Assembly: GCF_010119195.1 (NCBI RefSeq)
Contig: NZ_WRXL01000002.1
Coordinates: forward strand, 310,001-374,000
Source of the DNA: Haloarcula salina
GTDB taxonomy: Archaea > Halobacteriota > Halobacteria > Halobacteriales > Haloarculaceae
Direction of reading: 5' to 3'
Length of the DNA: 64,000 nt
Shown: positions 1 through 64,000 of the stretch, one piece after another
Position numbering within the stretch: position 1 is the first letter of the stretch
How the letters are laid out: every line of letters begins with the position of its first letter
Notes under the pieces: generated by a model
Seen by the model: only the letters and a program-made list of their open reading frames with translations
Databases searched by the model: none
What the model was told of the DNA's origin: nothing
Translations under genes and position numbers: made by a program

Positions 1-216
1 GCCGGCGACGATGGCCACGAGGACGAACGCCGCGAGCAGTCCGAGCGACAGGTCGGACCGGAGTCCCGTGCTCAGATCGTCGAACCCGGGGAAAAAGACG
101 ACCGAGCCGACGACGACGGCCAGGGTCGCGACGGCCATCATCACTTCGCGATACCGGAACTCGACGAGATTCGAAGCGAACTGTTCGACGTCGATGTGGG
201 ACTCTGATGAACTCAT
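1..216 (-). CDS. N-terminal part of an unidentified membrane protein (runs off the left edge)
   Basis: Only the first 72 codons are in the window, read leftward from an ATG at 216-214. The start MSSSESHIDV is polar. After about 25 residues comes a hydrophobic helix (AVATLAVVVGSVVFF), a short polar loop with FDDLSTGLRSD, then a second hydrophobic helix (LGLLAAFVLVAIVAG) cut by the window edge. This is a multi-pass membrane protein whose family cannot be judged from the visible part. The plus-strand frame over the same bases reads as Ser/Arg-rich protein without hydrophobic pattern and is a shadow. Confidence 0.6.
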   Translation of the reverse strand, partial: MSSSESHIDVEQFASNLVEFRYREVMMAVATLAVVVGSVVFFPGFDDLSTGLRSDLSLGLLAAFVLVAIVAG

Positions 217-516
217 GACTCTGCGCTGTGGGGCCCGCGGCGGGCCCGCGCTCGCCGGAGCCTAGCGACCGGGCCCTAACCCTCCGGCTATCGCGGAGAG
301 ATCGACAGCAACTCGCGTCGAACCGCGACGAGCGAACCGGCGATACGCGGGTCCGATAGCGCCTGGGATCGGGAATTCGGCCAGATCTATCCGTCATAGA
401 TTCGGGCAATATTCTCATCGACGTGCGCCGAGACACGGGGCAACCGCTCTGCCGCCCGCCCGGTTCGCCGAGCGACGCCCGTGGCTTTATGGCGTCAGAG
501 GATGTTATGTCACCAC
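217..516. other. 300-bp intergenic region between divergent genes
   Basis: This lies between the start of the leftward membrane gene and the start of the rightward small membrane gene, so it should hold both promoters. AT-richer stretches (around 365-420, including attcgggcaatattctc) are candidate promoter sequence for the rightward gene. I see no RNA gene, repeat or convincing small ORF. Confidence 0.4.
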
Positions 517-825
517 ATGGCACAGCGTCAGTCGACCCGTCGCTACGGCGACCCCACCGATCCGGTCACGGCCGCGGCGCTGGCGGAGCGTGTCGGACTC
601 GCGCTGGTCGCCGTGACGCTCCCGCTCGCGCTCGTCGCGTTCACGGGTCTGGCCATGCAGGCGGCGTCGCCGTCGGCCGCGCTGACGACGGCAGCGGCTG
701 CCATGCAGGGGCCAGTGCTGGCGGGGCGCGGGCTCACGGTGCTGTTCCACGCCGGCGCGCTCGGGACACTCCTCGGCTGTTGGCTTCTCGGCCTGGGACT
801 GCTCCTGGACGGTCTCTACGACTGA
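517..825 (+). CDS. Small two-helix membrane protein, hypothetical
   Basis: The protein is 102 aa, starting at the ATG that gives MAQRQSTRRYGDP. In-frame GTG 481 and ATG 502 lie upstream but would add unlikely residues. A polar N-terminus of about 25 residues is followed by a hydrophobic helix (VGLALVAVTLPLALVAFTGLAM), an Ala-rich linker, and a second helix at the C-terminus (GTLLGCWLLGLGLLLDGLY). I recognise no family or active-site residues. Its last ten bases overlap the end of the convergent mscS-like gene. Confidence 0.6.
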   Translation: MAQRQSTRRYGDPTDPVTAAALAERVGLALVAVTLPLALVAFTGLAMQAASPSAALTTAAAAMQGPVLAGRGLTVLFHAGALGTLLGCWLLGLGLLLDGLYD

Positions 826-2015
826 GCGTCGCCGTCGGATCGCATCGTGGCGCTGAGTTCCAGTTCCTCGTCGAGCAGCGCGCCCTCGCGGTTCGAGAGG
901 GTCCGCTGGGGGAAGGGAATCGTGATCCCCTCGTCGTCGAAGGCGTCTTTGATGCCTCGAACCACCGCTGAGACTGCTCGCCACTTCCGGGGCGGCGTGG
1001 GATGGTCGATCCAGAAGCGACACTCCATGACGACGGCGGAGTCGCCGAAGGACTTCGGAACCACGTCGGGGGCCGGCGACTCGACGACGTGTTCGATGTC
1101 CGCCATCGCTTCGAGAGCGAGGTCCATCGCTCGGTCCACGTCCGCGTCGTAGTCGACGCCGACGTCGATTGTGAGCCGGAGAAGTCCCTTCCGACTACGG
1201 TTCGTGACGGCCCGGTCGCCGACCCTGTCGTTGGGGATGATGATGAACTCCCCGTCGAAGTTCTCGAGCCGCGTGTTGAATATGGTGATGTCGGTGACGA
1301 TGCCCTCGTTGTCGCCGATCTGCACCCAGTCGCCGATCGTGAAGGGCCGCGAGAACATCAGCACGAACCCGGCGATGAGCGACCCGAGCGTCTGCCGGGC
1401 CGCGAAACCGACGACGATGCCGAGAAAGCCCGCCCCGACCAGCAGTCCGCTGAGGTTGATCCCCCACAACGTGAGTGCGCTGGCCACGACGGTGACGAAC
1501 AGCGCTACCTGTCCCACCCGGAGGATGATCTCCTCCTGGTGTTCGGTGATACGGTCAGAGCCGTCGCCGAGCTGTGACACCGCCTTCTTGAGCTGCTCGG
1601 AGGCCGCGAAGCTCAACAGGAGCAGCAGTAGCGTCAGCCCGGCCTTGAACAGGTCCGGCACGGCCGAGGAGACGATGTCGACCATCGCGATGGCCCACTC
1701 GAACAGCCCCCAGACGATCAACAGCGCGAAGACAGAGCCCAGCAGGACGGTCACTTGCCCGAGGCGGAGGACCACACCCGAGAACGAGGTCGGCATGTAG
1801 TCGCCGACGATGTCCACCGTCTCGCCGACCTGCCCGGTCATGTAGCGCGAGGTCAGCGCTCGGCGGAGCTGGCGAATCGCCAGCGGAAGAACGAGGATCG
1901 CAACGAGCGCCGTCACCACGAGGACGCCCGCGCTGACCACGAGCCGTCCCTCGGTCGAGGTCAGCTGCTCCAGAATCGTCCTGGCCTGCTGGACGACCGC
2001 CTCGGACTGCTGCAT
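816..2015 (-). CDS. MscS-family small-conductance mechanosensitive ion channel
   Basis: This 399-aa membrane channel should open under membrane tension to release solutes on hypo-osmotic shock, a use that fits a halophile. Hydrophobic segments fall at about residues 27-47, 82-112, 121-139, 165-186 and 190-220. The last carries the Gly/Ala-rich pore helix typical of MscS (GAGFLGIVVGFAARQTLGS), followed by the family's beta-domain motif FSRPFTIGDWVQIGD and then NTRLENFDGEFIIIPND. The C-terminal cytosolic alpha/beta part follows. Five helices is more than the three of E. coli MscS, as in many archaeal members. The gene stands alone, tail-to-tail with the small membrane gene on its left. Family assignment is firm; gating properties cannot be read from sequence. 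Confidence 0.93.
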   Translation of the reverse strand: MQQSEAVVQQARTILEQLTSTEGRLVVSAGVLVVTALVAILVLPLAIRQLRRALTSRYMTGQVGETVDIVGDYMPTSFSGVVLRLGQVTVLLGSVFALLIVWGLFEWAIAMVDIVSSAVPDLFKAGLTLLLLLLSFAASEQLKKAVSQLGDGSDRITEHQEEIILRVGQVALFVTVVASALTLWGINLSGLLVGAGFLGIVVGFAARQTLGSLIAGFVLMFSRPFTIGDWVQIGDNEGIVTDITIFNTRLENFDGEFIIIPNDRVGDRAVTNRSRKGLLRLTIDVGVDYDADVDRAMDLALEAMADIEHVVESPAPDVVPKSFGDSAVVMECRFWIDHPTPPRKWRAVSAVVRGIKDAFDDEGITIPFPQRTLSNREGALLDEELELSATMRSDGDAQS

Positions 2016-2098
2016 AGGCTACACACGCAGGTGGGTGGACTTGGGTGTTTGCCTTCGATAGCGAAGAACTGTTCTGCTCGATCCGCCGGCGTCTCCCG

Positions 2099-3007
2099 TC
2101 AGACCCCGCGGCCCTGGAGCTTCTCTTCCTCGGGGAGGTCGGCGTTCGCGTCGCCTTTCATGCCGCTGCCGATGTCCTTGCTGATCTCGGCGAGCGCCTC
2201 GGGGTCGTCCCAGTTGTTGACGGCCTCGACGACGGCGGTGCCCATCGTTTCGGGGTCCTCCGCGCCGAAGATGCCGCTGCCGACGAAGATGCCGTCACAG
2301 CCGTGGTGCATCATCAGCGCCGCGTCGGCCGGCGTGGCGATGCCGCCGGCGGCGAAGTTCACGACGGGGAGGCGGCCCATCTCGGCGGTCTCGTGGACGA
2401 GTTCGGCGGGGGCTTCGTTCTCGCGGGCCCACTTCTCGCGCTCCTCGTAGCTCGCGCCTTCGAGCTCGCGGATCGAGCCCTTGATGTTGCGCTGGTGGTG
2501 AACGGCCTGGTTCACGTCGCCCGTACCGGCCTCGCCCTTCGTACGGATCATCGCCGCGCCCTCGTCGATGCGTCGCAGCGCCTCGCCGAGGTTGCGCGCG
2601 CCGCAGACGAACGGCGCGGTGAACTCACGCTTGTCGATGTGGTAGCGATCGTCGGCGGGGGTGAGCACCTCGCTCTCGTCGATCATGTCGACGCCCGTGG
2701 CTTCCAGAATCTGGGCCTCTTTGGTGTGGCCGATGCGGGACTTGCCCATCACGGGGATCGACACCTCGTCGATGATCTCCTCGACCTCGGCCGGGTCGGC
2801 CATCCGGGCCACGCCGCCGCGCTTGCGGATGTCGGCCGGAACGGCCTCCAGCGACATCACCGCGACCGCGCCCACGTCCTCGGCGATGCGGGCCTGCTCG
2901 CGGGTGACGACGTCCATGATGACGCCCCCCTTCTGCATCTTCGCGAAGCCGCGCTTGACGAGGTCAGTACCGCGGCGGAGGTCCTCCAGATCGGTAGCTT
3001 CAGCCAT
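2099..3007 (-). CDS. pdxS: Pyridoxal 5'-phosphate synthase lyase subunit PdxS
   Basis: The protein is 302 aa, the normal PdxS length. It makes PLP from ribose 5-phosphate, glyceraldehyde 3-phosphate and ammonia as a (beta/alpha)8 barrel dodecamer. Signature stretches are easily read: [15 protein letters not shown] near the N-terminus, [20 protein letters not shown], the lysine-bearing VMGKSRIGH, and [11 protein letters not shown] with the second active lysine of the barrel. The glutaminase partner pdxT, which supplies ammonia, is not in the window. A TATA-like stretch on the minus strand at about 3038-3029 lies about 25-30 bases before the ATG, consistent with a leaderless or near-leaderless transcript. 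Confidence 0.97.
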
Positions 3008-3028
3008 TATCTGCGGGTTAGAACTGGA

Positions 3029-3038
3029 TTTACTTAAC
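3029..3038 (-). promoter_or_regulatory. Likely TATA box for pdxS
   Basis: On the minus strand the sequence reads GTTAAGTAAA, centred about 26 bases before the pdxS ATG. That is where a haloarchaeal TATA element would sit for a leaderless transcript. Inferred from position and composition only. Confidence 0.45.
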
Positions 3039-3149
3039 GCGTGTCCTTCCGCCGGCGGGCCCGGTCACGGCGACTCGCCGAGGCGCGCACCGAGCGTCCG
3101 AGCGGCTGAGACCACTACCGTTTTCATCGCCTCTCCCCACTGCCTCGAC

Positions 3150-3920
3150 ATGGCTACTGACGAGGGCGTCGGTGGGCGCATCGACGCGGCCGTCGCCCGG
3201 CTGTTCGGACGCGAACCGCCCGATGCCGAGGGGCTACCGCGCTACGTCGCGCCACTGCCGGAGTGGCTGGAGAACGTCGGGCTGCGGCTGGCCTGGCCCG
3301 TCGCCCTCGTCAACCTCGTCGGGACGCTGTTCGGTTTCTGGTACTACGCCGGCCGACCGCTTGAGGCCGCGCCGCCGCTCGTCGAGGGACAGCTCGGCGC
3401 GGCGCCAATCGCCGCCTATCCGCTGATTCCCGACTCGCCCGCGGCGACGATGTTCATCGGGCTCTCGCTGGTCGCCTGGCGGCTCGACTGGGACGCACAG
3501 TGGCTCCACATGCTCGGCTTCTTCGGCTGCATCAAGCTGGGCCTGTGGACGCCGTTCGTCCAGCTCGTCCTCAACGGCCCCGGCGGCATCGCCCCGTGGC
3601 TCTACTGGTTCCTGATCCTGAGCCATCTCGCGATGGCGCTTGAGGCGTTTCTCATCCACCGCTATGCGACCTTTTCCGTCCCGGCCGTCGCCGTCGCCCT
3701 GTTCTGGTACGGCCTCAACGACGTGGTCGACTACTTCGTGCCCGTGCTCGGCGGGCCACACCACACCTGGCTGCGCGCCGAGCCGCTCGTCGCCGCCGGG
3801 CAGTTCGACCACACGGTCCTCGCTCACGACCTCGCCGCCGGGTGGGCCGTCGTGCTGACGCTCCTCGCGACGTTCTTCGCGCTCGCGACACGCGTCGAGA
3901 AAGTGAAGCGTCGGTCGTGA
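3150..3920 (+). CDS. DUF1405-family integral membrane protein
   Basis: The protein is 256 aa, starting at MATDEGVGGRI. About seven hydrophobic segments alternate with conserved-looking polar positions: LENVGLRLAWPVALVNLVGTLFGFWYYAGR, SLVAWRLDWDAQWLHMLGFFGCIKLGLWTPFV, WLYWFLILSHLAMALEAFLIHRYATF, LFWYGLNDVVDYF and a final helix before a basic tail (RVEKVKRRS). This architecture, with the FGFWYY and LNDVVDY signatures, matches the DUF1405 family as I remember it. The function of that family is not established. The gene reads away from pdxS and shares its promoter region. Confidence 0.8.
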   Translation: MATDEGVGGRIDAAVARLFGREPPDAEGLPRYVAPLPEWLENVGLRLAWPVALVNLVGTLFGFWYYAGRPLEAAPPLVEGQLGAAPIAAYPLIPDSPAATMFIGLSLVAWRLDWDAQWLHMLGFFGCIKLGLWTPFVQLVLNGPGGIAPWLYWFLILSHLAMALEAFLIHRYATFSVPAVAVALFWYGLNDVVDYFVPVLGGPHHTWLRAEPLVAAGQFDHTVLAHDLAAGWAVVLTLLATFFALATRVEKVKRRS

Positions 3921-3968
3921 GCGTCCGTCGCGGCTCGGTCGGTTCTCGGTTCGCACTCCGCCGTCACG

Positions 3969-4145
3969 TCAGGTCGTGAACCCCTCGTCGGCGTCGCGCT
4001 CGTCGAGGACCCACTCCAGTTCCTCGATGGCGCGCAGTATCGCGACCTCGGCCTCGTCCTCCAGCTCCGTCGACGGCGGGTCGTGGCTGTCGTACTCGTC
4101 TCGGAGCGCCTCGATGCGGTCCCGGATGGTCTCCTCCGTTCGCAT
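3969..4145 (-). CDS. Small acidic haloarchaeal protein, hypothetical
   Basis: The protein is 58 aa from the ATG giving MRTEETIRDRIEALRDEYD; an in-frame ATG at 4193 would make it 74 aa. It is highly charged with a predicted helical pattern (ETIRDRIEALRDEYD and EVAILRAIEELEWVLDERDAD) that could form a two-helix hairpin or coiled coil. I do not recognise a family. It sits alone between the DUF1405 gene and a divergently read DUF3592-like gene. The strongly amphipathic, acidic composition makes it more credible than the overlapping Ser-rich frame on the other strand. Confidence 0.55.
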   Translation of the reverse strand: MRTEETIRDRIEALRDEYDSHDPPSTELEDEAEVAILRAIEELEWVLDERDADEGFTT

Positions 4146-4414
4146 GGTGGAATCGACCACGCCGCGCGCCTTGATGGTACTGGTGGCGGTCATCGAGGGA
4201 CCGACGAGGGCGACGAGACTCGCCCCGGTCCTCGACCCGCTTTACCGACCGCTCGCTTCGGGGTCGCCGTGTCCACAGCCCGCGAGACGGGCGACCAGAA
4301 GATTATTCCGGCGACGTTTCGGACGCCCTGGTGTGCCCTCCATCCACCACGCTGTACGGTTGCAGCCGCAACGCGCCGAACGCAGTCTTCACGGAACCAG
4401 GCGGAGTGATTCGA

Positions 4415-4906
4415 ATGCCTGAGATCACGGGATTTTCGATCAACGGTCCGGAGACGCTCCGCGGGGCGGTACTCCTGGTGCTCGTCGGCCTGCTGGTGAC
4501 CGGATACGGAGCCTACGACTACGCCCAGCAGTCGGACGCCCTCACGAACGCCGTCGAAGTCGACGGCGAACTCGTCGAGAAGGGCGTCGAAACCAGTTCC
4601 GGCGGGCGACGGTCCGGTGTCAGCCACCGGCCGACGGTCCGATACACGTACGAGTACGACGGGACCGCCTACACGAGCACGAACGTCTTCCCAGCGAACA
4701 TCGCCCCGACGTACGATACGGAGGACGCGGCCCGGTCGGTCCTGGACGGGTACGAGACCGGGACCACCGTGACGGTGTACGTGCCACCCGGCGACCCCGA
4801 CGACGCCTATCTGAAGCACCAGGAATCGAACGCGCCGCTGTTCGCCGTCGGTATCGGCCTGTTCTTCGTCATCTTCAGCGGCGTCTCCGCGGTGAGACAC
4901 CTGTGA
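4415..4906 (+). CDS. DUF3592-like membrane protein
   Basis: The protein is 163 aa from the ATG giving MPEITGFSINGP. A first transmembrane helix (AVLLVLVGLLVTGYGAYDYA, about residues 18-37) is followed by an outer-facing beta-rich domain with HRPTVRYTYEYDGTAYTS and TTVTVYVPPGDPDDAYLK, then a C-terminal helix (APLFAVGIGLFFVIFSGVSAV). The helix, beta domain with the (V)xYxYxVdG(x)xY pattern, helix layout matches DUF3592. Role unknown. It converges on valS with about 60 bases between. Confidence 0.75.
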   Translation: MPEITGFSINGPETLRGAVLLVLVGLLVTGYGAYDYAQQSDALTNAVEVDGELVEKGVETSSGGRRSGVSHRPTVRYTYEYDGTAYTSTNVFPANIAPTYDTEDAARSVLDGYETGTTVTVYVPPGDPDDAYLKHQESNAPLFAVGIGLFFVIFSGVSAVRHL

Positions 4907-4965
4907 GCGAGAAATCGCCGCTCTCGTGACTGCCAACCGGGTCGGCTTTCGAACGCCGGCCGGGC

Positions 4966-7638
4966 TTACCGAACGACGACGACGGCGCTCTCGGTCTCGG
5001 TCATCTCGCCCTCGCCGGAGTAGGTGCGGGTCTCCTCGACGGCGAACATCTCGTCGGTGAGCGCGACGCCGGCGACGCGGAGTTCGTCGCCGTCGATCTC
5101 GTAGTCGCCGTCCTCGATGGCGGCGTCGATCGCGCCGACCTCGTTCCCGAACTCGGGGCCGACCAGCGAGTAATCGAGGTCGATGCCGCTGACCTCGGTG
5201 GTGATCTCCGGCGCTTCGTCGTGGGCCTCCAGCGTCGCGACGTGCATGGCCTCGGCGATCGCGTCCTCGAACCCGGCGACGTGGCCGTACACCTCGACGT
5301 GGTCGAGGTCGGCGTTCAGCGGCAGGCCGTTCTCGGTCTTGTACCGGCGGAGCGCGGAGACGACCTCCATCGCCGTCTCGCCTGCTTCGAGGTCGGCGTC
5401 GTAGCCGCCCGCGGTCGGCCAGTCGGTCGTGTGGACCGACCCGTCCTCGTTGTAGACGCGCTCCCACAGTTCCTCGGTGATGTGGGGCAGGAACGGCGCG
5501 AACAGCTGCAAGAAGGTCCGGTGGGCTTGCAGGAGCGTGAACTCGGTCGAGGCGTCTCCTCCATTTGAAAGTCGCTGCTTGGCGATTTCGAGGTAGTCGT
5601 CACAGAACGTGTTCCAGAAGAACGAGCGGAGTTCGTTCCGGGCCTTCGAGAACTCGTACTCCTCGAACTTTGTTGTGACCGACTCGACGGTCGCGTCCAG
5701 TTCGGCCAGCAACCACTCGTCGACCGCGGCCAAATCCGCTGGCTCGTCGGGCTGACTTGCGGGCGTGAGCTGGTCGACCAGCCGCGAGGCGTTCCAGAGC
5801 TTCTGAAGCAGGCGCTCGCCGGCCTCCAGGTCGCCCTCCTTGTACGGGAAGTCGTCCCCGATGGACGTGCCGGCGGCCCAGTAGCGGGCGGCGTCGACCG
5901 GGAACTGCTCCAGCACCTCGCTGGGCGGGATGACGTTGCCCTTGGACTTCGACATCGCCTCGCGGTTCTCGTCCAGCACCATCCCGTTGATCATCACGTT
6001 CTCGAAGGGGACCTCGCCGGTGTGCTCGTAGCACTTGACGACGGTGTGGAACAGCCAGAACGAGATGATGTCGTGGCCCTGCGGGCGCAGGTCGAAGGGG
6101 TACAGCTCGGGGTTGTCCCAGGCGAACTCTCCCGCGTCGTCGTCCCAGTCCCAGCCGGCGTTCACGAGGGGGGTCAGCGACGACGTTGCCCACGTGTCGA
6201 AGACGTCCTCCTCGGGCGTCAGCGAGTCGTGGCCGCACTCGGGACAGCTATCCACCGGCGGGTCGTCCGACAGCGGGTCGACGGGGAGCCGGTCGCGCTC
6301 GGCCAGCACCGGCTCGCCGCAGTCGTCGCAGTACCACACCGGGATCGGGATGCCGGAGTCGCGCTGGCGCGAGATGCACCAGTCCCACTCCAGGCCCTCG
6401 ATCCAGTGCTCGTACCGGGTGACCATCTTCTCGGGGAACCAGTTCATCTGGCGGCCCGCCTCGATGTACTCCTCCTTCTTGTCGAGCAGTTCGATGTACC
6501 ACTGCTCGGTGACGAGGTACTCGACCTCCTCCTCGCAGCGCTCGTGGACCTGGACGGTGTGGTCGTGGTCGCGGCTCTCCAGCAGCGCCCCCTCCTCGTC
6601 CAAGTCCTCGATGATGGCCTCGCGGGCCTCGGTGGTGTGCATCCCCGCGTAGTCGCCGGCGAGGTCGGTCATCGTCGCGGACTCGTCGATGGCGAGGCGG
6701 AGCGGCAGGTCGTGGGCCTGGTACCACTCGATGTCGTTCTGGTCGCCGAACGTACAGCACATCACGATGCCGCTGCCGGTCTCCATGTCGACGCGCTCGT
6801 CGGCGATGATGGGGACCTCCTGCTCGAAGATGGGGACGCGTGCCGTCCCGCCCACGAGGTGCTGATTGTCGTCGTCCTCGGGGTGGACGAAGACGGCGAC
6901 GCACGCGGGGAGCAGTTCCGGCCGGGTGGTCGAGATGGTGAACGTCGCGCCGTCGTCTGCGGGACCCTCGCCCGTCTCCACGAGGTCGAAGGCGATGTCG
7001 TTGAACAGCGTCGACTTGTCCTTGTCCTCCTGTTCGACCTGCGAGATGGCCGTCTCGCAGTCGGGACACCAGATGGTCGGCGCGCGCTGGCGGTACTCGC
7101 GGCCCTTCTCGTAGAGGTCGAGGAAGGACAGCTGGGAGACGCGCTGGACGTTCGGCGCGATGGTCTTGTAGGTGTTGTCCCAGTCGACGGAGATGGCGAG
7201 CGACTGCACGTCCTGCGTGAACTCGTCTTCGTACTCCGTGCAGACGTCGCGGCACTTCTCCTGGAACTCACGGCGGGTGAAGTCCTGGTGGCGGATGCCG
7301 AGTTCGCGCTCGGTCAGACGCTCCGAGGCGATGCCGTTGTCGTCGTAGCCGAAGGGGAAGTAGACGGTGTCGTCGGCCATCCGGTGGTAGCGGGCGACGA
7401 AGTCCTGCAGGGTGAACTGATAGAGGTGGCCCATGTGGAGGTTCCCGGACACCGTCGGCGGCGGCGTGTCGATGGTGAAGCGGGTGTCGGCGTCCTCGTC
7501 GTAGGCGTAGGTCCCGTCGGCGACCCAGCGCTCTTGCCACTCGGGCTCTACCTCGCGGGGGTCGTACTCCCCGTCGAGGGCGTCGGTTTGCTGGTCTGCG
7601 GTCGATTCCTCCTGCGGTGGGTCCTGTGTGTCACTCAT
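4966..7638 (-). CDS. valS: Valyl-tRNA synthetase
   Basis: This 890-aa class I aminoacyl-tRNA synthetase charges tRNA-Val with valine. The signature PPPTVSGNLHMGH places the HIGH motif (HMGH) at residues 68-71, and the KMSKS motif reads AMSKSKGNV near residue 560. The CP1 editing domain lies between them, with the THR-rich editing signature FTISTTRPELLPACVAV. Two Cys pairs (WCPDCETAIS and WYCDDCGEPV with CPECG downstream) look like zinc-binding knuckles found in archaeal ValS. The anticodon-binding domain follows at the C-terminus. The PTVSGNLH context and length identify ValS rather than IleS or LeuS. About 240 bases separate it from the gene upstream, so it may carry a leader. Confidence 0.97.
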   Translation of the reverse strand: MSDTQDPPQEESTADQQTDALDGEYDPREVEPEWQERWVADGTYAYDEDADTRFTIDTPPPTVSGNLHMGHLYQFTLQDFVARYHRMADDTVYFPFGYDDNGIASERLTERELGIRHQDFTRREFQEKCRDVCTEYEDEFTQDVQSLAISVDWDNTYKTIAPNVQRVSQLSFLDLYEKGREYRQRAPTIWCPDCETAISQVEQEDKDKSTLFNDIAFDLVETGEGPADDGATFTISTTRPELLPACVAVFVHPEDDDNQHLVGGTARVPIFEQEVPIIADERVDMETGSGIVMCCTFGDQNDIEWYQAHDLPLRLAIDESATMTDLAGDYAGMHTTEAREAIIEDLDEEGALLESRDHDHTVQVHERCEEEVEYLVTEQWYIELLDKKEEYIEAGRQMNWFPEKMVTRYEHWIEGLEWDWCISRQRDSGIPIPVWYCDDCGEPVLAERDRLPVDPLSDDPPVDSCPECGHDSLTPEEDVFDTWATSSLTPLVNAGWDWDDDAGEFAWDNPELYPFDLRPQGHDIISFWLFHTVVKCYEHTGEVPFENVMINGMVLDENREAMSKSKGNVIPPSEVLEQFPVDAARYWAAGTSIGDDFPYKEGDLEAGERLLQKLWNASRLVDQLTPASQPDEPADLAAVDEWLLAELDATVESVTTKFEEYEFSKARNELRSFFWNTFCDDYLEIAKQRLSNGGDASTEFTLLQAHRTFLQLFAPFLPHITEELWERVYNEDGSVHTTDWPTAGGYDADLEAGETAMEVVSALRRYKTENGLPLNADLDHVEVYGHVAGFEDAIAEAMHVATLEAHDEAPEITTEVSGIDLDYSLVGPEFGNEVGAIDAAIEDGDYEIDGDELRVAGVALTDEMFAVEETRTYSGEGEMTETESAVVVVR

Positions 7639-7878
7639 GTTCGAACGGTGGGCGTAGCGCCCGGATAGCGGTGGACTGCGGCGCGGTTGTCAGCGGTGCG
7701 TGCGTCGAGTGGTGGGGGTGGTGTGGGGCGTGGGAACCCCTACACCGACCGGAGCGAGAACCAGCGTCTGCGAGAGTCGACGCACCATCTGGTCAGTACT
7801 CGGCCGAGGGCGGGATTAACGACTTCGGTTTTCGGCGGCGAGTCACGCCTTCGGTCTCGGCCCGCGCACCGACTCAGA
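7639..7878. other. 240-bp spacer upstream of valS
   Basis: Both neighbours are leftward, so this contains the valS promoter and the end of the upstream transcript. The best promoter candidate on the minus strand is the BRE/TATA-like CCGAAAACCGAAGTCGTTAATC around 7813-7836. That would give valS a leader of roughly 150 bases, unusual for haloarchaea. No RNA gene or small ORF is convincing. Confidence 0.3.
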
Positions 7879-8796
7879 TCAGGTCAGGTCCGGTTCGCGA
7901 CGCTCGCGGTCCTCGGCGCTGTGTGCCCGCACCCACAGCTCGCCGATGCGCGAGAGCGTCGTCCGGTAGGACTTGCCGTGTTCCTCCTGCTCGATGTAGC
8001 CCTTCCCGCCGGGGCCGAGGCGGTCGACGTTGTAGATGACCTTCGAGCGGAAGGAGTCGGTGTACTCCTCGCCCATGTCGCGGGCCAGCTCCTGGGCCAG
8101 TTCGGAGACGGACTCGAACTCGCCGTGCTCGCCCAGCGTGAACAGGATGACCTCCTCGAAGGGCTTGACGTTCGAGAAGGAGGCCACGGGCAGTTCGACG
8201 ATGTGCGAGCCGTCGATCTCCTTCGCGCCGATGGTGGTCCCGCGCTCGTCGAACTCGTCGAGGAGGTCGCGGGCGGTTTCGAGGCGCTCGTCGACGCGCT
8301 CGGAGACGTTCTCGCCGGTCTGTAAGTCCTCCAGCATCGCGGTCTGCTTGCGAAGTTCCTCGGCGAGCTCGGTCTCCAGGTACTTCTCGGGGACCGTGTA
8401 GTAGGTGTGGATGCGCTCGCGGTCCCCCTCGCGCTCGACCATGATAGAGTGGGCCGCGGTGGCGAAGGCAAAGGAGACCGTCCGGGGCATCGCCGAGACG
8501 TTGACCCACACCTCGTTGCCCGCGTCGAGCTCGGCGTTGATGAGCTCGAAGGCCTGCTCGAAGGCCTCGTCGTAGTCGTACACGTCGTCGACCACGAACT
8601 GCTCCGTCTCGGCCCCCAGTAGGTTCCGGTAGTCCTTCTCCAGTTTCTTCGCGAGGTTGCGCGAGTACTCGACGTTGGCCTCGCTCCCGACCGCGCCCTC
8701 CAGCAGGATGACGCGGTCCACGTCGAGTTGCTCGCGCACGAGCGGCGCGATGAGCCGGTCGTAATCGAAGCCGACCGGGACGATGTGGGTCTGCAT
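7879..8796 (-). CDS. DUF6293 (HFX_2341-type) putative transcriptional regulator
   Basis: The protein is 305 aa from the ATG giving MQTHIVPVGFDYDRLIAPLV; the longer frame upstream is unlikely. The N-terminal half has a Rossmann-like pattern (HIVPVGFDYDRL, DRVILLEG, EVWVNVSAMPRTVSFAFATAAH). The C-terminal half looks like a winged helix (FEEVILFTLGEHGEFESVSELAQEL, SKVIYNVDRLGPGGKGYIEQEEHGKSYRTTLSRIG). This N-terminal CARF-like fold plus C-terminal wHTH is how I recall the DUF6293/HFX_2341 family. The ligand and targets are unknown. A TATA-like GGTAATAAAAAG-type stretch lies just upstream on its strand (about 8817-8826), suiting a leaderless message. Confidence 0.75.
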   Translation of the reverse strand: MQTHIVPVGFDYDRLIAPLVREQLDVDRVILLEGAVGSEANVEYSRNLAKKLEKDYRNLLGAETEQFVVDDVYDYDEAFEQAFELINAELDAGNEVWVNVSAMPRTVSFAFATAAHSIMVEREGDRERIHTYYTVPEKYLETELAEELRKQTAMLEDLQTGENVSERVDERLETARDLLDEFDERGTTIGAKEIDGSHIVELPVASFSNVKPFEEVILFTLGEHGEFESVSELAQELARDMGEEYTDSFRSKVIYNVDRLGPGGKGYIEQEEHGKSYRTTLSRIGELWVRAHSAEDRERREPDLT

Positions 8797-8881
8797 ACCT
8801 GACACGGAGGCGCGGCGGTAATAAAAAGCACCAGACTCGCCGCGGCCGGTCGGCGCGACGGATCTCGCGCCGACGCGGGAC

Positions 8882-9307
8882 TTACTCGCAGCTCTCGTGG
8901 ACGGTCGCGCCCGCGTCGTTGGGGCCGCGTCGCTGGCCGGGAACGATGGGCTCGTCACAGACGGCACAGGTCAGCGCTCCGTTCGAGCGGGCGTTGACGG
9001 ACTGCGCGTCGGTGTCGTCGGCAGTCGTGAAGTCCACGTCGACTTCGGTCGCGTCGTCGTCGGTCTCGTCGATCTCGAAGGGGTCGTCCTCGTCGTCCCC
9101 GGCGGTGGTGTCGACGCCGAGAGACTCGTTGACGCCGCAGTAGCCGGTCGTCGCGTTGAAGCCGAGGCCGAGCGCGCCGACGCCCGCGAGGAGGCCGCGC
9201 TTGCGCTTGCCGCTCTTGAGCCAGCGGACGGAGACGATCGTCAGGACGACTGCCAGTGCCGCTCGGAGCAGGCGGTCGCGCCCGCCGACGTTTTCCTTGG
9301 AGTCCAT
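8882..9307 (-). CDS. DUF2892-like membrane protein with C-terminal zinc-knuckle-like tail
   Basis: The protein is 141 aa. The N-terminus (ENVGGRDRLLRAALAVVLTIVSVRWL...GLLAGVGALGLGFNATTGYCGVNESLGV) matches the two-helix DUF2892/YgaP-type pattern, including the conserved N-x-x-G-x-x-D-R and T-x-x-C-x-x-x (TGYCGVNESLG). Residues from about 70 on are very acidic (DDEDDPFEIDETDDDATEVDVDF). The last 30 residues form a CxxC...HxxC element (CAVCDEPI, VHESCE) that could bind zinc. The C-terminal fusion is not part of the ordinary DUF2892 protein. It lies 85 bases upstream of the DUF6293 gene on the same strand and may be cotranscribed. Confidence 0.75.
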   Translation of the reverse strand: MDSKENVGGRDRLLRAALAVVLTIVSVRWLKSGKRKRGLLAGVGALGLGFNATTGYCGVNESLGVDTTAGDDEDDPFEIDETDDDATEVDVDFTTADDTDAQSVNARSNGALTCAVCDEPIVPGQRRGPNDAGATVHESCE

Positions 9308-9402
9308 ACCCCCACTATTGGGCCGGATGCTTTTGTAGGTTTACATGTCGGCACGGCGGCGACCGCCGTCGAGCGGTTCGGCAGGTCTGTGGTTCATATC
9401 GC

Positions 9403-10929
9403 TCAATCGCTCTCGACCCCGGAGACGGCGTAGGCCGTGCGGTTCTCCGTGGCGGCCGGCGAGGTGACCAGCGAGACGGCGACCGTCAGCACGAGACCGA
9501 CGAGGATACCGACGACGCCCGGCGTCCAGCCGAGATACGCCGTCGGCAGGGCCACCTCGACGCCGACCAGCCCCGCGAGCGTCGACACGATCGGGAACAC
9601 GTGCAGGGTGTAGAACGCCTGGCTGCCGAGGACGCCGGCGTACATCCCCGAGCGGGTGGTGCCCCGCCAGTACAGCGCCAGCGCGACGGGGACGGTCAGT
9701 TGGGCGAACCCGCTGAAAGCGGTGTCACCGATCTGGACGAGCGTCCCCGGCGTGTAGAGGCTCGCGACGAACGACAGCGTCGCGAAGACGACCACGCCCA
9801 CGCGGGCGACGAGCGCCTCGCGGCGGTCGGTCCGCTCGTCGCTGGCGTCGCCCCGGCCCGTCAGCGGTCGGTAGAGGTCGCGGGTGAGGTACGACGACCC
9901 CGAGAGGAGCATCGAGTCGCTGGAGGACATCATCGCGGCCATCGCGCCGGCGATGACCAGGGCGGTGAACCACGTCGGGGTGTACTCGCCCAGCAGCGCC
10001 GGAATGACGTTGCCGCCCTCCGGCACCGCGACGCCGAGGCCGGCCGCCCACGCGCCGAGCATGAACGCGGGGACGAACAGGAGGAGGACGAGGACGGGCC
10101 ACAGCGCGAAGGTCCGCTTGAGGACGCGCTTGGAGCCGGCGGCGAAGAACCGCTGATTGATCTGCGGGAACATCGTCACGCCGAAGGCGATGCTCACCGC
10201 CGTCGAGACGACGTACTGCGGCGTGTAGAGGCCCCCGCCGAGCGCGACGAACGCCGGCTTCTCGTTCGCGAGCAGGTCGGTCGCCGCGCCCGCGCCACCG
10301 ACGGCCGAGAGCACCCACGCGACGGCGACCCAGACGAGCGAGAGCATGAACAGGCCCTGGAGCGTGTCGGTCCAGGCGACGCCGCGCATCCCCGAGAGCG
10401 CGACGTAGAGGATCATGAACAGCGTGATACCGCCCGCGCCGACCCAGAACGGGACCGCGCCGTCCGTGAGGCCGACGATGGCCTGGCCTGCGCCCTTCTG
10501 CTGGAGCATCACGTACGGGAACAGCCAGAACAGGCTCACCGCGGCCACGACGACCCGGAGCGCGGTCGACCCGAAGCGGTCGCCAAGCATCTCCCCGAGC
10601 GTGACGTAGCCGTGGCGCTTACCGACGAGCCACTGCTTGTACCCCAGCACGTACCAGAGGACGGCGAAGATGATGCCGTCCATCAGCCCCATGACGAGGA
10701 TCCACTCGGGGCCGGCGCTGTAGGCGATGTTGGGGCCGCCGAAGAAGGTGAAGGCCGACAGCAGCGTGGCGAAGGTGGTGAACAGGAGGACGACGGTCCC
10801 GAGCGTCCGGCTCGCGAGGTAGTAGTCCTCGGCGGTGCGCTCGGTCAGCCGGTACGCGACCGCGCCCACGGCGAGCGCGAGGACCATGTACGCCCCGACG
10901 ATGCCCAGTTGGAGCGCGGTGTCAGCCAC
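9403..10929 (-). CDS. Sodium:solute symporter (SSF family)
   Basis: This multi-pass sodium-coupled transporter of about 508 aa has roughly 12-13 hydrophobic helices. Family hallmarks include the early RTLGTVVLLFTTFATLLSAFTFFGGP, the GYKQWLVGKRHGYVTLGEMLGDRFGS loop, VALSGMRGVAWTDTLQG (conserved after TM5), and FPQINQRFFAAGSKRVLKRT. The substrate cannot be decided; organic acids, amino acids or pantothenate are all known in the family. The start is uncertain: a GTG at 10929 overlaps the stop of the upstream DUF3311 gene by 8 bases, and a TTG at 10938 is also in frame. The tight overlap with the DUF3311 partner indicates translational coupling. Confidence 0.92.
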   Translation of the reverse strand: MADTALQLGIVGAYMVLALAVGAVAYRLTERTAEDYYLASRTLGTVVLLFTTFATLLSAFTFFGGPNIAYSAGPEWILVMGLMDGIIFAVLWYVLGYKQWLVGKRHGYVTLGEMLGDRFGSTALRVVVAAVSLFWLFPYVMLQQKGAGQAIVGLTDGAVPFWVGAGGITLFMILYVALSGMRGVAWTDTLQGLFMLSLVWVAVAWVLSAVGGAGAATDLLANEKPAFVALGGGLYTPQYVVSTAVSIAFGVTMFPQINQRFFAAGSKRVLKRTFALWPVLVLLLFVPAFMLGAWAAGLGVAVPEGGNVIPALLGEYTPTWFTALVIAGAMAAMMSSSDSMLLSGSSYLTRDLYRPLTGRGDASDERTDRREALVARVGVVVFATLSFVASLYTPGTLVQIGDTAFSGFAQLTVPVALALYWRGTTRSGMYAGVLGSQAFYTLHVFPIVSTLAGLVGVEVALPTAYLGWTPGVVGILVGLVLTVAVSLVTSPAATENRTAYAVSGVESD

Positions 10930-11140
10930 GGCGGCCAACCCCCTCGACGCCGACGCCCCAGTCCGTCCGCGCGAAGACGGCGAAGACGACGCTCGCCAGC
11001 GCCATCCAGCCGACGTGCCACCACAGCCACAGCGGCAGACCGAACGCGAGACGTGCGCTGTCCCACAGGAACCACGGCACGGCCAGTGCCATCAGCACGA
11101 GTGCGACGACGGCCCACCCGACGACTCGAGCGCGACTCAT
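10922..11140 (-). CDS. DUF3311 small membrane partner of the SSF symporter
   Basis: The protein is 72 aa with two hydrophobic helices (VGWAVVALVLMALAVPWFLW and LPLWLWWHVGWMALASVVFAVFA) separated by a short loop with the aromatic-rich LPLWLWW pattern typical of DUF3311. In bacteria and archaea these small proteins are encoded directly before an SSF symporter. That is the arrangement here, with an 8-16 base overlap depending on which symporter start is used. It probably assists folding or transport, which has not been shown. A TATA-like GGTATTAATCGG region on the plus face at about 11162-11174 lies just upstream. Confidence 0.85.
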   Translation of the reverse strand: MSRARVVGWAVVALVLMALAVPWFLWDSARLAFGLPLWLWWHVGWMALASVVFAVFARTDWGVGVEGVGRRG

Positions 11141-11215
11141 AGTTGCTCATGCTAGTCACTACCGGTATTAATCGGTGACGATTCTTCACGGAGCTTCTCT
11201 GAAGAAATATGTTCT

Positions 11216-11560
11216 TCAATAGACGCGCGTGCCGGGTTCCACGTCGCGCTCGGGCGTCAGGTGGACGACGCCCTCGTCGCTGTCGACGCCGGTGACCAGG
11301 CACTCGCTCTCGAAGCCGGCGACCGAGACGGTCCCGAGGTTGACGACGGCGACGACCTGTGACCCGAGGAGGTCGTCGGGCTCGTACACGTCGGTCAGCC
11401 CGGCGGCGGACTGGCGGGTCTCGTCGCCGAAGTCGACGGTGAGCTTGTAGACGTCCTTGCGGGCCTCCGGGAACCGCTCCACGTCGACGATTTCGCCGAC
11501 GCGCATCTCGACGTCTTCGAGGAACCGTGCGGGGTCGATCGTCGATTCGGTGAATCCCAT
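11216..11560 (-). CDS. CsaA-like tRNA-binding-domain protein
   Basis: This 114-aa protein consists of a single OB-fold tRNA-binding (EMAP/Trbp) domain. Diagnostic stretches are VEMRVGEIVDVERFPEARKDVYKLTVDFGDETRQSAAGL, LLGSQVVAVVNLGTVSVAGFESECLVTG and VHLTPERDVEPGTRVY. These match the DVRVGRI...KLxVDFG...R.V.AGL...NL.P....G..SE.M.L pattern of CsaA, a family implicated as an export-related chaperone in bacteria. The actual ligand here is unknown. It is a short monocistronic gene reading away from the isomerase gene on its right, with a TATA-like TAAATAACTGG region between them. Confidence 0.85.
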   Translation of the reverse strand: MGFTESTIDPARFLEDVEMRVGEIVDVERFPEARKDVYKLTVDFGDETRQSAAGLTDVYEPDDLLGSQVVAVVNLGTVSVAGFESECLVTGVDSDEGVVHLTPERDVEPGTRVY

Positions 11561-11611
11561 ATCCGCGGCTTATCCGTCCAGTTATTTCACTGCGGCGCTC
11601 TCAGACGAGGT

Positions 11612-12322
11612 ATGCAGACCGCCATTCAGCTCTGGACGCTCCGGACGCTCCGCGAACCGCTTTCGGCGGTCCTCGACCGCGTCGCGGCCGCCGGCTACGA
11701 CGCCGTTGAGTTCGCGGGCGTCGGCGACCCCGGCGCGAGCAGGCGCGCGCTGGACGACGCGGGTCTCGGCGTCGTCGGCGCGCACGTCGGTATCGACGCC
11801 CTGCAGTCCGAGCAGAGCGCCGTCGCGCGACAGCTCGACGCGCTCGAAGTCCCCTTCGTCGTCGTCCCGTACCTCGACGTCGACCACTTCGCCGACGCGG
11901 ACGCCGTCGCCGCGACGGCCACGATGCTCGACACGCTCGACGCCACGTACGACCGGCCGCTGCTCTATCACAACCACGACCACGAGTTCGCCGCGCTCGA
12001 CGGGGAGACCGCCTACGACCGCCTCATCGACGAGACCTCCGTGGGCTTCGAACTGGACGCCGGGTGGGCGCGCGCGGCCGGTCGCGACCCCGTCGACCTG
12101 CTCGACCGCCTCGACGGGCGAGCGCCCGTCGTCCACCTGAAGGACGTGACCGCCGAGGGGGAACCGACCGCGCTCGGCGACGGCGTCCTCGAACTCGAGG
12201 CCGTCGTCGCCGCGGCCCGCGAAGCGGGGACCGAGTGGCTCGTCTTCGAGCACGACGAACCCGACGACCCGGAGGCGGCGATCACCAACGGGATAGACGG
12301 GCTGCGAGCGCTGCTCTCGTAA
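11612..12322 (+). CDS. Sugar phosphate isomerase/epimerase (xylose-isomerase-like TIM barrel)
   Basis: The protein is 236 aa. The sequence follows the AP-endonuclease-2/xylose-isomerase-like barrel: MQTAIQLWTLR...AAAGYDAVEFAGVG at strands 1-2, VGAHVGIDAL, VVVPYLDVDHF, LLYHNHDHEF (metal-ligand His and Glu cluster), VGFELDAGWARAAG, PVVHLKDVTAEG and WLVFEHDEPDD at the last strand. The HNHDHEF, HLKDV and E-H-D positions are the usual divalent-metal ligands. The substrate cannot be told from sequence. It starts 51 bases from the divergent CsaA-like gene and is followed by dnaG, 115 bases downstream. Confidence 0.88.
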   Translation: MQTAIQLWTLRTLREPLSAVLDRVAAAGYDAVEFAGVGDPGASRRALDDAGLGVVGAHVGIDALQSEQSAVARQLDALEVPFVVVPYLDVDHFADADAVAATATMLDTLDATYDRPLLYHNHDHEFAALDGETAYDRLIDETSVGFELDAGWARAAGRDPVDLLDRLDGRAPVVHLKDVTAEGEPTALGDGVLELEAVVAAAREAGTEWLVFEHDEPDDPEAAITNGIDGLRALLS

Positions 12323-12437
12323 CCGGCCCGGGCGCTCGCTCTGAGCCGGGTGCGCAAGGTTATTCTGCGGTACTGACCAACATCAGCGTAGTGACAGCAG
12401 TCCGTCGCGCCGCGACGGGCTGGGAACTGGGACAATC

Positions 12438-13733
12438 ATGCAAGACACGGCGAAATATCTGATACACGCCGACATCACAGCCGCGGGGGTCGTCGAGCGA
12501 AGCGACGTCGTCGGCGCGGTGTTCGGCCAGACGGAGGGACTGCTCGGCGACGAACTGGATCTGCGGGACCTGCAGGACTCGAAGAAGGTGGGTCGTATCG
12601 ACGTGGAGATCCGCTCCGAGGGCGGCCAGTCCTTCGGCGAGATCACCGTCGCGAGCGGGCTGGACAAGGTCGAGACGGCCATCCTCGCCGCGGCGCTGGA
12701 GACCATCGACCAGGTGGGGCCCTGTCGCGCCGAGATCCAGGTCTCGGAGATCGAGGACGTCCGCAGCGCCAAGCGCCGCGAGGTCGTCGAGCGCGCCACG
12801 GAACTGCTCAACGCCTTCGAGGAGCAGTCCGTGCGGACCGAGGACATCGTCGAGACGGTCCGCCAGCAGGTCCGAGTCGCCGACATCACCGACTACGAGG
12901 GCCTCCCTGCCGGCCCCCGGGTCATGGACTCCGACGCCATCGTCGTCGTCGAGGGGCGCTCCGACGTGCTCCAGTTGCTCAAGTACGGTATCAAGAACGC
13001 CGTCGCCGTCGAGGGCACCGACGTGCCGGCGGCCATCGCGGACCTGACGGCGGACCGGACCGTCACCTCGTTCCTCGACGGCGACCGCGGCGGCGACCTC
13101 ATCCTCAAGGAACTCGCCCAGGTCGGCGACGTGGACTACGTGGCCGTCGCGCCCGACGGGAAGTCCGTCGAGGACCTCTCCCGGAGCGAGGTGATGACCG
13201 CCCTGCGCGATAAGGTCCCGTACGACGTCGTGGCCGACGCGGAGACGCTCGACGCAGTTCGCGAGGAGTCCTCGCGCGCGGACGAGTCGACGACTGCCGA
13301 CGGCGGGGCGGTCGGAACTGCGGTGTCGCCCGCGGCGTCGACCGGCGAACGTGCCGATTCGGCCGCCGCACCCGACGAGCGCGTCGACTCGGACGCCGCT
13401 CCCGCGAGCGACGCGGCCGACCCATCTGCGGACGACGCGGTGTCGGTGATCTCGCTCGCGGACCACATCGAGGCGGTCGTGAGCGGGGGCAGCGGAACGG
13501 TCCGACTGCTCGACGAGAACGCCGAACCGCTCGCGGAGGGCGACGCCGACGACGCGGTCTCGCTCGTCGAGAGCGCCGAGACGGTCCCGCGGACCGTCGT
13601 CGTCGACGGAACGTGCACGCAGAAACTGCTCGACGTCGCCGCACAGCGCGGCGTCGGCGTGGTCGTCGCGGCGGATCACGGCGAGTACGTCAAACAGCCG
13701 ACCGCCGTCCAGGTCCGCATCGCCGGCGAATAG
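12438..13733 (+). CDS. dnaG: Archaeal DnaG-like primase / exosome-associated protein
   Basis: The protein is 431 aa. In archaea this bacterial-type primase homologue has primase activity in some species and is a stable subunit of the RNA exosome. The archaeal N-terminal domain (DTAKYLIHADITAAGVVERSDVVGAVFGQTEGLL) lies in front of the Toprim domain, whose catalytic Glu sits in VVEGRSDV (E172) and the DxD motif in DGDRGGD (D214, D216). An Ala/Asp-rich region of about 55 residues (roughly 285-340) looks like a disordered haloarchaeal linker. A conserved C-terminal domain with VVDGTCTQKLLDVAAQRGVGVVVA follows. A purine-rich stretch precedes the ATG. Its neighbour to the right converges with only 6 bases between. 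Confidence 0.96.
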   Translation: MQDTAKYLIHADITAAGVVERSDVVGAVFGQTEGLLGDELDLRDLQDSKKVGRIDVEIRSEGGQSFGEITVASGLDKVETAILAAALETIDQVGPCRAEIQVSEIEDVRSAKRREVVERATELLNAFEEQSVRTEDIVETVRQQVRVADITDYEGLPAGPRVMDSDAIVVVEGRSDVLQLLKYGIKNAVAVEGTDVPAAIADLTADRTVTSFLDGDRGGDLILKELAQVGDVDYVAVAPDGKSVEDLSRSEVMTALRDKVPYDVVADAETLDAVREESSRADESTTADGGAVGTAVSPAASTGERADSAAAPDERVDSDAAPASDAADPSADDAVSVISLADHIEAVVSGGSGTVRLLDENAEPLAEGDADDAVSLVESAETVPRTVVVDGTCTQKLLDVAAQRGVGVVVAADHGEYVKQPTAVQVRIAGE

Positions 13734-13739
13734 TTCCCT

Positions 13740-14168
13740 TCACTCCGGGCGACCGAGTTCTCGAACGAGCAACACGCCGTCGCCGTCGTCGTAGTGGTCG
13801 GGGAGGGCCTCCGCTTTCGAGAACCCGAACCCGTCGTAGAACGATCTCGCGCGCTCGTCGTCCTCGCGCGCGGTGAGCCGAACCGTCTCGAACCCTGTCT
13901 CTCGCAATCGTCCCAGCAGGCCCTCCATGAGCGCTGTGCCGAGGCCCTGGCTCTGCATCGCCGGCGCGACGGCGAACTCCGCGAGGTACGCGACCGGGCG
14001 GTCCGGCACGACCAGCGCGTAGGCGGCGGGCTCGCCGGCGTCGAGCACCAGCACGAGCGGCGGCCCCTCGATTCCAACGTCGAGCAGTTCCGGCCACGGC
14101 TCGTCCAGCGCGCTCGTCTGGATCGCTCGCAGGCGCGCCTCGTCGCTCGGGCGGGCCTCCCGAATCAT
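13740..14168 (-). CDS. GNAT-family N-acetyltransferase
   Basis: The protein is 142 aa from the ATG at 14168. The acetyl-CoA binding core of the GNAT fold is clear: LAEFAVAPAMQSQGLGTALMEGLLGRLRETG contains the Q-x-x-G-x-G/A motif (QSQGLGTAL), and ARSFYDGFGF is the usual motif-B tail. The N-terminus (MIREARPSDEARLRAIQ) is also typical. RimI-like enzymes have similar length, but the substrate is not determined. Its ATG overlaps the stop codon of the upstream DUF92 gene (ATGA), so the two are translationally coupled. Confidence 0.88.
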   Translation of the reverse strand: MIREARPSDEARLRAIQTSALDEPWPELLDVGIEGPPLVLVLDAGEPAAYALVVPDRPVAYLAEFAVAPAMQSQGLGTALMEGLLGRLRETGFETVRLTAREDDERARSFYDGFGFSKAEALPDHYDDGDGVLLVRELGRPE

Positions 14169-15526
14169 ACCAGGCCGACGGCCACGACGAGGCCGGTGCC
14201 GGTGATCGCGGCAGCCAGCGTGGCGAGCATGTTGACGCCCTGGTTCCCGACGACCGACCCCTCGACGGTCGCGCCCAGGAGACTGTCGACGGTCATGCCG
14301 ACGAGGCCGCACAGGAGGATGACGCCGCCGCCCAGCGGGGAGACGTGCTGGAGGAGCGCGGCGATGCCGGCGATGAGACCCGCGCCGACGAGCCCGGCGG
14401 CGACGCCCTGCCAGGTGACGCCGCCGTCCGTGCCCGGTTCGACGCGTTCGAGCGTCGTGATGAGCCGCGGGTTGTCGTAGAGGCCGCCGAACTCGCTGGA
14501 GAACGTGTCCGTCATGGCGGCCGCGACGGCTCCGGCGAAGGCGTAGAAGAACAGCACGGGGTCGACGGCGATGTGGCTCGGACTCGCCGCCGCGGCGACG
14601 ACGGCGAACAGCGCGACGATGGAGTTCGCGAGGACGTTCCCGCTGCCGCGCGCGCCCTCGTTCTCCTCGGCGATGCCCCGTTCGAGCTTCTCGTCGTAGC
14701 GGAACTTCGTCGAGAGCCCGCCGAGTCCGAAGAACGTGATGAGCATCGCGAACCAGCCGAAGCCGCCGAGAACGATGGTCAGAAACGAGAGGAGGACGCC
14801 GGTGAGCATCCCCGGAAGAGACGCCGTATCGAGCGCGTAGGAGAGGTAGCCGAGCAGTACTGTCACCGCCAGCGCGACGACCACGCGCTGGGCGGTCACG
14901 GACGGGTCGAGTTCGAAGAACAGCCACAGCAGGAGGCCGACGGTGAGCATCACCAGCGGGTCGTCGCGTTCGAACAGCACCGACCGGAGCAGTGCGGCGA
15001 CGAACGCGCCGCTGGCGCCGAGAAACAGCACGGTCGGAACGGCAAGTGGGTCCGCGCCGGACGCGCCGACGGCGGTCTGTATCCGCGTGCCGAACACCTG
15101 TCCGGCAACGGCGGCGACGAATCCGACGACGACGAAGCCGGCGGTCGCGACGAACTCGTCGGTGCGGACGGTGTAGGCGAGGCGCTGGCCGAGGTTGCCG
15201 TAGGCGACGAGCAGCACCACGCCGACGAACACGGGGACCGGGAGGCCGAATCGGACGGCAAGCAGCGCCAATCCGGCGGCGGCCAGCGCGAAGGCCGCCA
15301 GGCCGTACAGCTTCCCGTCCTCGTAGTCGCCGGGGCGGGCGAACAGGTCGAACCACGACGAGCCCTGGTCGACGGCTGTCACGGCGACGGCGGCGACGGC
15401 GACGAACGGCGCGACGGCGGCGACAGTCGCGAGGTCGAGCGAGCGAACGCCGGTCGCGGCCGGGACGACGAACGCGAGCGTCCCCACGGCGGCGAACCCG
15501 CCCGCCCGACGGACTGTCGAGGTCAC
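14165..15526 (-). CDS. DUF92-family membrane protein, possible prenyl/phytyl-phosphate kinase
   Basis: This 453-aa protein has about 12 hydrophobic helices. The C-terminal two thirds carries DUF92 signatures: a polar loop with GYLSYALDTASLPGMLTG, GLGGLSTKFRYDEKLERGIAEENEGARGSGNVLANS, ATMTDTFSSEFGGLYDNPRLITT and GMTVDSLLGATVEG with N-Q-G-V-N-M. The DTFSSE and D-S-L-L-G-A-x-x-E motifs are the polar residues expected for catalysis. Plant VTE6 in this family phosphorylates phytyl phosphate, so a polyprenyl-phosphate kinase role is a reasonable but unproved idea. It has an extra N-terminal membrane segment compared with short bacterial members. It is coupled to the GNAT gene downstream. Confidence 0.85.
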   Translation of the reverse strand: MTSTVRRAGGFAAVGTLAFVVPAATGVRSLDLATVAAVAPFVAVAAVAVTAVDQGSSWFDLFARPGDYEDGKLYGLAAFALAAAGLALLAVRFGLPVPVFVGVVLLVAYGNLGQRLAYTVRTDEFVATAGFVVVGFVAAVAGQVFGTRIQTAVGASGADPLAVPTVLFLGASGAFVAALLRSVLFERDDPLVMLTVGLLLWLFFELDPSVTAQRVVVALAVTVLLGYLSYALDTASLPGMLTGVLLSFLTIVLGGFGWFAMLITFFGLGGLSTKFRYDEKLERGIAEENEGARGSGNVLANSIVALFAVVAAAASPSHIAVDPVLFFYAFAGAVAAAMTDTFSSEFGGLYDNPRLITTLERVEPGTDGGVTWQGVAAGLVGAGLIAGIAALLQHVSPLGGGVILLCGLVGMTVDSLLGATVEGSVVGNQGVNMLATLAAAITGTGLVVAVGLV

Positions 15527-15627
15527 GTGGAATCGGTATCCCCGAGAGGCACTTACCCTTTCCCTTTCAGAGCGTGGCGGCCCCGTCGACCGTGAGATTT
15601 AGGCGGGCAGTCGGCATACCGCCGGGC

Positions 15628-16236
15628 GTGGGACTCTACGACCGGTACCTGGCGACCCGCGTGCGTCTGAGCGACGCCCACCTGCCCGAGACGGTCGCCC
15701 TCGTGATCACGGAGCGCGACCTGCTCGGCGACGGCGCGTACGACACGCTCGAGCGCTTCTTCGACTGGGCCGTCCAGTACGGCACCGAGACCGTCGTCGT
15801 CTACGTGAGCGTCCTCGACGAGGAGGCGATCCCGACGCTCCGGCGCGAGCTCGAGAACGTGACCGCGCCGATGGAGATGGCCGTCCGCGTGCCGGACGAC
15901 GAGTCGACCGCCGACGCCCCCATTCAGGTCTCGATCGGGCTGGGCGGCAAGTCGGAGTTCGCCACGGCCGTCCAGAAGCTCGCCGAAGACGTCGACCGGG
16001 GAGCGCTCGCCCCCGACGACATCGACGAGGCCGCCGTCGAGGAACACCTCGTGTTCCCGACGGCCCCGGACCTCGTCATCAAGACGGGGGCCGAGCGCCT
16101 CTCGGACTTCATGATCTGGCAGTCGGTGTACTCGGAGCTGTATTTCACGGACGTGAACTGGCAGAACTTCAGGCAGCGGGACTACCTGCGGGCGCTGCGG
16201 GACTACCAGGAGCGCCAGCGCCGCTTCGGCCGGTAA
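15628..16236 (+). CDS. Degenerate cis-prenyltransferase (UppS-family, NgBR-like subunit candidate)
   Basis: The protein is 202 aa from a GTG start (MGLYDRYLATRVRL). The C-terminal half is clearly UppS-family: IGLGGKSEFATAVQKLAEDV corresponds to the AYGGRxE block, and DLVIKTGAERLSDFMIWQ with the following SVYSELYF to the RTGGExRLSNFLLWQ block. It ends in RRFGR, containing the C-terminal RxG motif (R199-F-G). The N-terminal catalytic block is lost: where active enzymes have the DGN(R)R motif with the essential Asp, this protein reads VALVITERDLL. The LYTFSTEN block reads VVVYVSVLDEE. It is therefore probably not a stand-alone synthase. It lies tail-to-tail, 21 bases away, with an intact UppS that has the Asp motif but no RxG tail. 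Confidence 0.85.
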   Translation: MGLYDRYLATRVRLSDAHLPETVALVITERDLLGDGAYDTLERFFDWAVQYGTETVVVYVSVLDEEAIPTLRRELENVTAPMEMAVRVPDDESTADAPIQVSIGLGGKSEFATAVQKLAEDVDRGALAPDDIDEAAVEEHLVFPTAPDLVIKTGAERLSDFMIWQSVYSELYFTDVNWQNFRQRDYLRALRDYQERQRRFGR

Positions 16237-16257
16237 CTGGACGGGTCGCTGTCCGTC

Positions 16258-17184
16258 TCAATCGGCGATCTCGTACTCTTCGTCCAGTTGCTCGCGCTCG
16301 GCGCTCGGCAGCGCGTCCCGGAACCGACCGAGGATGCGCTTCGCCGTCGGCATCTCCGACTGCTCGATGGCGCGGACCAGCGCGAGCGAGCGCTGGGCGC
16401 GCGTCGTCCGCCACGACTGCTCGCGGTTCTCGTAGGTGCGGATGGCACGGAGGAAGTCGACCTTCCGGAACTCCGGCCAGTACGGCGTACAGAAGAACGT
16501 CGCGGCCTCGTTGCCGTTCGCGTGCCACGGCAGGAAGTTCGACGTGCGCTCGTCGCCGCCGGTGCGGACGATGAGGTCCACGTCGCGTGTCGGGCCCTCG
16601 TAGAGCCGCTCCTCGACGGTCTCGGCGGTCACGTCGTCCGGGTCGAGGTCGCCCGATTCGACCGCGCCGGCCACCTCGCGGGCCGCACCGAGCAGTTCCG
16701 CCCGGCCGCCGTAGGCCAGCGCGACGTTGAGATTGAGCCGGTCGTACTGGGCCGTCCGCCCCTCCGCGTAGTCGATGGCGTCGCGGACCCGATCGGGGAG
16801 CATCTCGGTCTCGCCGATGGCGCGGATGCAGACGCCGGCCTCGTGGACCCGGTCGGCGTCGGCGAAGGTCCGGAGCTTTCGCTCGACCAGATCGAAGATG
16901 TGCTCGCGCTCCTCGGGGTCGCGGTTGAAGTTCTCCGTCGAGAAGGTGTACAGCGTCACTTCCCGAACGTCGAGTTCGTCACACCAGTTCAACAGCGCCT
17001 CGGTGGTCTCCGCGCCCTCGCGGTGGCCCGCTTGCGTCTCAGAGCCGCGCTTTCGCGCATACCGCCGGTTCCCGTCCATGATAACCGCCACGTGGTCCGG
17101 CGTCCCCGATACTTCCAACTGCAAGAGTCGCTCGTACGCCGCATAGCCCAATCGCTTCCCCCTCGAAATCATCGTTGTGTACAT
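16258..17184 (-). CDS. uppS: Cis-prenyltransferase (polyprenyl diphosphate synthase), catalytic
   Basis: This enzyme of about 308 aa extends a prenyl diphosphate with isopentenyl diphosphate in cis to make the long lipid carrier used for protein glycosylation (dolichyl type in archaea). The catalytic Asp is in HVAVIMDGNRRYARKRG, followed by VTLYTFSTENFNR, NLNVALAYGGRAELL and DLIVRTGGDERTSNFLPW. The last motif continues as HANGNEAATFFCTPYWPEF, different from bacterial enzymes. A C-terminal extension (AIEQSEMPTAKRILGRFRDALPSAEREQLDEEYEIAD) follows and no RxG tail is seen. I chose the ATG giving MYTTMISRGK; ATGs at 17193 and 17172 are alternatives. See the finding on its degenerate neighbour. 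Confidence 0.93.
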   Translation of the reverse strand: MYTTMISRGKRLGYAAYERLLQLEVSGTPDHVAVIMDGNRRYARKRGSETQAGHREGAETTEALLNWCDELDVREVTLYTFSTENFNRDPEEREHIFDLVERKLRTFADADRVHEAGVCIRAIGETEMLPDRVRDAIDYAEGRTAQYDRLNLNVALAYGGRAELLGAAREVAGAVESGDLDPDDVTAETVEERLYEGPTRDVDLIVRTGGDERTSNFLPWHANGNEAATFFCTPYWPEFRKVDFLRAIRTYENREQSWRTTRAQRSLALVRAIEQSEMPTAKRILGRFRDALPSAEREQLDEEYEIAD

Positions 17185-17262
17185 TTCAACCACTCAATAA
17201 GGGCTTTGTGGAAGCGGCCCCGTTCAGTTATTTCCCGCCTAATCCCTGGAAATATTTGCGCA

Positions 17263-17274
17263 TAGTTTTAATAC
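17263..17274 (+). promoter_or_regulatory. Promoter (TATA region) of the cold-shock gene pair
   Basis: The sequence catagttttaat, with its core TTTTAATA at 17266-17273, lies about 27-30 bases before the ATG of the first csp gene, the spacing expected for TFB/TBP promoters with a very short leader. An AT-rich aaatattt stretch precedes it. Assignment rests on position and composition. Confidence 0.55.
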
Positions 17275-17299
17275 GTCCGGGGGCGTCATTCGAGATGCA

Positions 17300-17494
17300 A
17301 TGGCGACCGGTACGGTTGACTTCTTCAACGACACAGGCGGTTACGGCTTCATCGAGACTGACGACGCTGACGAGGACGTGTTCTTCCACATGGAAGACGT
17401 CGGCGGCCCCGACCTAGAGGAGGGGCAGGAGGTCGAGTTCGACATCGAGCAAGCGGACAAGGGTCCGCGGGCGACCAATCTCAAACGGCTGTGA
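17300..17494 (+). CDS. cspA: Cold-shock-domain protein, copy 1
   Basis: This 64-aa nucleic-acid-binding protein consists of one cold-shock domain (OB fold). RNP1 reads GGYGFIET (KGFGFI in bacteria) and RNP2 reads DVFFHM (VFVHF). The start TGTVDFFNDTGGYGFI and the end VEFDIEQADKGPRATNLKRL are typical of the small haloarchaeal CspA proteins. It should act as an RNA chaperone in the cytoplasm. It is very acidic compared with bacterial CspA. Directly downstream, with 2 bases between, is a near-identical second copy; the pair is a recent tandem duplication and very likely one transcript. Confidence 0.97.
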   Translation: MATGTVDFFNDTGGYGFIETDDADEDVFFHMEDVGGPDLEEGQEVEFDIEQADKGPRATNLKRL

Positions 17495-17496
17495 CC

Positions 17497-17691
17497 ATGG
17501 CTACAGGAACTGTCGACTTCTTCAACGACACGGGCGGGTACGGTTTCATCGACACCGAAGACTCCGACGAAGACGTGTTCTTCCACATGGAAGACATCGA
17601 AGGCCCCGACCTCGAGGAGGGCCAGGAAGTGGAGTTCGACATCGAGCAGGCCGACAAGGGCCCGCGCGCGAAGAACCTCACACGGCTGTAA
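17497..17691 (+). CDS. cspA: Cold-shock-domain protein, copy 2
   Basis: This 64-aa cold-shock domain differs from copy 1 at about ten positions, mostly conservative (ETDDADED to DTEDSDED, VGGPDL to IEGPDL, ATNLKRL to AKNLTRL). RNP1 (GGYGFIDT) and RNP2 (DVFFHM) are intact. I use the ATG giving MATGTV, 2 bases after the stop of copy 1; a GTG at 17491 overlapping that stop is possible. It shares the promoter upstream of copy 1. A short stem-loop overlaps its stop codon and may end the transcript. Confidence 0.96.
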   Translation: MATGTVDFFNDTGGYGFIDTEDSDEDVFFHMEDIEGPDLEEGQEVEFDIEQADKGPRAKNLTRL

Positions 17692-17710
17692 GCGAGCGCG
17701 ACTCGCTTCT
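17691..17710 (+). terminator. Possible stem-loop after the csp pair
   Basis: AGCGAG at 17691-17696 pairs with CTCGCT at 17702-17707 across a 5-base loop and is followed by a short TCT. The U tract is poor, so this is only a weak candidate for transcript ending or 3'-end stabilisation. Confidence 0.3.
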
Positions 17711-17855
17711 CGAAGCGTGGTGTCGAACCACGGTGAGCGGCCGCTGTACTCGCTGCTCACACGTCATTCGGTCGAAGTCCGGAATATCTTCGGTTTCACC
17801 CGGCCAGCGGTCGGAATCCGAAGTGCCTTAGGGACCTCGTCGCGGACGCCACGGT

Positions 17856-18266
17856 ATGAGCGAGGCCGATGCACTCGACGAGGACCTCTACCGACGGACC
17901 AAGCAGCTGCTGGAGCCGGGCGAGATCCAGCTCAACGGCGCGGTCGTCCACACCGAGTACGACGGCAGCGACGAGATCGAGATGATGCAGTCCACCATCG
18001 AGGTGGGCGAGATCATCGCCACGGGCGCGGGGCTGGACCCGAAGGACACGTTCGTCTACTCGGGCAGCGACGACCCGGAGTTCGCGTCGAACCAGCACCA
18101 GGGCCGCACGCTCGACGGCGAGGAGTTCGTCTGGGAGTGCCAGCAGCTCCTGCGAAACGGGTCGTTCGACCTGGTGTTCTACTACGAGGCCGGCGCAGAC
18201 CACGAGGGGATTTTGGCCGACATCGAAGACGCCGGCTACGGAGTCACCGGCGTCAAGGGCGACTAG
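17856..18266 (+). CDS. DUF5778-like haloarchaeal protein
   Basis: This 136-aa soluble protein is acidic, with a mixed alpha/beta pattern: DEDLYRRTKQLLEPGEIQLNGAVVHTEYDG, STIEVGEIIATGAGLDPKDTFVYSGSDDPEF, EFVWECQQLLRNGSFDLVFYYEAGADHEGILADIEDAGYGVTGVKG. I associate this with the haloarchaeal DUF5778 family from memory. No catalytic motif is obvious. It is a single gene; its end overlaps by 14 bases the end of the convergent zinc-ribbon membrane gene. Confidence 0.75.
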   Translation: MSEADALDEDLYRRTKQLLEPGEIQLNGAVVHTEYDGSDEIEMMQSTIEVGEIIATGAGLDPKDTFVYSGSDDPEFASNQHQGRTLDGEEFVWECQQLLRNGSFDLVFYYEAGADHEGILADIEDAGYGVTGVKGD

Positions 18267-18558
18267 CGTCGTCGCCGCCCGCCAGACGCTCCTGGCAGTT
18301 GTGGCAGTACGTGTAGTCCGGACCGTTCGCGGCTCCGCAGATGCGACACGTCGTCGCCGCCATGCCGGCGGACTCGAAGTAGGCGTTGAGCTGGCCGGTG
18401 TCGCGGGCGTTTCGTTGGCCGCTGAACTGTTCGACCAGCGGCTCGTGGGCCGCGTAGTCCATGAGTCGGAACAGGAGGACGAACGACAGCGGGACGCCTG
18501 CGAGGACGACCCCGTACACCAGCAGTCTGAACGCCAGTTCGCCCGTCGAGATGTCCAC
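18253..18558 (-). CDS. Small membrane protein with C-terminal zinc ribbon
   Basis: The protein is 101 aa. One membrane helix near the N-terminus (AFRLLVYGVVLAGVPLSFVLLFRLMDYA, residues about 9-36) precedes a polar region and a treble-clef/zinc-ribbon-like element near the C-terminus: CRICGAANGPDYTYCHNCQERL, two CxxC pairs 12 residues apart. The last residues are disordered. Zinc-ribbon membrane proteins of this size are common in haloarchaea, with unknown function. It reads head-to-head with the sirohaem decarboxylase gene, about 118 bases apart. Confidence 0.75.
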   Translation of the reverse strand: MDISTGELAFRLLVYGVVLAGVPLSFVLLFRLMDYAAHEPLVEQFSGQRNARDTGQLNAYFESAGMAATTCRICGAANGPDYTYCHNCQERLAGGDDASRP

Positions 18559-18676
18559 GGACTAGCGACGGGACGGACGCGGTAAAATCCTCCGCAACTG
18601 CGCCGCGCTCGGCCCGCACGTGGGCTGGGACGGCCCGTCCGCGTCGCTTTTATCCGCAGAACCCTCACCGTCACCC

Positions 18677-19732
18677 ATGAGCGAAGACCTGGGGACCGTG
18701 GACCGCGCGGTGCTGAACGCCTTCCAGGGCGGCTTTCCGGTCACCGAGCGGCCGTTCGAACCCGCGGCGGCGGCCCTCTCGGACCACGGTATCGACATCG
18801 ACGCGGACGAGTTACTCGAGCGGGTCCAGCGACTCGACGAAGCGGGCGTCCTGACGCGGTTCGGAGCCCTCATCAACGCCGAGGAGATCGGCGGGACGGC
18901 GACGCTCGTGGCGACTCACGCGCCCGAGGACGGCTACGACGAGCACGCCGACCTGATCAACGCCCATCCCGAGGTGGCGCACAACTACGAGCGCGAACAC
19001 CCGCACCTCAACATGTGGTTCGTCCTCTCCGTCGCCGACGAGGACCGAGTCGAGGAAGTCCTCGCGGAAATCGAGGCGGAGACCGGCGAGGCCACGTACA
19101 ACCTCCCCAAGCAACAGGAGTTCCACGTCGGCGCGAAGTTCCCCGTCGAGGGGCCACAGACGCAGGGGATCGACTGCTCGGACCTAGGGCCAGACGTGAC
19201 GCCGACGGGCGAGCGCTTGCTGACCGCCGACGAACTCGACCTCGTGCTGGCGATTCAGGACGGCCTGCCGGTGACGGCGACGCCGTACGCCGACGTGGCA
19301 GCCGAGATCGACGCCGACGTGGACTGGGTGGTCGAGACGATCACGCGCTTCGACGCGGAGGACAAGGTGCGCCGCGTCGGGGTCATCCCGAACCACTACG
19401 CGCTCGGCTACAGCGAGAACGGCATGACCGTCTGGGACGTCCCCGACGAGGTCATCGACGAGGTCGGGCCGGCCATCGCCGAGTTCGACTTCGTCACGCA
19501 CTGCTACGAGCGTCCCCGCCACGACGGCGTCTGGCCGTACAACTTCTTCGCGATGACGCACGGCCGCTCCGAGGCCGAGAGCGAGGAGCGCATCGGGCAG
19601 GTCCGCGACCGGATGGCCGAGTACTGGGACGTGACCGAGGACGACTGGGACACGCTGTTCTCGACGCGCATCCTGAAGAAGACCGGCATCAGGCTGGACG
19701 AACGAGCGCGCGAGAACGCAGAGACGGCGTGA
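18677..19732 (+). CDS. ahbB: Sirohaem decarboxylase (AhbA/AhbB-type, two-domain fusion)
   Basis: The protein is 351 aa from MSEDLGTVDRAVL. It decarboxylates sirohaem to 12,18-didecarboxysirohaem in the alternative (archaeal/sulfate-reducer) haem b pathway. Two repeats of an Lrp/AsnC-like fold are visible. The first covers residues 1-165, with wHTH-like DRAVLNAFQGGFPVTERPF, VLTRFGALIN and AHNYEREHPHLNMWFVLS. The second covers about 180-345, with ELDLVLAIQDGLPVTATPYADVAAEI, VRRVGVIPNHYALGYSENGMTVWDV and VTHCYERPRHDGVWPYNFFAMTHGRS. The H/Y-rich ends of both domains (NYEREHPHLNMWF; CYERPRHDGVWPYN) are the haem-contact signatures. In other organisms AhbA and AhbB are separate subunits. It begins a haem/sirohaem gene block. 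Confidence 0.9.
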   Translation: MSEDLGTVDRAVLNAFQGGFPVTERPFEPAAAALSDHGIDIDADELLERVQRLDEAGVLTRFGALINAEEIGGTATLVATHAPEDGYDEHADLINAHPEVAHNYEREHPHLNMWFVLSVADEDRVEEVLAEIEAETGEATYNLPKQQEFHVGAKFPVEGPQTQGIDCSDLGPDVTPTGERLLTADELDLVLAIQDGLPVTATPYADVAAEIDADVDWVVETITRFDAEDKVRRVGVIPNHYALGYSENGMTVWDVPDEVIDEVGPAIAEFDFVTHCYERPRHDGVWPYNFFAMTHGRSEAESEERIGQVRDRMAEYWDVTEDDWDTLFSTRILKKTGIRLDERARENAETA

Positions 19733-19769
19733 CCGTGGACCGAACACGTCGCTCGGGAGGCGAGCTACC

Positions 19770-20417
19770 GTGATCCCCCTCATGCACGATTTCGAGGGCG
19801 AGACGGTGCTGGTCGTGGGCGGCGGCGCAGTCGGCGCCCGCAAGGCACGGCGATTCGCCGCCGAGGCCACCGTCGTCGTCCTCAGCCCGGCGTTCGCCGA
19901 CCGAGATTTCGGCGACGCCCGGTTGGTACGCGCCGCACCGACCCCGGACGGCGTGGCCGACTGGATCGAGCGCCTCGACCCCGCGCTCGTCGTCGCCGCG
20001 ACGGACGACTCGGCGCTGAACGAGGCGGCGGCGTCCGCGGCGCGGGACCGCGGTGCGCTCGTCAACCGGGCCGACGACCACGGGAAGCAGGACGTCGGGC
20101 ACGTCGTCGTCCCGGCGACGGTCCGCGACGACCCGGTGACGCTCGCCGTCGCCACCGGCGGGAACGCCCCCGCGCTGTCGAAGCACCTCCGCGAGCGCTT
20201 CGAGGACGAGTTCGAACACGCCGGGGCGATGGCGGACCTGGTCGGCGACCTCCGCGAGGACCTCCGCGACCGGGGCGTCTCACCCGGAGACCGGCGCGCC
20301 GCCGTCCGGTCCGTTGTCAGTTCCCGGGAAGTTTGGAAGGCTTTAGATAGTGGCAGGTCCAAGGCAGAGCAAGTAGCTACAGACGTGATCGGAGACTTAC
20401 CTGGTGATCAACTGTGA
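19770..20417 (+). CDS. Precorrin-2 dehydrogenase / sirohydrochlorin ferrochelatase family
   Basis: This 215-aa protein starts with GTG (MIPLMHDFEGET). It is an NAD-dependent enzyme that oxidises precorrin-2 to sirohydrochlorin, as Met8/SirC/CysG-N proteins do. The Rossmann motif is VLVVGGGAVGARKARRF at residues 11-27. VVAATDDSALN and VNRADDHGKQDVGHVVVPATVRDDPVTLAVATGGNAPALSKHLRERFE match the Met8 family. Chelatase activity is possible but not certain. Its end overlaps the GTG of hemA by 4 bases (GTGA), and 37 bases separate it from the sirohaem decarboxylase gene, so the three form an operon for haem precursor synthesis. Confidence 0.92.
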   Translation: MIPLMHDFEGETVLVVGGGAVGARKARRFAAEATVVVLSPAFADRDFGDARLVRAAPTPDGVADWIERLDPALVVAATDDSALNEAAASAARDRGALVNRADDHGKQDVGHVVVPATVRDDPVTLAVATGGNAPALSKHLRERFEDEFEHAGAMADLVGDLREDLRDRGVSPGDRRAAVRSVVSSREVWKALDSGRSKAEQVATDVIGDLPGDQL

Positions 20418-21760
20418 GAGGGGAATCTGGAGTCATTGTCGGAGTCTGTATCTCCCACGAACGGGCGAGCGTCGACCAGTTGGAAACGGCGGCCGCCGAC
20501 AGCGAACGGGCGGCAGTCGAGACGCTGCTCTCGCACCCCGCCGTCGCGGAGGCGTTCGCCCTCCAGACGTGTAACAGGACTGAGGGGTACGTCGTCGTCT
20601 CCGACCGCGAGGACGGCCTCGACGCCCTCGACCTGTTCACCCGCTCGGTCCCCGACGACGCCGTCGTCGAGATGGGCCACGAAGAGAGCCTGCGCCACCT
20701 GCTCCGAGTGGCCGCGGGCCTCGAGTCCATCGTCCTCGGCGAGGACCAGATCCTCGGCCAGCTCCGGTCCGCTTACGAGACGGCTCGCGGCGTCGGCGGC
20801 GTCGGACCGATGCTGGAAGACGGCGTCATGAAGGCGATCCACGTCGGCGAGCGGGCCCGCACCGAGACGGAGATCAACGAGGGCGTCGTCTCGCTGGCCT
20901 CGGCGGCCGTCCGCCTGCTCGACCAGGAGTGTTCCCTCGACGGCGAGACCGCGCTGGTCGTCGGCGCGGGCGAGATGGGCCAGCTCGCGGCCAAGGCCCT
21001 CGCAGACGAGGTCGACCGCGTGCTCGTCGCGAACCGGACGGTTCCCCACGCCGAACACGTGGCCGAGTCGGTCGATGTCGACGCCAGCGCGGTCGCGCTC
21101 GACGCCGTCGACGCGGCCGTCTCGGAGTCCCGCGTCGTCGTCTCGGCCACCGGCAGCGGTGACCAGGTCTTCGGCGTGTCGTCATTCGAGGACGCCGGCG
21201 AGGTCTCCGTCGTCGACATCGCACAGCCACGGGACGTGCCGGCGGAAGCGGGTCGGCTGCCGTCGGTGACGGTGTACGACCTCGACACGCTGGAGTCGGT
21301 CACCGCCGAGACCCGGAGCCAGCGCCGGCGCGCCGCCGAGGCGGTCGAACGCATCGTCGACGAGGAGTTCGAGCACCTGCTCGCCCAGTACAAGCGAAAG
21401 CGCGCCGACGAGGTCATCTCGACGATGTACGAGAGCGCCGAGCAGGTGAAGGCCTCGGAGGTCAACCGCGCGCTCTCGGCGGCCGAGTTCGACGACGAGC
21501 AGGCCGAGATCGTGGAGTCGATGGCCGACGCCATCGTCTCGCAGATCCTCGCCGCGCCGACGAGGAGCCTGCGCGACGCCGCGGAAGACGACGACTGGTC
21601 GACCATCCACACCGCCCTGCAACTGTTCGACCCGGACTTCGGCAGCCTCGACCAGACGGAGCCGCCCGCGTTCGTCGAGGGAATGGCCGTCGAGGACATT
21701 CCCGACGGGATGCGAGAGGAGATTCCGAACGCGATGCTGGACCAACTGTCCGACGACTGA
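20414..21760 (+). CDS. hemA: Glutamyl-tRNA reductase
   Basis: This 448-aa enzyme catalyses the first committed step of C5 tetrapyrrole synthesis, reducing Glu-tRNA to glutamate-1-semialdehyde with NADPH. The active-site Cys is C53 in ALQTCNRTEGY. GHEESLRHLLRVAAGLESIVLGEDQILGQ is the family's most conserved block. The NADPH-binding domain reads ALVVGAGEMGQLAAKAL, followed by VLVANRTVPHAEHVA. The C-terminal dimerisation helix region contains RRRAAEAVERIVDEEFEHLL. The start is a GTG that overlaps the upstream stop codon. Compared with E. coli (418 aa), about 30 extra acidic residues lie at the C-terminus. hemL, the next enzyme, is not in the window. Confidence 0.97.
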   Translation: MRGESGVIVGVCISHERASVDQLETAAADSERAAVETLLSHPAVAEAFALQTCNRTEGYVVVSDREDGLDALDLFTRSVPDDAVVEMGHEESLRHLLRVAAGLESIVLGEDQILGQLRSAYETARGVGGVGPMLEDGVMKAIHVGERARTETEINEGVVSLASAAVRLLDQECSLDGETALVVGAGEMGQLAAKALADEVDRVLVANRTVPHAEHVAESVDVDASAVALDAVDAAVSESRVVVSATGSGDQVFGVSSFEDAGEVSVVDIAQPRDVPAEAGRLPSVTVYDLDTLESVTAETRSQRRRAAEAVERIVDEEFEHLLAQYKRKRADEVISTMYESAEQVKASEVNRALSAAEFDDEQAEIVESMADAIVSQILAAPTRSLRDAAEDDDWSTIHTALQLFDPDFGSLDQTEPPAFVEGMAVEDIPDGMREEIPNAMLDQLSDD

Positions 21761-21809
21761 ATCCGACGGTCGGGCCACCTTTTTCAGCGGGCCGTCCGAC
21801 GTGACGGGT

Positions 21810-22088
21810 ATGGCAGACCTGCTCACAGACGACGAGATCGCCGAGCGACTCCCGAACGAGTGGTCCCGCGACGGAGACGAAATCGTCCGCGTCTTCGAGT
21901 TCGACGGGTACCTGGACGCCTCGGGCTTTCTGAGCGCCGCGGCCGGCCTCGCCGAGGACGCCTGGCACCACCCGGAGATGACCGTCCGCTGGGGCGAGGT
22001 CGAGGTGCGACTGACCACCCACGACGCCGGCGGCATCACCGAGAAGGACATCGATTTGGCCGAGCGGCTGAACGGCATCTACGACTGA
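21810..22088 (+). CDS. 4a-hydroxytetrahydrobiopterin dehydratase (PCD/DCoH-like)
   Basis: The protein is 92 aa from MADLLTDDEIAERL. The pterin-carbinolamine dehydratase fold is recognisable from WSRDGDEIVRVFEFDGYLDASGFLSAAAGLAEDAWHHPEMTVRWGEVEVRLTTHDAGGITEKDIDLAERLNGIYD. The catalytic triad-like AWHHPEMTVRWGEVEVRLTTHDAGGIT carries the paired His and the distal His. Since haloarchaea can have phenylalanine hydroxylase-like enzymes or use folate recycling, its physiological substrate is not settled. The neighbour downstream starts 2 bases after the stop. Confidence 0.93.
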   Translation: MADLLTDDEIAERLPNEWSRDGDEIVRVFEFDGYLDASGFLSAAAGLAEDAWHHPEMTVRWGEVEVRLTTHDAGGITEKDIDLAERLNGIYD

Positions 22089-22089
22089 C

Positions 22090-22506
22090 GTGGGGCCAGA
22101 GAGCATCGCCTCGCTGCGACCGACCGAACCGGACGGCGCGAGCGCGCGCTACGTCTTTCGGATCGAGGTCCGTCTGCCGTCAGCGGCCGACGGGCTGTGG
22201 ACCGACCCCGACCGCTTCGAGACGACGCTGTACCGAGCGGCCGACCCCCCGGGGACCGACGGCTGGCTGTTCTTCCGCGACATGCTCTGGCGCGGGGAAC
22301 TGGCCGACGAGACCCACTTTCGGCGACTGGCCGCGGACGAACTCGGCTGGCCGGTCGAGTCGGCGTCGTTCAGCGAACTGCGGACGGACGACGACTACCT
22401 AGCGGCGCTTCGGGAAGCGATTGCGGCTGACCTGGACCGGTTCGACCCCGACACGGTCGACGCGGTCCTGCGGACGTACCTCGGGAGTTCGATTCGCGTT
22501 CGATAG
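22090..22506 (+). CDS. LWR-salt protein
   Basis: This 138-aa protein starts with GTG (MGPESIASLRPTEPDG), 1 base after the pterin dehydratase stop. Key stretches are YVFRIEVRLPSA, RFETTLYRAADPPGTDGWLFFRDMLWRGELADETHFRRLAADELGWPVESASFSELR and a helical tail. The LWRGE motif in the middle is the namesake of the LWR-salt family, which I know only from salt-loving archaea. Function unknown; no catalytic residues are evident. Its tight spacing with the pterin dehydratase gene suggests one transcript. Confidence 0.8.
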   Translation: MGPESIASLRPTEPDGASARYVFRIEVRLPSAADGLWTDPDRFETTLYRAADPPGTDGWLFFRDMLWRGELADETHFRRLAADELGWPVESASFSELRTDDDYLAALREAIAADLDRFDPDTVDAVLRTYLGSSIRVR

Positions 22507-22540
22507 TCGTGGGGCGCACCGATCTACGGGACGACGCGGC

Positions 22541-22573
22541 GGTGTAGAGAGTGTCTACGGCGTATTATACACC
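22541..22573. promoter_or_regulatory. Overlapping inverted repeats upstream of the HAD gene
   Basis: GGTGTA at 22541-22546 pairs with TACACC at 22568-22573, and inside it GTAGA (22543-22547) pairs with TCTAC (22553-22557). The AT-rich gtattatac in the right arm looks like a TATA box. This may be the promoter/operator of the HAD gene or the end of the upstream transcript; sequence alone cannot decide. Confidence 0.3.
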
Positions 22574-22634
22574 GTACAACTGCGGGTAGGCACAGAAAGA
22601 CTATACCTGCGTGCCACATACTCACGTATCCCTC

Positions 22635-23267
22635 ATGACCACCGAATACGACTTCTGGCTGTTCGACCTCGACGGCACGCTCGTCGATATCGAGCCAGAG
22701 TATCCCCGAACGGTGATGGGCGCCGTGGGCGACCGCCTCGGCGTCGAGTTCACCGACCGCGAGAGCGACGCGCTCTGGTACGGGTTCGGTGGGACACGGT
22801 CCGAGTGCCTGAAAGAGCGCGACATCGAACAGGAGGAGTTCTGGCGGCTGTTCCACGAGGAGGAAAATCCCGTGGCGCGCGCCGAGGCGACGTACCTCTA
22901 CGACGACGCCGAGCGCTTCCTCACCGAACTGGACGCCCCCACCGGCCTCGTCACGCACTGCCAGCAGTACCTCACCGAACCGGTGCTCGAACACCTCGAC
23001 ATCGCCGACTGGTTCGAGACGGTGATCTGCTGTGACGACGACATCGGCTGGAAGCCCGACCCGCGGCCGGTCCAGACGGCCATGCGGGACATGAACGTCG
23101 CGCACAACGGACACAGCGGCGTCCTCGCTGGCGACAACCCGACTGACATCGGAGCCGCGTGGAACGCGGGACTCGACGGCGTCCACGTCAGCCGCCGGCC
23201 GGCGTCGGAGACCGGCCGATGCGTCCGCGGCGACCGACGCGTCTCGTCGCTGCTCGACCTCGCGTAG
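22635..23267 (+). CDS. HAD-superfamily hydrolase (phosphatase)
   Basis: The protein is 210 aa from the ATG giving MTTEYDFWLFDLDGTLVD. All HAD motifs are present: motif I FDLDGTLVD (nucleophile Asp and acid Asp), motif II Thr in PTGLVTHCQ, motif III Lys in GWKPDP, and motif IV GDNPTDIGAAWNAG. A helical cap of the PGP/beta-phosphoglucomutase type sits between motifs I and II. The substrate is likely a small phosphate ester such as phosphoglycolate or a sugar phosphate, but not determined. It is monocistronic and converges on the MoeA-like gene with 1 base between. Confidence 0.92.
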   Translation: MTTEYDFWLFDLDGTLVDIEPEYPRTVMGAVGDRLGVEFTDRESDALWYGFGGTRSECLKERDIEQEEFWRLFHEEENPVARAEATYLYDDAERFLTELDAPTGLVTHCQQYLTEPVLEHLDIADWFETVICCDDDIGWKPDPRPVQTAMRDMNVAHNGHSGVLAGDNPTDIGAAWNAGLDGVHVSRRPASETGRCVRGDRRVSSLLDLA

Positions 23268-23268
23268 G

Positions 23269-24192
23269 TCAGGGGAGGTAGTCCCAGTTCTCGACGGTGG
23301 CGGTCGTTCCGACCGCCGGTCCGTCTGACTCGGGCGGGATCGACATCCAGCCGTCCGCTCGGGTGACCGTCCCGAGGTCGCTCCCAGCGATCGGCGTCAC
23401 TTCGTCCCCGTCGACCGTCACGGGAACGAACGTCCGGTGCGACGCGTCGGTGTCGACGTCCCGGGCGAGTTCGGCGTGTCGCTCCGGGAACGGCGTCAGC
23501 GGCGCGCCCGCGAGTGTCTTCACCAGCGGCCGGAGCAACTGCGTCGCCCCGACGCGCACGCCGGCCGGCGACTCCGGGAGCAACAGCACTGGTCGTCCCT
23601 CGACGACGGCGAGTCCGGTGTTCTCGCCCGGGGCGATTGCGATACGGTCGGTGAGCACGTCGCCGAGGTCGGCGACCACTTCTCGGAGCGTATCGCCGGG
23701 TTCGGTCCCCGTGACGGCGATGGCGTCCCGCGTCAGGTCGCGCTGGACGGCCATGCGGAGCGCCGGGGCGTCGTCCGCGACGGGGTTCCGGTAGGTCACC
23801 TTCCCGCCCCAGCGGTCGACGTACTGCGCGAGCGTGAAACCGGCCGTCTCGGCGCGGTCGCCGCCGGCCGCGTCGTCCAGTTCGTCGCCGGTCGGGACGA
23901 CGCCGACCTGCGGTCGCTGTCGGACGCGAAGTTCGTTGACGCCCGCCGCCTTCAGAAGGCCAACGTCCGAGGGACGGATCCGACGGCCGGTCTGGAAGAT
24001 CGTCTCATCGGCCGCGAGATCGGCTGAGTCGACGGGCGCAGCCGCCGTGGCGTCCGCTGCGAGGACCCGTCCGACGGCGACCGAGAGCGGGACCCGGTCC
24101 GTCCGGTCGACGGGCGCGGCGAGGCGACCGAGTTCCCGGCGCGCGGCTTCGAGCGAGACCGTCTCGGCGTCCGACGGCGAGGAGTCGACCAT
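23269..24192 (-). CDS. MoeA-like molybdopterin-domain protein lacking domain II
   Basis: This 307-aa protein is about 100 residues shorter than MoeA. The start (SLEAARRELGRLAAPVDRTDRVPLSVAVGRVLAADATA) equals MoeA domain I. RRIRPSDVGLLKAAGVNELRVRQRPQVGVVPTGDELDD is the entry to the molybdopterin-binding domain, with the conserved TGDEL (residues 101-105). A C-terminal beta domain follows. The whole MoeA domain II, with its MDGYA motif, is missing: only about ten residues lie between A52 and ETIFQTG. The GGVSVGD motif is replaced by VTGTEPGDTL and the PGKP motif by LPESPAG. It may bind a pterin or nucleotide without being a molybdotransferase. Alternative: a degenerate paralogue of MoeA encoded elsewhere. 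Confidence 0.8.
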   Translation of the reverse strand: MVDSSPSDAETVSLEAARRELGRLAAPVDRTDRVPLSVAVGRVLAADATAAAPVDSADLAADETIFQTGRRIRPSDVGLLKAAGVNELRVRQRPQVGVVPTGDELDDAAGGDRAETAGFTLAQYVDRWGGKVTYRNPVADDAPALRMAVQRDLTRDAIAVTGTEPGDTLREVVADLGDVLTDRIAIAPGENTGLAVVEGRPVLLLPESPAGVRVGATQLLRPLVKTLAGAPLTPFPERHAELARDVDTDASHRTFVPVTVDGDEVTPIAGSDLGTVTRADGWMSIPPESDGPAVGTTATVENWDYLP

Positions 24193-24318
24193 GCCCGCAC
24201 TAGCGAGCGGCGGGGGAAAAACGCCCCGAGTAGGGCCCAGTCATCCGCTCGAAGTGTGCGCGACGGCCCCGGGCGGCCACCGCGAACGCTTTTGCCCGCC
24301 GGCATCCGGTATCGGAAC

Positions 24319-25095
24319 ATGGTCCTCCCGCAGCTCTTCGGTCTCGTCCTCCTCGCGGTCGGCGGCTACCTGCTCGTCGGCGGCAGCCGCGAGCTCCGCA
24401 CCGTCTTCCACGTCCTCCGGAACGACCCCGTCCCCATCCGCGACCTGGACGGCTACACCGGCCCGGTCGAGATCACCGGCACGGCGGTCGCCGACGAGGA
24501 CGCCGGTACGGTGACTGCGCCCTTCACCGGAAGCGAGTGCCTGGCCTACACCTACGAGGTCGAGGAGCTCCGGTCGTCCGGGAAGCACTCGAACTGGGAG
24601 ACGCTGGACCAGGGGCAGGCCGGCGTCGACTTCGTCGTCGACGACGGCAGTGACCGCGTGCGGGTGAATCCCGACGGAGCGGACGTGCGCTTCGAGTCCC
24701 ACTCGGTGACCGTCCCGCCGGGCACGGAACTGCCGGACCGACTGGCCGCGTACGTCGAGCGGACGCCGGGCGTCGACGCGCAGGACGGAACGGTGAATCT
24801 GCTGGTGACCGAACTCAGCGTCGGCAACAGACAGCGCTTCACCGAGCAGCGACTCGACGCCGGCGAGCAGGTGTACGTCTACGGGCTGGCGAGACGGGGG
24901 CCGGCGACGGAGTGGGGCAGCAACCTCGTCGACGCCGTCGTCGGGGACGGTGACGGGACGCCCGTGTTCGTCATCTCGGACACCAGCGAGCGAGGAACCG
25001 CGTGGCGAATCGCGCGCGGCGGGCTCTGGCGGGCGGTTCTCGGGACGGTCGTCGCCGGCTTCGGCCTCGTCTTCCTCCTGAGCGGCCTGTGGTAG
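24319..25095 (+). CDS. GIDE-domain-like membrane protein
   Basis: The protein is 258 aa from MVLPQLFGLVLLAVGGYLLV. An N-terminal membrane helix (4-21) is followed by DPVPIRDLDGYTGPVEITGTAVADEDAGTVTAPFTGSECLAYTYEVEEL, a beta domain with VDFVVDDGSDRVRVNPDGADVRFESH, the EQRLDAGEQVYVYGLARRG block, and a C-terminal helix (AVLGTVVAGFGLVFLLSGLW). The order helix, GIDE beta domain, helix, with G-x-x-x-x-TAPFTG-x-x-C-xAY and the LxxGxxVYVxG motif, fits GIDE-type proteins (annotated as E3-ligase-like in databases). No RING is present, so no ubiquitin ligase role is implied. It is followed 48 bases later by an Hsp20 gene. Confidence 0.75.
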   Translation: MVLPQLFGLVLLAVGGYLLVGGSRELRTVFHVLRNDPVPIRDLDGYTGPVEITGTAVADEDAGTVTAPFTGSECLAYTYEVEELRSSGKHSNWETLDQGQAGVDFVVDDGSDRVRVNPDGADVRFESHSVTVPPGTELPDRLAAYVERTPGVDAQDGTVNLLVTELSVGNRQRFTEQRLDAGEQVYVYGLARRGPATEWGSNLVDAVVGDGDGTPVFVISDTSERGTAWRIARGGLWRAVLGTVVAGFGLVFLLSGLW

Positions 25096-25142
25096 TGACC
25101 GATACCGTCGGGTTTACCACCGCGCAATCCCAACGAGCGCGT

Positions 25143-25499
25143 ATGCCTGCCCTGCGTGAGGCGCTCCGGGATCTCCCCGACGCCGTGTTCGCGGACGTGC
25201 TCGAATCCGAGGACGCGTACCTGTTCGTGCTGGACCTGCCGGGCGTGACCGCGGAGTCGATCGACGCGACCGTCGAGGGCGGTCGGCTCCGCATCGAAGG
25301 GCAACGGACCAAGGACGCCCCGGGCGAGTTCCGGTTCGTCCGGGAGGACCGCTCGGTGTTTCTCGACGTGGAACTCCCGCTCCCGCCCGACACGACCGGG
25401 CAGGGCGCGGAGGGGACGGTCGAAAACGGCGTCCTCGAACTTCGGCTTCCGAAGGCGACCGCCGCGCCGAGCACGACCATCCCGATCGGCGAGGACTGA
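25143..25499 (+). CDS. Small heat-shock protein, Hsp20/alpha-crystallin family
   Basis: This 118-aa protein is mostly the alpha-crystallin domain: VLESEDAYLFVLDLPGVTAESIDATVEGGRLRIEGQR, VREDRSVFLDVELPLPPDT and AEGTVENGVLELRLPKA. A-x-x-x-n-GVL (GTVENGVLEL) is the signature. A short C-terminal tail with the I-x-I-like TIPIGED follows. It has a minimal N-terminal arm, so oligomers may be smaller than usual. It would hold unfolding proteins under stress. The next gene (UbiB family) begins 18 bases after the stop and probably shares the message. Confidence 0.9.
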   Translation: MPALREALRDLPDAVFADVLESEDAYLFVLDLPGVTAESIDATVEGGRLRIEGQRTKDAPGEFRFVREDRSVFLDVELPLPPDTTGQGAEGTVENGVLELRLPKATAAPSTTIPIGED

Positions 25500-25517
25500 C
25501 ACCGGGGTGCCCAGCCG

Positions 25518-27233
25518 GTGAACGTTCGCGCGTACTGGCGGTTCTTCGTCGTCGCTCGGCAGTTCCTGCCGCTGTTGGTCGCGTACGCCCGGGACCGGAA
25601 GCGGTTCCTCGTCGCCGGATCGCCCCGGCGCGTCACCCCGGAACAGCGCCGCGAGCGCGCCCAGGACCTGCTCGACTCGCTGCTGACGCTCGGGCCGACG
25701 TTCATCAAGCTCGGGCAACTGCTGTCGACGCGGCCGGACATCCTCCCGCCGGAGTACATCGAGGAGTTCTCGAAGCTTCAGGACCGCGTCCCACCGGCGG
25801 ACTGGGCGGACGCGAAGCGAGTCATCGAGGACGAACTCGGGCCCGTCGACGAGCGCTTCGAGGAGTTCGACTCGGACGCGATCAGCGGAGCGTCGCTCGG
25901 GCAGGTGTACCTCGCCGAGATCGACGGCGAGCGGGTCGCCGTGAAGATCCGCCGGCCCAATATCGAGGACCTCGTCGAGGCCGACCTGCGGGTGATTCGC
26001 TGGTCGCTGCCGCTGCTGATGTACTTCATCGACGAGTCGCGGTCGTTCTCGCTGGAGACGCTCGCCGACGAGTTCGCGAAGACCATCCGCGAGGAGATGG
26101 ACTACCAGCGCGAGGCCCGGATGCTCACCGAAATCCGGGAGAACTTCCTCGAGAACGACCGCATCTGCATCCCGAGCGTCGAGGAGTCCCACTCGACGCG
26201 GCGCGTGCTGACGATGGAGTACGTTCCCGGAACGAAGATCAACGACATCGACGACCTCGACGAGCGCGGCGTCGACCGGACCGAACTGGCCCGGACGCTC
26301 CAGCAGGCGTACCTCCAGATGATCATCGACGACGGCGTCTTCCACGCCGACCCCCACCCGGGAAACCTCGCGGTCCAGGGCGACGGCACGCTCGTCTTCT
26401 ACGACTTCGGGATGTCCGGACGGGTCGACCCGTTCGTCCAGGACAAGATCGTCGAGTTCTACGCCGCCGTCGCCGACCAGGACATCGACGCCATCCTCGA
26501 CGCGCTCATCGAGATGGGGACGCTCTCGCCGGAGGCCGACCGGCAGGTGATGGGCGACGTGATGGAGCTCGCCATCGCCGACGCCCGCGGCGAGGACATC
26601 GAGCAGTACCGCGTCCAGCAGATCATCCAGCAGGTCGAGGACACCATCTACGAGTTCCCGCTTCGCCTCCCGTCGAACCTGGCGCTCGTCCTCCGCGTCG
26701 CCACCGTCGTCGAGGGGGTCTGCGTGACGCTCGACCCGGACTTCGACTTCATCGAGGTCGCGACAGACTACCTCCGGAGCGAGGGGTACATCGCGGAGGG
26801 GGCCCGGAACTACCTCGAAGACCGCGCCACCGAGGTCACCGACGCCACGCGCTCGGCCGTTCGCATCCCACCGAAACTGGAGTCGGTCCTCGACAGAGTC
26901 GAGCGCGAGGACCTCACCGTCCGGGCCGATATCGAGGACTCGGACGGCCTGCTCGCGACGATGACCAAGCGGCTCATCCTCGGGATGTTGCTCGCGAGCA
27001 CGCTGTTCTCGACGGTGTACCTCTACGCGCAGGCGACGCTCCCCGTCGTCGCCGTCGGGCTCGTCGGCGTCGCCGCCCTGACCGTGGCGCTGTGGTGGTC
27101 GTTCCGGTCGAAAAAGAGCGTCCGGGCCAAGCCGCAGTTCACCCGTCAGAGCATGCGCGAGCGAGAGCGCGAGAGCGCCACGCTCGACACGAGCTACGCC
27201 GAGGACGGCGAGGACGCCTACGGGAGCGACTGA
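25518..27233 (+). CDS. ABC1/UbiB-family atypical kinase (AarF)
   Basis: The protein is 571 aa from GTG (MNVRAYWRFFVVARQFLPLLV). Signatures of the UbiB family: KxGQ in FIKLGQLLSTRPDILPPEYIEEFSKLQDRVPP (where QDxVPP is diagnostic), the Ala-rich loop as GASLGQVYLA, catalytic Lys in VAVKIRRPNI, HADPHPGNL with the metal-binding DFG in VFYDFGMSGRV, and two C-terminal membrane helices (LILGMLLASTLFSTVYLYAQ and VVAVGLVGVAALTVALWW). In other organisms these proteins support ubiquinone or membrane lipid metabolism. Here the likely role is menaquinone/isoprenoid membrane homeostasis, which is inference. A basic then acidic tail follows the last helix. Confidence 0.93.
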   Translation: MNVRAYWRFFVVARQFLPLLVAYARDRKRFLVAGSPRRVTPEQRRERAQDLLDSLLTLGPTFIKLGQLLSTRPDILPPEYIEEFSKLQDRVPPADWADAKRVIEDELGPVDERFEEFDSDAISGASLGQVYLAEIDGERVAVKIRRPNIEDLVEADLRVIRWSLPLLMYFIDESRSFSLETLADEFAKTIREEMDYQREARMLTEIRENFLENDRICIPSVEESHSTRRVLTMEYVPGTKINDIDDLDERGVDRTELARTLQQAYLQMIIDDGVFHADPHPGNLAVQGDGTLVFYDFGMSGRVDPFVQDKIVEFYAAVADQDIDAILDALIEMGTLSPEADRQVMGDVMELAIADARGEDIEQYRVQQIIQQVEDTIYEFPLRLPSNLALVLRVATVVEGVCVTLDPDFDFIEVATDYLRSEGYIAEGARNYLEDRATEVTDATRSAVRIPPKLESVLDRVEREDLTVRADIEDSDGLLATMTKRLILGMLLASTLFSTVYLYAQATLPVVAVGLVGVAALTVALWWSFRSKKSVRAKPQFTRQSMRERERESATLDTSYAEDGEDAYGSD

Positions 27234-27258
27234 CGGGGCGCCGTCGGTCGCGGGGGCG

Positions 27259-28413
27259 TCAGGACAGGTCGAACAGCTGTGCGGCCTGCTCCATGTCCTT
27301 GTCGCCGCGCCCCGAGAGATTGACGAGGAGCGTCTCGTGGTCGCCCTCCGCGGCCAGTTGTTTCGCCAGCGCGAGCCCGTGGCTCGTCTCCAGCGCGGGG
27401 ATGATCCCCTCGGCCTCGCTGAGTTCGCGGAACGCGTCGAGGGCGTCGTCGTCCGTGACGCCGCGGTACTCCGCGCGGCCGACCGCGCGAAACATGGCGT
27501 GTTCAGGGCCGACGCCGGGGTAGTCGAGGCCGGCCGAGACGGAGTGGACCTCCACGTCGTCGTCGATGACGCGGGTCTTCATCCCGTGGAGCACGTCGTC
27601 GTCGCCCTCGGCCAGCGGCGCGGCGTGGCGCTCGGAGTCGGCTCCCTCGCCGCCGCCCTCGGCCCCGTAGAAGGCCACGTCGTCGTCGCGAAAGGCGTGG
27701 AACAGCCCCATGGCGTTGCTCCCGCCGCCGACGCAGGCGACCGCGGCGTCGGGCAGGTCGCCGGTGCGGTCCTGAAATTGCTCGCGGGCCTCGCGGCCGA
27801 TGACGCTCTGGAAGTCCCGGACCATCCGCGGGAACGGGTCCGGCCCGACGACCGAGCCCACGAGGTAGTGGGTGTCGTCGACGTTCTCGGCGAAGTCCTC
27901 GAGCGCGGCGTCGACGGCGTCGGCGAGGCCCTCGCCCCCGCGGGTCACCTCGTTGACCTCGGCCCCCATCAGGCGCATCCTGAAGACGTTCATCTGCTGG
28001 CGCTCCACGTCCTTCTTGCCCATGTAGATCTCCGTGTCGAGCCCGAGGAGCGCGCCGGCCATCGCCGTGGCCGTCCCGTGCTGGCCTGCACCGGTCTCCG
28101 CGATGAGCCGGGTTCGGCCGGCCTTCTTGGCGAGCAGGGCCTGCCCGAGCGTGTTGTTGATCTTGTGGGCCCCGCCGTGGAGAAGATCCTCGCGCTTGAG
28201 GTAGATCTCCGCGCCCCAGCGCTCGCTCAGGTTCGCCGCGTGGAACAGCGGCGTCGGCCGCCCGGCGAAGTCCTCGAGTAGCGTTCGGAGTTCGGCCCGG
28301 AACGCCTCGTCGTCCTTGTGCTCGTCGTACGCGGTCGCTAGCTGTTCGAGCGGCTCTTCCAGCGGTTCCGGCACGTACCGGCCGCCGTAGCCGTCGAAGT
28401 CTCCGTCCGTCAT
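27259..28413 (-). CDS. trpB: Tryptophan synthase beta chain
   Basis: This 384-aa PLP enzyme joins indole and serine to tryptophan. It starts at MTDGDFDGYGGRYVPEPLEE. The PLP lysine is K84 in GGAHKINNTLGQALLAKKAG, and the catalytic Glu is E106 in LIAETGAGQHGTATA. The glycine-rich phosphate loop is VGGGSNAMG, and GRGDKDM near the end holds the C-terminal serine site. It is TrpB1-type rather than TrpB2. Neither trpA nor other trp genes lie beside it. A TATA-like CTATTAT on the minus strand at about 28442-28436 places the start near the ATG, and the palindromic site A (28472-28489) lies just upstream of that. Confidence 0.97.
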   Translation of the reverse strand: MTDGDFDGYGGRYVPEPLEEPLEQLATAYDEHKDDEAFRAELRTLLEDFAGRPTPLFHAANLSERWGAEIYLKREDLLHGGAHKINNTLGQALLAKKAGRTRLIAETGAGQHGTATAMAGALLGLDTEIYMGKKDVERQQMNVFRMRLMGAEVNEVTRGGEGLADAVDAALEDFAENVDDTHYLVGSVVGPDPFPRMVRDFQSVIGREAREQFQDRTGDLPDAAVACVGGGSNAMGLFHAFRDDDVAFYGAEGGGEGADSERHAAPLAEGDDDVLHGMKTRVIDDDVEVHSVSAGLDYPGVGPEHAMFRAVGRAEYRGVTDDDALDAFRELSEAEGIIPALETSHGLALAKQLAAEGDHETLLVNLSGRGDKDMEQAAQLFDLS

Positions 28414-28471
28414 ACGCCCGCTGTGAACGGCTCCGATAATAGGTGTGTCTACTGTCGCCCGACCGATCCGA

Positions 28472-28489
28472 CTCAAACGTGGTTTTGAG
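28472..28489. promoter_or_regulatory. Palindromic operator candidate, site A
   Basis: CTCAAACGTGGTTTTGAG contains the exact inverted repeat CTCAAA ... TTTGAG with a 6-base spacer. It lies between divergent trpB and the subtilisin-like gene, about 59 bases from the trpB start and 109 bases from the protease start. It shares 14 of 18 positions with site B and is related to site C, so a common regulator is likely. Confidence 0.55.
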
Positions 28490-28597
28490 CGTGCCGTACT
28501 GATTAGGGGCTGGCGGTCGAGGCGACGTGCATGTCGAGCCGAGCGGTCGCCCGCCGTCTGTCGGTCGTGAGCCGCGGGCTTCGGGCGGTGAGCGCCG

Positions 28598-29899
28598 ATG
28601 CGTGAACGGAGCGCGCTGGTCGCCGCGTCGCTGGCGGTGCTGGCGCTCACCGCCGGAATCGGCGCGCTGGCGACGACGTCGCTCGACGATCCGGACGCCT
28701 CGCCCTCGAGCGCAGGTCGATCGAGCGCCGACGGTGCGTCCAGCGGGCGATTCGCGGCCCTCCACGCCGCCGGCGTCACCGGCGAGAACGTCTCCGTCGG
28801 CGTCGTCGATCCGACCGGATTCGACGTCCGCCGTGGGGGTCTTCGGCCGCACGTCGCCGAGACGCGCGCGTTCGGGACCAGAGGGCTACGCGCCGGCGAC
28901 GACGACCACGGAACGGCCGCGGCGCGGGTGCTCGCCCGGACTGCCCCGGACGCCAATCTCTACCTCGCGCGCGTCGACGGCGTCGACAGCTACCGGCGCG
29001 CGGTCGACTGGCTCCTCGCCGAAGGAGTCGACGTGATCGTCGCGCCGGTCGCGTTCTACGGCCAGCCCGGCGACGGGACCGGGCCGGTCGCCAGGGCGAC
29101 GACGCGGGCCGCGAACGAGGGGGTGCTGTTCGTCGCGCCGACGGGGAACCTCGCCGAGTCCCACTGGTCGGGGCGCTACGATGGCGAGACCGCGGCGAAC
29201 GGGACGGTGCTGTTCGCGAACGACAGCCGCCGGAACTTCGTCCGCGGCGACACCGAGATGACCGTCTGGCTCTCCTGGGGCCGGGAGGGGCGGAACGAGG
29301 ACTACACCGCCGAACTGTACCGGACAAACGGCACCGTCTCCCGGCTCGTCGCCCGCTCACAGCCGTACCGCGCCGACGCGGTCCCGAACGAGCGCATCGT
29401 CGCCGACGTGGAGCCGGGGCGCTACTACCTCGTCGTTCACGGGCCGAGCGAGCCGACGGGGACCCGCGTGCGGCTGGTGTCGCCGACCCACGAGTTCCAG
29501 CACGCGGTCGCCGACGGGAGCGTCGTCGCGCCGGGGACCGCCCGCGGCGCGGTCACCGTCGGGGCCTACAACACCCGCGTCGATCGGGTCGAACCGTACA
29601 GTTCGCGCGGGCCGACGGCCGACGGGCGGACGGGTGTCGACCTCGTCGCGCCCGACCGTCGCTTCGCCGACGCGTCGTCGTCCGAGTTCGTCGGTTCCTC
29701 AGCCGCGGTCCCCTACGTCGGCGGGACCGCCGCGCTGTTGCTGGACGCCGACCCGACGCTGTCGCCGCGGCGGGCTGCGCTCCTGCTCGAACTCACGGCC
29801 CGAGACGTCGGCCGACCGGGTATCGACGCCGCGACCGGTCACGGCGAGGTGGCACCGGACCGCGCCGTCCGGGCCGCGACCAACGAGTCGGCGACTTAA
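28598..29899 (+). CDS. Secreted/membrane-anchored subtilisin-like serine protease (S8)
   Basis: The protein is 433 aa. An N-terminal signal or anchor (RSALVAASLAVLALTAGIGALA) is followed by a subtilase domain with the catalytic Asp at residue 71 (VGVVDPTGFDV), His at 104 (DDDHGTAAAR) and Ser at 368 in VGSSAAVPYVGGTAALL, a variant of GTSMAAPHVAG. The oxyanion Asn is probably in VAPTGNLA. A roughly 150-residue beta-rich insertion with WLSWGREGRNEDYTAELYRT and VADVEPGRYYLVVHGPSEP lies between Asn and Ser and resembles the pre-peptidase (PPC) type of domain. No clear pro-domain is visible, as the signal is followed by only about 25 residues before the catalytic part. The stop codon lies inside operator site B. 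Confidence 0.85.
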   Translation: MRERSALVAASLAVLALTAGIGALATTSLDDPDASPSSAGRSSADGASSGRFAALHAAGVTGENVSVGVVDPTGFDVRRGGLRPHVAETRAFGTRGLRAGDDDHGTAAARVLARTAPDANLYLARVDGVDSYRRAVDWLLAEGVDVIVAPVAFYGQPGDGTGPVARATTRAANEGVLFVAPTGNLAESHWSGRYDGETAANGTVLFANDSRRNFVRGDTEMTVWLSWGREGRNEDYTAELYRTNGTVSRLVARSQPYRADAVPNERIVADVEPGRYYLVVHGPSEPTGTRVRLVSPTHEFQHAVADGSVVAPGTARGAVTVGAYNTRVDRVEPYSSRGPTADGRTGVDLVAPDRRFADASSSEFVGSSAAVPYVGGTAALLLDADPTLSPRRAALLLELTARDVGRPGIDAATGHGEVAPDRAVRAATNESAT

Positions 29900-29912
29900 A
29901 TCTCGTTTTGAG
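29895..29912. promoter_or_regulatory. Palindrome-like operator candidate, site B
   Basis: CTTAAATCTCGTTTTGAG matches site A at 14 of 18 positions. It overlaps the stop codon of the protease gene and ends 52 bases before the ATG of the HTH-membrane regulator. Its TTAAAT core is also a possible TATA box for that gene. This suggests autoregulation of the regulator. Confidence 0.5.
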
Positions 29913-29964
29913 CCTGCGACAGGGTTTTGCTGTCCGCCCCGTCAGGCGTGAGTGACGACGATCT

Positions 29965-30576
29965 ATGTCTGGCCTCATCGAGTCCCTCCAGGATCGCTCG
30001 GCGACCGCGGACGAAGACCCGCGCGTGCTCGACGTGGCGGAGACGGAGACGGACGCCGTGCTCGACGCGCTCGCCTCTGACACCGGTCGGTCGCTGTTTC
30101 GGACCCTCTTCGACCAGCCGGGGACCGCCTCGGAGATCGCCGAGCGCTGTGACACCTCCGTCCAGAACGCCCACTACCACCTCTCGAACCTCGAATCGGC
30201 GGACCTCGTCGAACCGATCGACACGATATACTCCGAGAAGGGCAACGAGATGACGGTGTACGGCCCGGCCAACGATCCCATCGTGCTGGTCGGCGACAGC
30301 GACCTGGGGCCGCGGGTCGAGCAGTCGCTGACCGACGTGCTCGCGGGCCTCGGCCTCCTCGGCGTCGCCAGCCTGTTCGTCCAGTGGGGGGCCGAGCGGC
30401 TGGCCGCGTCCGCCCGTGGCACGAGCGTCCTCGCGCCCGCCAGCCCGAACGCGGGGCCGGTACAGCCGACCGGGACGCTCGCGCACCTCGTCTTCGAGGT
30501 GGTCGAGCCCGGCGTGCTCTTCTTCTGTGGCTGTCTCGCGATCCTCGGCCTGGTCGCGCTGGCGACGGACGCGTAA
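29965..30576 (+). CDS. Membrane-anchored winged-helix regulator (ArsR-like HTH + two helices)
   Basis: The protein is 203 aa. Residues about 25-95 form a winged helix of ArsR/TrmB type: ETDAVLDALASDTGRSLFRTLFDQPGTASEIAERCDTSVQNAHYHLSNLESADLVEPIDTIYSEKGNEMTVYGPAN, with helix 3 SVQNAHYHLSNL and the wing TIYSEKGNEMTVYGP. After a linker come two hydrophobic helices (VEQSLTDVLAGLGLLGVASLFVQWG and LFFCGCLAILGLVALATDA), so the DNA-binding part is held at the inner face. It sits between the protease and the divergent-facing surface protein, which carries a related operator. It probably controls both and itself; this is inference from shared sites. Confidence 0.85.
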   Translation: MSGLIESLQDRSATADEDPRVLDVAETETDAVLDALASDTGRSLFRTLFDQPGTASEIAERCDTSVQNAHYHLSNLESADLVEPIDTIYSEKGNEMTVYGPANDPIVLVGDSDLGPRVEQSLTDVLAGLGLLGVASLFVQWGAERLAASARGTSVLAPASPNAGPVQPTGTLAHLVFEVVEPGVLFFCGCLAILGLVALATDA

Positions 30577-30611
30577 AAACCGGGGCTCTTCGGTCGAGAA
30601 GCGGCCTGCGC

Positions 30612-31967
30612 TCAGCCGCGAATCGCTCGCAAGACGACGGCGATTCCGGCGATGCCCACGAGGCCGCCGAGGGCGAGAACGCCGGCACCGGAACCGAGCG
30701 CGCTCCGCTGTCCCACCGGGTCGTCGCCGCCCGTCACGGAGGCGGTCGTCGACTCGCCAGACTGTGAGGCCGTCTCGTTCCTGGCGGTGACGACGAGCGT
30801 CCCGATCTCGTCGGGTTCGCCGTCGATTTCCGACCCGCGATACAGCGTGAGGTCGTAGTTCCCGGCGTCGAGTCGGCTATCCAGCGCGACCTCTGACCCG
30901 GGCCGCACCGAGACGGCGTCGGCGTCCGCCGCCGTCGAGAGCGTCGCGCCCTCGCGGCCGGCCGACGTCGCGTCGAACCGCACGACTGCGCGACCGTCAC
31001 CGTTTCCGTCTCGGACGGTCGCGTTGATCTCGTAGCCCGAGTCGGGACTGCCGATAGAGAGTGACACGGCGTCCGCGTCGGCCAGTACGATCGGGACCTC
31101 GGCGGTCGCGCTCTGTCCGGTCCGGACGACTGCGCGCTCGAACCCGAACTCCCCGGCCTCTTCGACGACGTACTCCCCGTCAGTCGCGCCGTCGTCCACT
31201 ATCTGAAGTGTTCCCGCGACATCGGGACTCCCGCCGGTATCCGTCCCGTCGAACAGTCGGTATTCGTAGGCCGCGGGGTCGAGCGGCGACGAGAGGGTGG
31301 GTTCGGGACGGGTGACCGAGACCGAGTCGCCGTCGTCGGCCGCCGTGAGCGTCGGGGCGTCGGTCCCGGCGCTCGTCGTGTTGAACAGGACCAGCACCTC
31401 GCCGTCGTCGTCGCCGTCAGTGACGGTCGCGTTGATCACGTAGTTGACCTCCGGACCACCGACGGAGAGCGTCCGCGTTTCGTCACCGTCCATCGGAACG
31501 GGGATCTCGGCCGTCCCGCCCTGTTCGACCGTGACGACGGTCGGGTCGCTCGCGGCCTCCGAGGGCGTCGGCGTCTCCGGAATCGGGTCGGTACAGTCGT
31601 CTTCGCACGCGCGGACCGTCCCGCTCCGGTTGGCTAGCTCGGTCCCGTCGGCGTGGACGGCGAGTTCGTAGCTCGTGTTCGCCGGGACGGCGGAGAGGCC
31701 GAGCACGGCGGCGAATGCTCCGTCGTCCTGTACCTCGGTGTGTGACTGATAGAGGAACGGGGTCTCGGGCTCAGTCGACTGGATCCGGACCGTCACTTCC
31801 GTTCCGGGCTCGACGGTGGTCTCTCCGGTCACCACCTGCTGCTGGGCGGCCACGAGCGGGAAGCTGTCCTCGTCGAACGAGGTCTGTTGCTCGGCCGCGG
31901 CCGGGAGCGTTCCGACGGCGGCGGCTCCGAGGACGAGGGCAACGAGCGCGAGCGAGCGCGCGCTCAC
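30612..31967 (-). CDS. Secreted surface protein with two tandem BGTF-like domains and C-terminal membrane anchor
   Basis: The protein is about 451 aa from a GTG (MSARSLALVALVLGAAAVGTLPAAAEQ); starts at 32024 (GTG) and 32087 (ATG) are in frame but would extend before the signal peptide. After the signal, a beta-rich region (VEPGTEVTVRIQSTEPETPFLYQSHTEVQDDG...) precedes two similar units. The first contains VEQGGTAEIPVPMDGDETRTLSVGGPEVNYVINATVTDGDDDGEVLVLFNTTSAG. The second contains VRTGQSATAEVPIVLADADAVSLSIGSPDSGYEINATVRDGNGDGRAVVRFDATSAG. These resemble DUF7827/BGTF surface domains. A final helix (GVLALGGLVGIAGIAVVLRAIRG) anchors it. Many N-x-T sequons suggest N-glycosylation. Operator site C lies upstream. 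Confidence 0.85.
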   Translation of the reverse strand: MSARSLALVALVLGAAAVGTLPAAAEQQTSFDEDSFPLVAAQQQVVTGETTVEPGTEVTVRIQSTEPETPFLYQSHTEVQDDGAFAAVLGLSAVPANTSYELAVHADGTELANRSGTVRACEDDCTDPIPETPTPSEAASDPTVVTVEQGGTAEIPVPMDGDETRTLSVGGPEVNYVINATVTDGDDDGEVLVLFNTTSAGTDAPTLTAADDGDSVSVTRPEPTLSSPLDPAAYEYRLFDGTDTGGSPDVAGTLQIVDDGATDGEYVVEEAGEFGFERAVVRTGQSATAEVPIVLADADAVSLSIGSPDSGYEINATVRDGNGDGRAVVRFDATSAGREGATLSTAADADAVSVRPGSEVALDSRLDAGNYDLTLYRGSEIDGEPDEIGTLVVTARNETASQSGESTTASVTGGDDPVGQRSALGSGAGVLALGGLVGIAGIAVVLRAIRG

Positions 31968-32378
31968 GGCACCACCCCCACGGAACGCGGGAGCGGTCGG
32001 TGTCTGTGCGGCGGTGTTACCCACGGAGATACCGCGGATGGAGGGCACTTCGCTGGCATGCGGGCGAACGTTCGCCTCGGGACCCAAAACGCGCTCCGAT
32101 AGCTTAAATCCAGTTTGAAACCGACGGCGCTGTCTCCCTCGTCACGGGTCTGTGGGACCTGCGACGACCGTCGAAGACCCTCCATTTTCGGGCCACTGCG
32201 GGCATCGGGCGGTCTGATTCCCCGGGCGTGCGGTGAATACATCCGGAACGTTCAGTATTCAGTGTCCTATATGAGGGGGTATGAGCGAAGTGGCCAGCGA
32301 CGACGTGGTGGGGCCACCGGTCCCGACATCCCGTTCCGGCGAGGCGACGACCGGACAGTCCCGCGCGGAGGCGAGGCG
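31968..32378. other. 411-bp divergent intergenic region with site C and a possible upstream ORF
   Basis: This separates the leftward surface-protein gene from the rightward sulfatase-like gene. It holds operator site C (32103-32120), a TATA-like CCTATATG at 32266-32273 for the rightward message, and a 33-codon ORF (32281-32382) coupled to the sulfatase-like start. Nothing else is evident. Confidence 0.4.
32103..32120. promoter_or_regulatory. Operator candidate, site C
   Basis: On the minus strand the site reads TTTCAAACTGGATTTAAG. Aligned without gaps to the minus-strand forms of site B (CTCAAAACGAGATTTAAG) it matches 13 of 18 positions; A matches B at 14. The ATTTAAG half doubles as a TATA box for the leftward surface-protein gene, so a bound protein would block or reposition TBP. 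Confidence 0.5.
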
Positions 32379-32382
32379 ATGA
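32281..32382 (+). CDS. Possible 33-codon ORF coupled to the sulfatase-like gene
   Basis: The ORF starts with ATG (MSEVASDDVVGPPVPTSRSG) and ends with a TGA that overlaps the sulfatase ATG as ATGA. That is the arrangement used for translational coupling in haloarchaea. The peptide is acidic at first, then Ser/Thr/Arg-rich, and has no recognisable domain. If the TATA-like CCTATATG at 32266-32273 is the promoter, its start would lie near 32297, inside this ORF, which argues against translation from this ATG. Low confidence. Confidence 0.25.
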   Translation: MSEVASDDVVGPPVPTSRSGEATTGQSRAEARR

Positions 32383-33803
32383 CAGGCTCGCCGGCGACGA
32401 ACAGCGTGGTGTTGATCACCGTCGACTCGCTGCGGGCGGACGCGCTGGGCGGGACGGACAGTCCGTCACCGGTGCTGGACTCTCTGGCCGAGGACGGCGT
32501 CGTGTTCGAAAACGCCGTCGCGCAGGGGAACTGGACGCCGTTCTCGTTCCCGAGCATCCACGGTTCCAGGCCGGTGTTCACAGAGAGCGACGACATCGGC
32601 CTGGCGTCGACGCCGACGCTCGCCGAGCGGCTGTCCGAGGCGGGCATCGAGACGGCGGGATTCAACGCCGCGAACGGCTTCCTCACGGACCACTGGGGCT
32701 ACGACCGGGGGTTCGACGAGTTCGAGCCGTTCGTCGAGAGCGGCGGCTACAGCAAGTACCTCGCCGCCCACCCGACCGTGCAGGCGTGGGTCCAACTGGG
32801 CGCGTCGCCGTTCAAGCGCGCCGCGACGTTCCTTCGCGGCGGGTCCGACGAACGCCCTTTCGCCGACGTGTCGCGGATGGGCGACCTCGAAGAGCGCGCG
32901 ACGACGTTCCTCGAAGGGACGGACGGCCCGTTCTTCCTCTGGGTCCACTACATGGACACGCACACGCCGTACGTCCCCGCTCCGCGGCACATCCGCGAGG
33001 TCTCGGACAACCACTTCGGCGTCCTGCGGATGCTGGGGTCGCACATCCGGACCGGTCTGGGCTGGGAGGTCGACGAGCGGACGCTGGAGACGCTGCGCAC
33101 GCTGTACGAGGCGACGGTCCGGCAGGTCGACGCGAGCGTCGGTCGCCTGCTGGAGACGCTCGATACCGAGGGCCACGCCGACGACACGGCCGTCGTCGTC
33201 GCCGGCGACCACGGCGAGGAGTTCCTCAACCACGGCCACCTCGCGCACTACCCGAAACTCTACCGCGAACTCGTCGACGTGCCCTACATCGTCTCGACGC
33301 CGGACGGCGACCGCCGGCGGGTCGAGACGCCGGTCGGCCTCGACACGATCCCGCCGACCGTCTGTGACCTGCTGTCGCTCTCCCCCGCGGACGAGTGGGA
33401 CGGCGAGTCCGTCGCGCCGGCCGTCAGCGGCGAGGCAATCGCGGACCGCGGTCCCATCGTCTCGGCGGCGGTCCGGGGCGAGAGCGTGACCAGCCAGCCG
33501 ATTCCGCGGAGTCGGACCGACGGCGAACTCCTCCTGAGCGCGCGTGACGAGCGCTACACGTACATCGAGTTCACCGACTCGGGCCGGCGAGAACTGTACG
33601 ACCGGGCGAACGATCCCGGCGAACAGGAGGACCTCTGTGCCGACGCGACCGACGCGGATCCGCCCGAGACGGTGCTCGACAGGCTCTCGTCGGCCGTTTC
33701 CGACCACCTCGACGCGCTCGACGAGCAGACGGGCTCGAACGGGACGAGCGCCGACACGTCCGAGGAGATAACAGCACGACTAAAGGCGCTCGGTTATCAG
33801 TAG
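32379..33803 (+). CDS. Sulfatase-like hydrolase/transferase (alkaline phosphatase superfamily)
   Basis: This 474-aa protein has the metal-binding framework of sulfatases and phosphoglycerol transferases. D16 sits in ITVDSLRADAL, followed by VFENAVAQGNWTPFSFPSIHGSR, FFLWVHYMDTHTPYVP, VVVAGDHGEEFLNHGHLAHYP (metal His/Asp) and YDRANDPGEQEDL. The nucleophile position carries a Thr (T53 in NWTPFS), not the Cys/Ser-x-Pro-x-Arg needed for formylglycine. It is therefore probably a phosphoester/phosphoglycerol-type transferase or hydrolase rather than a true sulfatase. No membrane helix is seen. The GtrA gene starts 6 bases after the stop, suggesting a joint role in envelope or surface glycan modification. 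Confidence 0.88.
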   Translation: MTGSPATNSVVLITVDSLRADALGGTDSPSPVLDSLAEDGVVFENAVAQGNWTPFSFPSIHGSRPVFTESDDIGLASTPTLAERLSEAGIETAGFNAANGFLTDHWGYDRGFDEFEPFVESGGYSKYLAAHPTVQAWVQLGASPFKRAATFLRGGSDERPFADVSRMGDLEERATTFLEGTDGPFFLWVHYMDTHTPYVPAPRHIREVSDNHFGVLRMLGSHIRTGLGWEVDERTLETLRTLYEATVRQVDASVGRLLETLDTEGHADDTAVVVAGDHGEEFLNHGHLAHYPKLYRELVDVPYIVSTPDGDRRRVETPVGLDTIPPTVCDLLSLSPADEWDGESVAPAVSGEAIADRGPIVSAAVRGESVTSQPIPRSRTDGELLLSARDERYTYIEFTDSGRRELYDRANDPGEQEDLCADATDADPPETVLDRLSSAVSDHLDALDEQTGSNGTSADTSEEITARLKALGYQ

Positions 33804-33809
33804 CGACGT

Positions 33810-34268
33810 ATGGCGTCAGCTGTCGTCACGCCGGCACGGCGACAGCAACTCGTTCGCTTCTTTCTCGTCGGACTGCTGGCCGCGCTCGTCCAGACCGCGC
33901 TGCTGTGGACGTTCGTCACAGTCGCCAGACTGCACTATCTGGTCGCGGGGGCGATCGCCATCGAGATCACGATCCTCCTCCAGTACGTGCTCAACAACGC
34001 CTGGACGTTCCACCGCTCGGCGCACTCGACGCTCAGGGAGTACCTCGTCGGGATGGGCAAGACCAACCTCGTCCGCGTCTCGGCGCTCCTGATCCAGCTC
34101 GGCATCCTCTACGTGTTCGTCACGTCGGGGGCCGTGGAGTACGTGCTCGCCAGCAGCGGGACGACTGCGACCTGGCAGAGCTCGGAGATCCTGCTCGCGA
34201 ACGCGGGGGCCATCGCCCTGACCGGCGTCTACCGGTACGCGCTCGACGCCTACTGGACGTGGGGCTAG
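33810..34268 (+). CDS. GtrA-family membrane protein
   Basis: This 152-aa protein has four hydrophobic helices: FFLVGLLAALVQTALLWTFV, YLVAGAIAIEITILLQYVLNNAWTFHRS, VRVSALLIQLGILYVFV and ILLANAGAIALTGVYRYALDAYWTW. FFLVGLLAALVQ, NNAWTFHR and the closing R-Y-x-x-D-x-x-W-T-W are GtrA signatures. GtrA proteins flip or carry lipid-linked sugars for surface polysaccharide or glycoprotein modification. Translation is likely coupled to the sulfatase-like gene just upstream. Its last 4 bases overlap the end of the convergent moxR gene. Confidence 0.92.
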   Translation: MASAVVTPARRQQLVRFFLVGLLAALVQTALLWTFVTVARLHYLVAGAIAIEITILLQYVLNNAWTFHRSAHSTLREYLVGMGKTNLVRVSALLIQLGILYVFVTSGAVEYVLASSGTTATWQSSEILLANAGAIALTGVYRYALDAYWTWG

Positions 34269-35212
34269 ACGGTCGGGACCGGGGCCTCGTCGAGGACGGT
34301 CCGCATCACGGCCCGCTTGTCGACCTGTTCGACGCGGGCGTCGGGCGTCAGGACGAGCCGGTGGGCCAGCGCCGGCTGGGCCACGCGTTTGATGTCGTCC
34401 GGCGTGACGTACTCCCGGCCGGCGATGGCGGCCATCGCGCGGGCGGCCTCGAACAGCCGCTGTGTGCCGCGCGGTGACACGCCGACGTCCACGCGGTGGT
34501 CCTCTCGCGTGGCGCGCACGAGGTCGGCCATGTACTGCAGGAGATCATCGTCGACGGTGATCGATTCCGGGACGGCCCGGAGCGCCTGTACCGACTCGGT
34601 GTCGAGCACCGGCTCGACGGTCGGGCTCTGCGTCGTTCGCCCGGCCCGCCGGCGGAGGAGTTCGACCTCGCCCTCGCCGTCGGGGTAGCCGAGCGAGGTC
34701 TTCGCGAGGAACCGGTCGACCTGGGCCTCTGGGAGTTCGAACGTCCCCTCCATGTCGACGGGGTTCTGCGTCGCGATGACGAAAAACGGCGTCGGCAGCT
34801 CGTACGTGTCGCCGTCGACCGTGACCTGTCCCTCCTCCATCGCTTCGAGCAGCGCGGACTGGGTCTTCGGCGGCGCGCGGTTGATCTCGTCGGCCAGCAC
34901 GACGTTGGCGAACACCGGCCCTTCGGTGAACTCGAAGGCGCGCGACTGCTCGTTGAAGACGTGCGTCCCGGTGATGTCGGCCGGGAGCAGGTCCGGCGTG
35001 AACTGAATACGCGAGAACGACAGGCCGAGCGCGGTCGCCACGCTTCGGGCGGTCAGCGTCTTGCCCGTCCCGGGGACGTCTTCCAGCAGGACGTGGCCCT
35101 TCGCGACGACGCCCAGCAGCACCGTCTCGAAGAATCCCCTGTCAGCGACGACCGCGCTGCCGATCTCGTCGAGCACCCGACTCGACACCTCGCTTGCCTC
35201 GGTAGCGTCCAT
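34265..35212 (-). CDS. MoxR-family AAA ATPase
   Basis: This 315-aa AAA+ ATPase is of the MoxR group. The Walker A motif is EDVPGTGKTLTARS (residues 43-50 core GTGKT), Walker B is VVLADEINRAPPKTQSALLEAMEEGQV, the sensor-1 region contains FFVIATQNPVDMEGTFELPEAQVDRF, and R-finger/sensor-2 motifs follow in the C-terminal lid (SPRGTQRLFEAARAMAAI). MoxR proteins usually act as chaperones for a neighbouring VWA/DUF58 protein, but none is next to it here. A TATA-like GCATTTACC on the minus strand, about 26 bases before the ATG, suggests a leaderless transcript. It is divergent from the nuo operon. Confidence 0.94.
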   Translation of the reverse strand: MDATEASEVSSRVLDEIGSAVVADRGFFETVLLGVVAKGHVLLEDVPGTGKTLTARSVATALGLSFSRIQFTPDLLPADITGTHVFNEQSRAFEFTEGPVFANVVLADEINRAPPKTQSALLEAMEEGQVTVDGDTYELPTPFFVIATQNPVDMEGTFELPEAQVDRFLAKTSLGYPDGEGEVELLRRRAGRTTQSPTVEPVLDTESVQALRAVPESITVDDDLLQYMADLVRATREDHRVDVGVSPRGTQRLFEAARAMAAIAGREYVTPDDIKRVAQPALAHRLVLTPDARVEQVDKRAVMRTVLDEAPVPTV

Positions 35213-35363
35213 ATCCTGTCATGTCCCGGGCCCGGTAAATGCGTATCGAGAGCCGCGGTCGCCGATCACGACCCGGCGCGGCCCGCCGGAGGACGCCGAC
35301 AGCGCCGATTGCGGTGTCGCCCCTTATACGACCCCGAGGGGCGGGAAAACCGAACAATGAACC

Positions 35364-35370
35364 CTTATAT
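35364..35370 (+). promoter_or_regulatory. Candidate promoter of the nuo operon
   Basis: CTTATAT at 35364-35370, preceded by a BRE-like gaaaaccgaac, would place transcription start near 35394. The ATG of nuoA is at 35410, preceded by an AGGAG ribosome-binding site at 35397-35401. The leader would thus be short but SD-bearing, unlike many haloarchaeal genes. Confidence 0.5.
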
Positions 35371-35409
35371 GCGAGTACTTCTAACCGGCAGACGATAGGA
35401 GATACCGGA

Positions 35410-35823
35410 ATGAGTAATCCATGGATCGCCATCGGCGCGCTCGCGGTCGTGGCAGTTGCCATCCCGATCAGCATGATGGCAGTTTCGAGCCTCTTGCGGC
35501 CCAGCGTGCCGGAACAAGGTAAACGCGCCACCTACGAGTCCGGCGAAGTGCCGACAGGCAGCAGCCAGCAGATCAAGTTCAATATCCAGTACTACATGGT
35601 CGCGCTGCTGTTCGTCATCTTCGACATCGAGACCGTCCTCATCTTCCCGTGGACGGTCATCTACCGCGACGCCGTCGCCGCGGTCGGGATGACGAAAGTG
35701 CTCCTGCCGATGGTCGTATTCATCGGTGTGCTCGTCGTCGGACTGGGGTGGGCCTGGCGAAACGGCGCAGTCCAGTGGGTGCGCAGCCCGCGCGCCACGA
35801 AGGGGGCAGACACGTATGAGTAG
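35410..35823 (+). CDS. nuoA: NADH-quinone-oxidoreductase-type complex I subunit A
   Basis: This 137-aa membrane subunit has three helices. The signature KRATYESGEVPTG plus FNIQYYMVALLFVIFDIETVLIFPW is diagnostic: the ESG loop near the quinone site and the D-I-E-T/FPW helix. It starts an operon of eleven subunits coding for a proton-pumping complex I without the NADH-binding module. An AGGAG stretch lies 9 bases before the ATG. The 8-base overlap of its end with nuoB (TATGAGTAG) indicates translational coupling. Confidence 0.97.
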   Translation: MSNPWIAIGALAVVAVAIPISMMAVSSLLRPSVPEQGKRATYESGEVPTGSSQQIKFNIQYYMVALLFVIFDIETVLIFPWTVIYRDAVAAVGMTKVLLPMVVFIGVLVVGLGWAWRNGAVQWVRSPRATKGADTYE

Positions 35824-36508
35824 TGACCAGACACCACCGGCCGTCGAAGACGTATCGACACAGGAGGCCCGCATGGGTGACGGGGCCGACGACCGCTTCA
35901 ACTCGACGCTGCGCGAAGCGTTCGGATCGACGCCGTTCATCCTGACCAAGTTCGACAAGTTCATGAACTGGGTCCGGGGCTCCTCGATGTTCATGCTGCA
36001 GTTCGGGATCGCCTGCTGTAGCATCGAGATGATCCACACCTACGCGATCAAGCACGACCTCGACCGCTTCGGAGCTGGGGTCCCGCGCGCCTCTCCGCGC
36101 CAGGCGGACGTGATCATCGTCCCGGGGACCATCGTCTCGAAGTTCGCCCCGCGGATGAAGCGGGTCTACGACCAGATGCCCGAGCCCAAGTTCGTCGTCT
36201 CGATGGGGTCGTGTACCATCTCCGGGGGCCCGTTCCAGGAGGGGTACAACGTCATCAAGGGCGCAGAGGAGGTCATCCCGGTCGACATCCACGTCCCGGG
36301 CTGCCCGCCGCGCCCGGAGGCGCTGATCTACGGCGTCGCCAAGCTCCAGGAGCGCGTCGCCAACGGCGAGTCCTCGCCGGTGACGGTCAAGCCCTACGAA
36401 CTGGAGCAGTTCGGCGATCTCGAACAGGACGAGCTCGTGGACAAGCTCGCGAGCGAGATCGACGAGGACGACCTCGTGATGCGGTACAACTGGAACGATT
36501 CCCCCTGA
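35816..36508 (+). CDS. nuoB: Complex I subunit B
   Basis: This 230-aa subunit carries the N2 iron-sulfur cluster at the base of the peripheral arm. The Cys ligands are visible in QFGIACCSIEMIHTY (tandem CC), VVSMGSCTISGGPF and VHVPGCPPRPEALIYG. The N-terminus has about 45 extra acidic, probably disordered residues (SSDQTPPAVEDVSTQEARMGDGADD) compared with bacterial NuoB, and the C-terminus has an acidic extension (LEQDELVDKLASEIDEDDL). Start ATG overlaps the nuoA stop by 8 bases. nuoCD starts 3 bases after its stop. Confidence 0.97.
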   Translation: MSSDQTPPAVEDVSTQEARMGDGADDRFNSTLREAFGSTPFILTKFDKFMNWVRGSSMFMLQFGIACCSIEMIHTYAIKHDLDRFGAGVPRASPRQADVIIVPGTIVSKFAPRMKRVYDQMPEPKFVVSMGSCTISGGPFQEGYNVIKGAEEVIPVDIHVPGCPPRPEALIYGVAKLQERVANGESSPVTVKPYELEQFGDLEQDELVDKLASEIDEDDLVMRYNWNDSP

Positions 36509-36511
36509 TCC

Positions 36512-38194
36512 ATGAGTCTTGAAAAACCATCACGCGACACGGAACTCGACGTGGGCGCGACGGAGGACGGGCTGGACTACGACGCGCTCGCGGACCTGCT
36601 CGGCGGACACGTCCTCGACCGCGAGGAACACGTCAACGCCGAGGGGTTCGTCATCCGCCCGGACGAAGTGCAGGACGTCCTCTCGACGCTGCGACAGGAG
36701 GTCGGCTTCGACCACCTGAGCTGCGTCACCGCACAGGAGTACGACGACCGCTACGAGTCGATCTACCACCTGCGCAAGTACGCCGACCCCACGCAGGAAC
36801 TCTCGGTCGTCGTCCCCTCGCCGAAGGACGACCCGCACAACGAGTCGGCCGCTCGCGTCTACGACACCGCGGACTGGCACGAGCGGGAGGCGTACGACCT
36901 CGTCGGCATCGAGTACGACGACCACCCCGACCTGCGGCGCATCCTCCTGCCCGAGACCTGGCAGGGACACCCGCTGAGCCAGGACTACAACCAGGATCAG
37001 CCACAGATCGTCCCGCTCCGGGAGAACGCCAACCCGCTGCAGGACGACCATCGAAGCGAGGACGACCCGGACACGATGTTCGTCAACATCGGTCCCCACC
37101 ACCCGGCGACCCACGGCGTCCTCCACGTCGAGACGGTGCTCGACGGCGAGCAGATCGCCAGCCTCGAGCCGGACATCGGCTACCTGCACCGCTGTGAAGA
37201 GCAGATGTGCCAGCAGGGCACGTACCGCCACCAGATCATGCCCTACCCCGACCGGTGGGACTACATCTCGGCCGGCATCCTCAACGAGTGGGCCTACGCA
37301 CGCGCGGCCGAGGACCTGGCGGACATCGAGGTCCCCGAGTACGCACAGATCATCCGGACGATGTCCGCGGAGATGTGCCGAATCGCCGCGCACATGCTCG
37401 CGCTGGCGACGTTCGCGCTGGACGTGTTCGGCGACTTCACCGCCGTCTTCCAGTACGGCATCCGCGACCGCGAGATCGTTCAGAACCTGCTTGAGGACCT
37501 GACCGGTCAGCGGCTGATGTTCAACTACCTCCGCCTGGGCGGGGTCGCCTGGGACCTCCCGGAGCCCCGCGAGGAGTACTTCGAGAAGGTCCGGGACTTC
37601 CTCGACGGGCTCCCACACAAGCTCGAAGAGTACCACGACCTCGTCACCGGAAACGAGATCTTCCAGATGCGGTGTGTCGACACCGGCGTCCTCTCGCGGG
37701 ATCAGGTCAAGCAGTACGGTGCGACCGGTCCGGTCGCCCGCGGTTCGGGCGTCGACTACGACCTCCGGCGGGACGACCCCTACGGCTACTACGACGAACT
37801 CGACTGGGACGTCGTCACGGAACAGGGCGGCGACAACTTCTCGCGCGTTCTCGTTCGGATGCGCGAGGTCGAGGAGTCGGCCCGGATCATCTCCCAGTGC
37901 GTCGACCTGCTGGAAGACTGGCCCGAGGACGACCGCGAGATCCAGGCCAACGTGCCGCGGACGCTCCGGCCCGACCCCGACAAGGAGGTCTACCGCGCGG
38001 TCGAGGGCGCCAAGGGCGAACTCGGCATCTACATCCGCTCGGACGGGACGGACAAGCCCGCCCGGTTCAAGATCCGCAGCCCGTGTTTCTCGAACTTGCA
38101 GACGCTGCCGGAGATGTCCCAGGGCGAGTACATCCCTGACATGATCGCCTCGCTGGGCAGCCTCGACATCGTGCTCGGGGAGGTGGACCGTTAA
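36512..38194 (+). CDS. nuoCD: Complex I fused subunit CD
   Basis: This 560-aa protein is a fusion of NuoC and NuoD, as in E. coli and haloarchaea. The N-terminal part (about 1-175) holds the NuoC block with VGFDHLSCVTAQEYDDRYESIYHLRKY and DTADWHEREAYDLVGIEYDDHPDLRRILLPETWQGHPLSQDY. The NuoD part starts at MFVNIGPHHPATHGVLHVETVLDGE and continues with GYLHRCEEQMC, YPDRWDYISAG, and RIAAHMLALATFALDVFGDFTAVFQYGI. The nickel-binding cysteines of hydrogenase large subunits are absent, as expected for complex I. The stop overlaps the nuoH ATG by 1 base (TTAATG context). Confidence 0.97.
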   Translation: MSLEKPSRDTELDVGATEDGLDYDALADLLGGHVLDREEHVNAEGFVIRPDEVQDVLSTLRQEVGFDHLSCVTAQEYDDRYESIYHLRKYADPTQELSVVVPSPKDDPHNESAARVYDTADWHEREAYDLVGIEYDDHPDLRRILLPETWQGHPLSQDYNQDQPQIVPLRENANPLQDDHRSEDDPDTMFVNIGPHHPATHGVLHVETVLDGEQIASLEPDIGYLHRCEEQMCQQGTYRHQIMPYPDRWDYISAGILNEWAYARAAEDLADIEVPEYAQIIRTMSAEMCRIAAHMLALATFALDVFGDFTAVFQYGIRDREIVQNLLEDLTGQRLMFNYLRLGGVAWDLPEPREEYFEKVRDFLDGLPHKLEEYHDLVTGNEIFQMRCVDTGVLSRDQVKQYGATGPVARGSGVDYDLRRDDPYGYYDELDWDVVTEQGGDNFSRVLVRMREVEESARIISQCVDLLEDWPEDDREIQANVPRTLRPDPDKEVYRAVEGAKGELGIYIRSDGTDKPARFKIRSPCFSNLQTLPEMSQGEYIPDMIASLGSLDIVLGEVDR

Positions 38195-39234
38195 TGCAGT
38201 CCGCGCCCCTGCCAGAGACGCTCGCGAACCTCCTCGGGTTCGATCCCAACAGCACGCCGGTGATGATCGTGATGAGCCTGATCGGTGCGGCGCTGATCGG
38301 GACGCTCATGATGACGAACACGGCGCTGGCCGGTCCGTGGGCCAAGCGGAAGATCACCGCCGCGTTCACCGACCGGATCGCGGTCAATCGGATCGGTCCG
38401 TTCGGCCTGTTCATCATCGTGGCAGACGCCGTCCGCCTGCTCTCGAAGGAACTCATCGTCCCCGAGGGCGTCGACCGTCCGGCGTGGGACCTCGCGCCCC
38501 TGGTCATCGCGAGCACCGCCCTGCTCGGGTTCGCCGTGATCCCGATGGGCAACGGTATCCAGCTGGCCGACCCCGAGGTTGGCCTGGCCTACGTGTTCGC
38601 GACGGCCTCGATGGCCTCCGTCGGCCTCGTGATGGCCGGCTACGCGTCGAACAACAAGTACTCGTTCCTCGGCGGTCTGCGCGCCGTCGCACAGAACGTC
38701 GCGTACGAGATCCCGCTCATCCTCACGGGGGCGTCGGTCGTCATCTTCGCCGGCTCGCTCCAGATGAGCGAGATCGTCGCGGCCCAGCAGCAGTCGCTGA
38801 TCGGCCCGCTGCCGTCGTGGTACGCCTTCGTGAACCCCTTCGCGTTCGTGCTGTTCCTCATCGCGAACCTCGCGGAGGTCGGCCGCAACCCATTCGACAT
38901 TCCGGAAGCGCCGACCGAGATCGTCGCCGGGTACCAGACCGAGTACTCCTCGGTGTACTTCGTGCTCGTCTACCTGGGCGAGTTCATCCACATCTTCCTC
39001 GGCGGCGCGATCATCGCCACCATCTTCCTCGGCGGACCGGCCGGTCCGGTCCTGCCGGGCATCGTGTGGTTCATGATCAAGATCTGGGGCGTCTTCCTGT
39101 TCACGCAGTGGGCCCGCTCGGCGGTGCCCCGCGTCCGGATCGACCAGCTCATCGAGATCGGCTGGAAGGGCATGCTGGTGCTCTCGCTGGCGAACCTGCT
39201 GCTGACCGCGGTCATCGTCGGGGTGATCGCCTGA
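38194..39234 (+). CDS. nuoH: Complex I subunit H
   Basis: This 346-aa membrane subunit has eight helices and links the quinone site to the membrane arm. Signatures: RKITAAFTDRIAVNRIGPFGLFIIVADAVRLLSKE (quinone-cavity loop with RxGP), FLGGLRAVAQNVAYEIPLILTGASVVI, LAEVGRNPFDIPEAPTEIVAGYQTEYSSVYFVLVYLGEFIHIF (Glu-rich E-channel), and the carboxy-terminal WARSAVPRVRIDQLIEIGWKGML. The stop codon overlaps an ATG (TGATG) that opens a 12-codon mini-ORF leading exactly to the nuoI start. Confidence 0.97.
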   Translation: MQSAPLPETLANLLGFDPNSTPVMIVMSLIGAALIGTLMMTNTALAGPWAKRKITAAFTDRIAVNRIGPFGLFIIVADAVRLLSKELIVPEGVDRPAWDLAPLVIASTALLGFAVIPMGNGIQLADPEVGLAYVFATASMASVGLVMAGYASNNKYSFLGGLRAVAQNVAYEIPLILTGASVVIFAGSLQMSEIVAAQQQSLIGPLPSWYAFVNPFAFVLFLIANLAEVGRNPFDIPEAPTEIVAGYQTEYSSVYFVLVYLGEFIHIFLGGAIIATIFLGGPAGPVLPGIVWFMIKIWGVFLFTQWARSAVPRVRIDQLIEIGWKGMLVLSLANLLLTAVIVGVIA

Positions 39235-39272
39235 TGTCCCGCACGCGAGCGAACGGAGGTGACCTGTCATGA
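39234..39272 (+). other. Twelve-codon mini-ORF bridging nuoH and nuoI
   Basis: The ORF starts with ATG in the TGATG of the nuoH stop and encodes MSRTRANGGDLS. Its TGA overlaps the nuoI ATG (ATGA). It lies in a frame different from both neighbours and contains the perfect Shine-Dalgarno GGAGGTGA (39255-39262) 6-7 bases before nuoI. It could carry ribosomes from nuoH into nuoI. A longer open frame in the same register runs through nuoH, so chance is possible. Confidence 0.35.
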
Positions 39273-39730
39273 TTGGAATCCTGAAATCGATGGCGACGAC
39301 GATGAAACACGCCCTCGACGGGGAGACGTTCACGGTGGAGTACCCGGACGTGGCCCCCGAGGTGAGCCCCCGCTTCCGCGGCGTCCACAAGTGGAGCCAG
39401 GAGCGGTGTATCTGGTGTCGGCAGTGCGAGAACGTCTGTCCGAACAACACGATCCAGATCGTGATGGACGAGCAGCGCAACGGCGAGCAGTACAACCTCC
39501 ACATCGGCCAGTGTATCTACTGCCGGCTGTGCGAGGAGGTCTGTCCGACAGACGCCATCCTGCTGACCCAGAACTTCGAGTTCACCGCGGACACGAAAGA
39601 CGAGTTCGCCTACGACAAGGAGCAGCTCAAGAACGTGCCGTGGTACAAGGACATTGACCCGCTCGAATCCCGCGAACCGGACCGGGGCGCGTGGATCGGC
39701 GAGGGCGACGGCGAAGTGGACTACCAGTAG
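39269..39730 (+). CDS. nuoI: Complex I subunit I (two 4Fe-4S ferredoxin domain)
   Basis: This 153-aa peripheral subunit has two tetranuclear clusters, ligated by CIWCRQCENVCP (with P following) and CIYCRLCEEVCP. The surrounding FRGVHKWSQERC, NNTIQIV and PTDAILLTQNFEFT are typical of NuoI. It has an acidic C-terminal tail. A strong ribosome-binding site, GGAGGTGA, precedes it. A 321-base gap with potential RNA structure follows before nuoJ1, so the second half of the complex may have its own promoter or a processing site. Confidence 0.96.
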   Translation: MIGILKSMATTMKHALDGETFTVEYPDVAPEVSPRFRGVHKWSQERCIWCRQCENVCPNNTIQIVMDEQRNGEQYNLHIGQCIYCRLCEEVCPTDAILLTQNFEFTADTKDEFAYDKEQLKNVPWYKDIDPLESREPDRGAWIGEGDGEVDYQ

Positions 39731-40051
39731 AACAGACGGCAGTTTTTTCCGAGTCTTCGAGGCCTCGACTCGGGACCTGGTTCTCAGCATGCTTTCCGTT
39801 GGGTGACCACCGCTCTGACTGAGGTCAGCCGCGACCGGAACGGTAGCATCGCCGAAGGTCGGCGTAAAAAATTGGCGGTATCGATGCCCACGTGCGCGGC
39901 GAATCCCCTCGTATTGGTTGCCGGACCGATAGGTCCGCGATTCGTCTGACACGCGGCCCACGAGCGCGGGGACATACCGGCAAACAGTGGCTCTACTGGC
40001 GAGACGAAAGAGGAATCTTCAAAGGGCCGCCGGCAAGAGTCTCCAAGTAAG
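39731..40051. other. 321-bp structured gap inside the nuo operon
   Basis: No gene is convincing here. A 63-codon minus-strand frame (39784-39975) has composition like a shadow. The stretch contains a T6 tract and hairpin just after nuoI (39743-39773), a GCCGA-AGG-TCGGC hairpin at 39851-39863 followed by gtaaaaaatt, and a nested structure at 39900-39944: CGAATC pairs with GATTCG, enclosing CGGACC-GATA-GGTCCG (39922-39937). It could hold the terminator of the first half, a promoter for the second half, or a structured leader or processing site. Confidence 0.5.
39743..39773 (+). terminator. Candidate transcription terminator after nuoI
   Basis: A T6 tract (39743-39748) directly followed by an inverted repeat: CCGAGTC at 39749-39755 pairs with GACTCGG at 39767-39773, and the inner TCGAGGCCTCGA is itself palindromic. 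Archaeal termination depends mainly on the U tract, so partial ending here, or a pause, is plausible. Confidence 0.45.
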
Positions 40052-40321
40052 ATGGCACTGTACGAGTCAATCGCGTTCGCGCTGTTCGCTCTGGTGACAG
40101 TGGGCAGCGCGGCGGGCGTCGTGTTAGTCCGGGACGTCTGGCACTCGGCGCTGTTACTGGGCGTGTCACTGGTCAGCGTCGCAGTGTTCTACGTGATGAA
40201 CCAGGCGGCGTTCGTCGCAACGATGCAGATCCTGGTGTACGTCGGCGGCGTCCTCGTCCTCATCACCTTCGCGGTGATGCTGACCCGCGAGGACGAGTCG
40301 GTGATCGAGGTGGCACCATGA
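40052..40321 (+). CDS. nuoJ1: Complex I subunit J, N-terminal half
   Basis: This 89-aa membrane protein corresponds to the first three helices of bacterial NuoJ: ALFALVTVGSAAGVVLVRDVWHSALLLGVSLVSVAVFYVMNQAAFVATMQILVYVGGVLVLITFAVML. The conserved Q-x-L-V-Y-V-G-A/G-V-x-V-L motif with its helix break is intact (MQILVYVGGVLVLITFAVML). The single bacterial protein is split into two ORFs here. Its stop overlaps the ATG of the second half (ATGA). Confidence 0.93.
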   Translation: MALYESIAFALFALVTVGSAAGVVLVRDVWHSALLLGVSLVSVAVFYVMNQAAFVATMQILVYVGGVLVLITFAVMLTREDESVIEVAP

Positions 40322-40740
40322 CCAACAAACCCGAACTGCACACGGAGGGGAGTTTCGTCGCTGGACTGGCCGCGATCGCCCTGTTCGTCGTCCTCGGTGC
40401 CGTGTTCATGGGCGTCTCGTTTCCGACGCCCGCTGGCTTCGGCGAGGGCGCGGCGATAACCAAGAGCCTCGGCGCGGCGATGTTCGACATCGCGCCGAGC
40501 GCGATCATGGGCGAGGGCGAATCGGCCGTCCCGAGCGAGGGCTTCCTCGTCGCGTTCGAGATCATCGACGTGGTCCTCGTCGCGGCGCTCGTCGGGGCCG
40601 TGATGCTCGCGCGCCGCGAGGACGCCGGCGAGATCGTCTCGCTCGCGTTCGGCGGGACCGAAACCGACCAGCAGTCCGTCGCCGCGGACGGCGGCGAGCC
40701 GACCGCCCCGTCGGACGAGACCGGGGGTGACGACGCGTGA
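40318..40740 (+). CDS. nuoJ2: Complex I subunit J, C-terminal half
   Basis: This 140-aa protein corresponds to the last two helices of NuoJ (FVAGLAAIALFVVLGAVFMGVSF and FLVAFEIIDVVLVAALVGAVMLARRED), followed by an acidic C-terminal tail (EIVSLAFGGTETDQQSVAADGG...). The middle (TKSLGAAMFDIAPSAIMGEGES) corresponds to the loop that in bacteria carries LGxxLF. The split point is between helices 3 and 4. ATGA overlaps on both sides, with the nuoK GTG at its stop, indicate coupled translation. Confidence 0.9.
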   Translation: MTNKPELHTEGSFVAGLAAIALFVVLGAVFMGVSFPTPAGFGEGAAITKSLGAAMFDIAPSAIMGEGESAVPSEGFLVAFEIIDVVLVAALVGAVMLARREDAGEIVSLAFGGTETDQQSVAADGGEPTAPSDETGGDDA

Positions 40741-41039
40741 TCCCCGCAGAGACGTACCTGCTGCTCTCGGCGGCGGTGTTCTGTATCGGACTGTTCGGCA
40801 TCCTCACCCGACGGAACGCCCTCATCTTCCTGATGTCCGTCGAACTGATGCTGAACGCCGCGAACATCAACTTCGTCGCGTTCTCGCTCCAGCACGGGAA
40901 CCTCACCGGCCAGGTGTTCGCGCTGTTCGGGATGGCGCTGGCCGCCGCGGAGGTCGCCATCGGCATCGGCATCATCCTGGTCCTGTACCGCAACTTCACG
41001 GACGTGGACGTGACGAAGGCGACGACGATGAGGTGGTAA
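40737..41039 (+). CDS. nuoK: Complex I subunit K
   Basis: This 100-aa membrane subunit has three helices, starting at GTG (MIPAETYLLLSAAVFCIGLFGIL). The conserved glutamates of the proton pathway are seen in MSVELMLNAANINFVAFS (Glu in helix 2) and AEVAIGIGIILVLYR (Glu in helix 3). Length matches bacterial NuoK. The start overlaps the nuoJ2 stop (GTGA); 3 bases separate it from nuoL. Confidence 0.96.
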   Translation: MIPAETYLLLSAAVFCIGLFGILTRRNALIFLMSVELMLNAANINFVAFSLQHGNLTGQVFALFGMALAAAEVAIGIGIILVLYRNFTDVDVTKATTMRW

Positions 41040-41042
41040 CAG

Positions 41043-43136
41043 ATGGCTGCATTCACATACGCTCCGGCGATCGTCTTGCTGCCGTTCGTATCGTTCCTCG
41101 TGGCGCTGTTCGCCGGCGACCGCATGCCGAAAGGCGGCGCGCTCGCCGGGATCACCGCGACGGGTGGATCGCTCCTGCTGTCGATCTGGGTCGCGCTGAC
41201 CGTCGCCGGCGGTGAGACGTACAACCAGTTCGTCTACACGTGGGTCGCAGGCGTCGAGTCCCTGCAACTCCGATTCGGACTGCTGCTCGACCCGCTGTCG
41301 GCGCTCATGCTGCTGATCGTCTGTCTGATCTCCTTCCTCGTGCACATCTTCTCGCTCGGATACATGAACGACGAGGACGAGACCGGACTACCGCGCTACT
41401 ACGCCGGTCTCGGTCTGTTCACGGCGAGCATGCTCGGGTTCGTCGTCGCCAACAACCTCCTGATGGCGTTCATGTTCTTCGAGCTGGTGGGCCTGTGTTC
41501 GTACCTGCTCATCGGCTTCTGGTTCCGCGAGGCGGGACCGCCGAGCGCCGCGAAGAAGGCGTTCCTGGTCACCCGCTTCGGTGACTACTTCTTCCTCATC
41601 GGCGTCGTCGGCATCTTCGCGACCTTCGGCACGGGCCTGTTCGCGCCCGTCACGCAGGGCGGTGAGGTCGTCGCCGAGAGCTTCCCGGTGCTGGCCGAGC
41701 ACGCCGTTATAGATGGCGAGACGGAGTCCATCGCGATGCTCGACACCGTCGGGATGAGCGCGCAGGCCTGGTTCACGGTCCTCGGCCTGCTCGTGCTGGG
41801 CGGCGTCATCGGGAAGTCCGCGCAGTTCCCGCTACACACGTGGCTCCCGGACGCGATGGAAGGCCCGACGCCCGTCTCGGCGCTCATCCACGCGGCGACG
41901 ATGGTCGCGGCCGGCGTCTACCTCGTCGCGCGCATGTACGGCTTCTACGCCATCTCCCCGACGGCGCTCGCGGTCATCGCGCTCGTCGGCGGCTTCACGG
42001 CCCTGTTCGCGGCGACGATGGGCCTCGTGAAACAGGAGATCAAGCAGGTCCTCGCGTACTCCACCATCTCCCAGTACGGGTACATGATGCTCGCGCTGGG
42101 TTCCGGCGGGTACATCGCCGCGGTCTTCCACCTGACAACCCACGCCGTGTTCAAGGCGCTGCTGTTCCTCGGCGCGGGATCGGTCATCATCGCCATGCAC
42201 CACAACGAGAACATGTGGGACATGGGCGGCCTGAAAGAGCGCATGCCGGTGACCTACTGGACGTTCCTCTCCGGATCGCTCGCGCTCGCCGGCATCGTTC
42301 CGTTCGCCGGCTTCTGGTCCAAGGACGAGGTGCTCTACGAGGCGCTCATCCACGGCTTCGGGACGGAGGGCGGCCTCGGCACGGCGTATCTCCTCGCGTA
42401 CGCGATGGGGCTGCTCGCCGTGTTCTTCACCGGCTTCTACACCTTCCGGATGGTCTACCTGACGTTCCACGGGAACGCCCGCTCCGACACCGCACGCGAC
42501 CCCGTTCCGGTTCGCTGGAACGTCAAGGGGCCGCTCGCGGTCCTCGGGTTCCTCGCCGCGACCATCGGGTTCATCAACATGAAGCCCGTCGCGGAACTGA
42601 CCGGGGCGCACATCGACTTCCTGCACGTGTGGCTCAACGGCCCCGATGAGGGCGGCTGGCCCGCGGCGCTCAACACGGGACTGCACCACTACGAGACGCT
42701 CCTGCACGACGTGGCACACGTCACGAAGGGCTACCCGCTCGGTGAGACGCCGACGCTGCTCGCCTCTGCGGGCATCTCGCTGGGGCTTGCACTCGCCGGC
42801 GTGCTCGCGGCCCGGAGCCTCTATGCCGGTCCCGATCCGGTCGAGCACACGGACAAACTCGGCGGTCTGAAGACGGTACTCATGCACAACTACTACCAGG
42901 ACGAGTATCAGGTGTGGCTCGCGACGGGTGTCACCTACCCGGTCGCGCGTGCGATGGACAAGTTCGATCAGGGCGTCGTCGACGGCGTCGTCAACGGCGT
43001 CTCCAGCGTGAGCCTGTTCGGCGGGAGCCGCATCCGCCGGATCCAGTCCGGCCTCGTCAGCAACTACGCGATGTTGTTGACGCTCGGGCTCGTGTTGCTG
43101 CTCGCGTTCTTCGGCGTCATGGGGGGGTGGTTCTGA
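41043..43136 (+). CDS. nuoL: Complex I subunit L (antiporter-like)
   Basis: This 697-aa protein is the distal antiporter-like subunit with about 16 helices. Typical stretches: MLLIVCLISFLVHIFSLGYMNDEDE, FFELVGLCSYLLIGFWF (the conserved TM5 Glu), GVIGKSAQFPLHTWLPDAMEGPTPVSALIHAATMVAAGVYLVARM (Lys in TM7 and the HTWLPDAMEGPTPVSALIHAATM signature), and VKQEIKQVLAYSTISQYGYMMLALGSGGYIAAVFHLTTHAVFKALLFLGAGSVI. The C-terminus (YYQDEYQVWLATGV) leads to the long amphipathic lateral helix. It starts 3 bases after nuoK and stops directly before the nuoM ATG. Confidence 0.97.
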   Translation: MAAFTYAPAIVLLPFVSFLVALFAGDRMPKGGALAGITATGGSLLLSIWVALTVAGGETYNQFVYTWVAGVESLQLRFGLLLDPLSALMLLIVCLISFLVHIFSLGYMNDEDETGLPRYYAGLGLFTASMLGFVVANNLLMAFMFFELVGLCSYLLIGFWFREAGPPSAAKKAFLVTRFGDYFFLIGVVGIFATFGTGLFAPVTQGGEVVAESFPVLAEHAVIDGETESIAMLDTVGMSAQAWFTVLGLLVLGGVIGKSAQFPLHTWLPDAMEGPTPVSALIHAATMVAAGVYLVARMYGFYAISPTALAVIALVGGFTALFAATMGLVKQEIKQVLAYSTISQYGYMMLALGSGGYIAAVFHLTTHAVFKALLFLGAGSVIIAMHHNENMWDMGGLKERMPVTYWTFLSGSLALAGIVPFAGFWSKDEVLYEALIHGFGTEGGLGTAYLLAYAMGLLAVFFTGFYTFRMVYLTFHGNARSDTARDPVPVRWNVKGPLAVLGFLAATIGFINMKPVAELTGAHIDFLHVWLNGPDEGGWPAALNTGLHHYETLLHDVAHVTKGYPLGETPTLLASAGISLGLALAGVLAARSLYAGPDPVEHTDKLGGLKTVLMHNYYQDEYQVWLATGVTYPVARAMDKFDQGVVDGVVNGVSSVSLFGGSRIRRIQSGLVSNYAMLLTLGLVLLLAFFGVMGGWF

Positions 43137-44672
43137 ATGTGGGTCGCCGCACTCATCGCCATCACGCTCCTCGGCGCGGGCGTCGTCTTCCTGGCCCCGA
43201 ACCGGTACGCCGGGAAGCTCGCCGCCGGGATCAGTGCCGTCCCCGCCCTCATCAGCGTCTACATGTACTGGGTGTACCTCACGCAGTACGGCGGCACCGG
43301 TAACGCCCTGCTCTCGCCGGGCGACATCGCCTTCAGCCAGCAGATCCCGTGGATCTCGCTTGGCGGGCTCGAAGTGTCGTACTACGTCGGGCTCGACGGC
43401 GTCAGCATGCCGCTGCTCGCGCTGACGACCATCCTGACCACGCTCGCGCTGGTCTCCGCCTGGACGCCCATCGACGAGCGTCAGTCCCAGTTCTACGGGC
43501 TGATGCTCCTGATGGAGGTGAGCCTCATCGGCGTGTTCTCCGCGCTCGATTTCTTCCTCTGGTTCGTCTTCTGGGAGGGCGTGCTCATACCGATGTACCT
43601 GCTCATCGGCGTCTGGGGCGGCCCGCGCCGGAAGTACGCCGCGATCAAGTTCTTCGTGTACACGAACGTGGCGTCGCTGGTCATGTTCGCCGGCCTATTC
43701 GCGCTGGTGTTCGCCACCGACCTCACGTCGCTGGCCCTGCCCGCGATGGCCGAGGCGTTCCGTAACGCGAGCGGTCTGCCGACCGTCGCCGGAATCAACC
43801 TCATGACGCTCTCGTTCGTCATGATGTTCTTCGGCTTCGCGGTGAAGGTGCCCGTCTTCCCCCTGCACACGTGGCTCCCCGACGCACACGTCGAGGCCCC
43901 GACGCCGGTGTCGGTCATGCTGGCCGGGGTCCTCCTGAAGATGGGGACCTACGCCCTGCTGCGGTTCAACTTCACGATGCTCGCCGACACGGCCCGCCAG
44001 CTCGCGGTGCCGCTCGCCATCGTCGGCGTCGTCAGCGTCATCTACGGCGCGATGCTCGCGCTGGCACAGCGCGACCTCAAGCGCATCGTCGCGTACTCCT
44101 CCATCTCTTCGATGGGGTACGTCATCCTCGGACTGGTCGCGTTCACGCCCCACGGAATGGGCGGGGCGACCTTCCAGATGATCTCTCACGGTCTCATCTC
44201 GGGACTGATGTTCATGTCCGTCGGTGTCATCTACAACACGACGCACACGCGGATGGTCGGCGACATGTCCGGCCTCGCGGACCGGATGCCGTGGACGGTC
44301 GGCATCTTCGTCGCCGCCGCCTTCGGTTACATGGGCCTGCCGCTGATGAGCGGCTTCGCGGCCGAGTACCTCGTCTTCCTCGGCTCGTTCGACGCCGCGA
44401 CGCTCGGCGGCGCGGCACCGGTGCTGACCGCCCTCGCGATGTTCGGCATCGTCGTCGTGGCCGGCTACCTGCTGTGGGCGATGCAGCGGACCCTCTTCGG
44501 GCCGTTCGCCATCGAGACGGACTACGACGTGGGCCCGGCCGCGTTCCACGACGTGGCCCCGCTCGCGGTGTTGCTCCTGCTGGTCATCGCGCTCGGCGTC
44601 GCTCCCGACCTCTCGTATGACATGATACAGCACTCGATTTCCCCGGTTCTCGACCTCGGAGGTGGTGCATAG
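43137..44672 (+). CDS. nuoM: Complex I subunit M (antiporter-like)
   Basis: This 511-aa proton-pumping antiporter-like subunit has about 14 helices. Signatures: FFLWFVFWEGVLIPMYLLIGVWGGPRRKYAAIKFFVYT (TM5 Glu in WEGVLIPMY), FAVKVPVFPLHTWLPDAHVEAPTPVSVMLAGVLLKMGTYALLRF (TM7 Lys), and QRDLKRIVAYSSISSMGYVILGLVAFTP. The HVEAPTPVSVMLAGVLLKMG block sets it apart from NuoL and NuoN. It starts with no gap after the nuoL stop codon and its own stop is directly followed by nuoN. Confidence 0.97.
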   Translation: MWVAALIAITLLGAGVVFLAPNRYAGKLAAGISAVPALISVYMYWVYLTQYGGTGNALLSPGDIAFSQQIPWISLGGLEVSYYVGLDGVSMPLLALTTILTTLALVSAWTPIDERQSQFYGLMLLMEVSLIGVFSALDFFLWFVFWEGVLIPMYLLIGVWGGPRRKYAAIKFFVYTNVASLVMFAGLFALVFATDLTSLALPAMAEAFRNASGLPTVAGINLMTLSFVMMFFGFAVKVPVFPLHTWLPDAHVEAPTPVSVMLAGVLLKMGTYALLRFNFTMLADTARQLAVPLAIVGVVSVIYGAMLALAQRDLKRIVAYSSISSMGYVILGLVAFTPHGMGGATFQMISHGLISGLMFMSVGVIYNTTHTRMVGDMSGLADRMPWTVGIFVAAAFGYMGLPLMSGFAAEYLVFLGSFDAATLGGAAPVLTALAMFGIVVVAGYLLWAMQRTLFGPFAIETDYDVGPAAFHDVAPLAVLLLLVIALGVAPDLSYDMIQHSISPVLDLGGGA

Positions 44673-46235
44673 ATGGCACAGTTACCGAGCTGGATGGGGC
44701 TCGCGCCCGCGCTCGCGCTCGGACTGGCCTCGCTGGTCCTGCTGCTGTCTGACTCCATCGATCCGGACACGACGAACACGCCGGCGCTTGCCGGCATCTC
44801 CGTCGTGGGCTCGCTGGTCGCGCTGGCCTCGGCCGTCGGGTTCATCATCGGTGGCACGGGCGTCCCGACGAGTGAAGGCGGACAGGGGACCCCGGTCCTG
44901 TTCGGCGGTCAGCTAGTCGTCGACCAGATGGCTCTGTTCTTCATGGTCATCGTCGCCAGCGTGACTGCGCTGGTCGTGCTCGCGAGCTACGACTACGTGT
45001 CCGAGCACAGCTACCAGGCCGAGTTCTTCGCGCTGGTGATGCTGTCGGCGACCGGCATGACGCTTCTGAGCGCGGCCAACAGCCTCGCGACGGCGTTCGT
45101 CGCGCTCGAACTTGTGTCGCTTCCCTCGTACGCGCTCGTCGCGTTCCTCAAGAAGAACAGGGGCGGCGTCGAGGCGGGCCTGAAGTACTTCCTCATCGGC
45201 GCGGTGTCCTCGGCGGTGCTGGCCTACGGCATCTCGCTGGTGTACGCCGCGACCGGCGTCCTCCGGTTCGACGGCATCGCGACGGCCATCTCCAGCGGGA
45301 CCATCCAGACCATCGTCGACGGATCGGTCCAGGCGCAGTCCGGCGAGCCCGCGGTGCCGATGTCGATTCTCGGCGTCGGGATCCTGATGGTCATCGGCGG
45401 CGTGGCGTTCAAGACCGCCGCCGTGCCGTTCCACTTCTGGGCACCGGAGGCCTACGAGGGCGCGCCCGCGCCCATCTCGGGCTTCCTCTCGTCGGCGTCG
45501 AAGGCCGCAGGCTTCGTGCTGGCGTTCCGCGTCTTCGCCGTCGCCTTCCCGATCGGCGACCTGCTCGCCACCGGCGGGGCGATCAACTGGGTCGTGGCCT
45601 TCCAGATCCTCGCCATCGCGACGATGTTCATCGGGAACTTCGCCGCGGCGACCCAGGAGAAGGTCAAGCGGATGCTGGCGTACTCCAGCGTCGGCCACGC
45701 CGGCTACGTGCTCATCGGCCTCGCCGCGGTGTCGGCCTCCGGTGAGGGGCTGAGCTTCAGTATCAGTGCCGGAATGTCCCACCTGCTGGTCTATGGCTTC
45801 ATGAACACGGGCGCGTTCCTGTTCATCGCGCTGGCCGAGTACTGGGGCGTCGGCCGCCGCTTCGAGGACTACAACGGCCTCGGCAAGGAAGCGCCGGTCG
45901 CCTGCGCGGCGATGACGGTGTTCCTGTTCAGCCTGGCCGGCCTGCCGATCGGCGGCGGGTTCTTCTCGAAGTTCTACCTGTTCCAGGCGACGCTGAACGT
46001 CGGCGCGTGGTCGCTGGCCGCCGCGCTCATCATCAACAGCGCGCTGAGCCTGTTCTACTACTCCCGCGTCGTCAAGGCGATGTGGATCGAGGAGCCGACC
46101 GGCGAGCGCTCCATCGACTCGTACCCGATGGGCCTGTACACGGCCGTCGTCGGGGCGGCGATCGTGACGTTCCTGCTCGTCCCCGGCTTCAACCAGGTCT
46201 CGGAGATCGCCTTCCAGGCCGCGCAGTTGCTGTAG
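44673..46235 (+). CDS. nuoN: Complex I subunit N (antiporter-like)
   Basis: This 520-aa protein is the third antiporter-like subunit, with about 14 helices. ALVSLPSYALVAFLKKNRGGVEAGLKYFLIGAVSSAVLAYGISLVY holds the TM5 Glu (FVALELVSLPSYAL) and the GGVEAGLKYFLIGA signature unique to NuoN. FKTAAVPFHFWAPEAYEGAPAPISGFLSSASKAAGFV carries the TM7 Lys. TQEKVKRMLAYSSVGHAGYVLIGLAA is also typical. It ends the nuo operon; a T-rich stretch follows before the convergent MBL gene. Confidence 0.97.
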   Translation: MAQLPSWMGLAPALALGLASLVLLLSDSIDPDTTNTPALAGISVVGSLVALASAVGFIIGGTGVPTSEGGQGTPVLFGGQLVVDQMALFFMVIVASVTALVVLASYDYVSEHSYQAEFFALVMLSATGMTLLSAANSLATAFVALELVSLPSYALVAFLKKNRGGVEAGLKYFLIGAVSSAVLAYGISLVYAATGVLRFDGIATAISSGTIQTIVDGSVQAQSGEPAVPMSILGVGILMVIGGVAFKTAAVPFHFWAPEAYEGAPAPISGFLSSASKAAGFVLAFRVFAVAFPIGDLLATGGAINWVVAFQILAIATMFIGNFAAATQEKVKRMLAYSSVGHAGYVLIGLAAVSASGEGLSFSISAGMSHLLVYGFMNTGAFLFIALAEYWGVGRRFEDYNGLGKEAPVACAAMTVFLFSLAGLPIGGGFFSKFYLFQATLNVGAWSLAAALIINSALSLFYYSRVVKAMWIEEPTGERSIDSYPMGLYTAVVGAAIVTFLLVPGFNQVSEIAFQAAQLL

Positions 46236-46282
46236 ACGCCCGATTTCTGCTTTCTGTCGCTGTTCTCGCCTATCTCGTCCGA

Positions 46283-47233
46283 TCAGACCGACTCGTACAC
46301 GAACACGCCGCCGGTCTCACGCTGCTCGACGCGGTCGTCGGCTTCGAGTACGTCCAGGTGGCCGACGGCTTCGCTGAGTCCGGCGAAATACTCGGTCGCC
46401 GGCAGATCACCGAACAGGGCCGTCATCACGTCGACCGGGGTCGTCGCGCCGCCGGCGACGATCTCCGCGACCTCGTCGGTCCGCTGGTCGTGTTCGTCGA
46501 GGATAGTGTCGATGCGCTCTCGCGGTGAGTCGACGGGTTCGCGGTGACCGGTGAGAAAGCGGTCGTGTCCCTGCTCGCGGAGCCACCGCAGCGAGTCGTT
46601 GAACGCGGGCAGGACACGAGGGCGTTCGGCTCCGCGCTCCGGCGGGGCCTGGAGGAACGGGTTCGGCGTGATGTCGCCGAGGACGTTGTCGCCGACGAGC
46701 GCCTCGCGTCGGCCCTCGTCGTCGTAGGAGAAGATCAGTTCACCGGCGGCGTGCCCCTCGACGGTGTCGACAGTGAGCATCCGGTCGTCGACCGTCACCG
46801 TGTCACCGGCGTCCAGTTTGCGGTCGGTGTCGACGCTCTGCGCGTAGGCGAGAAACGCCTCCGGGAGCTGCGTGACCGTCGCGGCGGTTTCAGCGGATGT
46901 CCCACAGCGCTCGAAGAAGTCGACGAAGTACGACTGCTCGGTGTCGAGTTGCGCCGCGAAGTCCGCCATGATGCGTGCGGCCGGCGGACTGGCGAGGATT
47001 CGCGTGCCCTGGCTGGCGAAGCGCTTCGCCAACCCGAAGTGGTCTGGATGCGGGTGCGTGACCACGATCTGTTCGATGTCGGCGGGGGCGAGTTCGCGTG
47101 CCTCCAGCGCCTCGACCAGCCGTGACCACGCCTCCTCGCTGTCCGGGCCGGGATCGACGATCGTTCGGCCCGCGACGTAGGCGTTGACCGGACCCACCTG
47201 AAAAGGTGTAGGTATCGACACCCGCGTAAACAT
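46283..47233 (-). CDS. MBL-fold metallo-hydrolase
   Basis: This 316-aa enzyme has a metallo-beta-lactamase fold. The metal-binding motif THPHPDHFG (HxHxDH, residues 60-66 region) is followed by TVEGHAAGELIFSYDD (His), LVGDNVLG (Asp) and LTGHREPV (His). The start VSIPTPFQVGPVNAYVAGRTIVDPGPDSEEAW is typical of the LACTB2/glyoxalase-II-like group. A C-terminal winged-helix-like helical extension (ERIDTILDEHDQRTDEVAEIVAGGATTPVDVMTALFG) is characteristic for this subgroup. The substrate is unknown; thioester or RNA/lactone cleavage occurs in related proteins. It converges on nuoN. Confidence 0.9.
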   Translation of the reverse strand: MFTRVSIPTPFQVGPVNAYVAGRTIVDPGPDSEEAWSRLVEALEARELAPADIEQIVVTHPHPDHFGLAKRFASQGTRILASPPAARIMADFAAQLDTEQSYFVDFFERCGTSAETAATVTQLPEAFLAYAQSVDTDRKLDAGDTVTVDDRMLTVDTVEGHAAGELIFSYDDEGRREALVGDNVLGDITPNPFLQAPPERGAERPRVLPAFNDSLRWLREQGHDRFLTGHREPVDSPRERIDTILDEHDQRTDEVAEIVAGGATTPVDVMTALFGDLPATEYFAGLSEAVGHLDVLEADDRVEQRETGGVFVYESV

Positions 47234-47394
47234 GTCTCGTCATAACGGTCGCCCGCTGAAAACAGTTCACCCCGATCCGGAGGGCTGGCAGGGGCGACAC
47301 TTGGGCCGTAGGTCACTGAGAGTGGGTATATCAGGTAGTCGATTGTTACTAGCCGGGCACAAGAGATATATTCGTCCTTCACGTAGGGACAGAT

Positions 47395-47664
47395 ATGAAC
47401 AAACACTTCGAGGACGCCCGGTACTACCTGAAGCGCGCTGGCGAGACGGCCACGAAAGGTGTCAAAGAGGAACTCGAACCAGTCGAAGAACGGTTCCGAG
47501 AACTCACCGGGAAAGAAGAAGAGCCCGAACCGAGCCGCCTCGACTCGGTGAAAGCCGACCTGAAGGAACTGCAGGGGAAGGCCGAGGGCGAAGCCGAGCA
47601 GGCGATAGCCGACGCTCGCGAGAAGATCGGAGCGTACCGCCAGAAAGAAGAGACCGAGGCGTAG
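47395..47664 (+). CDS. Small helical haloarchaeal protein (DUF7553-like)
   Basis: This 89-aa protein is highly charged and almost wholly helical in pattern: HFEDARYYLKRAGETATKGVKEELEPVEERFRELTGKEEEPEPSRLDSVKADLKELQGKAEGEAEQAIADAREKIGAYRQ. Two coiled-coil-like helices are separated by an acidic Pro-containing hinge at about residues 40-48. I connect it with the haloarchaeal DUF7553 family from memory. A TATA-like gagatatatt ends about 23 bases before the ATG, so the transcript is probably leaderless. It lies just upstream of a tRNA gene; the link to tRNA biology, if any, is unknown. Confidence 0.75.
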   Translation: MNKHFEDARYYLKRAGETATKGVKEELEPVEERFRELTGKEEEPEPSRLDSVKADLKELQGKAEGEAEQAIADAREKIGAYRQKEETEA

Positions 47665-47711
47665 TCGGAAAGCAATTCTTAAGGCATCCCCTCGAATAGC
47701 CACAGGTGAGC

Positions 47712-47786
47712 GGGTTGGTGATCTAGTCCGGTTATGATACCTCCTTCACACGGAGGAAGTCGGCGGTTCGAATCCGCCCCAACCCA
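47712..47786 (+). tRNA. tRNA-Val (anticodon CAC)
   Basis: This 75-nt tRNA has all four arms. Acceptor GGGTTGG pairs with CCAACCC and is followed by discriminator A. The D arm is tagtccggttatga, and the anticodon stem CCTCC/GGAGG encloses the loop TTCACAC with anticodon CAC at positions 34-36. The T arm is GGCGG-TTCGAAT-CCGCC. CCA is not encoded. A TATA-like ttcttaagg sits about 30 bases upstream of the 5' end. The 3' end of the gene is repeated about 100 bases downstream. Confidence 0.96.
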
Positions 47787-47890
47787 TACCCTGCCGCGAA
47801 CACTGTGAGCGGCTGGTCTGGGTCGTCGATTCGGACCCTGCGAGACGAACGCTGTGAGTCTCGCTCCGGTGAGAATCCGCCCCAACCCAT
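47770..47890. repeat. Direct repeat of the tRNA-Val 3' end (att-like)
   Basis: GAATCCGCCCCAACCCAT occurs at 47770-47787 (T loop to just past the tRNA end) and exactly again at 47873-47890, 103 bases later. The match extends left as CGGT-NN before the GAATCC. Such duplication of a tRNA 3' end is what a site-specific integrase leaves, as attL/attR. The 85 bases between contain no gene, so at most a remnant of an element is present. Confidence 0.6.
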
Positions 47891-47937
47891 TCGTTTTGCG
47901 GTGAAGATCTGATAGAACAATCGCCGGGCCCGAGCGG

Positions 47938-48051
47938 TTACGAGTCGTGTGTCTCCAGCGAGGCACCGCAGTCAGGGCACTCGCCGTCGGTGATCGTCAC
48001 TTGCATGTCGCAGGCGGGGCAGTAGTCGCGATAACAGGCGGGATCGCCCAT
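47938..48051 (-). CDS. 37-aa zinc-finger mu-protein
   Basis: The protein starts with ATG (MGDPACYRDYCPACDM) and ends with TAA. It has two CxxC knuckles: CPAC at residues 11-14 and CPDCG at 25-29, with the pattern found in small CPxCG zinc-finger proteins that are numerous in haloarchaea. In Haloferax, small proteins of this class affect biofilm formation, swarming and regulation; the role here is unknown. It lies between the att-like repeat and the HTH_10 gene, on the opposite strand to both. The first Cys at 6 may be a spare ligand. Length is below usual gene-finder limits, yet the reading is clean. Confidence 0.75.
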   Translation of the reverse strand: MGDPACYRDYCPACDMQVTITDGECPDCGASLETHDS

Positions 48052-48118
48052 ACGAACACCGTCGGGCGCGATCGACGTGAACGTTTCTCACCGGCGAGAC
48101 GCTCACCCCAGAGTATCG

Positions 48119-48164
48119 CTATCAGCATAGTACTTTCGCGGGTACTTCACTATCTGTATAGTAG
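48119..48164. promoter_or_regulatory. Two palindromic sites upstream of the BAT-type regulator
   Basis: CTATCAGCATAG at 48119-48130 and CTATCTGTATAG at 48150-48161 are two CTAT-N4-ATAG palindromes exactly 31 bp apart (about three helix turns), with the second extended to ACTATCTGTATAGT. GTACTT is also repeated between them. They lie 36-81 bases before the ATG at 48200, the position for operator or activator sites. No source regulator is shown. Confidence 0.6.
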
Positions 48165-48199
48165 CAATGGGCTTCTGTCCATTACGACTGTACTGTTGT

Positions 48200-48973
48200 A
48201 TGCGCGACACCGCCGACCAGGGGTCGACCACCGAAACTGCTCGCCCGCCCGACGACACTACCCACGGACCCGCGCCGCTCTCGCAGGAACGGGATACGTC
48301 ATCGGAGAGCAGTCGGGAACGGGAGCCACTCGGCGTGGAGTTCTGTCTCAGCCACGCCGGGCTGGTCCTGACGGATGCCGTTGCGTCCGGCAGTGACGTA
48401 ACCGTCTCCCTGGAACAACAGGTGGCCGACGGCGAATCGACACTGCTGGTGGTCGCCGTCGAGGGCGACGACTTCGAGGGATTCGAGGCGGCACTCGGCG
48501 CGGACGCGACTGTTACCGACCCCGCCGTACTGGACCGCAGTCCGAGCAGACGGCTCTATCGCGTCGAGGTAACCGGCGAGGCGGAACGGATCACACCGTC
48601 GCTCGTCCGTTCGGGCGGTCGCGTCCTCGAGATGCGAACCGCCGACGGACAGTGGCAGGTCTGCGCGCAGTTCGTCTCACGGACGGCGCTCTCGGAGTTC
48701 CGGGCCGTCTGTACCGACCGGAACGTCACCTTCAGACTCGACCGCCTGTACCGGACGGGTGGCGGGTCGAACGCTGGCGTCTGTGGTCTGACCGCTGACC
48801 AGCAAACGGCGCTCGAAACCGCGCACCGCGAGGGATACTTCGACGTTCCACGCGGGATTTCACAGGCCGAGCTGGCGGACGAACTCGGGATTTCGCCGTC
48901 GGCAGTGTCACAGCGGATCCGCCGCGGGCTGGATCAGGTCCTCGGGTCGGAACTCGACGTGCCCACGGAGTAA
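48200..48973 (+). CDS. BAT/HTH_10 (bacterio-opsin-activator-like) transcriptional regulator
   Basis: The protein is 257 aa from the ATG giving MRDTADQGSTTETARP. An N-terminal disordered acidic stretch (1-45) is followed by the BAT-type beta domain (VEFCLSHAGLVLTDAVASGSDVTVSLEQQVADGESTLLVVAVEG...ALGADATVTDPAVLD...LYRVEVTGEAERITPSLVRSGGRVLEMRT). A linker then leads to the HTH_10 domain: GLTADQQTALETAHREGYFDVPRGISQAELADELGISPSAVSQRIRRGLDQVLGSEL (residues about 195-250). The LTxxQxxALxxAxxxGYF.VPR block is diagnostic. Unlike Bat itself, it has no PAS or GAF domain. Two CTAT-N4-ATAG palindromes upstream may be its own operators. Confidence 0.9.
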   Translation: MRDTADQGSTTETARPPDDTTHGPAPLSQERDTSSESSREREPLGVEFCLSHAGLVLTDAVASGSDVTVSLEQQVADGESTLLVVAVEGDDFEGFEAALGADATVTDPAVLDRSPSRRLYRVEVTGEAERITPSLVRSGGRVLEMRTADGQWQVCAQFVSRTALSEFRAVCTDRNVTFRLDRLYRTGGGSNAGVCGLTADQQTALETAHREGYFDVPRGISQAELADELGISPSAVSQRIRRGLDQVLGSELDVPTE

Positions 48974-49153
48974 GCGAGTCGAATGTGGTAACTCGGTACC
49001 GGAATCGAACAGAGTGCGGAGATAAGGCGTGATTACTACATCTATCAACCGATTAACCACACGAGCGGAGACGTTGATCGGTAATGCCAGTCCTCGTCCG
49101 ATCGGTGATGCTGTGCCAAAAAGGATATTATTCCGCTCTGACAGTCATATGGT

Positions 49154-50872
49154 ATGGGATACAGAATCGTCAGTGGACTATGCACGTTTCTCCTCTTGGT
49201 CGCAGTCGTCTCTCTCTCCGTCGGTGTCGTCGCAGCCAATAGTGCAGCTCCGCAAGCCGAGAACGCGACGGTCGTCACGAACGAGAGCGGACCCGCGATA
49301 GCGACGGTCCAGCCGACACAGGCCGTCGATCGCGGACCGAACGGAACTGCCTTCGTCTGGGAACGGATCGACGGCGAGCGCGCCAGCGGCTATCAAATCG
49401 CGACGAGCGTCGTCTCACCGGGGGCGAACGCGTCGGTCTGTCTGCGCGCGAACGGATCGGTCTCGTGTGCGCCCGTTGGCCCCGACGGACACGTGAACCT
49501 CTCGACCCCGGGCGCTGACGGACTCGCGTCGCTCACTGTCTCTCTCTCTAACGCGAGTTCGAACGCGACGCTCGACGCCGAGACGGTCCCGCTTCAGGCG
49601 ATCGAGCGGACCGGGGACCTCGATGCCGACGGTCTCAACAACAGCAACGAGATCGAACTGGGGACGAACCTGACCACCGCCGACAGCGACGGCGATGGGC
49701 TGACCGACGGTGCGGAAGTGCACCAGTACGGGACCGATCCGTCCATCGCCGACACTGACGAGGACGGACTGGTCGACGCCGCCGAGGTACGGGGCGGGTC
49801 CGACCCGACGCTGGCCGACACGGACCGGGACGGACTGGTCGACGAGCGCGAACTGGCGGTGGGAACGAACCCGTCGGCGATCGACACCGACGGTGACGGC
49901 CTGACCGACCAGCGGGAGGTCTCGGGGAAGACCGACCCGACAGTTGCCGACACAGACGGTGACGGCGTGCTGGACGGGACGGAACTGAAGATCGGTACCA
50001 ACCCGGCGAAGGCCGACAGCGATGGGGACGGCATCGCCGACGGGCGCGAGCGCTCGCTCGGGACGAACCCGACGGTGGTCGACACTGATGGCGACGGCCT
50101 CAGCGACGGCGCGGAACTCCGGGCCGGGACCGAGCCGACGGTCTCCGACACCGACGGTGACGGCCTCGCCGACGGCCGCGAACTGGAGGTCGGAACGTCG
50201 CCGCTGACGGTCGACACCGACAGCGACGGCCTCAGCGACGGCACCGAGGTCTCGACGACCGGAACGTCGCCGCTCGCGTCCGACTCCGACGGCGACTTGC
50301 TCAGCGATCAGCAGGAAGTCACCTGGGGGACGGACCCGAACAGCGCGCTCACACCGGCGTGGGTCACGTCCGCGTTCCTCGGTTTCGTCATCGGAATCGG
50401 GCTGACGGTCGCCGCGATCAGGCGCGGCTCGCTCACGGATCTCTCCGCGTCGCTCAGGCTGTTCGTCTACCGCTCGCTCGAATTCGACAGGGAAATCATC
50501 GAGATCAATAGGCAGATCGAGGCCGGCGACGAACAGCGTGGGGCACCGGACGAACCGATGTCCGATGCGGAGTGCGCGAGTGACGTGTTCGAGCGTGCCG
50601 ACACGGAACTCGTCCCCGACGAGCGACTCGTCACGATGATGCTGAAAGCCGAGAGCGGCCGAATGCACCAGAGCGACATCGTCGCGGCCACGGACTGGTC
50701 GAAGGCGAAGGTCAGCCGGCTGCTCTCGAGCATGGCCGACGCCGACGACGTCGTAAAGATTCGCCTCGGACGCGAGAACCTCATCTGTCTGGAGCGGGCC
50801 AAGCCCGCCGCCGCGACGCCCACTCACGCTGCGAATCCGACCGACGGACGGCCGCCCACACCGGGCGGATAA
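49154..50872 (+). CDS. Transmembrane regulator: signal, eleven Ca-binding-type repeats, TM helix, cytosolic winged helix
   Basis: The protein is 572 aa. Residues 1-28 are a signal peptide or anchor; 29-155 form a polar, N-x-T-rich beta region. From 156 to about 396 come eleven repeats of 19-23 residues with the DxDxDGLxDGxE core (for example DTDGDGLTDQREVSGKTDP), the calcium-binding pattern of thrombospondin type 3/dockerin-like repeats. A single helix (residues 404-422) follows. The cytoplasmic part ends in a winged helix of the DUF7343 kind (VPDERLVTMMLKAESGRMHQSDIVAATDWSKAKVSRLLSSMADADDVVKIRLGRENLICL, about 487-545). An outside sensor and inside DNA-binding domain in one chain suggests a one-component membrane-spanning regulator. 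A TATA-like ggatattatt about 25 bases upstream suits a leaderless transcript. Confidence 0.85.
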   Translation: MGYRIVSGLCTFLLLVAVVSLSVGVVAANSAAPQAENATVVTNESGPAIATVQPTQAVDRGPNGTAFVWERIDGERASGYQIATSVVSPGANASVCLRANGSVSCAPVGPDGHVNLSTPGADGLASLTVSLSNASSNATLDAETVPLQAIERTGDLDADGLNNSNEIELGTNLTTADSDGDGLTDGAEVHQYGTDPSIADTDEDGLVDAAEVRGGSDPTLADTDRDGLVDERELAVGTNPSAIDTDGDGLTDQREVSGKTDPTVADTDGDGVLDGTELKIGTNPAKADSDGDGIADGRERSLGTNPTVVDTDGDGLSDGAELRAGTEPTVSDTDGDGLADGRELEVGTSPLTVDTDSDGLSDGTEVSTTGTSPLASDSDGDLLSDQQEVTWGTDPNSALTPAWVTSAFLGFVIGIGLTVAAIRRGSLTDLSASLRLFVYRSLEFDREIIEINRQIEAGDEQRGAPDEPMSDAECASDVFERADTELVPDERLVTMMLKAESGRMHQSDIVAATDWSKAKVSRLLSSMADADDVVKIRLGRENLICLERAKPAAATPTHAANPTDGRPPTPGG

Positions 50873-51374
50873 CTCTCCGCCACGGACATCCGGGCCAGCC
50901 CGGTCGATAGTCACATCTCTCTTCCGCACCCGGCGCTCGCGCCCGCTTCACTCGCTCGCAGGACCATCACGTGAACGAGTCGATTCCTCGTCCGCGATCC
51001 CGACACCCCTCCGCATCACCTCGAATTGGCCGAATTTGTCCTCCTCAAGCCCGTACATGGTCGAATTCGATATTCGAGGTATGTTATCAGCTCTGACATG
51101 TGTCTGGCGGATTTGCGCGAAACGGTTCGGTATCCTACATAATCTCCAGCAGAAACGCGAAAACGGTTGTCTATCTGTCTCGAAACGATCGGCCGAACCG
51201 AAGCATCGGCTAACGTGCCGAAAATGGGCTACTGTGGGCCCATATGTCCGGTTCTCTCGCTGTGAACTGACGGTAAACCGTTCGTTATCTCCCCGGTAAA
51301 ACGGTGAAACAGTCGCAACCGGCGGAACAGTCGGCCCGGTATATGTCGGGTGGGTAGCAAAGGGTGAGACGAAC
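50873..51374. other. 502-bp regulatory region upstream of the DUF7344-type regulators
   Basis: No convincing gene. The region is AT-richer than its surroundings and rich in short repeats: CGAATT at 51022, 51031 and 51062 (the last in the 10-base palindrome TCGAATTCGA), AAACGGTT at 51120-51127 and 51161-51168, the palindrome ACGGTAAACCGT at 51270-51281, and CGGTAAA again at 51294-51300. A TATA-like ggtatatgtc at about 51337-51346 lies roughly 30 bases before the ATG of the first regulator. Open frames over it are Ser/Arg-rich shadows. Confidence 0.5.
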
Positions 51375-52067
51375 ATGTCGATAGCTGAGACGACTACAGA
51401 ACCCTCCGCAGCCGGTTCCGACGACGAGTTAGAGACAGACGAGGAACTCACGCGCGACGACATCTTCCACGTCCTCCAATGTCGTCGTCGCCGCCTCGTA
51501 CTCAAGTATCTGCACGAGTACTCCGGTGACGAGCCGGCAGACATGAGCGACATCGCCGAGCACATCGCCGCGCTGGAGCACGACACCACGGTCGACGCGC
51601 TCCGGTCGAAGCAACGCCAGCGCGTGTACATCGCGCTGTACCAGTCCCACCTCCCGAAGATGGACGACGCGGGCGTCGTCAACTACAACCAGGACCGCGG
51701 ACTGGTCGAACCGACGCCGCTCGCGAGCGCATTCGACAGGTACCTGGATCAGGAGCCGTCGCTCCTGTCGACGCCCACCGACGAGACGCCGGCTCGGGCT
51801 GCGACCGAGTCCCGGGACCGTGACGCGACGACGGCCGAGTCTCGGGACACCGACGTGTCGACGCGGTCTCTCGGTGCGGCCGGGGTCGTGCTCGCCACCG
51901 CGGGACTGGGGATCGGTAGCCTCTTCCTCCCGGCCCTCTCCGGCGTCGGGCTCGCGATACTGGCCAGCGTCCTGTTCCTGGGGATCGGACTGGGTCACTG
52001 GCTGTCGACGCCCTCGGAACGTCACACGGCCGACCTCGTCTCGTCGGCTGTCGGGCGTGTGAAGTGA
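51375..52067 (+). CDS. DUF7344-type HTH regulator with two membrane helices, copy 1
   Basis: The protein is 230 aa. After an acidic start (SIAETTTEPSAAGSDDELETDEEL), residues about 26-115 form the HTH domain: LTRDDIFHVLQCRRRRLVLKYLHEYSGDEPADMSDIAEHIAALEHDTTVDALRSKQRQRVYIALYQSHLPKMDDAGVVNYNQDRGLVEPTP. The C-terminus carries two helices (SLGAAGVVLATAGLGIGSLFLPALSG and VGLAILASVLFLGIGLGHWL). The LQ.RRRRxxLxYL and SLYQxHLPKxDxxGVVxYN blocks are those of DUF7344. Such membrane-bound HTH proteins are abundant in haloarchaea; targets are not known. It is followed 58 bases downstream by a shorter paralogue. Confidence 0.85.
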   Translation: MSIAETTTEPSAAGSDDELETDEELTRDDIFHVLQCRRRRLVLKYLHEYSGDEPADMSDIAEHIAALEHDTTVDALRSKQRQRVYIALYQSHLPKMDDAGVVNYNQDRGLVEPTPLASAFDRYLDQEPSLLSTPTDETPARAATESRDRDATTAESRDTDVSTRSLGAAGVVLATAGLGIGSLFLPALSGVGLAILASVLFLGIGLGHWLSTPSERHTADLVSSAVGRVK

Positions 52068-52124
52068 GCCCCGCGTAGAACATGACAGATCGCACGACGT
52101 GACGACCGGACGACACTCAACCGT

Positions 52125-52673
52125 ATGACACCAGTTATCGGACTCGCAAGCGTCGGTGAGGTCGAAGAGCGGACGGTCACGCCTGACAACTCCGGAATCG
52201 ACGACGACACGGCGTTCGATATCCTGGGGAACGAACGTCGTCGCGCCTGTCTCAACTATCTCGCCGGCCGTGACGGCAGTCTCCCGGTCAGCGACCTCGG
52301 TCGAGCGGTCGCCCGCGAGGTGACCGACCCGGATACCGACGAGGACGACCTCTACGACAGCGTCTATATCTCGCTGTGTCAAAGTCATCTTCCGCGGCTC
52401 GATTCGGTCGGCCTCGTCGAGTACGACCGGGACGAGAAACTGGTCGAGACCGGTCCCTCGTTCGGCGACATCGACCACCTTCTCGACGCTCCCGACCGCG
52501 AGCCCGATTCCGGCCGTCCCGTCAGCCCACTCGCCGTCGCGTGCGTGGCGACGGTCTGCAGTCTCCCCGCCCTGATCGTCAGTCCCCCAGCGCTCAGCGC
52601 CGTCGTCCTGTTCGGACTCGCAGCGGTCAACCTCGTCGGCCTCGGCCTCGAATACGGCCCGTTCGGCGAGTGA
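52125..52673 (+). CDS. DUF7344-type HTH regulator with membrane helices, copy 2
   Basis: The protein is 182 aa and paralogous to the preceding gene. The HTH core reads FDILGNERRRACLNYLAGRDGSLPVSDLGRAVAREV, then DSVYISLCQSHLPRLDSVGLVEYDRDEKLVETGPSF. Two hydrophobic segments follow (LAVACVATVCSLPALIV and LSAVVLFGLAAVNLVGLGLEYG). The first 30 residues are a distinct acidic arm. It is shorter than copy 1, with about 35% identity in the HTH part by eye. Close spacing suggests a common transcript, though it has its own possible start region. Confidence 0.83.
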   Translation: MTPVIGLASVGEVEERTVTPDNSGIDDDTAFDILGNERRRACLNYLAGRDGSLPVSDLGRAVAREVTDPDTDEDDLYDSVYISLCQSHLPRLDSVGLVEYDRDEKLVETGPSFGDIDHLLDAPDREPDSGRPVSPLAVACVATVCSLPALIVSPPALSAVVLFGLAAVNLVGLGLEYGPFGE

Positions 52674-52880
52674 GCGGTTCGCCGGTGAATCTCGCGGACG
52701 GGTAGACAGTTGGTACTCACTGATAGCCGAGAGCCCGCCGCGGCGGAGTCCGGTGATTTTCACACCGAGTCGGCCGTGCGCGAGACCGTGTTCGCGTACG
52801 CCGAGAAGTCGGCGTATACCGAAATTCGCCGCGGCGTAAGGGTACGTATAGTCAAACGGGATTGTCCCGAAGGGGTGAGC

Positions 52881-53009
52881 ATGACCGACTACGCCAGTAT
52901 GCGGCGGGCGATCGAGGAGACCAAGGAGTCGTTCGACGCCGTCGAACGGTTCTATCGCCAGTCGCCGCTCTACTCCTGGATCGACACGCCGCTCCGAGAC
53001 GAGCCGTAG
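52881..53009 (+). CDS. 42-aa small protein, hypothetical
   Basis: The reading begins at ATG after GGGGTGAGC, giving MTDYASMRRAIEETKESFDAVERFYRQSPLYSWIDTPLRDEP. Its first half is amphipathic helical (MRRAIEETKESFDAVERF) and the rest contains aromatic residues. A TATA-like acgtatag lies about 28-37 bases upstream, and an SD-like GGGGTGA precedes the ATG, both in favour of a real gene. A longer in-frame start at 52710 is possible but adds Ala/Glu-rich residues. Family not recognised. It is upstream of trkA by 110 bases. Confidence 0.5.
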   Translation: MTDYASMRRAIEETKESFDAVERFYRQSPLYSWIDTPLRDEP

Positions 53010-53119
53010 CGTCCGGTCGAGCGCCGAGTTCCCCACGAGCGACGCGTCCCGGCGGGATGGAAATACACTTCACCGGCCGGCCGGAAGCCGTCGGACATGA
53101 ACCAGGCGGAGGAGCGACA

Positions 53120-54451
53120 GTGTACGTCGTGATCGTCGGCGCGGGCGAGGTGGGATCCAGTATCGCCCGGAGCCTCTCCGACAACCACGAAGTCGCGGTC
53201 ATCGACATCGACGGCGAGCGGGTCGAGAGCCTGATGTACGACGCCGACATCCTCGGCGTCGAGGGCGACGGGGCGGATCTCGATACGCTCGCCGAGGCCG
53301 GTATCGAGAAGGCCGACGTGCTCATCGCCAGCACCGACGACGACGAGACGAACATCGTCACCTGCGGCACGGCCATGACGATCGCCGACGCCTTCACCAT
53401 CTCGCGGGTCAAGAGCGCGAAGTTCCTGCGAACCTGGCAGCAGTCTCGCCGGGCCTTCGGCGTCGATCACATGGTCGCGACGAACCTGCTCACCGCCGAG
53501 AACATCGCTCGCGTCATCGGGCTCCCCGGCGCGCGCGACGTGGAGACGTTCGTCAACGGCATGGTCCAGATGGCGGAGTTCGAGATCCAGGGATCGAGTC
53601 CCATCGCCGACCAGACGGTCGCCGAGGCCGACCGCTACGAGTCGCTGACGTTCGCCGCCGTGTTGCGCGACGACGACGTGATCATTCCGCGCGGGGAGAC
53701 GGTGATCCGGGCGGACGACGACATCGTCGTCATCGGGAGCCCCGAGAGCGTCCGGACGTTCGCGGCCGCGATCGCACCTGACTCGAACGCGACCCAGAAC
53801 GTCGTGGTCATCGGCGGGAGCGACGTGGGCTATCACACCGCCTCGCTGCTCCAGGACCGCGGTATCAAGCCGCGCCTCGTCGAGCACGACCACGACCGAG
53901 CCCGCGAACTCGCCGAAGAACTCGAAGGGACGACGGTCCTCGAAAGCGACGCGACGGACCGCGAGTTCCTAGAGCGCGAGCACATCGCCGACGCCGACGC
54001 GGTCGTCGCGGCGCTCGACAGCGACGAGAAGAACCTCCTGGTGGCGCTGCTCGCGAAGCGACTCGGGGCCCAGCGGACCGTCTCTGTCGTGAACGCCGGC
54101 GAGTACGTCGACCTGTTCGAGGCCGTCGGGGTCGACGTCGCCGTCAATCCGCGCGAGGCGACCGCCGAGGAGATCACGCGGTTCACGCGCGAGTACGACG
54201 CCGAGAAAGTCGCCATCATCGAGTCCGACCGCGCCGAGGTGCTCGAAATCGAGGTCACTGAAGAGAGCGTCCTGGCCGGCCGCCCGATCCGCGAGTCGAT
54301 CCAGGAGTTCCCGTCCGGCGTCGTCGTCGGCGCGATCAGCCGCGGCGGCGAACTGGTCATCCCGCGCGGTGATACGGTCGTCCAGCGCGACGACCACGTC
54401 GTCGTCTTCGTCGACGCCGAGTGCCTGGACACCGTGAGCGACATGCTCTGA
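53120..54451 (+). CDS. trkA: Trk potassium uptake system NAD-binding protein TrkA
   Basis: The protein is 443 aa from a GTG that follows GGAGGAGCGACA. It has two RCK (regulator of K conductance) units: N-terminal VYVVIVGAGEVGSSIARSLSDNHEVAVIDID with Rossmann G-x-G-x-x-G, and a second Rossmann domain VVVIGGSDVGYHTASLLQDRGIKPRLVEHD at about residues 230-260. Each is followed by a TrkA-C domain (RYESLTFAAVLRDDDVIIPRGETVIRADDDIVVIGSPE and VLAGRPIRESIQEFPSGVVVGAISRGGELVIPRGDTVVQRDDHVVVFVD). It binds NAD(H)/ATP and gates TrkH, the next gene. High K+ uptake is central for a salt-in halophile. Confidence 0.95.
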   Translation: MYVVIVGAGEVGSSIARSLSDNHEVAVIDIDGERVESLMYDADILGVEGDGADLDTLAEAGIEKADVLIASTDDDETNIVTCGTAMTIADAFTISRVKSAKFLRTWQQSRRAFGVDHMVATNLLTAENIARVIGLPGARDVETFVNGMVQMAEFEIQGSSPIADQTVAEADRYESLTFAAVLRDDDVIIPRGETVIRADDDIVVIGSPESVRTFAAAIAPDSNATQNVVVIGGSDVGYHTASLLQDRGIKPRLVEHDHDRARELAEELEGTTVLESDATDREFLEREHIADADAVVAALDSDEKNLLVALLAKRLGAQRTVSVVNAGEYVDLFEAVGVDVAVNPREATAEEITRFTREYDAEKVAIIESDRAEVLEIEVTEESVLAGRPIRESIQEFPSGVVVGAISRGGELVIPRGDTVVQRDDHVVVFVDAECLDTVSDML

Positions 54452-54546
54452 GCGTGGGGCCCGTCGCCGTGGCCGGGCTACACCGGTCGCGGAACGGGGG
54501 ATTTTTCGCGCTCGGCGCGTCACGGTCGTCCAATGGGTGACCCGCC

Positions 54547-56082
54547 GTGTCGGTCCGCGTAGCCTGGCAGCAGAGCGTCGCGTTCACTGGAACGATACTC
54601 AAGTACCTCGCCGCGACCATGCTCGTCCCGCTCGGAATCAGCCTCGTCTACGGGGACGACACCATCGTCTTTCTCGCATCCATCGCGATTACCGTCGCCA
54701 TCGGGCTCGGTCTCGAACGCCTGGACGACGACCCGCAACTCGGCCCGCGAGAGGGGCTCTTGCTCGTCGCGCTGTCGTGGGGCGCGGTCGCGCTGGTCGG
54801 CGCGATCCCGTACGTCCTCGCCGGCTACGGCACGGAGTCGGCGCTGGGCGACCCCGTCAACGCCCTCTTCGAGTCGATGTCGGGGTTCACGACCACCGGC
54901 GCGACCGCGACGGTGGAGATCTCCTTCGAACAGCACTCTCACGCCCTGTTGATGTGGCGACAGCTGAGCCAGTGGCTCGGTGGCATGGGGATCATCGTGC
55001 TGATGGTCGCGATCCTCCCGGAGGCCGCCGTCAACGGGGCGCAGTTGATCGAGTCGGAGGCCCCCGGCCCCGAGCTCCAGAAGCTAACGCCGAAGATCGC
55101 CGAGACGGCCCGCCTGCTCTGGCTGTTCTACATCGGCTTCACGGTGCTGTACGTGGTCCTGTTGCTCGCGCTCCACGCGGTCGGCGCGGCCCCGAACATG
55201 GGCGTGTACAACGCGGTCGCACACGGCTTCACGACGCTCCCGACGGGCGGCTTCTCGCCGGAGGCCGCTAGCATGGCCGCGTTCTCGCCGGCCGTGCAGT
55301 GGCTCGCCATTCCGTTCATGCTCGTCGCCGGGACCAACTTCGCGCTGTTCTACTTCATGCTCCGGGACGACTACCTCTCGTTTTTCAGGGACCGCGAGTT
55401 CCAGGCGTATCTCGGCGCCAACGCCGGCTTCGCAGTGCTCCTGTGGGGGCTGCTCTTCACCGGCTCCGCGCCGGCGCTGGAAGTCGGCGGTGTCACGCAG
55501 GGCGCGCTCGAAAACTCTCTGCGGCAGGCCACATTCCAGGTCGCGTCACTGGTAAACTCGACGGGCTACGCCACCAGCGACTTCGCGCAGTGGGACGCCA
55601 CCTCGCAGGCGGTGTTGCTGTTCGCGATGTTCGTGGGTGGCTCCGCCGGGTCGACCGGCGGCGGAATCAAGGTCGTCCGCTGGCTCGTCGTCTTCAAGAG
55701 CCTCCGCCGACAGCTGTTCACGACGGCCCATCCCGACGCCGTCCGGCCCGTCCGCCTCGGCGGACAGGTCATCGACGAGGACGTCATCAGCGCTATCTAC
55801 GGCTTCACGCTGTTGTACCTGATCGTCCTGGGCACGTCGTCGATACTGCTCATGCTCGATGCGACGCGCGTCGGCCTCGAACTGACGGTCCTGGAAGCGG
55901 TCAGCGCCAGCCTGGCGACGCTCGGGAACATCGGTCCCGGCTTCGGATTCCTCGGGCCCTTCGGCAGCTACGAGGAGTTTCCGACCACCAGCAGGCTGCT
56001 GATGATCTTCCTGATGTGGCTCGGCCGCCTGGAGATCATCCCCGTGTTCGTCATCTTCACCGGTCCGTTCTGGAACGAGTGA
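54547..56082 (+). CDS. trkH: Trk potassium uptake system membrane protein TrkH
   Basis: The protein is 511 aa from GTG (MSVRVAWQQSV). It has about ten helices in four M-P-M-like repeats; P-loops include VNALFESMSGFTTTGAT, AVAHGFTTLPTGGFSPEAAS, ATFQVASLVNSTGYATSDF and EAVSASLATLGNIGPGFGFLG. Selectivity-filter Gly residues lie in SGFTTTGAT, LPTGGF, NSTGYAT and NIGPGF. GGSAGSTGGGIKVVRWLVVFKSL is the conserved TrkH loop after repeat 3. It acts with the TrkA protein encoded 95 bases upstream. Confidence 0.95.
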   Translation: MSVRVAWQQSVAFTGTILKYLAATMLVPLGISLVYGDDTIVFLASIAITVAIGLGLERLDDDPQLGPREGLLLVALSWGAVALVGAIPYVLAGYGTESALGDPVNALFESMSGFTTTGATATVEISFEQHSHALLMWRQLSQWLGGMGIIVLMVAILPEAAVNGAQLIESEAPGPELQKLTPKIAETARLLWLFYIGFTVLYVVLLLALHAVGAAPNMGVYNAVAHGFTTLPTGGFSPEAASMAAFSPAVQWLAIPFMLVAGTNFALFYFMLRDDYLSFFRDREFQAYLGANAGFAVLLWGLLFTGSAPALEVGGVTQGALENSLRQATFQVASLVNSTGYATSDFAQWDATSQAVLLFAMFVGGSAGSTGGGIKVVRWLVVFKSLRRQLFTTAHPDAVRPVRLGGQVIDEDVISAIYGFTLLYLIVLGTSSILLMLDATRVGLELTVLEAVSASLATLGNIGPGFGFLGPFGSYEEFPTTSRLLMIFLMWLGRLEIIPVFVIFTGPFWNE

Positions 56083-56137
56083 CCGCTGCGCCCGCGGTGA
56101 CCCCAGCGGATATAGCGGTTCGACGCGTAGTTCCTGC

Positions 56138-56464
56138 ATGACCAGTCCAGTGGCCTCACGCGTCACGGTCTCCGTCGCACCAGCCGAGGGCGACGACCCG
56201 TGGGAACACGTCGACACCGAGTGGCTCCTCGGCGAACTCCGCAAGGACACCTACGAGACGTACCTCAAGCGCGCTCACGAGGGCGCCGTCGCCGTGGGCG
56301 ACGAGTGGGACGAGTTCGTCAGCTGCGGCTGTGCGACGCCACAAGACGTGCTCCTCCGCGTCGAGCGCGTCGAGGGCGGCGACGCACTCGGTGTGGAAAC
56401 GACGCTGGCCATCGAAGTTCGGGAAGCCGAGACCGCCCAGTCGGTCACGCCCGAGTCCGAGTGA
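56138..56464 (+). CDS. Small conserved-looking haloarchaeal protein, hypothetical
   Basis: This 108-aa acidic protein has several helices and strands: ASRVTVSVAPAEGDDPWEHVDTEWLLGELRKDTYETYLKRAHEGAVAVGDEWDEFVSCGCATPQDVLLRVERVEGGDALGVETTLAIEVREAE. The CGCATPQDVLLRVERVEGG motif may hold a Cys pair. I do not recognise it. It lies between trkH (55 bases upstream) and phoU (105 bases downstream) on the same strand and may be a small accessory of that group; no evidence beyond position. Confidence 0.6.
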   Translation: MTSPVASRVTVSVAPAEGDDPWEHVDTEWLLGELRKDTYETYLKRAHEGAVAVGDEWDEFVSCGCATPQDVLLRVERVEGGDALGVETTLAIEVREAETAQSVTPESE

Positions 56465-56569
56465 CGCGGCGGCGACCCTGATGTGCGACCGTCGCCGCCC
56501 CGGCCCCGGTATCGGGAGATATTGGGACAAGGGAAAGGCTGATACATACCACCGGCAACAGTTCGGACC

Positions 56570-57250
56570 ATGCCACGCGAATCGTATCAGGAGCGACTCG
56601 AAACGCTCCGCGAAGACGTACTCTACATGTCCGAAGTCGTGCTCGAACGGCTCCGACTCGGGCTCGACGCCATCGAGCAGAAAGACGAGGAGATGGCCCG
56701 CGAAGTCATCGAGGGCGACCACGAGATCAATCAGCTGTATCTCGATCTCGAACAGGACTGCATCGACCTGCTGGCGCTCCAGCAGCCCGTCGCCTCCGAC
56801 CTGCGGTTCATCGCCGCCTCGTTCAAGATCATCACCGACCTGGAGCGGATGGGCGACCTCGCGACCAACCTCGGCGAGTACTCGCTGGAGGCCGAACGCG
56901 ACGTGTTCCCCGAGGTCGACATCCAGGAGGTCGCCGACGTGACCCTGGAGATGGTCGAGTCCGCGATGGACGCCTACGCCGAGGAGGACCCCGAGCAGTG
57001 CTACGCCATCGCCGATATCGACGACGAGGTCGACGAGCGCTGCGAGCGCGCCTCCGAGACCGTCGTGCGCGACCTCATCGAGCGCGAGATCGACGCCGAC
57101 TCCAGCGAGCAGGAGATCGAACAGCTGATGGCCGACGTGTCCCGGCTGCTGCTGACGATCCGCGACATCGAGCGGGTCGGCGACCACGCCGTCAACATCG
57201 CCGCCCGCACGCTGTACATGGTCGAGAACGACGACGACCTCATCTACTAG
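56570..57250 (+). CDS. phoU: PhoU-family regulator
   Basis: This 226-aa protein is made of two three-helix PhoU repeats. Typical E/DxxxD metal motifs are in VASDLRFIAASFKIITDLERMGDLATNLGEYSLEAE (repeat 1) and LMADVSRLLLTIRDIERVGDHAVNIAARTLYMVEN (repeat 2). PhoU usually adjusts phosphate uptake through PstSCAB/PhoR. No pst genes lie near it; it sits directly downstream of trkAH. A PhoU role in cation uptake control is only a thought from this position. TATA-like tgatacatacc is about 30 bases before the ATG. Confidence 0.92.
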   Translation: MPRESYQERLETLREDVLYMSEVVLERLRLGLDAIEQKDEEMAREVIEGDHEINQLYLDLEQDCIDLLALQQPVASDLRFIAASFKIITDLERMGDLATNLGEYSLEAERDVFPEVDIQEVADVTLEMVESAMDAYAEEDPEQCYAIADIDDEVDERCERASETVVRDLIEREIDADSSEQEIEQLMADVSRLLLTIRDIERVGDHAVNIAARTLYMVENDDDLIY

Positions 57251-57330
57251 TACCTTTTTCCGCCTCGGGTATCCTCGGCCGTCGTCGGCGGCCTGCGGGT
57301 ACCGCTCGGCGCAAAAATCTACGCTAAAAA

Positions 57331-57346
57331 GGCCGGAATCTCGGCC
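57331..57346. terminator. Possible terminator between convergent phoU and radB
   Basis: GGCCG (57331-57335) pairs with CGGCC (57342-57346) across a 6-base loop. On the minus strand the hairpin is followed by TTTTTAGC, as expected for termination of the leftward transcript (radB). The phoU end already has CCTTTTTCCG at 57252-57261. Confidence 0.35.
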
Positions 57347-57458
57347 ACGGGCCTCGATCCGGTGAAACGGCTCGCTCCGCTCGCCGTATGCCCTCCGCGA
57401 CAGCGAACCGGCTACTCGGACGGTTTCGATAGGGCCGTCGAATCCGCGTCGGGAACGC

Positions 57459-58166
57459 TTACGCAGGATCGACTGCGTCGTCGCCCGCCAGCCCGTCGTC
57501 GGTGATGCGGAACTGGACCGTCTCGCCGGCGGGCCTGGCGCGGTGCTTTTCGAGCGTGGCGCGGCGGTTGCCGCCGCGAAAGCGGTCGAGGCGGACGATT
57601 GCGCTCGACCAGTGATTGAGGGTGTGGCCGCCCAGCGCCGTCGAGCGGTCGCTGTCGGGGTCGGTGAACACCTGGTTCGTAAAGAGGACGGCCACGTCGT
57701 GCTTGCGGGCCAGGGACAGCAGGTGCGTGATCTGGCGGGCCACGTCGCGGAGCGTCTCGCCCCCGTCCGCGTCGTCGCGTCGGAGGCGGTAGAAGCCGGT
57801 CGCGCTGTCGAGGACGATCAGTTCGACCTCGGCGGCGAACTCGGCGGCGTCCTGAACGGCCTCTGCCTGCTCGTCGAAGTCCAGCGCGTCGGTGACGATG
57901 AGCCGGCCGGCGAGGTCGTCGACCGTCTGGGCCGTCCCGCGTGCCCGACCGCGTGCGACCTGCTCCATGCGATCTGCCGAGAGCCCCTCGGTGTCGATGT
58001 ACAGGGCCGCGTCGCCCGCGGCGGCGACTTCCATCACCGCCGACAGCGCGAAGTTGGTCTTCCCGGCCGCGGGCGGTCCGTACACCTGCGTCACCGCGCC
58101 GCGTTCGAGCCCGCCACCCAGCAGGCCGTCGATCGCGTCGCACCCGGTCGGGACGTACTCGCTCAC
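57459..58166 (-). CDS. radB: DNA repair and recombination protein RadB
   Basis: This 235-aa RecA/RadA paralogue of euryarchaea starts at GTG (MSEYVPTGCDAIDGLLGGGLERGAVTQVYGPP). Walker A is GPPAAGKTNFAL (residues 30-37), Walker B is VELIVLDSATGFYRL. The recombinase L2 region with VLFTNQVFTDPDS, and LGGHTLNHWSSAIVRLDRFRGGNRRATLEKHRARPAGETVQFRITDDGL complete the core. RadB lacks the N-terminal HhH domain of RadA. It binds DNA and RadA and aids recombination but is a poor ATPase. Confidence 0.96.
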   Translation of the reverse strand: MSEYVPTGCDAIDGLLGGGLERGAVTQVYGPPAAGKTNFALSAVMEVAAAGDAALYIDTEGLSADRMEQVARGRARGTAQTVDDLAGRLIVTDALDFDEQAEAVQDAAEFAAEVELIVLDSATGFYRLRRDDADGGETLRDVARQITHLLSLARKHDVAVLFTNQVFTDPDSDRSTALGGHTLNHWSSAIVRLDRFRGGNRRATLEKHRARPAGETVQFRITDDGLAGDDAVDPA

Positions 58167-58207
58167 GACCGAGCGTTAGTCAGGTTCCGATAAAAACGCT
58201 GGCACTG

Positions 58208-59041
58208 TCACGCGTCGTCCAGCCGCTCGGCCAGCGTCCACTCGACGAGGGACACGTCGTCGATTTCGGCCGTCGCGAACCGGAGATCAGCCCCCCACTC
58301 GCGGGTGAGCACGAGCGCCTCGGAATCGAGGTCGTACCCCGAGAGGTCGTCCCAGGCGTAGAAGCGCCGCGCGCCGGGGTGGCGGACTTCGAGGCCCGCG
58401 TCGGTGGCGACCGCCGTCCGGGTCCCGCCCGTGGTGATGAGGACGAACCCCGACGGGAACAGCACCTGCCCGGTGTACTGCAACAGCGAGGACTCCAGAA
58501 TCGTGCCGACGGCGAAGCCGACAGTGGCGACGCCGGCGAACGCCCCGCCGTGACGCAACCGTCGCCGCTGCTCGCGCTCGGGCCAGCTCGCGGTCCAGCG
58601 GGCGAGTTCCGGGCGTCCGGTGGTGGCCGAGACGGCGTATCTCGTGTGGGACATGACTGCGATGGCGATGCCGAACACGGACGCGAAGAGCCCACAGGCC
58701 ACCGCCACGAGTCCGACGGGGCCGACCGCGCCAGTCTGTGCGAAGCCGGCGACGGCGTAGCCGACGGCGAGCGCGATGAACGCCCATCGCTTGCGGGTCG
58801 CACCGAGGGCCACCGCCAGCGACGGCCGGGATCGGAGCCACCACGCAGTGGCGAGGCCGACGGTGACGAGCGCGGCGACGAGCGTCACGGCCAGCACCAC
58901 TGGACTGCGCGAGACCGTCCACGCGACGAGCAGCACCACCGGCGGCGTCGCCAACAGGCCGAGATACCCCCCACAGATCGCCCCGAATCGCGGGTCCTCG
59001 TCCCGGCACGCGCCGGCGGCGGCTTGTGCCGAATGCATCAC
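58208..59041 (-). CDS. Multi-pass membrane protein with C-terminal PH-like domain, hypothetical
   Basis: This 277-aa protein begins with a Cys-containing short start (MHSAQAAAGACRDEDPRFGA; an ATG three bases downstream also works), then about four to six hydrophobic helices (CGGYLGLLATPPVVLLVAWTV, PVVLAVTLVAALVTVGLATAWWL, WAFIALAVGYAVAGFA, GPVGLVAVACGLFASVFGIAIAVM). A longer soluble end with GFVLITTGGTRTAVATDAGLEVRHPGARRFYAWDDLSGYDLDSEALVLTREWGADLRFATAEIDD resembles bacterial PH-like domains. Family not identified. A TATA-like ctttttagtaa on the minus strand, about 22-30 bases upstream, suits a leaderless message divergent from the RuvC-like gene. Confidence 0.65.
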   Translation of the reverse strand: MMHSAQAAAGACRDEDPRFGAICGGYLGLLATPPVVLLVAWTVSRSPVVLAVTLVAALVTVGLATAWWLRSRPSLAVALGATRKRWAFIALAVGYAVAGFAQTGAVGPVGLVAVACGLFASVFGIAIAVMSHTRYAVSATTGRPELARWTASWPEREQRRRLRHGGAFAGVATVGFAVGTILESSLLQYTGQVLFPSGFVLITTGGTRTAVATDAGLEVRHPGARRFYAWDDLSGYDLDSEALVLTREWGADLRFATAEIDDVSLVEWTLAERLDDA

Positions 59042-59205
59042 CGTTCGTTCTCACACTTGTTACTAAAAAGTCCATTATTTCCAAGAGGTATCTATAGCAG
59101 TGTGATAATAGCCCTATTCGACGGTATCTGGTAACTATCGGGAGCTCCCGCGACGGCGTCAACGCGGGCCCACACCTGTAAGTACGCAGCCCGCGAAATC
59201 GAGGC

Positions 59206-60003
59206 GTGATCGTCGTCGCCACCGAGGACTTCAAGGTCTACCACGGCGTGGTCACCGAACTCCGTGACCGCGGGGTGTCGTTTACCACTATCGAACCGGG
59301 GGACGAGTGGCCCGAGAGAACGCGGGTGGCGGTCGTCGCGGCCGGCGACGCGGTCGAGGTGCCCGACGGCGTCGAAGTCGTGCGGGCGGAGTCGGACCGC
59401 CCCCGGCAAGCCGTCGAGTCGGCCATTTCGACGCTCCGGGGCGGCGACGGGCGGACCGTCATCGGTATCGACCCCGGAGAGCGCCCGGGCATCGCGGTCT
59501 TGCACGGGGAGATGGTCGTCGCCGCGTTCCAGGTGCCGGCGGCTGAAGCCGGTGAGATCGTCCGCCGAGAGGTCGAGGACGCGGTCGATCCGGTCGTCCG
59601 CATCGGCGACGGTGCGCGACTCGTCGGCGCGCGCATCATCGACGACATCCAGTCAGTCCCGGTGGAACTGGTCGACGAGACCGGGACGACGCCCTATCTG
59701 GGGTCCGGGGCACGCGGGATGGGCGACGTACTGGCCGCGGTCAACATCGCCCGCCTCGACGGCGAGGAGATCGAGAGCCGGCCCATCGAGCCGACGGCGG
59801 GCGAACTGACGCGGATCAAGGACCGCTCGCGGGAAGCGAGCGACACGAACCGCGCTATCGGGGAGGGGCTCGCAAGGCGCGTCGCGGCTGGGGAACTGAC
59901 CGTCGAGGAAGCGCTCGCGGAACACGGGGGTACGGGGAGTGACGACGGCGAGGAGACCGATGACGGCGAACGACCGACGGACGCCGAGAGCGACGACGCC
60001 TGA
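59206..60003 (+). CDS. Predicted RuvC-like RNase-H-fold protein (haloarchaeal)
   Basis: The protein is 265 aa from GTG (MIVVATEDFKVYHGVV). Residues 1-60 look like a small Rossmann-type domain. The middle shows VIGIDPGERPGIAVL (D89), like motif I of RuvC (IxGIDPG...G.AV). A later VELVDE (E154) and GARGMGDVLAAVNIA (D174) align in order and spacing with the RuvC Glu and the C-terminal D-A-L-A-A-x-x-I-A motif. The C-terminus ends in a basic linker and a long acidic tail (ELTVEEALAEHGG, DDGEETDDGERPTDAESDDA). It may act as a junction resolvase, nuclease or nonenzymatic nucleic-acid binder. The assignment is by eye. Confidence 0.65.
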   Translation: MIVVATEDFKVYHGVVTELRDRGVSFTTIEPGDEWPERTRVAVVAAGDAVEVPDGVEVVRAESDRPRQAVESAISTLRGGDGRTVIGIDPGERPGIAVLHGEMVVAAFQVPAAEAGEIVRREVEDAVDPVVRIGDGARLVGARIIDDIQSVPVELVDETGTTPYLGSGARGMGDVLAAVNIARLDGEEIESRPIEPTAGELTRIKDRSREASDTNRAIGEGLARRVAAGELTVEEALAEHGGTGSDDGEETDDGERPTDAESDDA

Positions 60004-61347
60004 CTACTCTCTGACCATCCGCTCTGCTCGCTGGCTGACTTCCCTGACAGAGAGGCCCGTCGCCTCGGCGACGGCCGCCGCGTCGTCGTACTCGGCGCTC
60101 ACGTCGAACACCGACCCGTCGCCGTCGCTCGCGACCTTGACCGTCACTTCGAAGGTCTCGTCGCCGACGGCGAGCGCGACGGTCTCGAACTCGCGGTCGG
60201 CGACCCAGCGGTGGCCCGCGCCGTGTTCCCTGACCCCGAGCGTTCCCGTCACCTCGGCGAGGCGGCGGGCGACGCGTTCGGCGTCCCCGGGCTTGCAGAT
60301 GACTTTCACGATGTGGCCGGGGCGCGACTTCTTCATCGTCGCCGGGACGACCGACACGTCGCGCGCGCCGACATCGCCGAGCGAGCGCTGGAGGTCGCCG
60401 AGCACCTCGGGAGACACGTCGTCGACGTTCGTCTCCAGCACGGTGATGTCGTCGCGGCGCAGGCGGCCCGCGGTCTCGCCGACCGACGCCCGGAGGACGT
60501 TCGGCCGGTCGTCGAAGTCCCAGCCGCCGGCTCCGTAGCCGGACGCGTCGACCCGCAGCGGCGGGAGGGAGTCGACGCCCGCTGCGACGTGCGCGAGGAT
60601 GGCCGCGGCGGTGGGTGTGAGCAGTTCCGCGTCGACGGGACCGCCCCGGAGCGACCAGTCGGCCCGCTCGGCGATCTCGACGACGGCCGGCGTCGGGACG
60701 GGGTAGGTCCCGTGGCTCATCTCGACGGTCCCGCCGCCGGTGGCGAGCGGCGTCGTCAGCACCCGTTCGACGCCGAGGTCCTCGAGCAACAGGCAGGCCC
60801 CGACCACGTCGGCGATGGCGTCGTCGGCCCCGACCTCGTGGAAGTGCGTCCCCTCCAGGTCCGTCCCGTGGACCGACGCCTCGGCGGTCCCCAGAATCTC
60901 GAAGATAGCGAGCGCGTCGTCTCTGACTTCCTCGGGGAGGGGCATCTCCTCGACGAGGTCCACGACTTCGCCGTACGTCCGACTGGGTCCGTGGCCCTCC
61001 GCGGGCGCGTGGTCGTGGTCGCCGTGGTCGTGACCCCCGTCGTGGTCGTGCTGGTGGTCGTGGCCGCCATCGCCGTCGTGCGAGTGGGCGTGGTCGTGAC
61101 CCTCGTCCGAGTCTCCGTGTTCGCGGCCGCGGTCGCTCTGCTCGTCGTCACCGCCGTCGTCGGTGAGAAGCACCTCGACGCGCGTGGCGGCGACGCCGCA
61201 GCGGTCGACCTCGGAGACGGCGTACGCCACGTCGAGCGCGTCTTCGACCGGCGACAGGGCGTCGCGGTCCGCACCGGCCGCGAGCAGCGCGCCGAGCAGC
61301 ATGTCGCCCGCCGCGCCCGTCCGGCCGTCGAAAGCGAGTGTTCGCAT
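60004..61347 (-). CDS. larC: LarC-type nickel insertion / pyridinium bisthiocarboxylate mononucleotide cyclometallase
   Basis: This 447-aa protein starts at MRTLAFDGRTGAAGDMLLGALLAAGAD, the classical LarC opening. VHGTDLEGTHFHEVGADDAIADVVGACLLLEDLG and PLATGGGTVEMSHGTYPVPTPAVVEI are conserved family blocks. VLETNVDDVSPEVLGDLQRSL and MKKSRPGHIVKVICKPGDAERVARRL lie in the C-terminal half. A His-rich insertion between residues 77 and 119 holds 14 histidines alternating with Asp (for example GHDHAHSHDGDGGHDH) and probably gathers nickel. In many bacteria larC is read through a frameshift; here it is one open frame. Lar genes A, B and E are not nearby. Confidence 0.93.
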   Translation of the reverse strand: MRTLAFDGRTGAAGDMLLGALLAAGADRDALSPVEDALDVAYAVSEVDRCGVAATRVEVLLTDDGGDDEQSDRGREHGDSDEGHDHAHSHDGDGGHDHQHDHDGGHDHGDHDHAPAEGHGPSRTYGEVVDLVEEMPLPEEVRDDALAIFEILGTAEASVHGTDLEGTHFHEVGADDAIADVVGACLLLEDLGVERVLTTPLATGGGTVEMSHGTYPVPTPAVVEIAERADWSLRGGPVDAELLTPTAAAILAHVAAGVDSLPPLRVDASGYGAGGWDFDDRPNVLRASVGETAGRLRRDDITVLETNVDDVSPEVLGDLQRSLGDVGARDVSVVPATMKKSRPGHIVKVICKPGDAERVARRLAEVTGTLGVREHGAGHRWVADREFETVALAVGDETFEVTVKVASDGDGSVFDVSAEYDDAAAVAEATGLSVREVSQRAERMVRE

Positions 61348-61459
61348 AGTCGGGGCCTCGCGCCCCGCGAGTAAAAGCCCGGTCATACGGACGCTCGTCG
61401 TCGTGTACCGGTGTTCGGCGAGGCGGGGTGAACACCGAGACCTCGTTACGACGGCCGTC

Positions 61460-61876
61460 TCAGTCCTGGCGGACGATGTGGACGTCGTAGCCGTCGCCGT
61501 CGGTGAGGTCCTCGATGGGGACGACGATGTTCTCGCTGTCGTCGCTCCCGAGGAAGACGACGCCCGCGTCGACGTCGCGAGCGGTCTGTCGGATGGTCGC
61601 CGACAGCTCGCTCGTGGAGTGGGCGCTCACGTCGTCGTAGCGGAGTTCGGCGTCGTCGGTCGCCTCCTCGATCTTGCGTCGGAGGTCGCTCGCCGCGGTC
61701 TCGGCGGCGAAGTCTTCAGTGGGGTCCACGCGGCGGCGGCGTTCGGCGTAGTCGTCGCCGGTCGGGATGAAAGCGACAGCGACGACGTCCTCGTCGAGCG
61801 CGGCGGCGTAGGCGACTGCGCGGTCGAGCGCGGCGTCTGCGAGCGGCGATCCGTCGAAGGGGACGAGAAAGACCAT
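61460..61876 (-). CDS. Universal stress protein (UspA family)
   Basis: This 138-aa protein has the UspA fold: MVFLVPFDGSPLADAALDRAVAYAAALDEDVVAVAFIPTG at the N-terminus. A glycine-rich ATP-binding loop GS.DDSENIVVP is a degenerate version of G-2x-G-9x-G(S/T), and the end is VHIVRQD. ATP binding is therefore uncertain. A TATA-like ttcataagg on the minus strand, about 26 bases upstream, suits a leaderless start. It is divergent from the Cdc48-type gene. Confidence 0.88.
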   Translation of the reverse strand: MVFLVPFDGSPLADAALDRAVAYAAALDEDVVAVAFIPTGDDYAERRRRVDPTEDFAAETAASDLRRKIEEATDDAELRYDDVSAHSTSELSATIRQTARDVDAGVVFLGSDDSENIVVPIEDLTDGDGYDVHIVRQD

Positions 61877-62131
61877 ATCAGCGCTATCGGGTCCAGCCTT
61901 ATGAAACGAGGCGATTCCGGCGGTCGGCGCAGTGTGGTGACAGACACCCTGACCTGTCGGGTCCGGAGAACCCCGCGGTCGCGCTCGGTCCCGTCGCGGC
62001 CTCGCTGTTCGCTGTCGCTCTCGACCCCATGTTATTAGGTAACATATAAATCCGTCGCCGGGCGTCTTGCCCGCCGGTAGCATAAAGCATATCTCCGGGG
62101 CTACCCCAGTTCGTTATAAGCTGACTCTACT

Positions 62132-64000
62132 ATGAACGAAGTCCAATTAGAAGTGGCGAAGGCGTACCCCAACGACTCGGGTCGCGGCATCGCCCGACTC
62201 GACCCCGATACGCTGCTTCACCTCAAGCTCTCGCCCGGCGACATCATCGAGATCGAGGGCAGCGACACGACGGCGGCGAAGGTCTGGCGCGCCGACCGCC
62301 AGGACTGGAACACGGACACCGTCCGCATCGACGGGTTCACGCGCCAGAACGCCGACGTGGGGATCGGCGAGCGCGTCACTATCCGCAAGGCCGAGGCCGA
62401 GAAGGCGGACAAGCTCGTCCTCGCGCCCCCTGAGGAGGCGTCGGTCCAGTTCGGCTCCGACGCCGCCGGCATGGTCAAACGGCAGATCCTCAAGCGCCCC
62501 GTCGTCGAGCGCGACATCGTCCCCGTGATGTCCTCGACGAACCACCCGTTCATGCGCTCGCCCGGCCAGGCCATCCCGCTCATCGCCGTCGAGACGGACC
62601 CCGAGGGCGTCTGTCTCATCACCGAGGACACGGAGGTCGAACTCCGCGAGGAACCCATCTCCGGCTTCGAGAAGACCGGCGGTGGCATCACGTACGAGGA
62701 CATCGGCGGCCTCCAGAACGAGATTCAGCGCGTCCGCGAGATGGTCGAACTGCCGATGAAACACCCCCAGATCTTCAAGAAGCTCGGCATCGAGCCGCCA
62801 CAGGGGGTCCTGCTCCACGGTCCGCCGGGGACGGGGAAGACCCTGCTCGCGAAGGCCGTCGCCAACGAGACCTCCGCCAGTTTCTTCTCTATCGCCGGGC
62901 CGGAGATCATCTCGAAGTACTACGGGGAGTCCGAACAGCAGTTACGCGAGATATTCGAGGACGCCAGCGAGGAGGCCCCGTCGATCATCTTCATCGACGA
63001 ACTGGACTCCATCGCGCCAAAGCGCGAGGACGTGACCGGCGAGGTCGAGCGCCGCGTCGTCGCCCAGCTGCTGACGATGATGGACGGCCTCGAATCGCGG
63101 GGCCAGGTCATCGTCATCGCCGCCACCAACCGCGTCGACAGCGTCGACCCGGCGCTGCGTCGCCCCGGCCGCTTCGACCGCGAGATCGAGATCGGCGTCC
63201 CGGACGAGGTGGGCCGTGAGGAGATCCTACAGATCCACACCCGCGGGATGCCCCTCTCGGACGACGTGAACCTCGCGAAGCTGGCGACCGACACCCACGG
63301 CTTCGTCGGCGCTGACATCGAGAGCCTCACGAAGGAGGCCGCGATGAAGGCGCTGCGCCGCTACCTCCCCGAGATCGATCTCGACGAGGAGGACATCCCG
63401 CCGAGCCTCATCGACCGGATGATAATCAAGCGCGACGACTTCAAGGGCGCGCTCAACGAGGTGAGTCCGTCGGCGATGCGGGAGGTGCTGGTCGAGCTCC
63501 CGAAGGTGTCCTGGGACAGCGTCGGCGGCCTGACCGAGGCCAAAGAGCAGGTCCAGGAGGCCGTCGAGTGGCCGATGAACAGCCCCGAGAAGTTCGAGCG
63601 AATGGGGGTGACGCCGCCCTCGGGCGTACTGCTGTACGGCCCGCCCGGCACGGGGAAGACGCTGATGGCGAAGGCCGTCGCCAACGAGACGGACGCGAAC
63701 TTCATCTCGGTGCGTGGCCCGCAGCTGCTCAGCAAGTGGGTCGGCGAGAGCGAGAAGGCCATCCGCCAGACCTTCCGGAAGGCCCGACAGGTCGCTCCGA
63801 CCGTCATCTTCTTCGACGAGCTCGACTCGCTCGCGCCGGGCCGCGGCGGCGAGATGGGGTCGAACGTCTCCGAGCGCGTCGTCAACCAACTGTTGACCGA
63901 ACTGGACGGGCTCGAAGAGATGGAGGACGTGATGGTCATCGGCGCGACGAACCGGCCGGACATGATCGACCCGGCGCTCATCCGCTCGGGGCGCTTCGAC
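62132..64000 (+). CDS. Cdc48/VCP-type AAA ATPase (right end cut)
   Basis: The first 623 codons are present. The protein unfolds ubiquitin-like-tagged or other substrates and feeds the proteasome in archaea. An N-terminal double-psi/alpha-beta domain ([25 protein letters not shown]...) is followed by the D1 AAA domain: Walker [11 protein letters not shown] near residue 229, Walker [30 protein letters not shown]2 then starts with [23 protein letters not shown], Walker A GPPGTGKT near 502 and [12 protein letters not shown]. The sequence ends at the SRH of D2 (ALIRSGRFD). A TATA-like gttataag about 15-20 bases before the ATG and an AT-rich aacatataaat at about 62041-62051 are promoter candidates. 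Confidence 0.96.

Follow-up and report, generated by a model that had tools for sequence, protein, structure and literature searches.

Two neighbouring genes of Haloarcula salina encode proteins related to cis-prenyltransferases (cPTs), and neither protein carries the complete set of motifs found in a single-chain enzyme of this family. The locus therefore raises the question of whether the two proteins work separately or as a catalytic and an accessory subunit of one enzyme, in the manner of the human DHDDS/NgBR (NUS1) pair, and of how such an arrangement arose.

The locus

All coordinates refer to the window, which is the whole 64-kb stretch of DNA that was analysed. LEFT denotes the gene at 15628–16236 on the plus strand and its protein; RIGHT denotes the gene running from 17172 to 16258 on the minus strand and its protein.

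15628–16236, plus strand: LEFT, putative non-catalytic, RxG-bearing cPT-like subunit with an NgBR-like role (GTG start, 202 codons and stop)
16237–16257, no strand: spacer of 21 bases between the stop codons of LEFT and RIGHT
16258–17172, minus strand: RIGHT, putative catalytic cPT subunit, DHDDS-like (304 aa from the conserved Met)

The first-pass annotation had described a convergent pair 21 bases apart, and both open reading frames were indeed found at these positions, the LEFT stop codon occupying 16234–16236. The GTG start of LEFT is backed by its relatives, in which V1 is kept in 96% of 119 aligned rows. The start of RIGHT, previously placed at 17184, has to be moved: a longer open reading frame begins at 17193, a Met is present at 17172 in 91% of 105 aligned rows and, judging from this alignment, translation most likely begins there. 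The H. salina genome (3.79 Mb, 99.96% complete) contains exactly two PF01255 genes, LEFT and RIGHT, so that synthesis of a cis-polyprenyl carrier via this family needs one or both of them. Upstream of RIGHT, at 17300–17691 on the plus strand, are encoded two near-identical tandem cold-shock-like small proteins of 64 and 66 aa.

Division of motifs between the two chains

Residues were tabulated in E. coli UppS numbering: the DHDDS query was copied from the PDB search alignment, and the human NgBR query is identical letter for letter to PDB 6w2l_B. Ten catalytic positions (D26, G27, N28, R30, H43, S71, E73, N74, R77 and E81) are present in the sampled RIGHT chains, in single-chain cPTs and in DHDDS, H43 being replaced by Tyr in a few RIGHT rows. 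The same ten are essentially absent from LEFT and human NgBR; an Asp is aligned at position 26 in 5 of 24 non-halobacterial LEFT proteins, with the rest of the motif missing. Y211, E213, R242 and G244 are complete in LEFT, and NgBR keeps the last three. RIGHT has lost Y211, R242 and G244, and DHDDS all four. Alignment with DHDDS, NgBR and UppS thus bears out the partition proposed earlier, with the catalytic set in RIGHT and E213, R242 and G244 in LEFT.

Human NgBR ends in RLGK, at the same length as LEFT. The carboxylate of that last residue contacts R37 and R85 of DHDDS, and activity is lowered when the residue is deleted or an Ala is added (PMC7573591). Activity likewise falls with the NgBR changes R290H and G292A. 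An RxG followed by one terminal residue was considered as a hallmark of accessory subunits and discarded: single-chain archaeal cPTs end alike, and bacterial ones vary. Because it is common to the single-chain archaeal enzymes, the ending is ancestral rather than accessory-specific. What is telling is its survival in LEFT, a chain without an active site of its own. Mutual information between RIGHT and LEFT (APC-corrected, 175 pairs, Neff 89, a sample of low power) was not enriched at the expected interface relative to locally shuffled pairings.

The RxG-bearing chain

15709–15720, plus strand: T28-E29-R30-D31, the conserved TERD(LL) replacing the catalytic DGNxR block (alignment of relatives)
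16117–16137, plus strand: W164-QSVYS-E170, retained UppS WQxxYxE block (alignment of relatives)
16222–16236, plus strand: R199-F200-G201-R202-stop, RxG then exactly one residue (C-terminus tally of relatives)

At the site of the catalytic UppS sequence VAIIMDGNGRW, LEFT reads VALVITERDLL. The loss of DGNxR and the retention of the C-terminal UppS blocks, both noted at first pass, were read again in the translation, the blocks being GGKSEFA, IKTGAERLSDFMIWQSVYSELYF and the terminal RRFGR. PF01255 matches the C-terminal half only (profile positions 112–219 of 219, E 2.8e-27), and against TIGR00055, the equivalog model for homodimeric UppS, LEFT scores 96.9, below the cut-off of 109.55. RxG-x-stop terminates 225 of 227 intact LEFT proteins and KxG-x-stop the other two. 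An N-terminal membrane domain is absent: approximately 20 residues precede the first core strand, the model placing a helix at 3–14 and a strand at 22–28. The AlphaFold2 model is fair (pLDDT 84.8, pTM 0.81) and in a fold search retrieves cPT folds, with catalytic ones ranked first and NgBR not among the 50 matches listed. LEFT proteins of one genus (g20, family f4; loci L041, L043, L044 and L045) carry a variable insertion of ∼15–20 residues in a loop near residue 95.

The catalytic chain

17062–17076, minus strand: D40-G-N-R-R44, catalytic block (alignment of relatives)
16507–16527, minus strand: W223-HANGN-E229, altered lid (Gly in place of the Tyr211 equivalent; the counterpart of Glu213 is retained)
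16261–16422, minus strand: C-terminal extension, predicted helices past the core, with a conserved -AD end and no RxG (tails and model)

RIGHT is matched by PF01255 over its full length (1–216, E 6.5e-69). Its translation contains MDGNRRYA and STENFNR intact and lacks RxG, as the first reading had it, and RxG was found in 0 of 223 RIGHT C-termini. With TIGR00055 it scores 226, above the cut-off of 109.55, yet it is devoid of RxG. A PDB sequence search returns human DHDDS as the best match (9.7e-46), with Methanosarcina mazei MM_0014 at 8e-13. The lid had been called different, which holds for the replacement of Tyr by Gly and for a loop two residues longer, but not for the Glu six residues after the Trp, which survives (WHANGNE versus WQxxYxE).

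The AlphaFold2 model of RIGHT, likewise fair (pLDDT 84.2, pTM 0.77), superposes on UppS at about 2 Å, and its alignment with DHDDS runs beyond the core. The post-core helices (end of 237–268, 271–283 and 290–300) are modelled with moderate confidence. By analogy with the DHDDS extension, it may be conjectured that this region mediates tetramers. RIGHT chains of family f15 are without the extension. The last two codons (16261–16266) specify the -AD end, which is found in 82 of 104 Halobacteria sequences.

Conservation and gene order in Halobacteriota

PF01255 genes are present in 390 of 391 Halobacteria genomes, spanning 86 genera, nearly always in two copies, and LEFT can be detected in 389. 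A repeat search of the weak or split LEFT cases traced them to loop insertions (genus g20), split contigs, frame breaks and the divergent family f11. Among the 391 genomes LEFT was not found in G381 (88% complete) and G389 (82% complete), and RIGHT was not found in G389 and the draft G072 (120 contigs) alone; in G072, accordingly, only LEFT was detected, and in G381 only RIGHT. The recurrence of both proteins in nearly all 391 genomes puts the pair far beyond chance.

Across the wider Halobacteriota, PF01255 is found in 195 of 197 genomes, mostly in two copies, and when the LEFT profile was run against 44 non-halobacterial genomes, drawn from about twenty families, at least 40 proved to carry a LEFT-type gene. 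Two genomes of family f18 (G397 and G405, about 91% complete) hold no PF01255 gene.

The first-pass annotation had been prepared to abandon a two-subunit enzyme if the pairing were not conserved among haloarchaea. It is near-universal, and the genes lie tail to tail in 179 of 180 fetched loci holding both, a fraction that describes orientation and not linkage frequency, as loci were picked partly by proximity. The sole non-convergent locus comes from G194, a haloarchaeon that carries two full sets of LEFT and RIGHT (L033, L054), one convergent and the additional one in tandem. Convergent order extends to other classes of the phylum: in G462 the two profile matches are 8 bases apart. LEFT and RIGHT lie at a distance from each other, yet are both kept, in several genomes (G178, G257 and G238). 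Additional PF01255 paralogues occur beside the pair in G068, G061, G225, G002 and others, and are of the catalytic type where checked (G068 and G225).

Origin of the pair

A survey was conducted by scanning with human DHDDS and fetching 80 loci. Thorarchaeota, Hadesarchaea, Bathyarchaeota, Methanobacteria, Thermoplasmata and Nano-/Woesearchaeota have one chain that combines DGNRR with a terminal RxG, the single-chain cPTs of L205 and L206 carrying KFG instead. LEFT was not found in the 17 searched archaeal genomes outside Halobacteriota that have a single RxG-bearing chain, and was present in 5 of 5 genomes in which the scan met an RxG-less chain; if one duplication event underlies it, this perfect association of motif and partner has little statistical independence. 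The record of locus L239 bears the title Candidatus Nitrosotalea, but its cPT is ANME-1-like and probably contamination.

In the trees LEFT and RIGHT form two groups within the archaeal clade. When they are forced into one clade, the likelihood exceeds that of the free quick search (p-AU 0.73). This placement fits a single duplication near the base of Halobacteriota followed by reciprocal loss, which is the best explanation for the pair.

The main competing history makes LEFT and eukaryotic NgBR orthologues, which would share a two-subunit ancestor instead of stemming from independent duplications. The LEFT profile does match human NUS1 over residues 14–202 (E 7e-10), both proteins read V-I-T-E at the DGNxR site, and in a PDB search with just the N-terminal half of LEFT, NUS1 comes out on top, at a non-significant E of 0.27. 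A reduced tree also sets NgBR beside LEFT, with a support of 87 that is not strong; however, the NgBR branch measures 3.86 changes per site, which puts its position beyond the resolution of the tree, and the single LEFT and RIGHT clade is allowed by the constrained analysis. Moreover, a fold search with the LEFT model places catalytic cPTs ahead of NgBR, every fetched Thorarchaeota locus encodes a single RxG-bearing chain, and no LEFT was detected in the Thorarchaeota genomes searched. Orthology is unlikely. The resemblance of LEFT to NgBR is probably one of function and motifs, with homology as a candidate reading.

A putative two-subunit enzyme

LEFT and RIGHT are very probably subunits of one DHDDS/NgBR-like heteromeric cPT that makes the dolichol precursor. 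RIGHT would bind the allylic diphosphate and Mg2+ through its intact DGNRR, STENFNR and RTGGDERTS blocks, and would be without the C-terminal RxG that closes the neighbouring active site in single-chain enzymes. LEFT, its catalytic and tunnel-forming N-terminal segments lost, would supply its RFG-R-COOH end in trans, in the manner of NgBR towards DHDDS. The predicted product is a long-chain polyprenyl diphosphate, the precursor of the dolichyl-phosphate glycan carrier. Homology and the literature point to the heterodimer, to the completion of the active site in trans, and to the product and its use. In Haloferax volcanii N-glycans are built on dolichol phosphate (PMC3871713), and the remaining archaeal dolichyl-phosphate pathway has been described as uncharacterised (PMC5088576). 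Convergent genes are not co-transcribed, and the gene order is thus no guarantee of equal expression of the two chains.

Separate homodimers, with RIGHT active without RxG and LEFT engaged in another role such as lipid binding or regulation, appear distinctly improbable. A precedent exists in M. mazei MM_0014, which lacks RxG and works as a homodimer whose TLGG tail closes the site (PMC8131916), and the unlinked genes of some genomes would suit such independence. Against this, RIGHT has no TLGG-like tail and, in Halobacteria, runs into the helical extension; the residues kept at 100% in LEFT (the equivalents of Y211, E213, R242 and G244, and the exact terminus) include ones that serve an active site, and LEFT itself has none for them to serve. 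The near-universal co-occurrence of the two chains also argues for a joint function. That LEFT is a decaying pseudogene or cPT duplicate, as its lost catalytic block and shorter N-terminal half might suggest, is rejected on conservation: the gene occurs almost throughout Halobacteria and in further Halobacteriota families, and its alignment shows invariant columns and a C-terminus that hardly varies.

A conserved DUF92 neighbour

14165–15526, minus strand: DUF92 membrane protein (PF01940), conserved divergent neighbour of LEFT (Pfam and locus tally)

The DUF92 gene divergently adjoins LEFT in 174 loci, is otherwise arranged in 9 and is missing from the fetched stretch in 53, a tally that takes in overlapping loci; a separate count gives 113 of 156. 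The divergent loci include other classes of Halobacteriota. The DUF92 family contains the plant phytyl-phosphate kinase VTE6, which makes a prenol-phosphate step plausible: by analogy, the DUF92 protein is a plausible candidate for a prenol-phosphate enzyme of the dolichol pathway.

Implications

It is quite possible, if short of probable, that Halobacteriota as a phylum use the heteromeric cPT as their standard enzyme, that it arose through one duplication of a single-chain archaeal cPT near the base of the phylum and reciprocal motif loss, independently of eukaryotes, which would have reached the DHDDS/NgBR division convergently, and that with DUF92 it constitutes a three-gene module making and phosphorylating the carrier polyprenol. 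On the two-subunit reading, the polyprenyl-diphosphate synthase of haloarchaeal N-glycosylation would consist of two chains, which family models recognise just as two UppS-like proteins. The pair would also offer a genetically tractable, membrane-anchor-free system for asking why the cPT became divided between a catalytic and a structural chain. It would likewise serve as a natural test of the NgBR tail, in which mutation leads to disease in humans. Were it independent of eukaryotes, the pair would clearly exemplify convergent subfunctionalisation in an obligate dimer. Heteromeric cPTs as a kind are already known from eukaryotes and a methanogen; the new elements are the phylum-wide distribution, the gene order and the complementary loss.

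Comparison with known systems

No open paper was found in the literature on haloarchaeal cPT subunits. A heteromeric cPT has reportedly been described from Archaeoglobus, about 2020. The first-pass annotation mentions a two-subunit cPT of Methanosarcina, and an experimental precedent from the same phylum as LEFT and RIGHT is the M. mazei heteromer MM_0618/MM_1083; according to PMC8131916, citing Emi 2019, it yields C45–50 products and is proposed to serve glycan carriers. As proposed for H. salina, two cPT paralogues of a member of Halobacteriota act together, and LEFT-type genes also occur in the other families of the phylum that were sampled. The haloarchaeal pair differs in that its genes adjoin tail to tail and its catalytic chain is extended by C-terminal helices. 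M. mazei MM_0014 resembles RIGHT as an archaeal cPT without RxG (PMC8131916), but is a homodimer with a TLGG tail and much more distant from RIGHT than DHDDS is.

Single-chain archaeal and bacterial cPT/UppS enzymes share the fold and PF01255 with LEFT and RIGHT, which between them carry the motif set of a single chain of this type; they differ in uniting the catalytic block and RxG, and no LEFT partner turned up in the 17 archaeal genomes mentioned above. The likeness to human DHDDS/NgBR is closer in design: the motifs are split over a catalytic and a non-catalytic chain, the accessory chain ends in RxG plus one residue, and the catalytic chain has extra C-terminal helices. Unlike NgBR, LEFT (202 aa) is without an N-terminal membrane domain and keeps Y211, which NgBR has lost, and RIGHT keeps E213, which is lost from DHDDS.
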